In this document: piece after piece, positions 1 through 64,000 of the stretch | Numbering within the stretch: the first letter of the stretch is position 1 | Layout: the number at the start of each line of letters is the position of its first letter | From: Neelides folsomi | Lineage: Eukaryota > Arthropoda > Collembola > Neelipleona > Neelidae | Direction: 5' to 3' | Length of the DNA: 64,000 nucleotides | Assembly (NCBI GenBank): GCA_034687125.1 | Contig: JAQGBZ010000237.1 | Location: forward strand, 1-64,000 | The notes under the pieces: generated by a model | Databases searched by the model: none | Told to the model about the DNA's origin: nothing | Seen by the model: only the letters and a program-made list of their open reading frames with translations | Position numbers and translations under genes: made by a program

Positions 1-150
1 GATCTGTAGGTGGATCTGTAGGTGGATCTGTAGGTGGATCTGTAGGTGGAGTTGTAGGTGGATCTGTAGGTGGATCTGTAGGTGGATCTGTAGGTGGATC
101 TGTAGGTGGAGTTGTAGGTGGATCTGTAGGTGGATCTTTAGGTGGAGTTG
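1..150. repeat. coding tandem repeat, 12-bp unit in a 60-bp higher-order period
   Basis: The plus-strand unit GATCTGTAGGTG is repeated head to tail. Every fifth unit is GAGTTGTAGGTG, so blocks of five units give a 60-bp super-repeat, seen twice completely (1-60 and 61-120) and then decaying. All changes keep the 12-bp length, so the minus-strand reading frame of the Pro/Thr-rich protein is never broken. Confidence 0.95.
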
Positions 151-356
151 TAATTGGAGGAGGTGTTGCAGTAAATGGAGGCTTTGAAGGTCTCAATGTA
201 AATTGTTTGGCGCCAATTTTATACTTTAAAAACGACAATTTTATTAGATTTAATTAATTTGTCAAAATATATAATATATGTTACCTCATATTCTGATGAA
301 ATATTAATATTAAGAATTGCAACTAGCAAGATCGAAATCAAAATGATTTGCTTCAT
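1..356 (-). CDS. secreted Pro/Thr-rich (mucin-like) repeat protein, 5' part, partial at the left edge
   Basis: Two exons are visible on the minus strand. Exon 1 (356-285, 24 codons) starts at an ATG and encodes a hydrophobic signal peptide that begins MKQIILISILLVAIL. It ends at a GTAAC donor (284-283). Exon 2 starts at 223 after a TTTTTAAAG acceptor, keeps phase 0 and stays open to base 1. It opens YKIGAKQFTLRPSKPP and turns into repeats of Pro-Thr-Asp-Pro with interspersed Pro-Thr-Thr-Pro. No enzyme or binding domain is seen. Such repeats are common in secreted mucins, cuticle-associated proteins and linkers, so an extracellular structural or O-glycosylated role is inferred, not shown. The gene continues to the left of the window and a C-terminal domain could be missing. 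It is divergent from the LDLa gene at 1184. Confidence rests on the signal peptide and the matching splice phase. Confidence 0.72.
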
Positions 357-1183
357 TTTAAATCAAAGTTGATCCTTTTTCAATTGATGATCTTTTTATA
401 TCAAATTTTATAAGGAAATTTTGTTCAATTAATTAAAAATGTTTGTTCATGATCGTGTAAATAACATTGATAGAAACATTTGAATAAATACTCAATTATT
501 TACATAAAAATGTATTATACAATGCCATCTTGATGATGATGTTTTGGGCTGACCTTCGGATATGCTGCACACCATGGTGCACCATGGTGCACCATGCAAA
601 ATCCATGGTTTTTCATGGTGCACCACGCAAAATTCCTCTTCACCATGGTGAGTTTAGTGTTAATCTTCCGATTCCCAGTTTTCATTTCTTGGCTCTCACC
701 ATGGTGAGGTTTTGCCATGTCCATGGTGAAGACGCCCATGGTGCACCATTTTGGCTTCATGGTGCACCAGCTCACCATGGATCTCACCATTTTTCCACCG
801 ATAGATTCCAATCATGTGGGACTCGAAACGCTTGTAGGTTTTGTAGTTGTTTTATATTTATTGGCATCAATTCTAACAAAATTAAATAAATATTTTTTAA
901 TGCAAAATCTCATTGTTGTTTTCTGTTATTTATTTATGCTTCAAGGTATTCAACATTCCTACTTGATGAGAAATTTATTAAAAGTGAAATGGCGATCTTG
1001 AACTCAATCTTTCAATAAAACTTTGTAAAGTATAGAAATCTTCTATTCCTTTCACTGAATTCCTACTATATATTTATTCACTTGGTTCGGAGTAGTATTG
1101 TATTTAATGAAAATATTAAATTAAAATAATTTAAATACTAATAAAAGATTTCATTGGCAAATTTAACTTTATCTTGTTAAAGT
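357..1183. other. intergenic region between divergent genes
   Basis: This stretch separates the start codons of two divergently transcribed secreted-protein genes and should contain both promoters. Apart from the palindrome cluster at 553-790 it is plain AT-rich sequence. I could not identify a convincing core promoter motif. Confidence 0.5.
553..790. repeat. CACCATGGTG palindrome cluster
   Basis: About a dozen copies of CCATGG or CATGGTGCACCA lie in 240 bp. CACCATGGTG and TGGTGCACCA are both self-complementary, so the array can fold on either strand. It sits between the divergent starts of the Pro/Thr-rich gene (356) and the LDLa gene (1184). Open frames on both strands here are by-products of the repeat (Met-Val-His-His runs). 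A related but more tandem block lies at 59568-60050. Confidence 0.85.
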
Positions 1184-1970
1184 ATGAATTATATAAGTTT
1201 GTCATTATTTATATTTGCAATATTATTATTATTATCATCTATACGAAGTAAGAATGATTTTTAACAGTTTTCTTTAATTGTATTATAATGAATTATTATA
1301 TTGTGATATAATAATTCTTTAACGATTTTACTAAAAATTTGTTTAAAATCCGTTAATATATCTTTAGGTGAGAAATGGAAGTCAATTAAAGATCCGTGTC
1401 TTTGTCAAGAATTCCGCTGTGACAATGGGAAATGTTTAAACGCTACCAAAATTTGTGATGGGGCCAAAGATTGTTCAGATGGAGAAGACGAAGTTAAAAA
1501 TTTGGGTGATAAATGTGACATTGGAAATAATAAAAAATGCAAGTAAGAAAAGGACAATTAACTATAGTTAAAAATTAAATATGAAGCACATTTAAGTATA
1601 ATTATAATCGATTCGGAAAAAATATGATAATGACCTTGAGGAGCCATGTCAACTGCATTATTAAATCTCTCAAATAAAAATTATAAAAATATTAATTTTT
1701 ATTTGAACATTGGCTCCTCAAGGTCATTATCATATTTTTTCCGAATTGACTATAGAATAATTACGCAATGTTCCCTAAATAAACTGAACTAAATTGTTTA
1801 AAATGGTGTTTAAATTACTAAATTTAAAATATTTTGAAAGACCCGAAGAGTTCAAATGTAAATTCGGTGGATGTATCGAAATCCCAAAACTTTGCGATGG
1901 GAAAATCGACTGTTATGGCGCTGTGGACGAAGCAACGGATTTTTGCACTTATTTAAACCCTGATGAATAA
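1184..1970 (+). CDS. small secreted protein with two LDL-receptor class A domains
   Basis: Three exons: 1184-1247, 1368-1542 and 1841-1970 (stop TAA 1968-1970), giving 122 aa. Exon 1 is a signal peptide (MNYISLSLFIFAILLLLSS) and splits a Ser codon across a GTAAG donor. Exon 2 carries LDLa domain 1 with cysteines at 34, 39, 44, 51, 57 and 71 and the calcium-box sequence CDGAKDCSDGEDE; Cys32 is extra. Exon 3 carries LDLa domain 2 with cysteines at 79, 86, 91, 98, 104 and 115. There the usual Asp-x-Ser-Asp-Glu end is altered (CYGAVDE), so calcium binding in domain 2 may be weaker. All splice phases agree. LDLa modules bind ligands or other extracellular proteins. A stand-alone two-module protein could be a soluble binding factor; its function is not known from sequence. 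The gene is convergent with guanine deaminase. Confidence 0.85.
1611..1746. mobile_element. MITE-like element with 36-bp perfect terminal inverted repeats
   Basis: It lies inside intron 2 of the LDLa gene. The left arm begins ATTCGGAAAAAATATGATAA at 1611 and matches the reverse complement of the right arm ending at 1746 for 36 bases without a mismatch. A second inner inverted pair (CAAATAAAAATTA and its complement) lies around 1671-1706. There is no ORF. I could not settle a target-site duplication. The near-perfect arms suggest recent insertion or gene conversion. Confidence 0.8.
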
Positions 1971-1971
1971 A
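1966..1971 (+). terminator. polyadenylation signal of the LDLa gene
   Basis: An AATAAA overlaps the TAA stop codon, and another AATAAA follows about 10 bases later. With so short a 3' UTR, either could serve. Confidence 0.4.
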
Positions 1972-2401
1972 ATTAAATAAAACACAAATTTTAGTATTAA
2001 ATTTTTAGAAATTTATTAAAGACTTTTCATTTATAAATCTATTAAGAGAGTATTATTGAATCACATCACAGTTTCACAATTTTGTATTTTTGCAATTTAT
2101 AAAAACCTTAAATCAATAATTGCATTTTGTTCAATAAAATTTAAAATTAACAAAAATAATTAAACGGATGATTTAAATCATAATAAAGTAAAATATTAGA
2201 ATAATTATAATTCATAATAGTCATCGATTTGATAAGGATAATCAAATTAATATTATTTTGGATTTAAATTTCAGGATTTAACTGTTCATATTTAATTAAA
2301 AATTTTAATAGAGAATTTTAACTTGGAATAGTTTTAAGGTCAAATGTAGAAAACGACGGAAAGTTCATTTGTCATTTTAATTGTTAATTTTGATTTGATT
2401 G
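1971..2401. other. short convergent intergenic region
   Basis: AT-rich sequence between the 3' ends of the LDLa gene (+) and guanine deaminase (-). It should hold both 3' UTRs. No other gene is seen. Confidence 0.6.
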
Positions 2402-4786
2402 TCAAAATTCCGAAAGTTTCACTTTGTTCCCTTCAACAAAAACTTGAATGATATTTCGATCGTCTCCCAACATGATGAATTTCTGAATCATGTCGTCGAG
2501 AGTTTCTCCTGGGAACAAGTGGATTGGAGTTCCCGCTGAGGCCAAATCAATGTGAAGGGCATCGAAATCTTTACCAACTTGGAAATTACCAATTTGGTTA
2601 TCAATTGAAAGAGCTAGAAATTAAATTAACTATTAATTAAATTCTTAACTCTAATTTTTATAAACTTAAATAATGGATTAATGCATTAATTTTTACTTTA
2701 ATAAATTAATTTGTAGTTTAATTTATTAATTGTATTAACCTTGGGCTCCTCCTAAAGTAGCAAGGAAAAACGCATCTTTATATGAAAGTGATTCGTAAGT
2801 TGCATCTTGGATTTTGATCACTTTGGACATAATTATGGCATGTCGCATTGCTTCAAGAATAGATGGACTATAGCCGCCAGAAACATCTACAAATTATAAA
2901 TTTTATTAAGCCGATTTAGTTTTTAATTATAATAATAATAATTAAAAGTTTTCTATCTTTTTATAGTTGAATATGGCTTCATTATTTATTATGTATTTTA
3001 TTAAAACTTACCTGTTCCTAATCCCACTTTCACACCTGCGTCCATCATTTTCCTCACATGACAAAGACCCGAAACCAAACACATATTGGAAGTTGGGCAA
3101 TGGGCGACGCCAGTTGAATGATTTTTCAAATTCACAATTTCTTCGTCTTTCATGTGAACACAATGAGCCATTACGGTCTAAAAATTAAAAAAATATTATT
3201 TAATTATTAAGTTTAGTTAAGTAGTTTTAAATACTTAATTTAGTATTGTCATTTATTAACTTTAACGATTTCTTTAATAAAATTTATCTAAAAACTTAAT
3301 TTACTTGATCAGTTAAAAGTCCACATTTTTCATAAATTTGAGTATAATTGTCACATTTGGGGAAAAGTTCCAAGGCACGAACAATTTCAGCTTCAGATTC
3401 ACATAAATGAGTCTAAAAAGGAAAAAACAGTTGACAAAGTTAATTTAAATTTTTTATCCAACAATTAAACCAGAATTAACTAATATGATTTACAAACAAT
3501 TAAAATAATTGAATAAATTTACTTGAATGTGAACGTCGTATTTCTTTGCAAGAGCTGCCAAACCCGTCATGAGTTCTTCAGTGCAAGTTAAAGCAAATCT
3601 TGGTGTGATGATTGGCTTCACTCGATTCCACTAAAAAGTTAAATAATTAAATTAAATTTAGTTATGTAATAAAAAGCAAAGTAAAAAATAATGATAGTTT
3701 TTTCTGGTATATTTTTGACTAGTAATTACCGAATTAAAGTTACATTTAATTAATTAATCTTACATTTTTCTTTAACAAATTGACAACAAATTCTTCAGCT
3801 GCTTTGAGAGCTTCTTGAGTAGTTTTTTCCATATAATAATCCGGCCCATAGCAATCCATGCTAACTTTGCCAATAAAAGCTCTTTGTCCATATTGTTCAG
3901 CCAATTCACCAAGAAGCTCAGCAGATTTGCCATGAATTGTTGCAAAATAGGAAGCTGTCGTTGTTCCATTTTTCAATGTTCTTTGCTGGAATAAAAAAAA
4001 CCATTTTTATTTTCAATTAAATTTCACTGTGCAGAATGCGGAGGACTCAACTATTGATAAATTGATTATTTTAAGTAAAATGAATCTAAATAAAATAATT
4101 GATCAGTTTCTTACAATGACTTTTTTATAAGCAGATCTTGCAAATGAAAGTTCATGGAATCTTGCTTCCATTGGGAATGTATATCTCATGAGCCAATGCA
4201 AAAGCGGCAAGTTGAGGGCAAGACCGGAATTTGGATATTGTGGAGCGTGGATATGAGTATCGACAAGGCCAGGCATTAAAAATTCACTGTTAAAAAGAAA
4301 TTAAATTAAAATTTACAATTAATCGCCATTTAATTTCATTTACATTTAGTTTAGATAAGTTTTAATTATCAATTGTATTAAAATGAATAAAAATTCTTAC
4401 GCTCTTCCAATTATGTAAATATTATCGCTGCTAAACGAATGCTTTTCTTTCAATTCTTCAAGATTTTCTTCAACATCGACAAATACAATCTGAAACATTT
4501 TACAAAATCAATCAAAATTCTTAATCTTCCTTGTCTTTAACTTTTGAATTACTTTATTACAATATTTAAATATTAAAGTTTATTTGTAAATTATCAAACA
4601 ACTTCTGATAGATTTGTTACTTAAAAAAATAAAAGACAACAAATTTGTTTTTCCCACCTTGCCATTTTCCACTCCGATGACTCCATTTGGAACGATGGCA
4701 AAAGGATTTTCCAAACTCACTGCGTGGACGTAGGAACCAAGAAAGACCCGAATTCCATTTCCTTTACCATTATGGTTATGTGACAT
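2402..4786 (-). CDS. GDA: guanine deaminase (guanine aminohydrolase)
   Basis: Nine exons on the minus strand: 4786-4658, 4489-4401, 4286-4115, 3985-3764, 3630-3523, 3412-3305, 3177-3012, 2886-2740 and 2613-2402 (stop TGA 2404-2402). Phases join to 450 codons, close to the roughly 454 aa of animal guanine deaminases. The enzyme hydrolyses guanine to xanthine and ammonia in purine catabolism; it is a cytosolic zinc amidohydrolase. Metal and active-site residues are in place: DTHIH (His84, His86), IQTHLCE (His242, Glu245), TVMAHC (His281) and GLGTDVSGGYS (Asp332). The blocks HAPQYPNSGLALNLPLLHWL, LKNGTTTASYFATIH and GQRAFIGKVSMD are family signatures. The start was chosen because exon 1 begins with an ATG in frame with the conserved N-terminal strand (RVFLGSYVHAVSL). 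No defect is seen, so the gene is expected to be functional. Confidence 0.96.
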
Positions 4787-7700
4787 CTTGGGGAGAAAAA
4801 TCTACAAAAGTTAAACAAGAAAATCTGTAAATTAAAAGGTTAAACAATTAAAATTTATCTTTAATTAAAAATATCTAATCAACTTTTAACTTTAGCAATA
4901 CATTATTATTGCGATTAATACCAAAAATTGAAATTCTTCTATAAGAACAAAAGGAATAAATGTGATCGGTCGATTGCGCAATTGAACTAACTAAAAGATT
5001 AATCTGACTGACGACGCTAATTATACAATTGCGAAATCTCTCTTGCATTAACTATATAACGGATGTTAATCGTATAAATTATTAAAATTTATATAATCCT
5101 TATAAATATCATTATCGTTAGTTAACTCTATGTATTTAAACATTTAAACCGTTTATAGCCAAGTCAGTAAAACATGAATTATTAAACTTTAATATCCAAT
5201 TCATGTAATATTGATGTACGTGTTTAAAAAGCATGATGCAATTTATTATTACCATATAACTTAACCATGTTATAACTTAACCATTTAACTTTTGTCATGT
5301 TTAATTTGAATCTCATTTAAATGATCCTGAATACATTTGTAATTTAAAAACGACATTAAATAACGTCATTAAATTTCATATAGTTAAAGCATAAATAAAC
5401 TCAATGTCTTGTTTTGTTAGAGAACTCATTTTAATTTCCATTTACTTTCCTCTTGTGCTTTTAAACATTTTAAATCGATTCTTCCTCTTTGGGATCAATT
5501 TGAAGCTTAAAACGAAACTTGTTGATTCACGCGGGAAAATCTTTAATTGATTTGAACCCAAAGGATAAATAAAAAGATGTTTGCGAATTTCATAAATGAC
5601 CTCGTCTATTAATAGCGAAACTTCCTCATTTCAACTTTTTGCAAACTCTTCACTTCTTGTGCATTTATTGAACTTTATGTCTTGGAATCACTTGACTTCA
5701 ATTTATGCCATGTTTAAAAACCTGTCGTTTTTGCAATTTAACTTTACGAGCAAATCTTCCAACATCTTCCAACAAGTTAAATCGCTACTTAATTTTAACT
5801 AACGTAAGATAAAACCAATTTGTATAATTTAATAATTAATGAAACATGCTTTGTTGTAACTAACATTAATAATTACATATTGACATTAATAATTACATAA
5901 TTACTTATTAAACCACGGAATACTAATTAGGGAAACGATTTTAATTATCTTAAAATTATCCTTTTCTTTACAAAGCCTCAAATAAAACGTAAATAAAAAT
6001 TAAATAACCACAAATACCTTTTAAATTCAATAACTAAAACTTTAAAACAATTTCTGGTTTAAAAGTTTCCAGATCTATTGTTCAGAATTAAATAATTAAA
6101 TACAAATCGAGTTAAAATAGTTAAAAAACTTAAATTGGTCATTTATATTTTAATTTTTGATTGTCAGTAGAAAGAACTTATTGTAGTCCTTATTAAATTA
6201 ACATTGTGGTGACTATTTAAAATTAATTAAATTTTAATTTTAATTATTTACAAGACTCCAGGCACCGACATATCTGTAATTAATTTAAAATTTAAAGTTT
6301 AATTTGAACTTACTTGTTTAAACTGAATGACCTCGAGTGAATTTGAAGGGTTGAATTTCCGCCGGTTGTTTTTCGACTTGTGAGCTTTTGGTTCTTTGGG
6401 GGTCGTCAGGTGAAGGGAAAAAACCCTCCAATGTTTTTCACCTCTTCCAAATCTTCCAAACTTCTCTTTCTTCCTCAAACTCAAAGTCCCAACGTTGAAT
6501 CTCCTAAAGAGCTTCTGAAGCTTCTGGTGGAATTGAAGATGAAGGAAAACAAGATCTCATATGGAGATGAAGGAAATTTATATAAAGATTATATAAAGAA
6601 AAGAACAAGTTCCAGAAGTTGCATAAGATGAATAAGATCCAACTTGGTTTATATTTAAGATAATTCTTCCAGTCATTCAAATTGGCCATAATTGAAGAGA
6701 AGTGAAGGGAATTAAAAACCATACAAGTTGTCCTTGTCCAAATGTCTCATAGCAACAACATGAGCCATTTAAGATCTTAAGAGCCTTAACAATTTAATAA
6801 TGTATTCATCCTATTCATCCTAAACCCACATTGTTAATTACAAGATTGTAAATGTAATGTAATAAATACCGTACTTATTTACTTATACATACATGGTTAA
6901 TACATTATACATACATATTTATATATAAGGTAGTTATTGTCAATTTGTGAATAAAGGAGAAGAAGCAAAGAAATGAACTTAAGCCAATTTAAGCTCATTA
7001 AGTTCATTTATCAGGATTCTACTAAATGACTCCAATATTGGAATTAACTCAATTAACCCTCATATTTTTTTATACCTATTGTGTACATTATATGGTACAT
7101 ATTTTTTATACATTACTTTAATCGTATAAGTTCAATCTTAAATTCATTTATAAAATTTTTAATATTACTTATTATTAAATAACGGTTAAAATTTGATAGA
7201 TTTTAACCTTTTTTTCAATTTCTAACATTTAGATATCGTACCTTATGATATAACTTGGTTTTTAGGAATAAATGACGAAAAAAAGTATTTTAAATAAATC
7301 TACTAACATTAAAGTAAATCAAAATCAATTTTAGGAGTTTTGAATCTCGTGTTAAATTTTACCTTATAAGGCTTATAGAGACTCATATGAGTGGAAGTAA
7401 TTATATAATTGAATGTGTTTGTTTGCATTGAGGGGATTCCTTTTTTCTTGTTCTTGAAATAGGAATTTTCCCTCCCATTAAAGAGCAAATAAGATTAATG
7501 GGCCCAAAAGCTCTCCAAGTCAAGGATTACAAGGTTGAACATCCAAAGACTTCCTTTTTTATCCAACAAAACAAATAAATATATCTCTAATGGAATGTCC
7601 AGAACCCTTTTCAACCTTTTAACACTTTTTCATAAATTTAACCAAACAGAGTTAAAAAATTCAATGCCAAGTTGAGTTAATTATACTAAAAATTGAGTTT

Positions 7701-9024
7701 ATGATTATCTTAATTATATTTATCATATCTTTGCAATTATGCCCAAATGTAAATTAAACGATTAACAAAAATAAACTAAATTAATTTAATTAACAATAAG
7801 TGCAAATAAACTAATGAAATTAATACGAAAGAATTTTTTTTATAAAAACGCGTTTTTATTCATACTTTAAAATTGGGTTTTGACCCGTAATATAAATCAT
7901 ATAATTTATATCTCAATGTCATTTTATTGAATTAAACGCATGTTTACCCGTTTAATGACTTTGATCAATGACATGCGGATGAATTATTTAAGAGATAAAA
8001 AAGATTATTAAAAGACGTTGGGAAATGGGCAAACAAAATTACATTGATTTATATAGAAGTTATTCAGATAAAAAAGATTAAATAAATCCCTGCGTTTCCT
8101 ATTTAATAAATATAGGATTTGGTCTCTAATACATACATTGTATTAAAATTCATATCATATCATACATAATATTAAAACTCATAATAAAATCTGTAATATT
8201 GTATCTCATATATTCAATATTGTCTATCTCATATTTTTTTCAATTATCTGTAAATGACTTTCACGGCGTCCCTGAGGTTAGAAGATACATTTTGATTCAA
8301 ACCACACGCTGAGATAACAAAATAACTTTTAATAAATTCCTATTTTACAATGAAGCTTCTAAATAAACAATTTCTTTGATCTCTACCAGGAAGTTTCTCT
8401 CAAATGGTTAAAATTGAATACTCCTTTACATAAAGTTAAAAACGATTTTTAAAGTCATGTCTGACTAACCATAAGTTAAAATTTAAGATTAAAATGTTTA
8501 TAATATAACAATAATCATATGTTTATTTAACAACATTGTCAACTAAAAACAAAGAATAAGCAATAATTAAAATAAATTAAGCGATGTTAAAATGTATAAA
8601 ATAAGTTTAAAAATTGGACGAATTTATGAATATTAACAAAATCTTTTAAAACAAACATTAAATAATAACAATATTTGAAATCTTAAATATTTATTTTGCT
8701 CTCTATAAAAGCAAAGTTTAAGTTCACTAAATGTTTAATTATAATTAAATAATAAACTCAAAGACATCGTCGTATACAATTTAATCTGGAAGCAATGAAC
8801 CACCTAACTATATTGAATTAAAAATTAAAATTTCTATTTAAAATTAAAAGTTAAAAATGTAGTTCGACATTTATTGATGGAATTAAAATAACACAGACGC
8901 TTTTCACTAAACTCCAAATAATTAAAATAATAATACATTTATAAAGTAAATAGGCTTTTTTAAATTTATAGAAAAATCTTCAATCAGTATGGTATTTTCA
9001 TTACATTACAATAAATATATATTA
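4787..9024. other. intergenic region, no supported gene
   Basis: About 4.2 kb between the start of guanine deaminase and the 3' end of chimaerin. It is very AT-rich with small GC-richer patches near 5460-5560, 6330-6560 and 7420-7540. ORFs here, such as 5596-5802 and 6380-6631, show no family motif, signal peptide or consistent splice context. The stretch just above 4786 probably holds the guanine deaminase promoter. I see nothing else. Confidence 0.5.
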
Positions 9025-9030
9025 TTTATT
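9025..9030 (-). terminator. candidate polyadenylation signal of chimaerin
   Basis: TTTATT on the plus strand reads AATAAA on the minus strand, about 30 bases after the chimaerin stop codon. This would give a very short 3' UTR; further signals may lie downstream. Confidence 0.45.
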
Positions 9031-9058
9031 TATTAAATATTTATTGGGTTTTTTAAAC

Positions 9059-12000
9059 TCATTTGTAAGGATAAATGTTAGGAACGTAATTGATCATATT
9101 TTCCAAAACACTCGTTCCGATTTTGAGCGTCGAGAGGGAAATTTGATTTGGGCAAAGAACGGTGGGCGTAAAAACGGAGCTCAAATTGAAAGCGTTCATT
9201 TTATTCTTTTCGCTCATTTCAGCCACACGATGGAGATGCTGAAGAAGGAATTTTAAAACAAGTTCATTGGCGGGTGGAAGTTTCCTCAAGTTCTTTTTCA
9301 AAGTCTCCAAACTCACAACACCTGAACAAAAAACAAAAGCTGTTAATTACCAATTAATTACCTTTAGACCTTTGGGTTCCTTTGTTTGCACCGTTTGTTT
9401 ACTCAACTCCTTTATTCATTTTTCAATTGTCCTTCATTCAAGTGTTTAATCATTATAATGAGAAGCTAATTAAATATTTAAAGTTAAATTAATCAATCAT
9501 TGTTTACTTTGAGTTAATAATTATAAATTGTTGAATAAATAAATCTATAGTTTATAATTATACTATAGTTAATAAAAACTTTATTAAAGTTCAATGGCTC
9601 ATTATAACTTTCAAGAATAAGTATACCATACAATATTGCTTCAATGGTTAAAGTTGGTTAAAGACGGTTAAAGATGGCATGTACATTAAAGTTTTATTTA
9701 CAAGTGAGTTATAAAATGTTATTAAAAGAAATTTGACTCGTCTGTTTGTTATGTCTGGAGGGTTGTAGGTGTGATGGGATTTGTGTAAGTTGTTAAATGG
9801 AACTTCCTTTGTTTAAACAACTCACCATTGACAGTGAGAAATCTCTGAAACACTTCTGGGCTGATGAGCGGAGAAGGAAGAAGGCGCAAATATAATTTAA
9901 CAACTCCACACATTGAATGGATATCTGCATGGGAGCTCAAATCACTTTCATCACGATCTATTAAAATTAAATTAGTAAATCTCAATTAAATTAGTAAATC
10001 TCAATTAAATTAAATTAATTAATCTTAATTAAATTAACTAATTTCAATTAATTAATCTTAATTAAATTAACTAATTTCAATTAATTAATCTTAATTAAAT
10101 TAACTAATTTCAATTAATTAAAATTAATTCAATTAATAAAAGTAAACTGATTCAATTAATTAAAGTAAACTGAAATTGATTAAAATCAATGTAAAAAGTC
10201 TTAATTTTGGATTTACTGTTATTAAAATCTTACCATTTTCTAAATAAGTCTTAAGCCTTTCGATTAACTCTCTTGATCCAGAAACCCTGTAAATCCCTTC
10301 AAGTTGCAATCCGCGGAGTTCAATTTCCTTTATGCATTTGACGAGAACAAATGGAATTTTCCCTCCGCCGGCCTTCACCATTTTCCGAAGATCACAAGTG
10401 AAGATTTCTTTGATCAATTCAATCTTCGGTAAACATTCGCCCAACACTTTTTCTTCACAAAGTTCATGAACGCTCAATGTACAATCTAAACAACAATCAA
10501 AATAATAAATATAATTCGAATTACCAAAATGAAAAACGCCATTTTTGAATTATTAAAAATTTAAAAATAAAAAATACAATGTAAATCTTTATAGTTGAAG
10601 ATTCCACTCCGAGAAAAATATAAAAGAAAAATAAAAACTAAAAATCCTGATGTCGGTAAAGGGAAGATTAAAAAGGAAAATGATAAGAATAAAAAAAGGA
10701 AAAGGATTGATCCGATTGATCAAAGTGAAGATAAAAAAAGATTGATGAATTTCCTACCTTTACATTGAAGACCTTGACTAGACAAGCCCCATAGGAAATT
10801 CTGACAGATTTGACATCTCGACAGCCCTTCGAAGGTGTGGACTTCAAATGAATGCAACTTCAACTCACAAACATTCCGACGCTCCTGTCAATAAACAAAA
10901 ATTAATTGAAATTTACCATAAAACCCAAGCCGATTCATTTCGACTTCATTTCATTTTCATTCAACTTCATTTCATTTTCATTCAACTTCATTTCGCTTCA
11001 TTTCCTTTCATTTCACTTCATCGTCTTCATCGCACATCGTTTTTATCTTCTTCTAACAATAAAAAAGTTCTTCTGACAATAAAAAATCAACCTTTGACCT
11101 ACCTATCTTAAATTAATACAGTAAAATTCCTCTTAAGAGATTTTCAAAGCCACCGCTTTGGATTTCATGTCAAATAAATAACAATCACTAATTCAATTGA
11201 AATCAGAACAATTGGAATTGGATTCAATTCAATTCAATATTAAATATCCTTCAAATTAATAAAGGCTCATTGGAATCAAAAGGCTTTAAATCAAAATCCT
11301 TTTTATCCTTCCGATCATCATAAAAAAGGTCAAAGCTAAAAATTCCCTCATTGATTTTCCCTATCAATTTCTCTTCTTTAACAACTTCAACTTAACTTCA
11401 ATTGGAAGTTCTCTTTAAACCTCCGGTCCGCTTTAAACTTCTTCTTTAAACCTCCGCATTAAACTTCGGCTTAAATCTTACGATTTAAATCTCGGCTGTA
11501 AACCTTTTGCATTAAACCATTGCTTTAAATAGACAATGAAAAAAATTTGGAATCTTTTCCAAAAGAATTTGGGTTACAGACGAAGCACAAAAAATAATTC
11601 ATGCTGGTTTGGATTTCCTTCACACTTAAAAATCCAGTAGGAGTTTTTTTTCCTTTTGAGCAAATCCACTCCCGGCACAGTTGGAGGCCCAAAAACAATT
11701 AAACTCAAGCAACTTCCTTTTGAATTGTAATTAACTTGTAAATCAAACTCAAAATTAATTAATTTCACAACTCAGGTGAAAAAACTCACGAAATTGAATT
11801 TAATAAAAAAATGTTCTTAAAAGGCTTTTAAAAATGCATTTTTATAGTTAAGCCCGCTCTAGAATTTTAAAAATCCCGCTCTTAAATTTTATATTTTAGT
11901 TTTATTAATTATATAGCTAAATTAATTAAAGTTAAAGTTTAATATTTAAAGTGATTATTTTATTAATGTTAAAAGTTAAGTTTACCATTGAGCTTCTCGA

Positions 12001-15000
12001 TAAAGTTGAAATTGAAGGTGACGGAGAATTCCGATGACTTCCATTGTTGGCCCTACAGCTGCCAGATGTTCTCATTAAGGTCAAAGTTCCCCCGAGTCCA
12101 TTTGACCCTCCGACCCCATTGGAATGATGATATTCGGTCAGGTCGACCATGAGGTCAATATAAGAGCCGGCCTTTTGGTCCAAGTACAAAGTGACGAGTC
12201 CTTCTTGGACAAGTTCCTTCAAGTTTTCAAATCCTTTGTCTCGTCCTCCCACGTAGAACAAACCGTCGTCAGAGGAGACGATAAAATTCTTCACACTTCC
12301 GTTAAACCTTTGATCAACACAACAACACAGTGAACTTCCCATATTTGTCAAATCACGTCCTTTCCTAATTAACCATTAAAATCCTTCATAAAATCCCCCG
12401 TAAAATCCCTTACATTAAATTAACAGTTAAATTCACAAACAGGCGCGAAACTCGTCGTTAAATCCTAAATCCAAAACACCCAAAATCCAAACAACCAAAA
12501 TCCAACAGTTAAATCCCCAAAATCTCAAATTACGGAAATTAAACCAAAGACAACAAACTTCAAACTCGCACGTTATAAATTAAACACCAAAATTAAACAC
12601 CGAAATTTAACATTAAATCTAACATTAACTAAATTCACTTTCCCTTTATACCAACATTAAATTTCCCAACTAACTTTAAATTCCCCAACCCCAACCAACT
12701 TCCCATTAAATCATTAAACCAAAGTTTAAATCTCATAATAAATCTCGCACTAAAACTCATCTAAAATTTGACTAAAATCAGCCATAAAATTTAAATCTAT
12801 AATCACAAAAGTTCAAGTCTCAAATAACGTCAATAAAATCAAAAGATTATTATAATATATAAATATATTTCCTATACATATTAAATCTCTCCTGTGAGAC
12901 TTCATATGGTATAAATAACATAACATACTGTTAAATATAACAATAAGTTTTGTATCATATTCAAAATATATTTCCTTATAATTCCCATATTCAGAGTTTC
13001 AAACACGAATATCATTCGGAATATGTGTCAAGTCAAAATTGTCAAATAAGCGCAATAAACCACAAAGTTGGAAATTATGGAAATTTCCTTATTGGGCCAT
13101 AAAAACCACAAAAGTAAAATCCACTAATTTTTCCATGATAAGAAATTGTTAAGGAAATTGGTGATTCGAATGGCCCAAATGAGTCAAATGAAGTCGAAAT
13201 GAATCGTTTAAGTGAGCCGATGACGCAAAAGAACGATTTTCATATCTCGATGAGGATTTTGGTGACTGAGGTTAAGAAACCTCCAAAAGACTCATCCACA
13301 TGGAGAAGAAAAATATCCCGGGGTTTCCTCATCCAAAACATTGCCATATTTGGGCAAATCTCCTTCAGCTTCAAATCAACAACTCAAAAACATAATATCA
13401 AATCATATATCAAATCTAATATAAAATATTACCTTACATACCTACATATACCTGATACATGTACACAATACATATACCCTATACTTTATGTAAATACCTT
13501 CAATCTTTTCTATATTATGACTTTAAGAAATCTCTCCAGACTCCCTTATAGGATAAATTACTATATGACTTTATTTATCTGATCAACATCACAATGGTTT
13601 TTGTATCTCCATTTAAAGTCATCTCCTCACCTTTGCCTATAAACCTTACATTAACTCTCCCATTAGCTCAAACAACTCCAAGCAATTGAACTGTGCATTT
13701 GGTCATTCTCCCTCATTAGTTAATTTTTTACAGCCGGTTTATATTTTTTCCAGGCGCCGGTTTTAAAAACTCTCTTTTTCTATCTCATTGCCAGTGCATG
13801 TAATTCCATAATGAATCAATATTAATTTCAAGGACAGGCCCAATTTATTCATAGCCTTTTTCAATGCACGAGAGAAGCATTTCCCTCCTTGGGATTTAAC
13901 AAGTTAGGAGCAGTTTGGAGAAAATAATAAAACCATATAAATATAAGTATTGTATTTGAATATTTATATGTATATTTAACATACCTTTATTACCCTTGCA
14001 TATTGATATGGGATTACTCACATAGACCTATATAAATCTACTGTAGGTATTATATTAGTATAAGTAAATATACAAAGTTATATGTAAGGTAATATACATA
14101 TAAATATGTATTTGTATTTATTACCATACTTGACTTTATTTCAATTCAAGTTGAAGAACAAGAGTTGAATTTCGTGTAGTTATTAAAATCCACTAAGGAT
14201 ATCCCAGGGTATGTATTTACATTATTTACATGTCTTTGGTTGTCTTTCCTTTGAGCTCTTTGGTTGTTGGATTGAGTGAAGGATTCTGATTACGCATAGT
14301 TAATTAGCCGAACACGAGGAGAATCAAAACTCTCCCAACATCACGTTCAGAATAAGAAACGGGAATTGAAAAACCTTGGGCAGATTAAATTCCCCTCATA
14401 TGAATTTCATGAATTTCGTGTTAATGTTAAAAAGGTCATCCAAATCCAGTTGACATAAAGGCCAAATCTTGCATTTAATTTAAAATCAATCATTTCCAAT
14501 ATTTATCATTTCCATATTGAATATAAAATAGCAATAAATAACAAATTAATATAAACTTATTGGTATAATGTTAAATAAATCTAAAATTAATTGATCAAGA
14601 AAAAATGAGGGAATAAATTGAATAAGAAATGAAATGAATAAAATTGAGATTGTTAATAAAATTGAGTAAGATTTGGTTTAAATAGGTTCAATTCATTTTG
14701 ATGAGGAAATGAAGAATCAAAGTAAAGATAAATATGGCAATGTATGAAATTGAAACGAATGAACTTTTATAAATTTCTATCAATTTCAATTTCTTATCAA
14801 CATCGCACATCCTCGACCACTCACATGAATTACATGTTTATTAAATATGAAATTGACACAACGTGAGGATTTATTTAACATTTATTTAACCTACTTTTAT
14901 CTCTCACACTTGTCAAACAATTACACTCAACGAGATATGAAAAGAATCTAATTTATGATATTTAACCTTTTCAAAAGGCCAAATGTAATTTACCAGTTTC

Positions 15001-18000
15001 ATATACTAAATACATTTACTCTGTACATTTACTAAGGACCATATTAACTTATTAACTATACAATAGCTCTACATCTAATATGTACCATATATTTGTATAT
15101 CTATTGAATATGAAGTCGAATCTTTATATAAAAAACATTAAGCCATTTCTTTATGTAACTTATAGAGTTATTGTCGATTTTAATAAGCGGCTCTTCAAAT
15201 TTATGATTTTTACGAACTCCCATTTGAAAACGTGTCAAATTAAATATAAGTTGAAGTGTTATAAAAAATCGTCGATTCCTCGGTTGTTCAAAATGTTTAA
15301 AAGTGATGGTGCAGTCAAAATTGAGTCAAAGGCTCATGTTTCATTTACCTTAACAAGTACAGAAAACCCCGAGACATTCAATTATATCCTTCATAATGCG
15401 CTCGTGGTTGAAAAAAAGTTCCCCGGAACATAAAAACATAATCCATAACTCAAAGTAATACGTAATAGAATTACAAGAGGAATATCAGAATACTATTATA
15501 CATGCTATACATAGTACAGATACCTATACATACTTATAAGACTCAAGACATAAAAGTATGGAATATATAGGACATTTAAAATGCTTCAAAGCTTAAACCC
15601 ATTTGTATTACACGCTATACATAAATATATTCCTCGTATATCAAAAAGGAAAAGAAATTCTTTCAGTTCAACAATACTTTACATCATACCTGTACTACTA
15701 CATTGAACATTTAAAAAATAAAGTGTTTATATTGGGAAAGGAAATATAAGGAAAGGATATAGAAAATATATAACGTATAGAAATATACAAGGTAGGGTTT
15801 TTATAAGGGATTGGAAAAGGTATCGGACATTTTTGTAGTAAAGGTGAAGATCATTTTCCAATGTACCAAAGCTAAGGTTTAAAAGCTCCCTTGGATTTCT
15901 TTTGGAGTGGAAGGGCGAAGGTCGTGAAGTTGAAGGTTTCCCTTCACAGACCCAGAAAAAGTGTCTTTGTGTGACGGGGAGAGACAGACGAAGTCTTCTG
16001 ATAACAAATTTACCCTTCAGCTCAAAGACACAAAGATGTTCGCTATCATTTCACTCCTATGCTTTGAAATGCATTTGGAAAATCTTCCACCTCAATAACA
16101 AAACTACGAAAATGAAATCTCACAAAGACAAATCTTCGTTTCCAAGTAGTGTCTTTATTCTTTTTTTATATTTTACGTCTCTTCATCGCCAGAGATCTTC
16201 GTATAATTCATTACGTCAATCTCTGCAGGATTCTTTTGTTAAATATTAATATCTTTAGATCCAATACAAATATAATATACATACTGTTGTATGTATATTT
16301 CTTAGATATTTCCGAATATATCTTATATACATATGTGAAATAATATGAATGTATGAAGATTATTGTAGATGATCTTTAGATGATGATTCTTTGTAAATTT
16401 AATTCCTTTTATATTTCATGCTTTAAATATTTAATTCCCAAGATAAGCTTTTTTATGTTTAGCAGTCAAAGCAGTTTTTACGCGCATTTATAAAGCAAAT
16501 TAAAACTAAACAAGACGCTTAAAGTTCTAAAGACGTCAGACAGTGTAATAAAAATTGGGCTTATTAAACCGACAGAGAAACTTATTTTTATAAGTTTTTA
16601 ACGCCATATAATTTTTTAAAATTATAATTGTTAGTCAAAACAATGACGATTTAAATTTTACAGATTAAATTTGAAAGCTGTTGATAAATTAAATAAGAAT
16701 TTATAGAGTTTTAATAAATTAGAGTTAAACAGTTAACACAGTAAAGTGTTAAAGTTAAATCTTATGTTAAAGTTAAATCTAAAGATATTTAAAATTAAAG
16801 TTTTTTACCTTAATGAGAGAATGAATTCGGAATCTCCGTCTTTCTTCCTCACTAAAAATTCTCCATCTTTTCTTAAGAGCTGATTAGCTTGAGCGAGTGT
16901 GAGATTTCCGTGGAATGCTTTTCCAAACGACGTTGATTCAATTCCCGAGTCAAGGAATAAAAGTTGGTCCCAAGGATCTCGACTTGTCACTTCCTTTGGT
17001 CCACCGATATTCAAAAGAACATTTTGACTCGAGCTGCTGCTCCCGCTTCCGCTACTTGATTCATCACCGAATCCGAAACCCAATAGAGATTCAATGCAAA
17101 TTGCCTTCGGTGCTTCGCTCACCAACTTCAGTACTGAAAATAAGAAATTAATAAAAATTAAAAACTATTTAAAATTAATAAAATTTGTATTAAAAGCCTT
17201 TTAAAATTTTTAAATTAAATTAAATTAATATATGATTAAAGGATTGTTAAAGATAGTTCCCGTTCATATTTGGCACGATTATGTTTTCTATGTTTCGCTT
17301 AAATTAATTAAATCTATCCTTTTAATCTCCAATTTAATTTCCGCATTGTTTTAAATGAAAATGGAGATTTAGCAAATAGTTAACAGGGAATTTAGAGATA
17401 AAATGGCAAATTGCCACATGTTGGAGAGTTTAGTAAATGCATTAAGAATTGTAAAGGAACGTTTAATTCCTCGTAGATTTGCGTGAGCGTTGTGGGACAA
17501 TTTTGTGTGAGGTTGATAAATGTGTAATTGATGTGTAGGAGGATTCCATTGTTATCTTCATCCTTTTTAAACTTCCTTCTTTACTCCTTAAACATCATTT
17601 AAAAAAATCCTAACCAACTCCCATATAATTCCTATACAACTCCCATACATTTCTTCTCCCAAATATTTCTTATACAATTCCTGTACAACTCCCATACAAT
17701 TCCTGTAAAAATCCTATATACAATTCCTGTACAATTTCTTTGCTATTTCTTATCCAACTGATCCATTCCAAGACAAGGTTTGAAATGTAATAGCCATTCT
17801 TGCATGTATTTGAGATGAGGTCAAATTCCTCTTGACTTTTCCCTCCAGAATGCAAAACCAAAATTTGGTCCATTGACTGAAGTGGGAGTGGGAGGAAAAC
17901 GACGGATGTTTCTTTTTCTACGACGTTCATTCTCTCCCAAGACTTTACAAATGAAAATGTAAACCTCCAAACATCTTCCTATTCAATTCTTCCTATCCAC

Positions 18001-20117
18001 AAGGGAAGTGTAATTCTACACATTCACGCATTTGCCAACGTTCCGCAATAACGTGCCAAAAAATTCCGGAACGCGAATGTCTCATGTCAAAGTGAAATAT
18101 TTCAAATTTCCCACCTACACAATTAACGACTGTTTAAAACCAGCGGTTAAAAAATTAACCAAATTAACAATTCACTACAAAAACAATTTCTCATGTAGAA
18201 AAACTATGTATTTGTATACGAAATATATCCATACATTACCTATATTTATAGTTATATGAATTTGTATTTGTATCTCTTCTGTAATTAAATGCATTTCTAC
18301 AAGTTTAGTTTACATCCGGCATTTAGAAACAAATAAAGATAGGATTTACAAATGTAAAGGAACAGATAAATGCAATTAAAGTATTTGTTAACAATAGTCC
18401 AGTAATTTATTCAGTATCTGTAATTACAGGTAATACTAGCCAGGTAATTACAGGTGATGGCAAAGAGACAGAAAATACAGGTAAGTTAAATACAAGTAAT
18501 TTACAGGTAAAGCGAGATGAAGTGATTTAGAGATAAACTAATGCAGCTTGAATAATTAAAGGTATGAAGTTTGAGGTTTGGCAAAAAGCAGAGGAAGAGC
18601 TTTAGGACTTGACTTGGAATTAATGTAGGCGTGGTCGAAGAGTTATTGAAGTTGAGTCTTAACAAGGATGTTGGAAATAACGAAAGAATATAACGACAAA
18701 TGTGCAAATGTACCACATAGTATATACATAATATGTAAAAGTACTATTAGAAATACACAATCTGTATACATATGTAGTAGTTATATTGTACTTATGTTTT
18801 TAACAGGAGTTGTAAGAAGTAATATGTTATTTAAATAGAGAAATATCCATGTTATAATTTAACGTCGTCACGGCCAAGAAACAAATCTTAATGTCTCATG
18901 CCTATCAAATTTCCCCTATTCAGCTGGTGAATATTTATTCGACTAAAATGTCACGGAGAATCCTCTGAATCACTTCAACTCACAAACTACTCAAAGACAA
19001 CCTCAATAAATAAAACAACCAAAAGATAAACTTTGGAATAAATCTTCAAACTCAAACCAAAATTAAACTCAAATCTTTAAATTCAAGTTTAAACCAAAAA
19101 AACTCAACCAAATCTAAACCAAAGCATTAAGACCATCTGTATATAAACTCTACCAAAGACAAGACATAAAGACACCAATATCATTCAATTCATTTATAAA
19201 CCTAAACCAATAAATTGTGTACATAGCAGTTAAATGTGAATGAACAAGATCAAGTCTGAAGATTCAAGAAGACAAATATTTATGAAGGAGATTGAAGAAG
19301 AAATCAAACAAGAAAAATTGTAAGAAGGTATTTATAAGAACAAGAAGATGAAGAAGAAAAGCAGAAGTTGAATATAAGAAGGAGAAGAAGCAGCTTCAGA
19401 GATTTCCAAGAAGTTTTTAGAATCAAAGGATTTCTTTGACAAATGAAAATTTATCAACGCGGAAGCTTCGTTGTTTGTGTTTTTAATCCATGAATTGAGT
19501 TTGAGGACAAAAGTCCTTTCAATATTCAATAAAAGGAAGGAGAAGATGAAAAGTCCATTGATTCTGATCAAGAAAATCCTCTTAGGTTTTCTCCCATCAA
19601 TTCTCATTGGACTCATTTGGGGTGTCGTAAATTGGGAGAAGGAGAACACTCACAATAAAATTACACAAATTCAAACCACACACGAACTCCACAAGCTCCT
19701 ATCTTACTTTGCTTAAATAGCTTAAACAAAGTTAAAACTATATTTTAACCTTACAGTAAAATTTCCTATATATCATTCCTATATTTCCTATACAAATGTA
19801 TATTTCCTATATAGGAAAAAATGTTTGAACTTGCGAATATTCTTCAGAGGTATATTGTGGATATGTAAGATATACTTTTGGTTAAATGTTCTTGTTCTAC
19901 TTAAGTAGGAGATTGAAAACTCCATAAGGAAGAGACATATGGGAAGAAAAGCTCTGAAGAATAATGTGGATGTCTAACATGAGTCAATGTGTATTGGGAG
20001 TGATTCGTGTGAATGAGGAAGATGTTAAGGAACGGATGGTAAATGTGAATGAGCGTAATGATCAGGAAATTGCTTACGTTGCGTCTTCCATAAAGCCGCT
20101 GGAATCTTCGTATCCAT
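9059..20117 (-). CDS. CHN: chimaerin-type Rac GTPase-activating protein (SH2-C1-RhoGAP)
   Basis: Seven coding exons on the minus strand: 20117-20078, 17133-16809, 12307-11986, 10884-10758, 10485-10234, 9957-9826 and 9321-9059. They join in phase to 486 aa (alpha2-chimaerin is about 459). The N-terminus reads PAALWKTQLLKLVSEAP, like the WKSYLYQLQQEAP block of alpha2-chimaerin, then a Ser/Gly-rich insert. SH2 begins at FHGN (about 87) and has FLVRKK with Arg109. C1 spans 240-289 with the complete H-x12-C-x2-C-x13-C-x2-C-x4-H-x2-C-x7-C pattern (His240, Cys253, 256, 270, 273, His278, Cys281, 289). RhoGAP has the arginine finger Arg338 in GIYRVSG, followed by KLYLRLLPSPLI and LPPANELVLKFLLQHLHRV. 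From the family, it is expected to bind diacylglycerol, move to membranes and switch off Rac, for example in axon guidance. The ATG at 20117 is the best start. The exon may begin at 20137 if there is an upstream 5' exon. Confidence 0.93.
10014..10128. repeat. AT tandem repeat, about 33-bp unit, three copies
   Basis: The unit AATTAATCTTAATTAAATTA plus ACTAATTTCAATT is repeated about three times in the chimaerin intron between the exons at 9957 and 10234, with degenerate flanking copies from about 9965. It is probably replication-slippage DNA with no coding potential. Confidence 0.8.
10936..11030. repeat. degenerate TTCATT/TTCATTTCATTTTCA microsatellite
   Basis: A pyrimidine-rich run of TTCATTTCATTTTCATTCAAC units with drift into CTTCATTTC. 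It lies in the chimaerin intron between the C1 exon and the second SH2 exon. The 10848-11111 frame through it is repeat-derived. Confidence 0.7.
11390..11525. repeat. degenerate CTTTAAACCTCCG repeat
   Basis: Several imperfect copies of a 13-16-bp motif (CTTTAAACCTCCG, ATTAAACTTCGG, TTTAAATCTCGG) follow each other in the chimaerin intron. No function is visible. Confidence 0.5.
12308..16808. other. 4.5-kb chimaerin intron splitting the SH2 domain
   Basis: It lies between the two SH2 exons. It contains a G-poor tract (about 12360-12860), long TA-rich stretches with TATGTATA-like motifs, and ORFs at 13199-13582 and 15080-15433 that match nothing I know. The patch at about 15890-16110 is GC-richer, but I could not fit it to an exon. 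Confidence 0.55.
17580..17745. repeat. degenerate repeat of TACAATTCCTGTACAACTCC
   Basis: About seven imperfect copies of an 18-22-bp unit occur in the chimaerin intron between 17133 and 20078. Copy-to-copy changes are many, so it is an old array. Confidence 0.6.
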
Positions 20118-20470
20118 TTTACCATCACCGCCGGATCCTGCAAAGTTCAACAACTCTTTTATTTACTCCCACAATTATAAATAAAGTTAAATATTTCTAG
20201 ACATGAAAATTCATAAATACAAAAAATAATCAGTCAAGTAAACCTAAGTATTTAAACCTAGATACTTTCCAAACTAAAGAATCATGCTTTATCTTAAATA
20301 ATTTAATTTATTAAATTAATTATGTTTGGACAATAAAAGTTTTCGTTTCGCTTTATTTAAATAAATATTAAAATTAATAAAATTATTGTTTTTAAAACAA
20401 CGATGATATTGGTTAAATAACTATTTAATGAGTTTGACATTTAATTGAAAAATTAACTTTTATAAATAAA

Positions 20471-20665
20471 ATGACCCGACGTCATTCAATGGCAATTTTC
20501 CAAAGGAGAAATAAAAAGGTCTTTATTTGGTCAAATGAGGTCGTTAAGGCCGTAAAGGGAATTAAGAAACGGAGTTTGAATCCTCGGGAGTTTCACGCTA
20601 ATTTCAGGTGCCTTTTATTTGCTTTTACACACAAGGGAACTTCTTTACACAATCTTTACATTTGA
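20471..20665 (+). CDS. exon-like ORF of unknown nature
   Basis: An open frame of 64 codons begins MTRRHSMAIFQRRNKKVFIW and is rich in Arg/Lys. Its composition is more codon-like than the surrounding AT-rich DNA up to about 20607, where a CAG|GTGCC donor is possible. No domain is recognised, and no partner exon with matching phase was found. It could be a chance ORF, a first exon of an unmodelled gene, or antisense to a chimaerin 5' exon. Weak call. Confidence 0.15.
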   Translation: MTRRHSMAIFQRRNKKVFIWSNEVVKAVKGIKKRSLNPREFHANFRCLLFAFTHKGTSLHNLYI

Positions 20666-23600
20666 ACATCATAGGTATCATTACATACATAAATACATAC
20701 CTATGTAAGTTTATATGTATGTACATTATATGATGTCTTCAATGTCTTGTTAATGTTCTTTAAATGTTCTTTAAGGGAGGTTTTAAAAGGGAAGTTAAAT
20801 AAAGCTAAAAGGAAGGTAAAGAAGGGAAAATAAAGCTAAAATGGGAAAAGAGGTAAAAGAGACATAAAATCAAAAAATAGAGTTTTAATGATCTTTTTTA
20901 TTTTCTCTCTCCGTCTCTCCCAATTTGTCAAATTTTTCTTACCCATCTTTTAATTCTTTTGTGTCTGGAGTTTGGTAGTTTGAAGGTTGCAAATTTGAAG
21001 TTTGTAAATTTGAATGTGAATTTGAAGGCTGTGGATTATTTTGAATGAAATTTGCAAGACGGGGTTTTTGATCTTTTTGGTCCTTTCGGAGAATCGGAGT
21101 TTGAAGTTGACCGATCCAACTTCGTCCCATTATTCTTTTATGAACCTCATTCACATTTTAATACAATTGGGGATTGGTGGAGAATTCCAAGTCCGTGACT
21201 TCGCACAGGTCACGGCAAATTCCCAAGAAAAATAAACCACAAATGCGCCAAATGCATCAAAAGTCTCGTTTTTTAACTTTCCACTCAACTCAACACTCAA
21301 ACCACTCAAGTCGATGATTCATTTCCACGAAACGGCTCTCAAATAAAAAAAAATCCCATCAATCGACTCATTGACTCATTTGACTCTCCAACAGGATTTG
21401 CAAAATTAATTTAAATCGTCAATTTCAATTTAATTTATAAATCGTCAATTCAATTTATAAATTGTAAAATTCACTTTTGATTTAACTTTCAATTAAATAA
21501 AATATTAACTGAAAATTGAAAATTAAATTCATAAAGTTTTCCTTTTCACAAAATCGCCGGTAATAATAATTTTAATAATAATTTAAATCAATTATTTAAC
21601 TGTTTTCACAATTAATTGCAGATTGAGAATTCATTTTGACCTTTTTAACTCTAAAGTCAATTTGTAATTTAACGTGGATTAATTTGATATTTAACTCACT
21701 GATAACTGTTTCTAATTTCCGGTGTATTGAATGACGAATGTCAGTTTGTTGATTATTTGCCACAATTTGTCAAAACTTTCCAATCCATTTCCTCTGACTC
21801 TTTCAATAGTTAAAAGTTAATTGTCAAAGTGGCGACAGCCAAATGTTTGCAGCTGCGAGTCATCCAAAATAAAATGTTTTAAACCCAATTTTATTTCATG
21901 GATTTTGCGTAGAGAAACAAACAGTAAGGGGAATTATTACGCAACGGAAAGTTTTATTTACTTACTGGCCAAACAATTGGAAAGATAAAAAGGATTGAAA
22001 TGTCGCCGGTTGGAATTTGCAATGAAGATCAACAAAGGTGAGTCCAAAGGTGTTTCAGAGTTGTTAAGGACGAGATGAGAAAATGAAGATGACGAAGATG
22101 AGAAAATGAAGAGTAAAATGAAGAGAAGTTGTTGGTCGAGTGAAGAAATGACAACTGATTTCCAATCCACGAGATTCTCCTTCTCCCTCCCCCTCCACCA
22201 CCACAAGACCAAAGGGGGCGACCAAAACACCAACAACAATTTTTTATTCCTCCCAGACTCAATTAAAATCAATGAGCTCCGGCAAAACAAAAAACATACA
22301 AAGGTTTACGATTTACTACCTTTAAATTTAAATTTAAATAATGAAACCAAGATTAAAAAAATGTATGGACAAGGTCTGAATTAATTGTTTTAAAAATGAT
22401 GAAAATAACAAAGAGGTTGTAATTAGTTAATAAAAATATATTTTATTTTGTTATAAGAATAAATTTTAATAATATTTAAACTCCTTTAATATTTTTTAAA
22501 ATAATTTAAAATATTAAATCAATGGATTTTAAGTTAGTAGGTTCAAATTTGTCCATTCATGTAATAAAAGTATATAATTTAGTTTTTTTAAATTGAGAAT
22601 TTAATTTTAATTATTTAATATACTCTAGGAATACATTTATGTATTTTCTTGGGTCTCTCCATTTCCTTCCACATGTGCATGTGTTTTGTGTGATGAGAGG
22701 AAATGAATGAAAAGTGCAAACGCCCTTTGGGAACTTGGGGACTGAAGGAAACTATAAACCATCCGAAATCTCCAGACATCCGCCTACATTACAAAACCAT
22801 TAACATTTACACAACAAAATATAAATCTCCTTCCATAGATCACTTTCATCTCCTCCCTTCAATTTTATAACTCATACATAAAGAGAAAAAAATCTTACAT
22901 AAGATCATAAAATTTAAAAATGAAATATTCACAAGAATAAGAATAATCCAAAACAATCTGTATTAATTTTAGCTAAAATATTTAAAATATAAGAATATTT
23001 AAAATTTTTGAATGAATTTTTCATTTTTAAAAAAAATATTTTATGTCTATTTGTCTTTTATACAAAACCAATACATTATACATGTATGGTAATATTGACA
23101 CGTATTATATGAAATTTTGGGAAAAAGATTTTTGCATTTTTACATAAGAATTGAAAAAAATTGAGTTTTGTTGTATTTTATTTATTTGGGTGTTTTTGCG
23201 AGTGATAAATTTTGATTTGAGTCGGAGCGTTTTGTTCTTTTGCTTTTGGCAATTCCCCGAATGATTTCCCTCCTCCACTCAACTTCACTTCACTCCACTT
23301 CCAGCTCCATTAAAACAAGTGTTGAGAAAAGAGATTTAAATGGCTCTTGGCATCTTTTCCCCTTTTGCTAAACACTTCATTAGTCAAACCAAAAGACTAC
23401 TTTCATTTCTTTCATAAACCCACTCCAATAAGAAGAAAAAACGTTTTGACGCCAAGAAATAAAATAACTTTCATGTCAAATGTTTGGATTTCCCTTCTTT
23501 GATCTTTTTATTTCGATCCAATTTCACTTTTTTCCGATCCGCTTTTTAAACCTTTGGCCCGAAGATCTGAAGAGATCAAATGTCAAATCCAGATCAAATA

Positions 23601-23999
23601 ACATTTCCGATGCAATTTATTTCCATATTTTCATATTTTTATTATTTTATAACTTATCTTTATCTTAACTTATCGTTAAGTTTAATTATTAAAATACAAT
23701 TAGAGTTTTTATTGGGCGCGCGACTGCATTGGAAAGTAACTATTAATTTAATTTGTATAATACTTTTTAATATAATATTATTTTATTAAATTAAATGCTC
23801 ATTTTATATTTTATGGAAATATTCAATTATTAAATATGTAGTAAAATATTAAATCAGTATTTTTTTCTTTTATCATATTTATTAACAAATATGCTATTTA
23901 TTTTGATATTTAAATTTCAATATATTTATATTTTGTTAATTTAATATTGGTTTATGAGTTTTCTCGTCGGAAGGTAATTAAATTGAAGAGCTTTTCATC

Positions 24000-24180
24000 G
24001 ATTAGCGGTTTGGGGCTTAAGGTCACTAATGATCAAATGAGCGTGGGAAGATGGGAAGTGATGATGGGAAAAGATGATCAAATATGCTTTCGGGAGATCT
24101 ACGACCTGCGCTTGCGAACAATTCAACGTTCTCTCCGAATCTCCCGTTCTTTCCCTTCCCAGTCGCGGGTGAAATGAGGA
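24000..24180. promoter_or_regulatory. GC-richer patch upstream of channel A, possible promoter or 5' exon
   Basis: This 180-bp patch has clearly more G+C than its surroundings and lies about 300-480 bp upstream of the channel A start codon. Both strands are open for about 75 codons, but neither frame has recognisable motifs. A transcription start region or 5' UTR exon is one reading. I saw no firm TATA or initiator. Confidence 0.2.
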
Positions 24181-24488
24181 AGAGAGACACGAAATTCCTC
24201 CTTTGTTCTTCACCTTCAATAAATTAACATTTTAACCCCAAACAACTTCAGACATTTTAAATGTTACATTTCCCACACAATTCACAATTTAACTTTTAAA
24301 GTCTTAAACAGTTAAACTATACCATAGTTAAATTATATAAGTAGTTATACAGTTAAAAATATATTTAGTTATAGAGTTAAACTCTGAAAATGAAATTCCA
24401 CTTTTATGGTTCATAAAATTGTTTGTTCAATTAAGGAATTCCTATTGGTTTAACCAAAGTGTTTGACTGAATTTAAATCTTGGAGAAA

Positions 24489-27400
24489 ATGAAGGGGAAA
24501 TTCCTTGCAGCGCTCGCCCTCGCAATTCAATTCAACATGACGTGAGTTGAAACCAACAAATTTTAATTTTAATTCATTCAACGTTTATTTCATAATTAAA
24601 TCTTCGTCTTTTCCTAAATTCTTATTCTTCCCGTGTTAAAAGATGGTTATTAGCTATAGTTAAATTATAATTAGCATTTAAACTCTAACTCTAAACAATG
24701 AATAATATGATAATTAAATATACATAAAGACTTGAACTATTTAAGTGTAGTTGAAGTCAAAACTTTAAATTACTCTTTAAGCGTTTTTGAATAATGCGCT
24801 GAAAAGATATTGACGCATTATTTAAAATTTATGAATTTAATAATTCTTAAATTCTTAATAATTCTTATTTGAAGTTTTTGTTATTATATTATTGCCAATA
24901 ATTTATTCGGCAATTGTATTTTATGATAAATAATGGATTTTTAAATTTACGCAATTGTGATGAATTTGGTCTTAAGTTCTGAGATAAAAAAGTTCAAAAT
25001 TGTTAAAATATTCAGGAAGGAAGTGAGCAGTCAATTTTAATTAGGGAAAGGCGAGAGATTATTTTTCTTATTTCTTCAAATGGGGTTTTGGGTTTATTTC
25101 AAAATTATGTAAATGGGGATGTTGGAGTTGGAGCTTTTGAGCAGAAGGGAGATGAAATTATGTAAAAGTGTTTCACTTAACAAAGAAAAACTACCTGTTT
25201 CCAACTCCAAGAGAAAACCACTTGAATATTTACAAAGACCGAAATTCCTTCCACATCCAAAAACTCCAATTTTAAAGCTCCAAATCCGAAAATGGGAAAA
25301 TCTCACATTTTGATTCCATTCGGATTCTTCTTTTTTTATTCTTCCATCCTTCACAAACTCCGCTTTCTTTAATTCCAATTCCAATAACACGGAAAAGGCG
25401 GAGTTTCAATTTTAAATACAAAATCCATATTTTTGAATTACGCGCTTTTTAAAATCACACTTAAACAATTAAACTTACAATCAAACTTACAATTACAATT
25501 AAAATTACAATTAGACTTAAAATTACAATTACTAATTACAATTAAACTTACAATTACATTTATCATTATTGAAATTTTTCTGATTTAATTAAAATTGAAA
25601 CAATTTATTTTTTTATTTTACGTTTTATTAACTCTTTACATTTTTGAATGAAATAGTTTAAAGGTCAATTTATTTTCTTTAAGGAAGTAAAAGAAGAATA
25701 AAAAGGATGAATTTGCCAATTGGGCATTTCCTTTACGACATTTCCATAAATTATTGAAGTTTATGTATTTTACAATTGGCTTAAAGTCTTGATGGATCTC
25801 AACTCCTTATGTTTTGTGTATGGGGTAGGAAATGGGCGCGTGTAAAAGATCTCGGATGCATATTGAGTTTTTATCCCAATGGGTTTATTCCTCATCCATA
25901 AAATATTACGTGTTGCTTTTGTTATTAAGGCCAAGTGGAAAGTGAAATAATCCGCTATGAGAAATCCTCTTTAAACCTACAATACACAATTCATATTTAC
26001 GTCTTAAACCTTTAACCATTCTTAAGCCTTTAACCATTCATTCTTTAATCATTTGACCATTGTTGGTTACTTTAACCATCTTTGGCTACAACTTTAATAA
26101 AGATGCTATATTTGTTATAACTTACTTAATGATAATGATAGAGAATTTTTGTTAAACCTTTAAGAATTTGTTTAAATAAGTCAAGTGTAGGTTTAAGTCA
26201 AGGTTTAAGAGAAAAATGAAGAAAGTGTAGAAGGAAGGATAAATAATTTATTTGATGTGAATATGCTCTTTGTCTTTCTCCATAATCCAAGATCCATTTG
26301 ACCAAATGAGAAAATTGATCTTAAAATTTCAGACGCGTTTCAAATCTCAAACTCATCCATTATGAAATAATGAACTTGAAGAACATTTACAAAATTAAAA
26401 CTCTTTTTAAACAATGAAATTGCTAAAAGCAAAGCCAAAGTGCTGAAATGATTGGTTTTGAGTAAATAAACTTCAAATTCAAATTATAAGTAATTGGAGG
26501 TAATTTAGTAAAGTAAAATTGGAAGTAATTTAGTAAAAAAGGTAATTTTAAGAAATTGGAATTTTTAAAGTCGAATGATTTATTTAATGATAATTAAATT
26601 ATTTCAATTGTTAAATTTAATTAATTAGATTTTAGGTTGCCAGGTCCATCAATTGAAATGATAAAAAATTAAGAAATGATAAAAATGGAAATTTTATGAA
26701 TTCGAATTCAAATTGATTTTTGATAGGAAGTTTTAATTAGAAGTTAATTGAAAGTTTTGTTAATTAAGGGCTTTTTCCTTATCTCATTCCTTGTAATTGA
26801 ATTTGAATCCATTGAGAGAATTTCCTGGGAATGTTTTTTGCAAGTGGGAGAAAAAGATTTAACTTTCACCTCCATGATTCCCCAATTTGACTTTCCCTTT
26901 GAACCCCTTTTGCCAAAATTCCGCAATCTTTTCATCTCTGCGGTCTTCCACTTTGGTTTAACAAGCGACGTGAAAAGAACCGAAGTGGCTGTGAAAGTCA
27001 ATGGTCAATTTCCGCCATGTCCAACAACCAAAAACTCCTTGATCTTTTTTTAATTAACTTCCAACCACCCGCCAATTTTAAATCCCATGGGTCTAATTAA
27101 CACTTTTAAAACATTCTATAAAGCATTGTATAAAATCCTTTAAAACCTGAAAAACATTTCCTACACTATTGGCCTCCTTTTAACATTACTTTACATTACT
27201 TTGTATATTACTTATTTTCATTTTCATTTCACAGCTTCGGATTAACCAACTTTGGTTAAAATAAACTCTGAAACTGACATTTTCAATCTTTAACTTTTAC
27301 TTTATAGTTGGTTGGAATTTTGGAAATTAATTATTTGCGTGTTTACAACAAACACGAGAAAATATAGTAGATTAATTTAGACGACCTGATTCTTCCTATA

Positions 27401-30400
27401 ATGTTAAAATTGAAAATTATTAAATTAAATAAAAAATTAATTTTTATAATTGTCTTTATACTACTTACTACAAATTATAAGTATTTTAATTACTAATTAA
27501 TATACTGCCCAATAAGTCCATTCATTTGAGTGTTTGTCCCTCTTAATCCTTCTAATGATAAAAACTTATTACTGCTCTTTGTTCAATTAAATCAAAATCA
27601 TAATTATCCATTTTAACTTTATTAAATGCGTCTTAAAGATAAACTAATTATAAAATTATCGTATCTCATCAATTAGCATTTTCATATACAATATACATAG
27701 ATGAATGAACTTTTTGGGAAGTATATTACATATTATGTATTATAGAAATATTGTAGAGATATTATTTGTATATTGATATTTAAAAAATGTAAAGTGATAT
27801 TCGATGTATTTCAAATTCTGAGTCGCAGTTTGAACATGTTTGAAAGATTTTGAGCTCGAGGGGAAGTTTTTGGTTTCGTCAGCAAATGGAGATGTTTTTA
27901 ATAGTGAGAGCAAACGGGTGTTTGGGAAATTGGAAACTTCTCCCCGTTAAACTTTTCTTCAAATGCCCGATTCTTCCAAAATCCTTCCAACATTACACAC
28001 AAATGTCCCACTTAACAACACTTTTAACCCCCCATATCCTCTGGCTATACAATATGACACAATACGATTAACCTTTTGACTCTTAGCATTATATTCACTT
28101 CAAATGTAATTTCTAATGTAATTTCAACTTATCTAACAACTCTTAGATTACAATACAAATCCACTTAATAATTCTATTATACTTTAATGTCCATATTTTC
28201 AATTTTAACACGTATAGTGTACAGTGTATGTATAATGTACAGTGTATGTAGTCAATGTATTGTGTATGTATGTATTGTCTTTTGTATTGTACGATACAAA
28301 AGTTTTGCTCAATTGGTTTTATAAGGATTCTAATATTGAATTGATATGAAGGGAATTGTGAAATCTGTGAGTTAATCGGAAAATCCTTGGAGTTATTTCT
28401 GGAACGATCAGTTTTATTGTGTAAATGGGAAATTTCAGGATTACCCGCTTTTCCGCCTTGAGATCAAAAGTAAAAATTGGATGAAAGCTAATTAATTTTC
28501 CCTATTCAATATTTAATGAACTACACAGGAGTTTTCTGTATTAACTCAATTCAATTGGTCTTCACTTTCTTATGAGACTTATGACCTTATTCAGGCTTAT
28601 TCTGAATTCTGATGGAAAAAATGGAAATACATAAGATATCATAAGAATACATCTTACAAGGAATTTTCCCTTTCGGAAATAACTGATGGGTCGCTTTTTC
28701 AAAATTATTTCTTTCTCATCCACAAGTGGAATTTTTTCATTTTTTTATTCATATCAATTCTCTCTTATTTTTAAAGTGTTCATTTACTGAATCATGATTT
28801 TTTATTTTGTAAAATATTTTAGTAGTATATAAGTTTATGCAAGTTTTTATTTATAAGTTAAATAATAGTTTTAAATTATTGCTTTTTTAATAAAACTCCA
28901 TTTAATTATATTTAAATTATTTATATTTTAAAAGAAATTGTACTATTTTATAATAAATGTTTGGGGCAATTTTGATATAAAATGTAAATGTATATCAAAA
29001 TATAAACTGATAGAATATTATTGATGATGGAAAATGAAAAATTGCGATTTTTTCAAAGACTTTTTTGATTTTTATGAAAAAGGAAATGAAATGGATTTTT
29101 GTGTAAAATTTTGATATTTGCAAATGTTTTCATTTTTTTCTGCAAAGATATCAAAATTTGTTTCATTTTTCTCCTTTGAACTTTGTTTTCCTTTTTAAAT
29201 GGGAAAAGCTGTTTGAAGAATGGGAAAGCCAATGCGGGTTTTCCGTGCGGATGTTTAAGGTGGAGGAGAAAACAAATCGTTTGAGATTCCTCTCCGTTTC
29301 CTCTCGACTGTTTTCCAAAGATAACAAATGGATTGGGTTCTTTGGTGCTCTTCGGCATGTTTAATAAAAAGGAAACGGTCGTGTTCAAAATGTTCATAAT
29401 GTTCAACCAATGGCCAATTCAAATTTCCACTTCACTTACAGGTTGTGCGCCATGATTCAGGATTTAGTGCTGTTGGACGAGCTGCTCAAAAAAGGATACG
29501 ATCGAAGAGCGACGCCAACAAATCACTTAAGTACCAAAATATTAAATTAATAAACACATTTAATTAATGTAATTAAAATCAAAATTAAAATCAATATAGA
29601 ATTATTGAGTTATTTAAAGTTGAGTAGTTTGTAAAAATGAAAAATTCTTTTATTTTAAATTAAATATTTCAATATGATAAAATATGTCAATTAATTAAAT
29701 TAGTTCGCATTTGAAGCATGTTGATAAAGTAAAGATTGATATATTTTTCTAATTAACGTTTTTAGATAACACGACTCCCACAATGGTGTATATGGAAATG
29801 TTCATCCGCAACTTTGACTCGCCGAATCCTTTGACCATGGTGAGGAAAATCCTTTAATTACCAAAACTCCCAAAACATCTTTCCAATTTTCCCAAATGCA
29901 TTTCGCGCCTTGGAACCTTGGAAGGAATTTCTTGGAATTGCAAATGAACTTTTCATACTTTCACAAGTTGATTAAAAAGGGATTTCAAAATACCGCGCTA
30001 GTTATCTCACCCGTGGAATTAATTAAAACTTAAAACTAGCATATTTAATTTAATGTATACATATTTGGAAAATGCATTTTGTACCATATATAAATAAATT
30101 GTATTTGTACTTATGCAGTAAGTAAGAGAATTATATCAATATAAGACTAAATATAAGGGTTATATACGATATATTGATTTTTATATAGGATTACAAAGTG
30201 GATTTGTTTCTCCGTCAAAAATGGCGGGACAAGCGCCTGCAACACAAAGATCTCCGCCAGCCACTTGACCTCAATGACCCCAATTTGGTAAAAGCCATTT
30301 GGAAGCCTGAGGTTTATTTTCCAAATGCGAAGGAGGCCGACTTTCAGTTCGTGACGGTTCCCAACGTTCTCGTCCGCATCAACCCAGACGGAGAAATTCT

Positions 30401-33400
30401 CTACATGTTGCGGTAAGAACCAAAAAACCACCTCAAGTCACAAAATGTCACAGAAAGCTCAAAAGAGAATTATTTATGACTTTCTTCAATAATTCCTTAC
30501 TCGATTCATTCTCCACTTTGAAAGAACCATTTTAAAGAATTTAAATTTACTTCCTTTTTTCAATAATTTAAATTTACCGCTTTAAATTTACTCAATCTTT
30601 CTATTATTTAAATTCATAATAAAAAGTTAATGCATAATTACAATTTTGCAATTTTACAAAGAATCATTATAATTAATAGTCGTATTTTAATTTGGTGCGC
30701 AAAAGTGGCTTTGGATTAATAAATTGCGTCATCTCTTAATATTTAATGTCATTAGGAGGAAAAGGGGATTTAGTCTATTTAGAGAAGTAACAGGTGAAGT
30801 GATGCATAAAAGGATTAAAAAACTTTTATTTTTCACGTTTACCTTCGCCTGTTATTTTCTATTTGAGTGGGCAAATAAAGTTGGAAATTGGAATAACTTA
30901 AATTTTACCATTTCTAAATTCATTTGTTTTACAATAGTTTAGATTATTATTTAGTACATTTGATGATAAGAGAATTAAAGCATTTTTAATTTGACCCTTT
31001 CTTCATAAATCACTTATATTTTTATTAATAATCAAAATTTATATGATACATTACATACCAACTATATTTAAATATATACAAGTATGGTATACTTGGTTTG
31101 GCAATTGAAATAGCAAAACTTAATAAAATTATTTGAAACAATTAAAGAAATTGTAATTTTTATTTATAAAATATATTCTTATTTTTAATGACAGCATTGT
31201 TTTTAAGGCCAATTTGGAAATAGCCATAAAAGTTTATTTATTCAATGCCGTATTAATATAAATAGTCCGGATAAAATATGTCCGGTTCTGGTGCTGTTGT
31301 GGTTGTTTTTAATTGTTTGAAAATAATGGAAATTGACACTTTGGATTACTTGTATACGTAATCTCGTTGTAAGTTTTTTTTACACTTTCCATTCCAATCC
31401 AATCTTTTGAAATTAAAGAATAGTAATTTTGTAAAATACTACTTAAATCTTCATTTACAACTCCACTCATAAAATGAATAAATGTTTCATAATTGAGTTT
31501 TTCTTTGTAACGCCTGTTGTTGCTATCTTCTTTTTTCAAGTATTTATTTACTAAAGCAAAATATTTCTTCAGTCCTTTTGATCCTGAACAATTGTAAATT
31601 GGGAAAAATAAATCTCGAAACCAGTAAATTTTATAGTATCGTCTCAAAACGGCCTTTTTATAAAACTCTTCAGCTTCTTTTTCCATACCAAGTTGATTGA
31701 GAATATCATAGTGAAATATTCCCGCAAATTTGCTAATTTTTTCAAATTTGTTATCAAACCTGTATTCTTTTTTATCCCATATATGATTTGTAGCGTCGTG
31801 TTGCATCCCATTGAACATTTGTTCAACCAATTGACTCATTTCATTCGAAATCCATTCCCATGCTATAGGATTTTTCATCTCCCAAAATGATGAATCATTG
31901 TGACCACAATCAAAGATAGTTCTATTTTGATGAGAATTACTATAATAAACCGAAGAATGACATCCATGAAATCCACCCGAATGCAAAATTATATAAAGAA
32001 AATTTCCTCTTGGATGTCTAAAATCTCCATATGTATTTTTCGCGACTTTCCATGCTTTGCTTGCAAAGTCAATAATCCAATCAAATGATAAATTTTTATT
32101 AAAGTTTTGGCCAAAGTAAATTGCAAGATCTTTATTAGAGAATATTTTATTGACAGTTTTATTATGCTCGTGCCAATTTTCTTGAATTGAAATTTCAGGT
32201 TTAATAATTTCCCAAGGTTGAGTAATCTAAAAGTTAAAATGTCTCAAGTTAATTGCAAAATTATTAAAATGGCAATTTTAATATTTTTTATACAAGTCAT
32301 TAATTATCAGTTACAAATATAAAACGATGTTAAATATGTTTATGATAATTATATGATTTATATTACATCGGCATATTTTTCATTAGTTGTTATTAAAATA
32401 TCATCCAATTCAATTATTCCCGAAAATAAATGATTAAAAAATTCGCAATTAACAATTATTGAGCAAATGGATTCAATTCTGGTGGTATTTTCATCTATAC
32501 ATCCTTTAAATTGTTGAATTCTGTTAATAAATAATGTGAAGCATTTTCTATTCGAATCATAATTTAGTCTTATTAGATTTGGTAATTTATTTCGAAAATT
32601 TGAGAATATTTTAAAGTCATTTTGTGTTAAATTTGCATCATTCAACTTTACGATTGTTAAATTGTTTCCATATCCAAGAATCATTAATTTGAATATTTGT
32701 GTTTCATTTAATCCTAGTAACCCGAGTGTAATATTTCCTTGATCTTGTATTTTTAAAGTAAATTGCAAACTTAATTTATCCCTTGTGATTGGAAAACATG
32801 GAAAGTTTGCGATTAATTTTTCATTTTCTTTATTTTTACAACAATGAAATGATATTCCCGTTTGAAATGTAGAATTCAACAAATTAAATTTTTCATAAGC
32901 ATAAGAAGTGTTTTTCAACGTTTTCCATGTATTTAAAAATGTGCGATTTTGATCATTTTCAAAATCCTCTTCAAACGCAATTTGTTTCAATGGTTTATAA
33001 TAACAGTTGAGTTCAGAAAGATAATCGTTATGAGTTTCTTCAAATTCGTGTTCAGAACAATTCAATTTGTTATTTTCTTTAATAACAACATTAATTTTTC
33101 CTTCAAATTCCATTTCGCATATAATACTTGAAATGGTTTTGTTTTCAATCTCCTTGTTTAAATAAAATAATTCATTTAAAAATAATTTTATGATAAAAAT
33201 AATAGTGATTATATTAAATGTGATTGTAATGAAAATGATTAATTTTTACTTGTGAAGTTTCTTCTTTTTTTTCAATTTTCGACTTTTTAGATTTACTTTC
33301 TACTATTTTAGTTTTATTGCTTAGATATACAAATTATAAGGGATTTTATTAAAAAAATTTAAGATTTATTATTATATATTTTAATAATTAATATTAATTA

Positions 33401-36400
33401 CGTTTCTTCAACTTTAGCGCTTAGAATTTGATAAACTTCGGAGAAAGAATTTACGTTGTTGAGATCGTCAGCTGAGATTGTCTGTTAAAAGCTTAATTAT
33501 TATTGGATTATCATTCTGAAAATAAAAATATTAAAATGAAATATTATTTTGTTAATACAAGAATGAATTCTTGTTCCGTAACTAAAATCCAATTTACTAA
33601 AGCAAAGAAATATACGAAATTGATAAAAATGTTCATTATAAATTATTTTCATTAGGACTTGTATTAAATTGAATATTAATATCCTCATTAATGAGGAACT
33701 AATAAATATAAATATTAACCAATAATAAATCAATAACCAATATGATTAATTGTTACTTCCTATCAATTGTGGTAGATAATAAATTTTTTTAAGTATATAT
33801 TTGTATAAAAAGAACTGCGTATATTGTAGAGTACAATTTTAAATTAAAGCAAGAATTGTAGTTAATATTTGTATTTAGTAATCTCGTTATATAATTATTG
33901 ATTATATTTACATCAGCGTATTGTTCACTTGTTGTGATTAATATATTATCCAATTCAATTTATTCTACTGACAATTGATTTGAAAATTGGTGATGAAAAG
34001 AAATTACACAAATGGAGTCAAAAATCAAAATGTTTTCTTTGGCACATGAATTGAATTGTACATTTCTGTAAATTGACAGCTTTAAACATTTTCTATTTGG
34101 ATTAAAATTTAGACGAATTAAAATTATTATTTGACAATGGGTTTACAAAATATTCCTCATCTGTTAAAATTTTATCATTCAATTGCATACTACCACGAAC
34201 TACTGTACCATTGACATCCTCATTTCCATTCATTCTAAACTTTAACATTTGCCTTTGATTTGGCCCAAGTATACCAGTAACAACATTTCCTGAATTATGT
34301 AAATCTATCGTAAATTGTAAATATAAATTTTTTTTCTCGGATTAGAAAACACAGAAATTCTATAATTGTTTTATTCTCAATTTCTTTAGTGTAATACAAT
34401 GAAGTTCCACTTTGAATTGTTGAACTGCTCAAAAGATTGAATTTAGAATGAATAATTTTATTTCCAAGTATTTTCCAACAATCAAAAAAGAATCTTTTTT
34501 GATGATTTTCAAAATCTTCTACGATAAATACGTCTTCTAATACGATTAGGTTTGGTGGTTTACAAGAGCAGTTGAATTCCTCAAGATAATTGTTATGAGT
34601 TTCTTTAAATTCAATTTCAGTACAACACGGTTTCGAATTTTTAATAGTTTCTGACTTATGTTTAGTTATTTTCTTCTTCAATTTATAATATCTTAGCTTT
34701 AATTTGTCAGTTTGTTCTTTACTATTAATAAATTCATATAAATATTATATAAACCATTAAAAAAATACTTTTGTTCACATTTAACAGTTACATTATTTAA
34801 TTTGTTAATAAATCAATTACTTTTGAATTGGAATTTAATTTTTCGAGTGAGTCAAAATCCTGTAAAATTTCAATTATTAAATAATTTTATTAATATAAGT
34901 AAGGCAATTATATTATTAAACAATTTACAAGTTACAATAATTAACTCTTGTCCTGAAATTAAAATGAAATTTATTTTGCATATGAAAAGAACTAAGTAGA
35001 TAAAATTATGCATAATAAGAAATTTGCGTTGAGCGCAATATTAAAATCAAAAATTTTCTTTAATTGGAAATTTCTTTTCTTCAATAAATGAGATTACAAT
35101 GAGTTAAATTTTTTCATTATATGAATTCGTATTGCTTTAATTGAATTTTCTATCAAATGTGGTTAACAAATTAACAGCTATTATTAGAATTTATAAATTT
35201 CTAATCTAACCATTGCCATCAATTAAAGTATCGTTTATTTTAAGTATTTTGTTTCATGTACATGCGGATATGCATTAATAATAAATAACGATTTATATAA
35301 TATCTTGGTTTAATTATGGTTGTTTTAATTCAATAAATTTAAATGACTTAAAGCGAATCAAATTGATTAAAATAATATTTTTTTAACTGGAAAATGACAA
35401 TGAAACATTTCACATTGGATTACTTGAATATGAAAAGTTACTAATCAATAATATTTTAAAATTTACATTTAGGGTTTCCTGTAAAACTTAAATTATGCAC
35501 ATTTTTATTATAATAAACAAATTTTTGATCTGGATTTAAATTTAAGACTCTGTAAAATGTATCTGTCAAATTTTCGTTAACCACTACACTCCAAAAATAA
35601 AGAAAATCATGCAATTGTATTCCATTGATGTTAAGAGTTTCAAAACTGTTAAATATTTTAAAATGTTCGCTAACTAAAGTAAAAAATTTTTTGAGCCCCA
35701 TTGATCCAGTACAATTGTAAATTGGGAAATACCAATCGCGAAACCAATAATACAAAGTACCGTAAGAGTACGTAGTTACATCGATCGATCGTTCATAAAA
35801 TTCTGCGGACTCATTTTTCATTCCAAGTTGAATAAGAATATCATAATTAATGATTTCCCAAAATTTTGTTTCCACATAAACCAACCTAGGATTTCCTTTT
35901 TGATTATAGTAGAAACTTATATATAAACTTGAAATTCCATTAAAATTAAAAATATTTTCAACCATTTTGCTCATTCCATGAGAAATATATTTCAAAAAAA
36001 TGGGATTTTTTATTAACAAAAGTGAGGAATTTTTAATTTCGCAATTAAGTATGGGTTCTCGATAATAATATCCATATTTATAGGCAATAAAAGTATTACA
36101 TAATTGAAATTCACCTGAAGATAAAAAAATGCTAAGGAAATTTTCACTTGGATGTTTAAGATCTCTGTACGTATTTTTGGTCACTGTCCATGCTTTGCTT
36201 GCAAAGTCAATAATCCATTGATAAGATGAATTTGTCATCAATCCTTTTTCTAAATATATTGCGATGTCTTCATTAGAAGGAATCTTTGTAAAGTTTTGTA
36301 TACTTTCTGGGATTTTCTTGTTTGATGATTCTAGTTCTATAAATTTTTCAGTGATTACCTCTTTCAGTGATTGAAATTCAGTGATCTATTATTTAAATTA

Positions 36401-39400
36401 ATACTTTAATGTATTTTAGTTATTTTATAATTAAATAATTACCTTAGCGTATTTTTCACTTGTTATTAAAATATTATCCATTTCAATTTTTTCTTCTAAA
36501 AATTCTTTTGAAAATTTATGAGAAAAAGAAATTGAACAAATCGATTTAAAAATCAAAATATTTTCTTTAGCACATGATTTAAATTGTACAACACTTTCAA
36601 TAAATAGCGTTAAACATTTTCTATTGTTATCAAAATTGAGACGAATTAAATATGGGGAATCATTCTTGTAAAAGATTTTATAATTATATTTTTCATTTGA
36701 CAATGAGTTTTCAAAATATTCCTTATCTGTTAAATTTTTATCATTCAATTGTACAAAACCATAGGGTTCTGTGCCATTTAAATCATTCCCACTATCATTT
36801 ATATTTCATTTTCATTTCTTTAAGAATTGCCTTTGATTTGACCCAAATAAAAGAATGTCAAGATTTCCCAAATTGAAATTATGTAAACGAATTAAGAATT
36901 GTAAATATATATTTTTGTCATTAATTGGAAAACAGGGAAATTCCATCAATATTGTTTTATTTTCAATATCTTTAGTGTAATGCAAAGAATTTCCATGTTG
37001 AAATGTTGAACGTCGCAAAGGATCAATAATATAAGGAACAATTTCATTTCCAACTATTTTCCAACAATTTAAAAGAGTTATTTTTTGTTGGTTTTCAAAA
37101 TCTTGTTCAAATGCAATTTGGTTCAATGGTTTGCATAAGCAATTGAGTTTATAATTATAAAGATTATTTATACGAGTATCTTCAAATTCATCTGAACAGC
37201 ACCGTTCGGAATTTTTAAAAGCTTCAGATTGATTTTCAGTTATTTCTTTCTTCAATTTGCAATACCTCAGCTTGTTAAGCCGTTCTTGTTCTTGTTTACT
37301 GTTAATAAATTTATATTATTATAAAAAAATTAAAAGATAAATTTTTAATGTCAATATCTCATAATTGTATTATTTAATATTTATTAATCAATTACATTTT
37401 CCCCACAGAAAGATTTAGAAGTTCAAATACTTCAGAATTGGAATTTAATTTTTCGAGTGAGTCAAAATCCTGTAAAATTTTGATTAGTACCTTATTAATC
37501 TTATTAATATAAGTAATACAATAATATAAATTATTAAATATTTTACAAGTTTACAATTATTAAGTCTTGTCCTGAAATTAAAATGAAATTTATTTTGCCA
37601 AATAAAAACATCAAATAGATAAAAATACGCATAATAAAAAATGCTCACAAAGCGTTAGTATAAAAATCAAACTCCCCAATGTTTAACTGGCCAATAAATG
37701 AGAATACTCCGAGCTAAATTTTTCTTTATATAAATTCATCTTAATTTTAGAATATTCCCTATCAAATGAGGTTAACCAATTAAAAGTCATATGTTAATAA
37801 TAATTTATGATCTGATCTCAACATGGCCATCAATTAATGTTTTGTTTATTTTAACTATCTTGTTTCATGTGCATATAATGTAAAATTATTCCAATGTTAT
37901 TTAAAGTTAAAGGATAAGATCTAAAAATCTGGTTTTAGCTTATAAATACAAATTCTATGATTTTTATGTCAAAAATCACATTTGGAAAAGTTTGGAAAAA
38001 GAAATCAAGATTTGCTGTTGAAGTGTTGATGCGTAAAATGTAATTTATTTTTTGTTTTCTTTGACTTAGGTTGAAAGTGACATTTTCCTGTATGATGGAC
38101 CTCTCCAAGTTTCCGATGGACTCCCAAGTTTGCTCCATGGAAGTGGCAAGTTGTAAGTTGCTTTTTCATTCCCAACCTTCCTTCCATTTGAGACATAAAT
38201 TGAGAGAAATTTCCGAAACCCCTATTGTCAAACTTCGACCTTTTCCCTTTTATCTTCCCACTTAGGGCAAATTTGTCCATAAAGGGAAGGATAAGTGAAG
38301 CATTGAATATTCCAAATCCTTTCAACTTCCCCTTCCCCACGAACACACTTAAAATCAGACAAATAGCTAAAACACATTTCACCTTCGATTTCCATTGTCA
38401 ACCCAAATTTGTCACAAGTCAATGCTTTCCTTCCCTTTTTACATAATGTAAATACTTTTAACTCTTTTCCTTCTTTACTAAATTGGTTAAAATAAATCCT
38501 GAAAGCAAAGTTAAACAAATCCAAAATCCAATATGAACATATATTATTTATTTACACATAATTATATATATATTTTTTTTTGGTTTTTCAAAATAACCTA
38601 CCTATATAAAAAAGCAAGTAACTTATGGCTATGGCCCACCCTGTACATAAAATAAAATGTAGTTTATACTTAAGTTTGTTCTATGTATAGTAACTAGATA
38701 TAATTTAATTGTATTTCGCAGAATTTATTATTTTACTTTTGGCAGTATTTAGAATTGGGATGCCAAATTGGTATATTTTTCAAAAAGGAGGGAACTTTAA
38801 AAAGTTTTAATTTTTAATTTTAATTTAATTAAAATATAAATTGGGTATCTTCATTTCATTATTTAACTTTCTGCCTGATGGGGAACTCGGGATGTGTTTG
38901 AGCGAGGTTTGAAATAAAGGAAGGTTTTGTGTATAAATTGGAGTGAATTCCCAAAGTCCCCGATCATTCCTTTCCTCTTTTCACTCCCTAATTGAGTCTT
39001 CCTTCAATTAAAATTTATCTTATTGGCCTTTACGACCAAATGAACTCGGTTTAATTCCTCACGCTTCAATCCGACTCACACTTTCGAATAATTCCCGCCT
39101 TTAATCATTTTACTATATAACTACAATATACGAAGATTACGCAATGGAAAGATGAAGGGAATTTCAAGAGAAGACATTCACTTTTATATCTAAAGCATAA
39201 TGAGCCAGAAAATGAGAAAATGAAATTGTCAATTAAACATTTAAATAAATAGGGAATTTATAATGAGACTGAAATAAAATAAAGTGAAGCTTAGAAGACT
39301 TATAGAACCTTTATCTGAAATTGTTCTTCTTATCAGATTCAAATCCTCAACGTTGAAAAATGTTTTGTTGTAAAGTGAAAGATCTGAATAAGCTTTTAAA

Positions 39401-41808
39401 TCTATTTTCCATTACATCAATACACATTATATCCAAATATTGCAACTATTATAAAATGTTATAAAACGGATATTAAATGAAAATTAAAAAAATTAACAAT
39501 CGGCATTTAACTTTTAACTATTTCGGCAGTTTCAAAGACGGTTGAAGAATTGATTTTGGAATGGCGACCGGACGAGATGGCCGTCACTTTGGGAAACTTG
39601 GGAATGTCGCAGTTTCTCTTACAGAAAATTACAACAACAAAATGCCACGAATCTTTCCAAATAGGTAACATTTTATTTATTTCATATTTCTAATTTATAC
39701 ATACAATTAAATAAATTCAATACTGTTTTACACGGGAATTAATATGGAATATCTATTTTTTATTGTTGTAATTATTTTAATATTTAACTTTATTCTTTTA
39801 CACAAACGACTTATTTGTTAAATTATTATTAAATTAAAGAGTTGAACTTTTCTTCATTTTGCATTATGAATTTGTAAATTATATTTGTTTTAGGTAACTA
39901 CAGTTGTTTGGTTGCTGAGTTCCATCTTTCCCGGTCCCTTGGGTTTCATCTTGTCCAGAGTTATTTACCAACGATTTTGATGGTCGCTATCTCTTGGGTC
40001 TCTTTCTGGATGGACGTGAACTCCGTGCCAGGACGAGTCACACTTGGAGTCACTACGCTGCTCACAGTTTCATCAAAATCAACAAGTGAGATTGATAATT
40101 GGATTCGTCTTCAAATTTAATATTTAATGGCATTAATGAGATTTCATTAAATAAATTAAATATTTATTAAATCTTTAATTCATATAAGAATTTACATGTA
40201 AATTACATTTAAGATCCTTAGCTAAATGAAACGATATAAATTTAATAAATCCTTAAGTATGTATGTAATATACATGGTGGGACATAAGTTGCTTTCTTTT
40301 TATACGATTGTTTATTTAAAAAAGAAAGCAATTTATGGCCCACCCTGCATTTGTGTAAATTTATATATGTAATATTCCTAACAAATTATTCATTTGTTCT
40401 TATATTTAAAAAAATTCTTAAAAATCAATTGGCTTTCGATCTTATTCAAATTGAGTCTGAAAAGTTTTGTTTTTTGTATTCCAGACATTCAGGAGAATTT
40501 GCCACAGGCGAGTTACGTGAAAGCAATTGATGTTTGGATGGGAAGCTGCACAGGTCAGAAATATAAAAAAACAAAAACTGATTTTTAATCTAAAAACTTT
40601 TACACTCAGAAACTAAAATTGATTTTTCTTCTTTTAGCATTCGTATTTTTGGCCTTGCTGGAATTCACGGTTCATTTACAATTTTACAAATTATTTTAAT
40701 ATTAGTAATTTACCTAATTTCATTAAACAAATAAACAATACTGTAACTTTTATAATCTGAAATTAATTATTATATATAAAGTTCTACATTCTGAAAATAA
40801 TTTAATAAAGTGATAGTCAACATTGTTTAACTCATTATAATTAATGACAAATATTGCTATTCATGCTCAATTAATTAGTAAGATGATGAAATATTAATGA
40901 GATTGACTTTGAAGTTTGTTGACATCTTTTGAAGTTTGTTGGCTTTTGTTGACAGGTTGTGAATTATCTTTGGCGGAAGGAAACGGGAAGCGGCGGAGAT
41001 GAAGATCCAAACCAAGGAACTCAACGGAATGAAATTCCTTCAGGTGGAGAATCAACGGCAAATTCGCCGGTGCCTTGCAATACTCTCGTAAAGGTAAAAT
41101 CCCAGGTCCGATTTCAACTATAAGAACAAATATCTGTATATAAGAAGTACTTTAATATATAAGAACAAATATATAAGAACTATCCATTTCAAATTACACT
41201 TCAACTCATCTCGGATTTCTGAGGGAAATGAAGAAAATGAAAACATTTCTTGTTTCAGCTTAAAGGAACTTGCGGGGAAAATCATTTGGAAACGACGTTT
41301 ATCGGAAATACGCAAAATCATTCCACCGGATTTCACGGACCCAATCTCCCCATTGATTCAAACCAAGGTGGAGAGAACCAAAAGAAATTTCGAATAAAAG
41401 CTAAAGGAATCGATGAAACCTGCAGGTAAAAAAATATAAAAAACCCTCTTGAAGTTAAATTCTCTAAAAAATTCAATTTCGATTTAACAATTTAATTTAT
41501 TTAATGATTTTGAATCTTATGGTTTGGACATTTAATTAAAATTACATTTTTGTATTAAAATTGTAGTTTTGTATTTAAATTGCATTATGATTTATATTAT
41601 ATTTTGATTTAAATAGGATTTTGATTTAAATAGGATTTTGATTTAAATAGGATTTTTGATCTAAATTGCATTTTTGGGAGATCAAAGAGAAAGTTTGATT
41701 TATGCAAGGAAAGTTTTTAATTCTAATTAATGTGTTGATTCCAGATATGCCTTCCCATTGGCTTTTTTAATCTTCAACTTCATCTACTGGCCATATTATC
41801 TCATGTAA
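24489..41808 (+). CDS. Cys-loop ligand-gated chloride channel A (GluCl/GlyR-like)
   Basis: Twelve exons: 24489-24541, 29442-29530, 29766-29839, 30189-30412, 38070-38152, 39530-39664, 39894-40085, 40485-40553, 40638-40669, 40956-41093, 41259-41425 and 41745-41808, for 439 aa. The signal peptide is MKGKFLAALALAI. The extracellular domain starts at LLDELLKKGYDRRATPTNHL. The Cys-loop is Cys154-Cys168 with 13 residues between. A second pair, Cys213/Cys224, is typical of GlyR/GluCl receptors. M1 is about 236-258. M2 follows Pro265-Gly266-Arg267 (VTLGVTTLLTVSS) and is anion-type. M3 has YVKAIDVWMG, and M4 ends IFNFIYWPYYLM. It should be a pentameric chloride channel at the plasma membrane; the ligand is not evident (glutamate, pH or an amine are possible). 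Exon 9 uses a weak GTTCAT donor. Intron 4 holds three opposite-strand genes. It is a tandem paralogue of channel B. Confidence 0.93.
24542..29441. other. 4.9-kb first intron of channel A
   Basis: It lies between the signal-peptide exon and the next coding exon. It is AT-rich with many short A/T runs, and ORFs such as 25094-25390, 26748-27053 and 29053-29406 have no recognisable content. A TGTATG-rich patch occurs at 28210-28290. No nested gene is supported here. Confidence 0.5.
31309..33636 (-). CDS. N1: secreted two-domain protein, inactive-metallopeptidase-like, intact
   Basis: Five exons on the minus strand inside intron 4 of channel A: 33636-33559, 33481-33402, 33319-33250, 33152-32367 and 32226-31309. 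They join to 643 aa. The signal peptide begins MNIFINFVYFFALVNWIL, followed by a short Lys/Glu-rich linker. Domain 1 (large exon 4) starts FEEDFEN..WKTL and ends GIIELDDILI, like a MAM/LamG-type beta-sandwich. Domain 2 (last exon) has FDWIIDFASKAW, HSGGFHGCHSS, WEWISNEMSQLVE and YWFRDLFFPIYNCSG. I infer that NEMSQ sits where a zinc-peptidase HExxH would be; both His are lost, so it is probably catalytically dead. The family is not one I can name. N2 and N3 are paralogues. All splice phases fit, so N1 looks functional. A secreted binding or inhibitory role is speculation. Confidence 0.7.
33913..34995 (-). pseudogene. N2: truncated, frameshifted copy of the nested secreted family
   Basis: The main exon relic is 34721-33913 and matches domain 1 of N1/N3 (CCTEIEFKETHNNYLEEFNC at its start, a LDNILI-like end). 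It has a frameshift in an A-rich run near 34325. The preceding exon relic (about 34863-34826) lost some 35 bases, and the position of the N3 start codon is changed, so no signal-peptide ATG remains. The domain-2 exon is absent: N1 begins only about 280 bp further on. Such multiple defects make this a dead copy, closer to N3 than to N1 in sequence. Confidence 0.75.
35456..37611 (-). pseudogene. N3: nested secreted family copy with two in-frame TGA codons
   Basis: Four exons on the minus strand: 37611-37555 (signal peptide MFLFGKINFILISGQDLII), 37469-37396, 37298-36443 and 36385-35456. Phases join without a frameshift over 639 codons. Exon 3 contains two TGA stops six bases apart (36814-36812 and 36808-36806), inside domain 1 at a place where N2 still reads sense codons. 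Exon 4 encodes a full domain 2 (WIIDFASKAWTVTKNTY, YISHGMSKMVE, YWFRDWYFPIYNCTG). There the HExxH-like site reads HGMSK: the first His is kept and the Glu is lost. Reading continues cleanly for about 430 codons after the stops, so inactivation is recent, or the stops are a sequencing error, polymorphism or recoding. Confidence 0.7.
38600..38650. mobile_element. half copy of the TACAGGGTGGGCCATAAGT hairpin element
   Basis: The right arm (ACTTATGGCTATGGCCCACCC then TGTACA) is clear at about 38610-38645. No matching left arm is seen within 100 bp. It lies in channel A intron 5 and belongs to the same family as the copies at 40271, 61342 and 61469. Confidence 0.6.
40271..40349. mobile_element. 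hairpin MITE, TACA(G/T)GGTGGG family
   Basis: About 79 bp in channel A intron 7. Left arm TACATGGTGGGACATAAGTT and right arm ending TTTATGGCCCACCCTGCA are near-perfect inverted repeats with about 30 bp per arm, separated by a short AT loop. There is no ORF. Confidence 0.75.
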
Positions 41809-44800
41809 TCTTCAATGGATTTACTTTTATAATTCAAATCTCTGCAATAGGAAATTCACTAAATTCTCATTTAGATCCTCACACTTATTAATGTAAACTA
41901 TAAATTTAAAAAACAAGTGTAATTATAAGGATTTATGAAACAAATAAACAAGATAAATATGAATGTTAGTATATAGTGAAACAACCTTATTAATTATGTA
42001 AATACACTGTTAATGTTTTAAATATACTGTTTTGATAATTTTAAAGGTAATCTATTTCTATTTTGAATTATATAAAAACATATATACAAAGTTACAATTA
42101 ATAAATGTCAATTAGTATTTAAATTAATGATAATTATAAAAAATGTAAACATTTAATTTAGATAAATATTTCGTTGAGCTATAATTATCAATTATATTTT
42201 AACTTTGACGTTAAACCATCAAAATTCTGCCAAAATAAAACATTTTAGAACTAATTGTAAAATAAAATTAATAATGCCGAAGAATATTAAACCTTAAATA
42301 TCAATTATTCATTACTTTAAATATCTCAAGTAGCTTGTTCTTCTTTTTGTTCCAAAAGAACCCAAAGTTAAATGATATTTTTATGAGATAAATTACTTCC
42401 TGTAAATTTTGAATATTTAATCTACAGATAACTACGTTAAATTAGAGTTAATGAGAAAATAACAATTAAATTATGTAAAAATCACCACGTAGGAATCGCG
42501 TTATTAAAAAAGTTGTAATGGAATTTTACTAAATCGATCTCTTCATTTGTGTTGACATAATTGTTTTTGAACTTTCTTCTCGGACCACTTCGATTCCTCA
42601 CGTCTTGTAATAGGAAAGTTTCTCTTTTGAATCTCAATGAGAAATTTAAGGTTTTTTCAATAAAGATATCAAAATTAAACTCTCAAATTCTTCTCATAAG
42701 AAATTCAAAATTCGTTAAGTCAAAGCAAAGCAAATACGTTCATGTTGGAAATTGCACATTATGAAAATTTCTTCCTTTACTTTGTATTCCTTCTACTTTG
42801 GAAAACAAATTGAATTTCCTCATTCAATTGACATTAGTTGTCAATTAATAATTTCTTAATCGCCAATTCCAAGTTCTCCAAAATCTTTCTCCACCTTTGC
42901 TTTTGTTCAAACTTTTCCGAAACTTTTCCTTTTGTAAGGAAAAAACAATTTAATTTATTCTTTTATTGATTTCCACTGCGGCTCTTTCCATTTTAATCTT
43001 TTTCTCATTGCCTTTATTAGAAATAAATTGGAAAGTACTTACCTGTGTTATTACCTAAAATTAGCTAATTATTAACATTTAATAATTTACATTATTTTCA
43101 CCTTTAGTAATATCTTTATCTCACACGTGTTACTAATGCCAATATTTAACGATCATTTTATAAGTTTTGGCTATTTTGTATTTCTTGTGTTACATTTGAG
43201 ATATTTTGTATTTTTCCCACGTGTAATTTATATTTTCACTTTTCCTTTCCTTTAATTCGGTCGTTATTTTTAAGGAGTTTTTGAGTTTGAAGATTTGGAG
43301 TGTTGTGTCGTAATTGATACAGAGGGTAAGTGTTGTGGATAATCAAAAATAATGTTTTTCTCAACAAGAACTTGCTCAGAATGTCGAGGACGTTTGTAAT
43401 TAAGATGAAAGCGGGAATTGAAAAATCCAAACACGTCCAAATAACTTTTCAACAAATAAATGTTCAAAAGGAGTTAAATACCCTTTGTTTAATCTCTCTA
43501 TAATTCCAACATCTTTCTCTTAAATTCAAACTTTCCCTCTTGCGTTTTTTTCCAAAAACAATGCAAATCACTTAACTCTTCGCATTTTATAGATTCAAGT
43601 AAGTATATATTACCTTTTACAAAATATCTAATTTATATTATTTTATTAATAAAAACAAATACACCATAACGAATATCTTACCCATCTAAACATATATTTG
43701 ACAAAAATCTTATTAATTGCAATTTAACATTTTATCTGTTTGGCAGAATGGCATATAAAATATACTTATATAATTAAAAGGACAAATTGGATAAAAAATT
43801 TGAAAAAATGAAAGATTTTAAAGGGCGTATTCAACTGGAATAAGATAAAAGCTGAAATGGGCCGATTGTGTGGGAAATGTCAAATTAATGAAAATGTCTT
43901 TTTTGGTAGATTGAAAGTGTGTAAGAAAAAAATGTTTGAAGTTGATTAAGACACAAAAAGGACTTTCATCTTCCTCCTTTTATCTTTTAGTTCTTCTCCA
44001 GTTGTAAAACATGGTTTGGAGAATATTAAAAGAAGTACGTTCCATTGGGATGAATTCATTCAAAAGAATCCAACGCGCCCTTTTCAACTCAAACTCCCAC
44101 ACAAAGAAATGAAGGAAAAAAGGGAAATGAGTTTAAAAGTGATGTTACACAATTTACATTTTTCCCTTCAATTCCAACGTCCAATGTGATTTGGATAGGA
44201 AAAAGAAACATGCGCTTGGTCTTGTGTCTATCCCATGTCCCAGGTCTCAATATCATCTCAATCTCAAACAACTCGCCCTTCATTCCGCCAGAAAACTTCT
44301 AAACTTCAACGTCGCTTTTGCTCTTTAACCTTAAAAGTTAACAAAAATCTAACCAGTTACTTAACCTATCCTAACTTAACTTAGCCTAATTTAGCCTAAC
44401 TAATCCCAACTTAGCCTAACCTAGCCTATCAAAAATTTCAAAATTTTTAAGATCATAAAAATAATATTTACATATTAATTTATAAATTGAGAATATTTAA
44501 TATATTATATATATATACTGTATATTTAATATACATATTTAATATACGTATATTTAATATATATTTAATATTTTAAATATATAAAGATTTGAATGAAAGT
44601 GTATTGTAAGATGAACCTTGAGAAAAATAGGGGAGATTATATGTGAATTTATACATGGGAGAAGTTTGGATATAAAGAAGACGTCTGGTTGAATAAAGCC
44701 ACAGTTTCCTTTCTCCTTCCGCTCAGTCAACATCCTTTTTGGTTTCCGCACTTTCACCCGGATTGCATATACAAGACCCGGGTTCAAACAACCAACCTGC

Positions 44801-44905
44801 TAATAGACATTTCTTTTTTGAGATCAAACACGGCAAACTAAACAGAGCTCGAACTCAGTTTATTCATTCCTATTGAATATTTTAAATCCACCCCGGAATT
44901 CCATC
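41809..44905. other. intergenic region between channels A and B
   Basis: It holds the channel A 3' UTR (AATAAA at 41943-41948) and presumably the channel B promoter. The patch at about 44030-44330 and the one at 44640-44830 are GC-richer. At 44360-44430 there is a degenerate CCTAA-like run (TTAGCCTAACC). ORFs here carry no recognisable domain. Confidence 0.5.
41943..41948 (+). terminator. candidate polyadenylation signal of channel A
   Basis: AATAAA about 135 bases after the TAA stop of channel A. It is the first canonical hexamer downstream. Confidence 0.45.
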
Positions 44906-47900
44906 ATGATTTTACTCAAATCTTCAGCTTCCGTTTACCTGTGGATTTTCTTCTTTTATTGGGCTGAACTTCATGACGGGTGAGGAATAAAAATTTCTAA
45001 ACTTTTTTTCATCATTTATTTAAACCTAATTTTTGCCATTTTTCATTTTGGCCATTTTGCTGGGTTTTTAAAATTTTAAAAATTGGCGGTAAATGGCAGA
45101 GTTAATATTTTGAAATCTAGAGGCAAATGGCGTCATTATATTTTTATATTTAGTTTCGCATTATTTAGCAAAAAGGTTTTAAGAATAAATTTCCATAAAG
45201 TGTATTTTTATTATTTAATGGGTGATTTGGCGTGAGTCATGACCCCGTGTCAGTCATCATTTTCTTTCCCGTTGTTTGTGTTGTCTGGAAGTTGTGAATC
45301 TTTTCTTTCCTTTAATGGCCCTAAAAGTGAGAGTTACACGGCCCATTTATTTTTTATTATTTTCCTTTTCAGGCTCTCAATGGGGGAAAATGAATGGAAG
45401 TCATTTGACAAAATTAAACGAGATCTTTTTAATGTCCCTCATCCCAAAACTTCACTTAAAAGACTTAAAACCTTTTTCCATATCTTCTTAAAAACCCTCC
45501 GCTACGTCGCTAATGAAATTTTCAATAAACCATTTACCTTCTTTCTCCTCCTATAATTTCTATTACCTTCTTACTCACCATAAATTTTAAAAATTCACAT
45601 TGGCACCACTTTGGGATCTTTCCATTTATCAACCCAATTTGCGATCCTTCTTTGGAAATTTAATTCTATCTGTAAGTATATAAAAGTAAAAACGTAATAT
45701 AAGCTTTCCCCAAAACTTTCAATACTCAAGTGAATGTAAACATTGCCAACCTTTTTAATGGAAAAATAAACTGATTATTAAATTAAACTCCATGAATGTT
45801 CAAAACGGAATTTGGATATTAAAAATTCGGAATGTCTAGCCAAAATTCAAATTGTATTAAAATTTAAATTGCATCAAAATTCCTATCAAAATTCTAAAAA
45901 TTTTATTCAATTCTAATTTTATATATTATTCCGTTACCATGACATTTTTTATTTGTAATATGTATTTTATATTACCTATGTAATAAAATAATAATAATCA
46001 ATATTAGGGAAAGATTGAAGGAAATAAATTGTGTAATATTTGCAATATCTAATATCCAAAGCTCGGATGATTTTGAAAGGATTTAATAAAGAAGGAATAT
46101 TGGTAAGATGTGAATCGATGCAGAATGGCAGGTTTTAGAAGGGTAATGTGAAGTCAATCCGATTTATCTCTCCCTGAAATTCCTTTGAGATGAACATTTG
46201 ACTTCCCAAAGATCTCCCACATTTTGTTGCGAATTTCCACAAAGGATGTCTCCATTACTCAGAGAGAACAATGGGAATAATTACGCTCCACTTGCTCCGA
46301 CGTTACTCAATCCGATTTCTCCTCTTTTTACTATTGGACAAAAAGACTCTTTCCATGACGATGAACATCATGAACATCCCACCAGATTAATTACTTTCCC
46401 CTTACAAATCAATTCATCATTCCCAATTCAGTTCCAGTTTAGCGTCTAATCAAACAAAATCCCTTTGTTCCACTTCATTGGCTCCATTTGGACAATTTTC
46501 ATTATTTACGCTAATGACTTTGGTTTATTTATTGCAACTAATGTACATAAATACTTTTAGCGGGAATTTTAAAAATTAACTTTAAGAATCTCTTCAGATT
46601 TTTCTTCATTTTTTTTAAATTTTACAGATTTTTCTTTATAATTCTTTAGTTTTATCATTAGATTTTTCTTCAGATTTTTTATCAAATTTCTATTCAGATT
46701 TTTCTTTAGATTTTTTTATATCATATTTTATTCTATTTATACTATATAGTTATATTTTATTCTAACCTAACCTAACATATCATTTATAAGAAAAAGGATA
46801 AAAAACTGTAAAAAAAGAAAGAAAGGGTCTTTGAGCTTTTATGAGTAAAAGTTAGGCGGAATGATTCGTAATAAATATCCTGAATTGATTATTTGAATTT
46901 TCCCTCCGGTGAGCGTCGTCTATGTCTGTGGTGGTGTGTATAAAGATGTCGTAGGGGCGGTAATGGAGGAATATGTGGGGGATGAGGAATGAGGAAACTT
47001 TTCTCTTGGGAAATGAAAAGGAGAAGAAAGTGAGTGTCGTTTCCCCCATGTTATTTATCACTTCCTCACTTCAACCCGAAGAAATAAAATGGGAGTTAAC
47101 GGAGATTCCAATGGCCCGACGCTTTACAGCCCCAATTCCAATCACCTTTGAACAAATGAGGAGACAAAGGGCATTGGAAATACATTCAACCTCAATTCAC
47201 ACCAAATAACAAAACATAAAGCAAAATATACACCATGAAATATACACCGAATATACACCAAAATAAAGTACACAAAATATTTATACCAAATGTACACCAA
47301 AATATATAAAAAATATACACCAAAATTTAGTACACAATATATATAAAATATATAGTACATAAAATATATAAAAAATACATAGTATATATAATTTCCAAAA
47401 CCATGCTCAACATGATAGTTGTAATGTAAGGTTTATAATCCAACACTTGGCGGATTTGGAAGTTGTACGAGTTGGATTGAAGAAATAAAGGAGGATTTTT
47501 GTTCGTTTCCTCAAGAGAGGTTCGACGACGTGTTGACCGAGACGTGTCGTTCAACCTCACAAACTCTGCCATCATTTGAGAAAAAGGGGAAAATAAAAAC
47601 GACAGGAGTTTTATGGGAGGAATAAAAAGATAATCAGACTTTTTATTTGTTTGAATCAACTTTATGACTTCTTCAACAAAACACGGTTTGTCACTCAAAA
47701 GACCCATTTTATTTTTCGACCATTTCCTTTACATTTTTATTACCTTCGGACTCTCAGGTGTGAATTACCAATTAAAATTTTTTTGGAAAATTTATTTTTT
47801 TGGATTCTCAGTAATTGTAATCAAAAGTAAATGTTTAAATATTATATTTCCGTATAAAATTTGTCGAAGAAAATCGAACTGTTAAAATTTGAACGATTTA

Positions 47901-50900
47901 AAAGAATATTAAAAATAATTTTTTTTTATTTGTTTGACTTTTTCTTTTGAGAATTTTGTGAGTTGAGAGATGATTTTCTTAAGGAGTCATTTGGGAGTGT
48001 AAATATAATTAGGGAATTTCCTTTCATTTCCTTTCGCTCAGGTGGTTTTTGGGTCTTTGAGAAAGCGCCGACAATAATTTAATTATTATGAAAGCTCTCT
48101 CGTTAAACGTCCCAACTTCCTCAGCTTCTCTTGAGGTTTCCCAATTTCCCTCTCCGCTCTTCTGTAATTACAAATCAACATTCGCCAAGTTGGTTTCAAA
48201 CAAGAGGAAACGAGGATTTAACACTTTGCTTCAATAATTATTATTTTAATTACAAACCGCTCACATAACACAACTCATTATTATCTTTGTATTCCAAACA
48301 ATTAAAATTATTAAATAAAACCTCAATAATATAATCAAAATTTATTAAAGCTCTAATTTGAAAAGTTCTAATTTGAATTTCCCGGTATTAATTGCGTGTG
48401 TTAAATTCTGCGTATTTGTTTTCATTTTCCTGTTATTATTTTCTTTTTATTCTAGTGAGCTTGTAATTTGAATGCTTATCAATTCTTTAACATTAATTAA
48501 CTTTAAGTTCATCAAGGAGTAATTAGCAGAGCTTTAATAATATTTATGGCGGTACATCGAAAGTTTTAAACTTTTGTTGGTTTTTGGTAAATGCGTCCCA
48601 TGAAATTTAAATTATTTTGTTTCTTATCTTCCCTTCGCTCCCATCAAGTCCTCCGTTTGGCCTATTAATGTTTGGGAGCTAATGAAGTTTCCTATCTCTT
48701 TCCCTTCAACTCCCAACTTATCAGATGACCCATTAAACATTAATGTTCACTTCCACCACACGGCCCATTCAAAAGAGTTATAACCAAAATGAAGTCCCGT
48801 GTTACATGTCCCTATCTCCTTTGTCAAACTCAAACAGCTGACTCAAAAGAACATATCAAATGGAAATATTTCTCATCCTCAATCCGGGTAGAAAACCCAA
48901 AGTGCAACCCGGGTTTCATATAAAACCGAATCGGGTTAAAATCTTTGTATTATATGTAATGTGTAATCCTTATAAGTATATATGTATATTTGAATAGAAA
49001 ACGATATAAGGAATTTGGGTATATGACCAGAGTATCAGAATATGATATATGGACCGAATATATGGGCCGAATATATGAATCGGATATTTGAACCGAATCC
49101 GGGCATATGACCAAAGTATATGAACCGAATCCGGGTATTTCGGATATCTTTAAGGGGAATTGGAGAGTTTCAAGTGTAGGGGTTTTTTGAGGGCTACTTG
49201 AAATGAGGAATTTCCCTCTTTGGCTTATCTTGAAATCTTGATAGGGAGAGATGTCCTTTGTAAAGGGGAAAAAGTGAAGTTGATGGAGTTTGGGGAAGAT
49301 GAGCGAAAACCTCAAAATGTCCTTCAGCCGACTCACTCACAAAATCCCCCAAGTGGAAAGAAACATTTGAATGAATTTCACAATGAACCGCTCTTTTCAC
49401 AAACCATTTACCCGCCAACAACCCTTCAACTCTTTTTTCATAACCACTTTAAACATTCTTTTTACGAGTTTCACACTTTATTTACAATTGACCATTTTTG
49501 TAAAAAATTTACTAATAAAATATTTATTATTAAATTAGCCTTGTTTGAGTTTATTTATATTTGGCAGCTTTTTGTTTCGCATATTTTAGTTTCACTTTTT
49601 AGTTTCTTTTTTAGTTGCAAATTTTAGTTTAAGGTTTTTTGCAAATTTTACTTTTAAGTTTTTTGTATAGTTTTGTTTTTTGGTTTCACAATTCTTTTAC
49701 AATTTGGAATGAATGGAATAAATGGAAATTTTGGATTATTTAGAATAATTAGATTTTTTTCTTTTTAGTTATATTATTTATATGTATGTTATGTATTTCC
49801 ATTTATTCTGTTTCGCATTAATTAGTCATACAACCAGATGGAGTAAATAAATGTCTCATAAATATTATAAACTGTTTTTTAAACTCCATAAATCTTGTTT
49901 AGATCCGAGCGCATATTTAAATGTAAAGTATAAAATAAGCGGTTAATCTCCCAACTCTAAATTTTAGATTTCCCCAAATTACAATAAAATTTAAATTTGG
50001 ATTTGAATTCCAGCGAGGCTGCTACAATACAGGATTTAGGGATTCTTGATGAACTATTGAAGAATGGATACGATCGCCGAGCAACGCCAACAAACCATCT
50101 CAGTAAATCCATTTATCATTTTTCCATCATTTTTCATTCAAATAAAACATTCAAATTTTCAAATACTGAACATTCAAAATGTTCATCATTCAAAATTGCT
50201 CAAGTTAGGTTAGGTTAGGTTAATATAGGAATCATAATTTTATTGATGGATTGATAATTGTGATCTTTTTTTCTCTTTTTTTTCTTTTTAGATAATTCAA
50301 CACCAACGACCGTTTACTGTGAATTGTTCGTTCGCTCTTTTGGAAGTCCAAACCCTTTAACAATGGTAAGTTCTAGTGAATTCTCCCGAGACTCCGCGTA
50401 GTTCCAAATTCCCTCAACTCCTCAAATCCCAAATTAATTCTCGCTTTAACTCTCACTTTAACTCTTACTTGGTAATTGTCAAACGCCCCTTCGCTTTAAC
50501 TCCCACTATTAAACCCATTAAATGAAGTTTAAATAAAACCCAAAGTTCATTCCCAATGTTTCCAACAATTTCAATTCCCCATTTCCGCTCCGATTTGGAA
50601 AGAAACTCATTTGAAGACTCGGCCGGGCGGATAATGAGGAAAAACTTATCCCTTTTATCTCTTTATTTTCCAATTCACTTTATTTAAACTGGCCGTGTTG
50701 AAATTCCTTATTTAAGTTTATATTGAAAATTACTGGGCCAAAATAATTTTACTTCTTTGTTACAATTTCCACTTTTGTTACTTTTTCAATTTATATATAA
50801 ATTTTCTATATAAATTTCTATTTAAGTTTCCTATTTAAACTCCTGTTTAGAATTCCTATTAAGAACTTTATTTAAAGTTCTTAATTAATTTCGTAGATGT

Positions 50901-53900
50901 TAAGCTTCTTATTTAAGTTTTTTTTTATAATTTAGTGATTAAACTTTCTTTGTCAGTTTGGGTCGTGTGAATTGAACGGGAAGTAAAGGGATTGACAATG
51001 AGAGTAAGAAGCGGACGGATTTGTCTTAAAAAGTTTCATATTTCTCCCGGGGTTTTCTTTTTCACTTTCTTCCTGTCGTTGGTGGAGTTTATCTATTAGA
51101 CCCAAATGCCGTCCAACTTCGGGCCGCTCAACTTCAAGTAATTGGATAGAAATGTGATATTTTCATGATAGCGGGGATTGAGAGCTTAAAGGAATAAGAA
51201 CTCAATTCAAACTTTCCACTTTCATCTTCAAGGATTCAAAACATCCGCACTACAAGTCCTAATCTGATCATCTTATAATTAGAATTATATAATAATTAAT
51301 CCTAGTTAAATAATCCTAGTTAATTAATCCTAATTCGCTCATAATTAATAACAACGAAGATTTCCCCCGAGTTTTCATTTTAGCACCAATTTGTAATTTC
51401 GCACCAATAATTAATTCGCACCAATTAGTAATTTCGAATCAATTTGAGAGTTTTCATGTTCGCACCAATTAGAAAATTCGCTGTTGTTGTTGGTTACAAA
51501 GTTTTTATCTGATTGGGAACAAAATGCAGCAATTAGTCTTATTAGTTGGTTTGAAACACAAGAAGCGTAAATTTAATTATTTTAATTAAAAGACTCAAAG
51601 AAAGCAATTAAATTTAAAAAGTAGTGTAATAGGAAGTGTTGGGTTTAATGACAATTTCGCAGTAATTAGTTTAATTGGCAATGGTGCAGTATTTAGTTTC
51701 TTAATGGTGTTAAAATTGGTTGTTTAGGATTACAAAGTTGATTTGTACCTGAGACAAAAATGGAGGGACGAACGACTGCAACACGAAGATCTCCAACAAC
51801 CGCTTGACCTCAACGACCCAAATCTTGTGAAGGCGATTTGGAAACCCGAGGTTTATTTTCCCAATGCAAAAGAAGCGGATTTCCAATTCGTGACAGTTCC
51901 AAATGTTCTTGTGCGCATTTATCCAAATGGAGACATTCTTTACATGTTAAGGTAAAATAAAAATTTATTTTTATTTCTTTCAAATTGGGGTTTTTGATTT
52001 CAAGAAATCGAGATTGTTTATTTTTCATCAATATTTCCATTCTGATTTATGAAAATGCCAAAGGTCAATATTGAATATGTCAAGCATTAAAAGTTTTATA
52101 TGTCAAAGACAAACAACTTACAAAGAATTTCTTCTTTTGCTTTTATTGAACTTCCCTCAATTTCAGTTGTTGACTTTGCAAAATTCAAATAAAAATTTTC
52201 TTTTGATCCTTCAACATAAAAAATTGAGAGCTTTTCGGGTTTTTTCAAATTTGCCGTAAATATTAATTAATTTAATTTAATTAATAAATTGCGTTCATAT
52301 ATTTAATTTATAGAAAACTTCAGGCAATAGAAAATACAATTTGATTGTTTTGTTTTAGATTGAAAGTGACTTTCTCTTGCATGATGGATCTCTCGAAATA
52401 TCCACTTGACAGGTAAAAAGAATTTTTATATAAAAAGTTTTATAAAAGTTTTTATAAAATTGAAATGGCCAAGGTCGGAGATCAATCATTTTGTTTTATT
52501 CCATGCTGGATTAAATAAAAAAGGCAAAAATGTACAATGGAAGTTGCAAGTTGTAAGAAAATGTTTTCCATTTGTTAATAAGTTTTAAATAAATAATAAG
52601 CGTTTGATATTTGATAATGTAAAAATGTAAACTTAATGTTAAATTAATGTACAAGATAAAAATGAAACTTTTAATTTTAATTAACTATTTTAATATTAAA
52701 GATAAATGAAATAAATGTGTTTGGTTTATTCAGTTTCAAAAACAGTTGAGGAATTAATTCTCCAATGGAAACCAATTGATCCAATCACTGTTGGGAATTT
52801 GGGAATGTCACAGGTGAACTTCTTAAATAAATCATTAACCATTTTCTTAATTATAATTATAATAGTTAGCTTAATTATAATTTCTGCTAAAATTGAAAAC
52901 TTCTTCTATAGATGTAAAACTCCATTATTTTCCGCCATTGTTAAGTTAATGAGAACTCAATGTATTTAAACACTAACTAAATGGTTTGGTTTTTGTTTAA
53001 AGTTTGAGCTGGTTGACACCGTCGCTGACAAATGTAATGAATCCTTTCAAATTGGTAAGCAAAAGCTTTAACTTTTAATTAATTTTTCATTCCTGTCAAT
53101 TTTCATTAAATATTCATTTCCAAATCCTTGCAGAATCATTAAACGAAATTGACCATATAAAAGCCACCCTTAAAAAGGAAATCTAATATTACATAATAAA
53201 AATATTTGATAATTTAATGAATTTATAAATTATTCAATGGAATTTGAAGGTTTATTTATTATTTAAATAATCATCACTTTATAAAATTCATCTTTATAAT
53301 TCAACAACTTACAAATATACAACATCACAATTACCAACTTACTATATCCTGCGCCTTTTGGCAAAAATTCAAATCTTTTTCTAAACTTGCGAATTGCGAA
53401 TATTTTATCAATCTTAAATGTTTTACAGATCCACAAGTTTATTATTTCATTCACATTATTACTTACTTACTCATAATGTTAACAATACTAAATACTTATT
53501 CAATACTATATACTTGATAAACTAAAATGATACTTTAATTTAATTCTAAATATTATAATTCAAACATATTTAATTACTTCTTAATTACCTTTTATTAAAA
53601 TTGGAAACTTCAATTATAATGTATTAATTAATGTAATAGGCTTTTTTGTAATACCATAGCTTTTATGGGCTAATTGTGCCTCATTTAAATATTAAAATTT
53701 TATGTAAATACCAAAGAAAATGGAATAAAGAATAATAATATTAATAGATTTAATTTACTCAGTTAATTGAAAATACTAAAATACTTAGTAATTAATTATA
53801 ATTAATAAATAAATAATTATTTAATCTAATTCTAATGTTCCTTGAAGGTAATTACAGCTGTTTGGTTGCTGAATTTCATTTGGCTCGATCCCTTGGATTC

Positions 53901-56900
53901 CATTTGATCCAAAGTTACATCCCGACCATTTTGATGGTTGTAATTTCTTGGGTTTCATTTTGGATGGATGTCACTTCCGTTCCGGGGCGGGTTACACTTG
54001 GAGTTACAACGCTGCTTACCGTTTCTTCAAAAGCTACAAGTAAGAAAGATTTTAATTATTATTATATAATTAAGTTAATTACAAATGTAATTATAAGGAT
54101 TCCTTAAAAATAATCCTCCTTTATAATAAACCTCTATTAAGATTAAACCACTATAATTTTAAGTATTAAAGTATTCGTCTTTTAAATATTAGAACTTTAT
54201 AAATTCATCTTTATTTAATAATCCTTCCCTATTAAACTTTCACTCTTTTCATTAAATACCTTTCAATTAATTAACGGACTTTCACCTCATTAAAAGACTT
54301 AGGCATAATTCCTCTTTGGTATTGAATTAAATCGGGCTTTCATCTTTTATAATGTTTTAATTCCTGTGAAACCGCCATTGGATTATTCCACCATTAAAAC
54401 CACTTTGGCATTTAAAATCTTCCTTTCAACTTCCAACTTCACAAATGGAGTTAAAATCCGATCTCTTTCAATTAATTACAAAATAGGAATTATTAATTTA
54501 TGAAATAACTTTGCAAGTGCTTTATCTTTCATCTTTAAGTAAAATTTATACTTTCATAATGCATTAATTTAACCAAACGATTATTAATTCACCTTACAAA
54601 ATTCGATATAATTGAAAAATGAAAAAGTTTACATTTAATAATTCTCATGTTCTGGGTGTCATCAGTCTCATCAGATTGCGGTTTTTATTTCGTGTCTTCT
54701 TGTGTGTTTTTTCAAATTTCCCCTTTGTCGACTTGAATGTTTACAAAAAATGCATTTGTATGGTTTTTCACCGGTGTGTCTTGTAATGTGGATATATAAA
54801 TTTCTAATCTGTATAAATGAATGTCCACAAAGTAAGCATTTATAGACTTTTTCTCCTATGTGCTTTCTAATGTGACGACTTAGAAGGAGAGCAAAGTGCA
54901 AAGTTGAGGTCGAGGAGAAAAACGAAAAGAAGGAAAATGATGATGATTTTCACTTTAAGTGGTTTATTGAGATTTGGGAGAAAATGAGGTGTTTTACAGA
55001 TAGAAATTGACAAGAGAATAATGAGAGAATCGATATTTGACATATAGCAAAACAATTATAAACAAGCAATAGTTTTACATAGATACTCGGCGATACAGTG
55101 ATCATCTAAATTTCCCTTTTGCCTGAATGACTTTTGACAAATATTGCATTTGTAAGGTTTTTATCCTGTGTGAAATCTTATGTGCTTATTTAAACATCCC
55201 ATTTCTCTGCATGAATATTCGCAAAAATTGCATTTGTGGGGCTTTTCTCCTGTATGAATTCTCTTATGATTGTTTAAACCATCTTTCCTTCCAAAATTGA
55301 ATGAATTTTGACAGATTTTGCACTTGAACGGTTTTAGTCTTGTGTGAGCTCTAATATGAATATCTAAGTTGCTTCTAAAACTAAAATATTTTTTACAAAA
55401 TAAACAATATAAATTCATTTTAATTCTAATGATCTTCAATGGTGGTTTCTTTAACTATTTTGAGATTAATTGATAAATTTTGTAAATTATCAATGAAAAT
55501 TATTTTACAGAGATTACCATAATAACTTTTAATTGAACATATTACAATATTTGGTTTAAAAATGTAATTAACACATTGTTCAATAGTATAATTAAAGGTT
55601 CTATTAATTAACTTGAATCGGTCACTACTTTTTGTAAATTACAAAATCATACTTAAAATTTTTGTTAGTACTAAATAATTTTTAGATGAATATGATTTGA
55701 TTACCCAATGCCTTTTTACAAACTGGGTAAATGTTCACATATATTTTTAATTCCTAAATGCCCATTACTTAAGAGGATCAACTTAACCTAAAATATTGTA
55801 CAGACAAAATGTATTAAAAGGCTAGCTTATAGCTTATAGCTTGATGAGTATTTTTACACATTTTCCATTTGTACCCTTTCCTTTGTCCAAAGGATTAACG
55901 AATAGATTGGAAATTCCAGCTTTGGCACATTTTAAAATATGGAATTATTTTCATAAATATGGAATATTATAGAAACATCAAAAATGTATCGAAAATCAAA
56001 ATCAAAAATTTTAATTAATTACAATTAATCTAATGTAGGATATTTTATTTTAAATATATTTTATCCAATTACATATTATTATGTAATGTACATATACAAA
56101 TACTATTTATAAGTATATGATTAATTTACATTTATGTTTCTCTTATTCTTTGCTTCTTCTCAAATTAGGGTTTACTTCGTGTCTTTTCATGTGATTTTTC
56201 TAAGTTACCTTTTGGATACTTGAATATTTACAAAAAATACATTCGGTTGGTTTTAGGACTATGTAGATTATTTATCTATTTAATATTCTATCTAACATTA
56301 ATTAGTATTATAGGTATTACAGACTACAGATATCAAGTTATACTAATGTCCTCGAACTTTTTTTTAATTTAACTCTACAGCTTCTGAATAAAAATTTCTA
56401 TTGAATATTCTATACAACTATAAATTAATTATCAATTAGTACTTATAGAGTTAAAAAAGGTTGAACATGTCACCATAGGTAACCGAACATTTTTGTAATT
56501 TTAGCATTAAAAATTATAAGAGGTTAGGATGAAATCACCATGAGTGTGTTAAAGCTATATATTTTAATTATGTTAATCTAAATAAAGTTACAAAGACCAA
56601 ATGCATTGATTCGGCTACTCTAGAGTATATTGGTAACTTCTTTTTTGTTATTAAACTAATCATAAAAAGTTATAATTATATTATTTCAAATATAATAATG
56701 AGGAGCGCGAAAAGTAATGAAATCAAATATAATATAAAAGTTGTATATAAAGGTTGAAGGGGAAAACTAATTACATTTAATCTAGTAATATTAGGGGACG
56801 TAAATGAGATTAAATTCCTTTTAATTATATAATCTTCATAAATATTTCTTTTCCCATTCTTCAAAAATTTGTTTTCCCAAAAATTTAAAATTCCGAATTC

Positions 56901-59900
56901 CTTCATGAAATAAATATTTCTTGGAAAAATATCTGATATAATGTTTCTATTAAATGCCCAAGGATTTGTTACAATAAATTTCATGTCTAAGGCTTTGTTA
57001 TTAATTACAAAAATATTATTAAATGTTTTTAAAATATTTCCAATAATATTAATAGAAAATTCCGACCCAATGTAAATAAAATTTGATGGAATTGTTTCAT
57101 TATATAGGTTTTGTTTAAATCTAAAATCTAGCACAAAATTACTTAAATCGTAAAATCCTTCTTTGGGTTGTAAATAAACTGTTTTATTGTATAAATTTAT
57201 AATTTCAGTTGAATGAAAGGGTAAATTTTCAATTAAATTTTTAAACATACTTGATGTTTGATTAATGTTTATTGTAATACTATCTTGCGTATAAACAAAA
57301 TACTTGTAATTTACAATTTGTTCAAATGAATTTGGAACACTTGGAGGAATTTCTGTAGATAAACCGGTAAACAAACCTCCTTTATATAAATTACTAAGAA
57401 TCATTACAAATATTAGCCATAAACCAACACAATAAGCAAAACATTTATTTTTAATTATTGTTAATGTTAAACCTTTACCCTGATCAAAAAATGATAAAAT
57501 AATTAACGCGTACAAATTTCCTACTTCAATTAAAACAGATTTAAAATTCATTTTGTGTAATTTAAGATAGATTATTGCTAAAACAAGGCAGATATTTATT
57601 GGAGAAATTACAGTTAAAATCCACATTGTTGTATTAAATGGCTCAATTAGAGTTAACCAATTATACTTTAAATAGTTTTTATTTACAATTGTAATAAAAT
57701 TAAAATTGTCTACACTTATTCCAGCCGGACAAATAGAATGTCTATCAAGACTTTCAATTGAATAATATTGTTTGAAATTTTCAGTAAGATAAACACAATA
57801 ATTTTCCTATATAATCCCAATTCTTATTATCATCATAGAAATGAATAGTCAAATTATATTTCTTAAGTATTTCTATCGTTCCGCACCATTTGAAATAAAT
57901 AGCAAATAATTTACTACAAGTTTGAATGGAAAAATCCATATAGGTTCCTACAATTATCGATGCTTCTTTAAAATTTTTATTTATACTTCTAATAAATAAT
58001 TTTAATTTTATAATATTCAAATCGTTTGGTAACGGCAAAATGGTTTGATGATATTCAACATAAAATCGGGAAATTTTATCTAAACATGTTGGGCAAAAAA
58101 CGTTTATAATAGAAGAAAGTGAATTTGATTCACAGATAAGGATGATTGAATTTGAACTAATATTGAAATTCTTATTATAATGATACAAAAATAATGCTGG
58201 AGTGTTTTTTAATTTTTTTAAACTGAATATGGTGTAAGTAGGATTTATATACAAATATAAACGTTTAATTCTAACCTTAAACATTATTTCAGATAAAAAT
58301 TCAATTTTTTCATCAATTTCATTTGAAAACGGGAAAATAAAAAATATAGCTCGAGAGCTTATGAATTTTAATTGATAAAATGAACTTGGGCCAAACAATA
58401 AAGGCAAATTATAACTCAAATTTTTAAGATTATCTTCTTTGTGAAATAAATTATTTTCAATAGTTTGAATAATAAATGGAGATCCAAATTCATTTAAATA
58501 AATTCTATATAAATTTGAAAGAGTTGAGCCTTCTTCGTTGTTTTTCCATTGACCAACTAAAATGTTCAGACATGGATGGAAAAGTTCAAAATTTTTAGAA
58601 ACGTTGTTGAAATTGCTTTTCTTTAACGATTTGTTCAAATGAATCAAACCATTCAAGCCGTTTAAATATGATAAAATTACAAAAATATAACTTAAAATTA
58701 AACCCATTATTTAAATTAAACGTTTAAAGGCATATATTATTAAAATATCATGTAGGTAGGTATATATGTTTTTACATGATTTATAAAAAATACTTAAATT
58801 CCCTGACACTGCTTTTATTTGAAACCAATTATAATTTTAATAAAGTTTAATAGAATTATTAATGAAATATCATAGTATATTAATGCATTTATAATGGTAT
58901 CTTTTAGTTGATAAATAAGGTTTTTATAATAAAATATCCATACAAGTATTACTTCGTTATAATTTATTTGGAATTCGCTTTATTTATCAATGTTCTTTTT
59001 CAATATCCGAAACAAGTAATTGGGAAATATTATTATACTAACGAGTTCCCTCTTTTCGTGTAATTTCAGTTGAATTAATTATTCATATGAGATTTAAACG
59101 ATCAACTCACTCACTGTTGTCAACTAACAAGTGGACAATTTCATTTACAACTTGTGTTAAATATTGAAGCATTTTAATATTTTATGTATTTATGTATAAT
59201 GTATGAAATATTATAAATTAAAAATCCTTAGAGAGGTATGATGAATTGAATAGTTTTGTAAGTTAAAAAGGAATGCATACTTATAATATAAAAGCATTTT
59301 TCCCATCTTGTCTTGTCTTGTTAAACAACTTAGAAATACAATTAAAAGTTCAAAAGAAAATGTTGGAAAGAGTATAAGATAATTTCAGTTTTCAAAAAAA
59401 CAACATTTTAAAGGGAAAGAAATAAATGTGGAAGGTTTTAAAAAGAATTGAGTTTAAATGAAGATTCCCTTGAGGAATTTCACTTTAACGCATTCATCAT
59501 GAACTTGAACTATTTTTATTAATTAATATAAAATATTTTTTATTGTTAAAATACGTCTATCCATATTGGATCCATGGTTCATATAAGAAACATGGTTCAA
59601 CATGGTGCAACTCATGGTTCATATAAGAAACATGGTTCAACATGGTGCAACTCATGGTTCAACATGGTGCGACCCATGGTTCATATAAGAAACATGGTTC
59701 AACATGGTGCGACCTATGGTTCACATGGTGCGACTCATGGTTCAACATGGTGCGACCCATGGTTCATATAAGAAACATGGTTCAACATGGTGCGACCTAT
59801 GGTTCACATGGTGTAAAGTGGTGCGGTTTCCGTGTCCATGGTTCACATGGAGAGAATCATGGTGTTTTATGGTTCGTTTTTAGGAATTTTTCCATGGTTC

Positions 59901-62435
59901 GGCGACCCATGGTTTTGCATGGTTTTCCATGGTGAAACCATAGTTCATGGTTTCTGACATATGAAAATTAACATTAAAAGAACCATGGTTCTGGGAAAAA
60001 AACCATGGTGCTGAATGGAAAACCATGGAAAACCCATGGTTTGCAGACTAGCCGAATGCTAGCCTCTCTCCTGTTTGAATTCTCATTGGATTATTTAAAC
60101 TTCCGTTTTGTGTGCATGATAATTGACAAATATTGCATTTGAAGGGTTTTTCCCCTGTGAATTCTTATGTGATAATTTGAATCTTTAGATTGTTTGCAGG
60201 AATATTCGCAAATATTACATTTGTGAGGTTTTTCTTTGATGTGAATTCTCATATGAATGTTAATACTATCTTTCCTCATAAATGAATTTTGGCAAATGTT
60301 GCACTTGAACCGTTTTTCTCGTGAATGAGATCTCATGTATCTAATGTAACTTCCATTATATGTAAATGCATAATCACAAATATTGCATTTAAAGGGTTTT
60401 CCCCCTGTATGGGTTCTAATATGTGTATCTAAGCTACTTCTCATACTAAAATTCTTTTTACAAAATAAACATTTTAAATTCATCTTAATTTTAACTTTAT
60501 ATTAGATGACTTTTTTCTAGTATAAATGGTAAATAATTAAATAATTTTCAAATATCTAACAAGCATAATCCACTCTATCATTTAATTTTACAAATTTCAA
60601 TTTAACTAAATAAGAATTGAACAAATCTTGAAAAAACTACAAAATAAACTTAATAGGGTAAGTAATGAATAACAGACAAATTATGATTACCTATTGACTT
60701 ATTACAAGCACACGATGTTCATTTTTAACTTCAAATAACTATAATTTAAGAGGATCAACTTACCCTAAATTTATTAGGCATTATAAATTATTCAGTAAAT
60801 TAATATTTTTACACATTTTCTTTCTGTACTTTGATCCTTTTTATCTACACCTCCCTAAATCCCCTCAGAAAAGGATTATTAAATAAAAGAATTTCCAGTT
60901 TGGTCTCAACACTTTATTACTTTTATCTAAAATTAAAAATAACTTAAAAATACTGAGAATTTAATTTATTATATTTAATCCAAATTTAAAATTAAGTTAA
61001 AAGATTTAAGTAAAAGTAAAGAAGTAGGTAAATTAAATGGCGTCGTTAAAGTGAGGCGTGTAGAAAGAGAATTAGAGTTGAATCCCATTTAATCAAATGG
61101 AGGGAATTTAAGCAAAAATCCTTTTCAGACATTCAGGAGAATTTGGCCCAATCAAGCTACGTGAAGGCAATTGACGTTTGGATGGGGACATGCACCGGTA
61201 AGCTCTCAAACCCAATTCCCGCCCATTCACGCGCCAAAGTACAAACTTTGTTTAAACGGCCGTTCGTCAATTGTTATTTCTTTTCAGGATTCGTTTTCCT
61301 CGCTCTGCTGGAATTCACCGTTGTGGTAAAAACATTTGTCAATACAGAGTGACCTAGAAGTTGCTTTCTTTTTTAAATAAACAATCTCAAAAGTGAGAGC
61401 AACTTATGTCCCACCCTGTATTTCTCTTTAATTTACTTTATCACAATACATAGTGCATAGCTACAATGTACAGGGTGGGCCATAAGTATCTTTTTTTAAA
61501 TAAACAAAAAATAAAGATACTTATGGCCCGCCCTGTATAGTTGAAATCTATAATTAGAATTGTATTAGATTAGACTAAAACATGCGATATTGGCCATTTA
61601 ATTTTTTAATTAAATCAGCGGCAAATTTTCAAATTTTTGAAAAAATGTCTAAATGTTAATTTTAATAGAACTATTTGTGGCGTCGCGAAAGTTGTTCCGA
61701 AAAGCGTCGAAGTCATGAAAGTTTGGCCAAAGAAATTGAAGGTCTCGAAGGTTCGCCGTCCGGTTCCAACACTCTTCCTGAGGTTCAATTGAAGGGCAAT
61801 GGGGAAAGTTTCACGGTTTGGTTTCATTCCATTATTGTGGGTTTTTAGGTGAAGGAGGAGGAAAATCATTTTGAGCTGAGACATCGGAAGTGCGGGGAAA
61901 GCGGGCTGGAAGGATTTGGCGATCTTCTTCAACTCAAACCTGCTGACTCGCGGGCCAAAGCAAGAAATATTGATGAGACCTGCAGATACGGTAAATAAAA
62001 AAATCCCCCACTGCAGAATGCATAGAAAATGCAAAAACTCCCCTTTTTTCCCTCACGCACACATGTCACATTTATTACGTCGAGATAGACAAACCATTCA
62101 CATTTATATTTTATACCATTCAACAATTCAGATAAAAAATATAAAAATTCTAACTTTTCCAAATATAACAAATATAGATATATACATACCATACATATGA
62201 TACATAATATGTACTATACATACGTAGCGTATATTTACGCATCTTATTTGTTTTTTATTAGATGTTTAGATTGTGTTGACTTTGATATAAATATTATGTA
62301 TTTAATGGTCATTTTCAAGTTTTTTGTGGGAACATTTTTTATCATTAAAAATAATGAATATTTTTGTTCACAGCATTTCCAGCAGCTTTTGCTGTTTTCA
62401 ACTTGATCTATTGGCCATTTTATTTGTGCACGTAA
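44906..62435 (+). CDS. Cys-loop ligand-gated chloride channel B (GluCl/GlyR-like)
   Basis: Fourteen exons: 44906-44979, 50014-50102, 50292-50365, 51728-51951, 52359-52412, 52524-52552, 52734-52813, 53003-53054, 53848-54039, 61129-61197, 61288-61325, 61669-61782, 61849-61990 and 62374-62435, for 430 aa. The signal peptide (MILLKSSASVYLWIFFFYW) is followed by ILDELLKNGYDRRATPTNHL. The Cys-loop is Cys161-Cys175, split by an intron that channel A lacks; the second Cys pair is Cys219/Cys230. M1 contains ILMVVISWVSFW, M2 follows Pro271-Gly272-Arg273, M3 has YVKAIDVWMG and M4 ends FNLIYWPFYLCT. The extracellular core is highly similar to channel A while the M3-M4 loops diverge. The two may form homomers or join one pentamer. 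The GAG|GTTCAA donor ending exon 12 is weak and gives a 66-bp intron. Intron 8 (54040-61128) carries opposite-strand genes. Confidence 0.92.
46591..46720. repeat. CAGATTTTTCTT-type repeat
   Basis: Four to five imperfect copies of (C/T)AGATTTTTCTT in a strongly T-rich plus strand within channel B intron 1. Confidence 0.55.
46762..46776. repeat. short CTAAC (TTAGG-type) run
   Basis: Three tandem CTAAC units, the complement of the arthropod telomere repeat TTAGG, inside channel B intron 1. Confidence 0.6.
47215..47400. repeat. ATACACCAAAAT / ATATATAAAA repeat
   Basis: Repeated ATACACCAAAATA motifs change into pure TATATAAAATA. It is low-complexity intronic DNA; the frames through it are repeat-derived. 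Confidence 0.65.
48885..49160. repeat. CCGAATATATG / GAACCGAATCCGGG degenerate array
   Basis: Multiple ATATGAACCGAATCCGGG-like units follow one another, with a nearby inverted pair AACCCGGGTTT and AATCGGGTT. There is no coding content. Repeated CCGG/GGGTT cores in otherwise AT-rich DNA make it stand out. Confidence 0.6.
50205..50222. repeat. interstitial TTAGG telomere-type repeat
   Basis: Three perfect TTAGG units followed by TTA, in channel B intron 2. TTAGG is the ancestral arthropod telomere repeat; short internal runs can arise during double-strand break repair. Confidence 0.75.
54671..55439 (-). pseudogene. C2H2 zinc-finger gene copy 1, broken
   Basis: It is read on the minus strand inside channel B intron 8. 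From 55439 the frame gives finger 1 (CLFCKKYFSFRSNLDIHIRAH region), finger 2 with two extra residues between Cys and His, and finger 3. A TAA then replaces the Glu codon of the TGEKP linker (near 55160). A fourth finger start follows in the same frame and is lost. After about 180 bp of non-finger sequence, 54901-54671 encodes a half finger and two good fingers (CLLCGHSF.., CIFCKHSS..) ending RRHEIKTAI. This is either a decayed multi-finger gene with an insertion, or a gene with an intron plus a nonsense change. The fingers would bind DNA if expressed. Confidence 0.65.
55080..55930. repeat. segmental duplication, copy 1 (zinc-finger plus 5' flank)
   Basis: The zinc-finger segment and about 490 bp upstream of it match 60060-60905 in order and orientation. 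Shared blocks outside the coding part include GATTACC..ATG, TTAAGAGGATCAACTTA.CCTAAA, ATTTTTACACATTTTC and AAAGGATTA...TTTCCAG. Confidence 0.7.
56145..56270 (-). pseudogene. zinc-finger 3' end relic
   Basis: The minus strand reads a decayed version of the last finger of 54671-54901: a KPTECIFCKYSS-like block, then a stop, then KNHMKRHEVNPN. About 40 codons remain. It shows that at least three copies of this zinc-finger gene once lay in the intron. Confidence 0.55.
56676..58707 (-). pseudogene. ionotropic-receptor-like (IR) chemoreceptor, single exon, one frameshift
   Basis: It is an intronless reading frame on the minus strand in channel B intron 8. The ATG at 58707 opens a signal peptide (MGLILSYIFVILSYLNGL). 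About 300 residues of ligand-domain-like sequence follow. The frame shifts once near 57785-57815; reading then resumes (RHSICPAGISVDNF) and runs to 56676. The second part has the IR plan: M1 (WILTVISPINICLVLAIIYL), a pore-like stretch, M2 (CVGLWLIFVMILSNLYKGGL), a second ligand lobe (IPPSVPNSFEQI) and M3 (LYTTFILYLISLLFALLIII). Divergent IRs in protostomes are non-selective cation channels for odour and taste. The total is about 677 codons. Because both sides of the break are otherwise clean, the frameshift may be recent or a base-calling error, so the gene may be live. Confidence 0.65.
59568..60050. repeat. CATGGTTCAACATGGTGC tandem repeat block
   Basis: Tandem, partly higher-order repeats built from ACATGGTTCAACATGGTGC and GACTCATGGTTCATATAAG units occupy 59568-59800 and then break up into scattered CCATGG palindromes to 60050. 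Plus-strand ORFs 59574-59771 and 59642-59935 are repeat translations (MVQHGATHGSYKKHGSTW). The block directly abuts zinc-finger copy 2 and shares the CATGGT core with 553-790. Confidence 0.9.
60060..60483 (-). pseudogene. C2H2 zinc-finger gene copy 2, frameshifted
   Basis: From the ATG at 60483 the frame encodes four fingers. Finger 1 (CLFCKKNFSMRSSLDTHIRTH region) is canonical. In finger 2 the first His is Tyr (YIRYMRSH), so zinc binding is doubtful. Fingers 3 and 4 are canonical. After HIRIH the frame shifts by one base at about 60155. The other frame continues a linker and a fifth degenerate finger (CNICQLSC..) that runs into the CATGGT repeat. Linkers are also eroded (HSREKRFK, HIKEKPHK). 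It is probably a decaying paralogue of 54671-55439, although a 130-aa four-finger protein could still be made. Confidence 0.6.
60060..60905. repeat. segmental duplication, copy 2 (zinc-finger plus 5' flank)
   Basis: Partner of 55080-55930. Homology covers the zinc-finger frame and its upstream flank to a common TTTCCAG end. The inner edge meets the CATGGT block. Confidence 0.7.
61342..61422. mobile_element. hairpin MITE, degenerate left arm
   Basis: It lies in channel B intron 10. The right arm GCAACTTATGTCCCACCCTGT pairs with a left arm ACAGAGTGACCTAGAAGTTGC that carries several changes. It is separated by 46 bp from the next copy. Confidence 0.7.
61469..61537. mobile_element. hairpin MITE, near-perfect palindrome
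   Basis: A 69-bp element in channel B intron 10. Left arm TACAGGGTGGGCCATAAGTA and right arm ending GGCCCGCCCTGTA pair almost completely around a short A/T loop. It is the best-preserved member of the family here. Confidence 0.8.
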
Positions 62436-64000
62436 AAATCAAATCTCAGCAACAACTTCAACAAAAAATACTTAAATTTCATTCCTCAACATTTTCTCCA
62501 AAATTGAATCAACAAAATAAAGTTTTGGTGAGCAGTTTTTATCACGTTTTAGTGATTAAAAACAACAATTTGATTAAATGGTTCATTAAAGTTAAGAAAA
62601 TTAGATTCAGCAATTGAGATTCATAAATGCTTTGTAAGCAATTTAAAAGTGTGTTAGATAAATTGTAGAATCTTAGCTAAATTATAATAATGATAGCGGC
62701 TATATGACTCAAATAGTAGTTATTCATTTTGCTAGTAAAAATAATCAATTAGATTAAAATCTAATTAGACCATTATTATAACTATATACTTTTGACTCAC
62801 CTTTTTGTATGTTATACTATACAAAGGTGAATTTAAAGATTTAAAAATTGTACTCAAGACGTGGTTGTGAATTTATTCCATTTGCAATGTACGTTGTGTA
62901 TTTATCTATCTTCTTATACTCACTATCTAATCTTTCATATTGATTCTTCTAAAATGTCTAAATTTAAAGATCTAAACTAAAGTATGCGCAATCTTAAGGA
63001 AATTTGAGTCAATAGGAATGTTTGTAATAAAACTTGATAGGAAAAGTATGTACGTAGGATTTTTAATGATATCAAACATAAAAGGTAACTGTTATGTATA
63101 TAATATGTTAAGTTTGGTATATCGTATACCTACTTACATAATATATCAAGAGTGCACATAAATAGTAGATACATCATAGATCACTATAACATTTAAGTCA
63201 TAAGTTTATCCCATGTTAAACTAAATGTAGATTATTTAGGTTGTACGGCTGTATAAAAGTATTGTGTGTAAGATTATTACAGTTTAAAAAATATAATATC
63301 ATAAGATGTAGAATTTCTTTATTCCTCCCGAGGGAAAAAATTCAATTTTTTGTATAAAACATAGGAAATGGATATAGTGGTTAGTCTTTGTAATAGGATA
63401 TATACCTATACTTACGTAAATATTGTTAAATAATTATAAAGAAAAATGCTAAATATTGAAAAAAATTGTTATTGTGCTAGAACATAAATCGCATGCAAAG
63501 GGAAATAAAAATAATCTTTAGAAAAATTCAAAGATTTTAGATTTTAATCGTTTAGAAACTATGAAAAGGAAACTTGAAAAATATTGATTGTTAATAAAAT
63601 ATTAAATTAAGGAATAGGGGAAGTTAAAGGGAGTTAAAGGGAGTTAAATGTTTAAGGAGAAAAACACAAGGTAAGTACAAGTGGACGAAAATATAAATGA
63701 AGTAAAAAATTCATATCATTAAGATTGTGACTTAAATATTACAAAAATTGACCAGAATAAAATAAGAGATTTGTCAGAAATTAAATATTTATAAGATCTA
63801 CTTAATGTTTATTAAATTATTATGCATTCTGTAAATATCTAAATTTAATTTTCAATAAATATAAAAAACGACTATATGTTTTTGATTTGCAAAAAAGCAT
63901 CAAATGCAAAAAAAAGTAAAATATTCATTGAAAAAACAAAACGTGCATATGGACAAATATTTTCACGCGGTTTTTTGTTATTTAAAAATGCCAAGTTGAT
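62436..64000. other. region downstream of channel B, no gene seen
   Basis: After the 3' UTR the sequence is AT-rich, with a GGAGTTAAAG triplet repeat at about 63620-63650. Short ORFs only; nothing is supported. Confidence 0.55.
62516..62521 (+). terminator. candidate polyadenylation signal of channel B
   Basis: AATAAA 81 bases after the channel B stop codon, followed by GT-rich sequence (GTTTTGGTG), which suits a downstream element. Confidence 0.55.

Follow-up and report, generated by a model that had tools for sequence, protein, structure and literature searches.

An intron of a Cys-loop ligand-gated channel gene in the springtail Neelides folsomi harbours, on the opposite strand, a five-exon gene (N1) whose spliced frame is open and whose last exon is homologous to a bacterial peptidase-like family, is confidently predicted to adopt a gluzincin-like fold and has lost the zinc motif. 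We consider it reasonably likely that the product is a secreted springtail glycoprotein in which a local beta-sandwich (lectin-like) domain is fused to a bacterial-type gluzincin domain without its zinc site, and that it serves as a binding protein.

RESULTS

Setting of the nested locus

The window, that is, the whole stretch of DNA analysed, comprises bases 1–64000 of contig C237, in an assembly of 75.1 Mb and 840 contigs. The mitochondrial contig of the assembly (C742) has the gene order usual in arthropods, and its COI, 93% identical to the best match and some 80–82% identical to those of many Collembola, points to a springtail and not to a nematode. The ligand-binding-domain exon of the channel ends at 30412 and is followed by a GTAAG donor, and the next channel exon begins past the AG at 38069 in a phase that agrees with that of the preceding exon, the intron being 7.66 kb long. 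The channel exon matches PF02931 (E 2.1e-12) and is also similar to glycine/GABA-A receptors. These matches, with the splice sites and phase of the intron, bear out the nested antisense position given in the preliminary description; coding sequence antisense to the channel gene occupies 31309–37632. The segment 30801–38200 contains three frames free of stops, which run to 309, 305 and 295 aa, and the longest such frame across 500 first-order Markov draws of this segment was 174 aa (median 90). The features of the locus are as follows.

30413..38069, plus strand, intron of the Cys-loop ligand-gated channel gene (splice sites, Pfam and receptor matches)
31237..31242, minus strand, AATAAA hexamer, a possible polyadenylation signal 66 nt past the N1 stop (a common word in AT-rich DNA)
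31309..32226, minus strand, N1 exon 5, bacterial-type gluzincin-fold pseudopeptidase domain of 305 aa, with NEMSQ replacing HExxH (homology, predicted fold, motif)
32367..33152, minus strand, N1 exon 4, domain 1, Cys-containing beta-sandwich, galectin/ConA-like (low-confidence model)
33250..33295, minus strand, N1 exon 3, short Lys/Glu-rich linker (AG/GT boundaries)
33402..33481, minus strand, N1 exon 2, short linker resembling N3 exon 2 (AG/GT boundaries)
33559..33636, minus strand, N1 exon 1, start codon and signal-peptide-like stretch (spliced model, donor GTATTA)
33912..34721, minus strand, N2 domain-1 remnant (three open pieces, each in another frame)
34798..34859, minus strand, N2 exon 2 remnant, shortened (a stop is met when it is read straight on)
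34936..35013, minus strand, N2 exon 1 (lies within the N2/N3 DNA match)
35456..36385, minus strand, N3 last exon, pseudopeptidase domain, open over 309 aa, motif HGMSK (open frame, homology)
36443..37298, minus strand, N3 domain-1 exon, broken by two TGA stops in its reading frame (open-frame reading)
37396..37469, minus strand, N3 exon 2 (exon model)
37555..37632, minus strand, N3 exon 1, signal-peptide-like (exon model)

Elsewhere on the minus strand of the window, a pair of long open frames of 376 and 309 aa that overlap each other at 56676–58710 resemble an ionotropic-type receptor by eye, with no Pfam match at E <= 0.01; an exon encoding a RhoGAP domain (PF00620, 1.1e-9) lies at 10160–12375, the frame upstream of it being SH2-like by eye, without a Pfam match, and the gene perhaps chimaerin-like; and a C2H2 zinc-finger exon lies at 60091–60501.

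N1 and its damaged or partial copies

All introns of N1 (31309–33636, minus strand) are of the GT-AG type with consistent phases, and the spliced frame of 636 codons, stop included, encodes 635 aa. Hydropathy over 19 residues exceeds 1.6 solely in stretches starting at residues 1–3, there being no other hydrophobic stretch, and the protein contains 15 sequons compared with 8.1 in shuffles, of which 14 in 2000 held equally many. The sequon excess and the lone N-terminal hydrophobic stretch are consistent with a secreted glycoprotein. On these sequence features N1 is probably secreted, and it is probably a glycosylated, non-catalytic chimera of a lectin-like and a pseudopeptidase domain. The signal-peptide-like exon 1, the presence of domain 1 and a last exon, and the existence of N1, N2 and N3 accord with the earlier account of a secreted, two-domain, multi-copy and divergent family, and the LDDILI end that it ascribed to the sandwich domain is present in N1.

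The proposal that the three tandem copies share their structure stood only in part. All three have exon 1 in common, and exon 2 at least in part, but the copies are not equal: N1 alone is intact, the last exon is absent from N2, and the domain-1 exon of N3 contains stops. The layout of N3 (35456–37632) is like that of N1, and its domain-1 exon consists of two open pieces in the same frame (36812–37298 and 36443–36805) with the TGA stops between them. In exon 2 of N2, a donor-like site resembling that of N3 gives the wrong phase when read by eye. N2 and N3 are 71% identical at the DNA level over about 1.5 kb (33878–35263 on the N2 side), from 5' of exon 1 to slightly beyond the domain-1 exon. 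A further, partial copy stands at the end of contig C133, where an open domain-1 exon is followed by the beginning of a last exon, homology stopping approximately 77 bases short of the contig end.

The last exon belongs with a bacterial peptidase-like family

Single exons gave no credible match in Pfam, NCBIfam or the PDB sequences, and two profiles compared with the same collections gave nothing or chance-level matches. The preliminary description had proposed that a confident match of the whole of N1 to a described family would count against it; none was found in searches made exon by exon. Relatives of the last exon were found within the same genome on contigs C69, C215 and C334, and a homology profile of five springtail rows, used in a search that limited candidate length, recovered, from 2240 candidates, 116 proteins at E <= 1e-3, the best of them at E 9.8e-69. 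Taxon names were attached to 20 of the 116, and all 20 are bacteria, which we take to be 16 Bacteroidota, three Myxococcota and one Nostoc. Bacterial and archaeal genomes, scanned as a collection without eukaryotes, yielded 232 relatives, and the 79 loci kept were mostly from Chitinophaga, Niastella, Mucilaginibacter and Pedobacter, with others from Paenibacillus, Streptomyces, Hyalangium, Cellvibrio and Desmonostoc. In the reverse direction, bacterial member P0025 retrieved N1 (1.1e-28) and N3 (1.9e-9) from the springtail genome. Sequence homology of the N1 last exon to a bacterial HExxH peptidase-like family is thus found in both directions.

As had been suggested, structure was predicted for each domain separately. 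The model of the last exon (pLDDT 87.5) has the fold of a gluzincin catalytic domain, the best Foldseek E value being 1.6e-3 and none reaching 0.001. The last exon, first thought to be without kin, therefore has bacterial secreted peptidase-like relatives (116 proteins, 20 of them named, and 232 genomic stretches) and a predicted fold of gluzincin type.

The bacterial proteins (P0001–P0115; for example from Chitinophaga, Mucilaginibacter and Stigmatella) share homology with the greater part of the N1 last exon, and signal-like N-terminal starts were present in most of ten that were read. A further Pfam domain occurs in 31 of the 116 relatives, including CBM6, discoidin, ricin and crystallin types, so that some carry carbohydrate-binding modules. 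N1, in contrast, has an unrelated N-terminal domain and introns, and has kept neither HExxH nor the downstream Glu. For the family domain of the bacterial relatives, searches of Pfam and NCBIfam found no match.

Membership of two named families was tried for the last exon, and neither M60 nor the basic secretory proteins (BSP) gave a profile match above the cut-off. Peptidase_M60 (PF13402) had no match above its curated cut-off in the N1 and N3 exons or in eight bacterial members, and its sole match in five bacterial genomes holding the family was below cut-off, in a 1114-aa frame; N1 differs from the M60-like/enhancin peptidases (PF13402; PMC3267712, in part) in having neither the Pfam match nor the motif. 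The same exons and eight members had no Pfam match to Peptidase family M1, the resemblance being in fold alone. BSP (PF04450) likewise had no match above its curated cut-off in eight family members. The family has the HE..HIV motif region in common with BSP and a weak profile link, hhalign giving a probability of 64% and E 6.6e-5 from as few as three BSP rows, and one UniRef name among the 116 relatives reads 'Basic secretory peptidase'. PF04450 would accordingly be the nearest named family to the bacterial one, a distant kinship being possible on these alignments. The family gene of Chitinophaga rupis (L054, L114) has a BSP gene as its immediate upstream neighbour (L054, 887–1648 and 1830–2786), and the BSP profile above cut-off at this locus finds that neighbour, not the family gene.

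Loss of the zinc motif

HExxH and the downstream Glu, the latter presumed from its spacing to be the third zinc ligand, are kept in nearly all of 115 database relatives. Each of the five springtail copies examined has lost at least one motif position, and N1 has lost three of four, its residues being N, E, Q and G, so that the two histidines of the motif and the downstream Glu that mark an active gluzincin are gone. The five copies are broken at differing motif positions, the motif alignment being unsure for those on C69 and C334. Because the last exon is of a bacterial-type family, has lost its motif and still shows constraint, N1 looks like a horizontally derived pseudopeptidase.

The best-preserved relative in the genome (L005, contig C215:52422–55706) is a spliced gene encoding, in order, a signal-peptide-like start, a ricin-type lectin (PF14200 at 2.6e-10; also PF00652) and the peptidase-like domain, which retains HEISH with Pro at the position of the presumed third zinc ligand. 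Like N1 it is a spliced fusion of a lectin-type domain to the same peptidase-like domain, with the ricin-type domain standing in place of domain 1.

Domain 1

The family of domain 1 is present on at least 15 contigs of the N. folsomi genome. Outside this genome no relative was found at E <= 1e-3 among 6848 candidates, in a search over 5.8 billion proteins that depends on shared 5-residue words, and for this first large domain the earlier claim of lineage restriction has held. Its predicted model (mean pLDDT 46.6) resembles galectin-type sandwiches, and 11 domain-1 rows or pieces gave no match to a galectin or legume-lectin profile at E <= 10. Membership of the galectin family was weighed and is not claimed, the model being poor and the profile match absent. 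Because the model is poor, a lectin-like, glycan-binding function for domain 1 is a guess from fold class. Other domain-1 proteins, on C531, C642, C76, C780, C227, C306, C264 and other contigs (L011–L016, L125–L152), have helical-looking N-termini and one or two sandwich domains, and several of the matches contain stops.

Origin and constraint

A tree of 60 rows, including the five springtail copies, with 200 bootstrap trees, paired N1 with N3 (support 100/99) and placed N1, N3, L005 and C69 on one side of a branch with support 85/81 (not starred). The C334 copy fell among bacteria on a long branch adjoining another long branch, and the tree program flags the meeting of long branches. All five springtail copies came together in 0% of the bootstrap trees, and a constrained single clade of the five was not rejected (p-AU 0.316). 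The donor lineage was sought in the same 60 rows and none was found. The sequence comparisons suggest a horizontal origin of the last-exon domain, most simply through one acquisition from bacteria and later duplication, and there may have been more than one gain. Contamination is unlikely for N1 because of its introns and its location inside the channel gene.

For the last exons of N1 and N3, omega, which averages over past history, was 0.43 (bootstrap 0.27–0.62). Under 200 neutral simulations with matching base composition its mean was 0.83 (SD 0.12, minimum 0.58), and none reached 0.43; the exon was therefore retained as protein over some or all of the period that followed duplication, which suggests purifying constraint after that event. 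The first domain-1 piece gave 0.53, weaker evidence, with nine of 200 simulations equally low, and seven other pairs of pieces gave 0.41–0.65 without a simulated control.

DISCUSSION

Our working hypothesis for N1 is that it would act through binding rather than cleavage. A glycan on some surface would be the target of the sandwich domain, and the inactive cleft of the peptidase domain would capture peptides or glycoproteins as ligands, so that the protein could be a decoy, an inhibitor or a recognition molecule of the gut or body surface, directed against microbes or acting around them, in a soil animal that would meet bacteria secreting the active enzyme. N2 and N3 would be decaying sister copies, and that on C133 an incomplete one. 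We offer more tentatively, as a possibility only, a wider reading in which springtails domesticated a bacterial secreted peptidase, catalysis was switched off separately in several paralogues, and the domain was fused to a home-grown lectin-like family to give secreted binding proteins that would act as receptors, decoys or inhibitors against the source microbes.

A different explanation is that all copies are relics of a bacterial gene that was captured, duplicated and left to decay, N1 being simply the last to break. N1 may share this path because N2, without its last exon, and N3, with in-frame stops in its domain-1 exon, are already broken, and the loss of motif residues in five of five peptidase-domain copies and the long branches in the tree would fit such a history. 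The intact 635-aa frame of N1 across five exons despite AT-rich DNA, a last-exon omega under every neutral simulation and the excess of sequons all speak against it, and on balance we find it doubtful. If instead the domain were still an enzyme, through a rebuilt metal site or other chemistry, one would understand why the fold and several non-motif positions (WFRD..FPIY and HF.SG in N1, for example) are retained, and why L005 keeps HEISH; yet N1 is without both histidines and the Glu, and the five copies are broken at different places, which makes this very improbable in our estimation. We give as little credence to the peptidase domain being an old animal family lost from most lineages, even though the branches are long, the tree offers no clear donor, and the longest profile match, of 542 aa, is in line with the length limit of the search, by which full-length relatives (~635 aa) in other springtails would have escaped the profile. 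Against such an ancestry stand the 20 named matches, bacterial without exception, and the 232 relatives in bacterial and archaeal genomes, a collection that holds no eukaryotes.

The preferred reading, that of a secreted binding protein, would place N1 among known kinds, namely the HGT chimeras of arthropods and the pseudoenzymes. In the main text of Kapoor et al. (2026; PMC13389597), HGT-chimeras are genes in which an acquired interval is fused in frame with other sequence; within their set Folsomia candida has the most, those found in multiple species have dN/dS < 1, and the word 'peptidase' does not occur in that text. In N1 the putative non-metazoan interval has homologues that are bacterial wherever named, in a length-limited search, and the candidate for the second, metazoan interval would be domain 1, whose family occurs in this genome and for which the search found no relative elsewhere. 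N1 differs from the chimeras of that main text in two twists, a partner domain without relatives found outside the genome and the lost active site of the acquired domain. The preliminary description had seen in the locus a candidate undescribed system; it is better regarded as a probably horizontally derived domain, stripped of its active site and fused to a local domain family. No description of a gene family of the N1 type was found in the titles and abstract openings of the papers searched, and the Folsomia candida genome paper has none of the words 'peptidase', 'protease', 'ricin' or 'lectin' in its main text.

Two families come into view through this locus, a bacterial peptidase-like one that has no match in Pfam and a springtail family of sandwich domains for which no relatives were found. 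Springtails are a group already known for many acquired genes. If our reading is correct, a bacterial enzyme domain has been retained in an animal, with signs of constraint, despite loss of the active site in every copy examined, and N1 would be a testable case of exaptation in which a horizontally acquired fold, joined to a domain family that has no known relatives, has been reused for binding.
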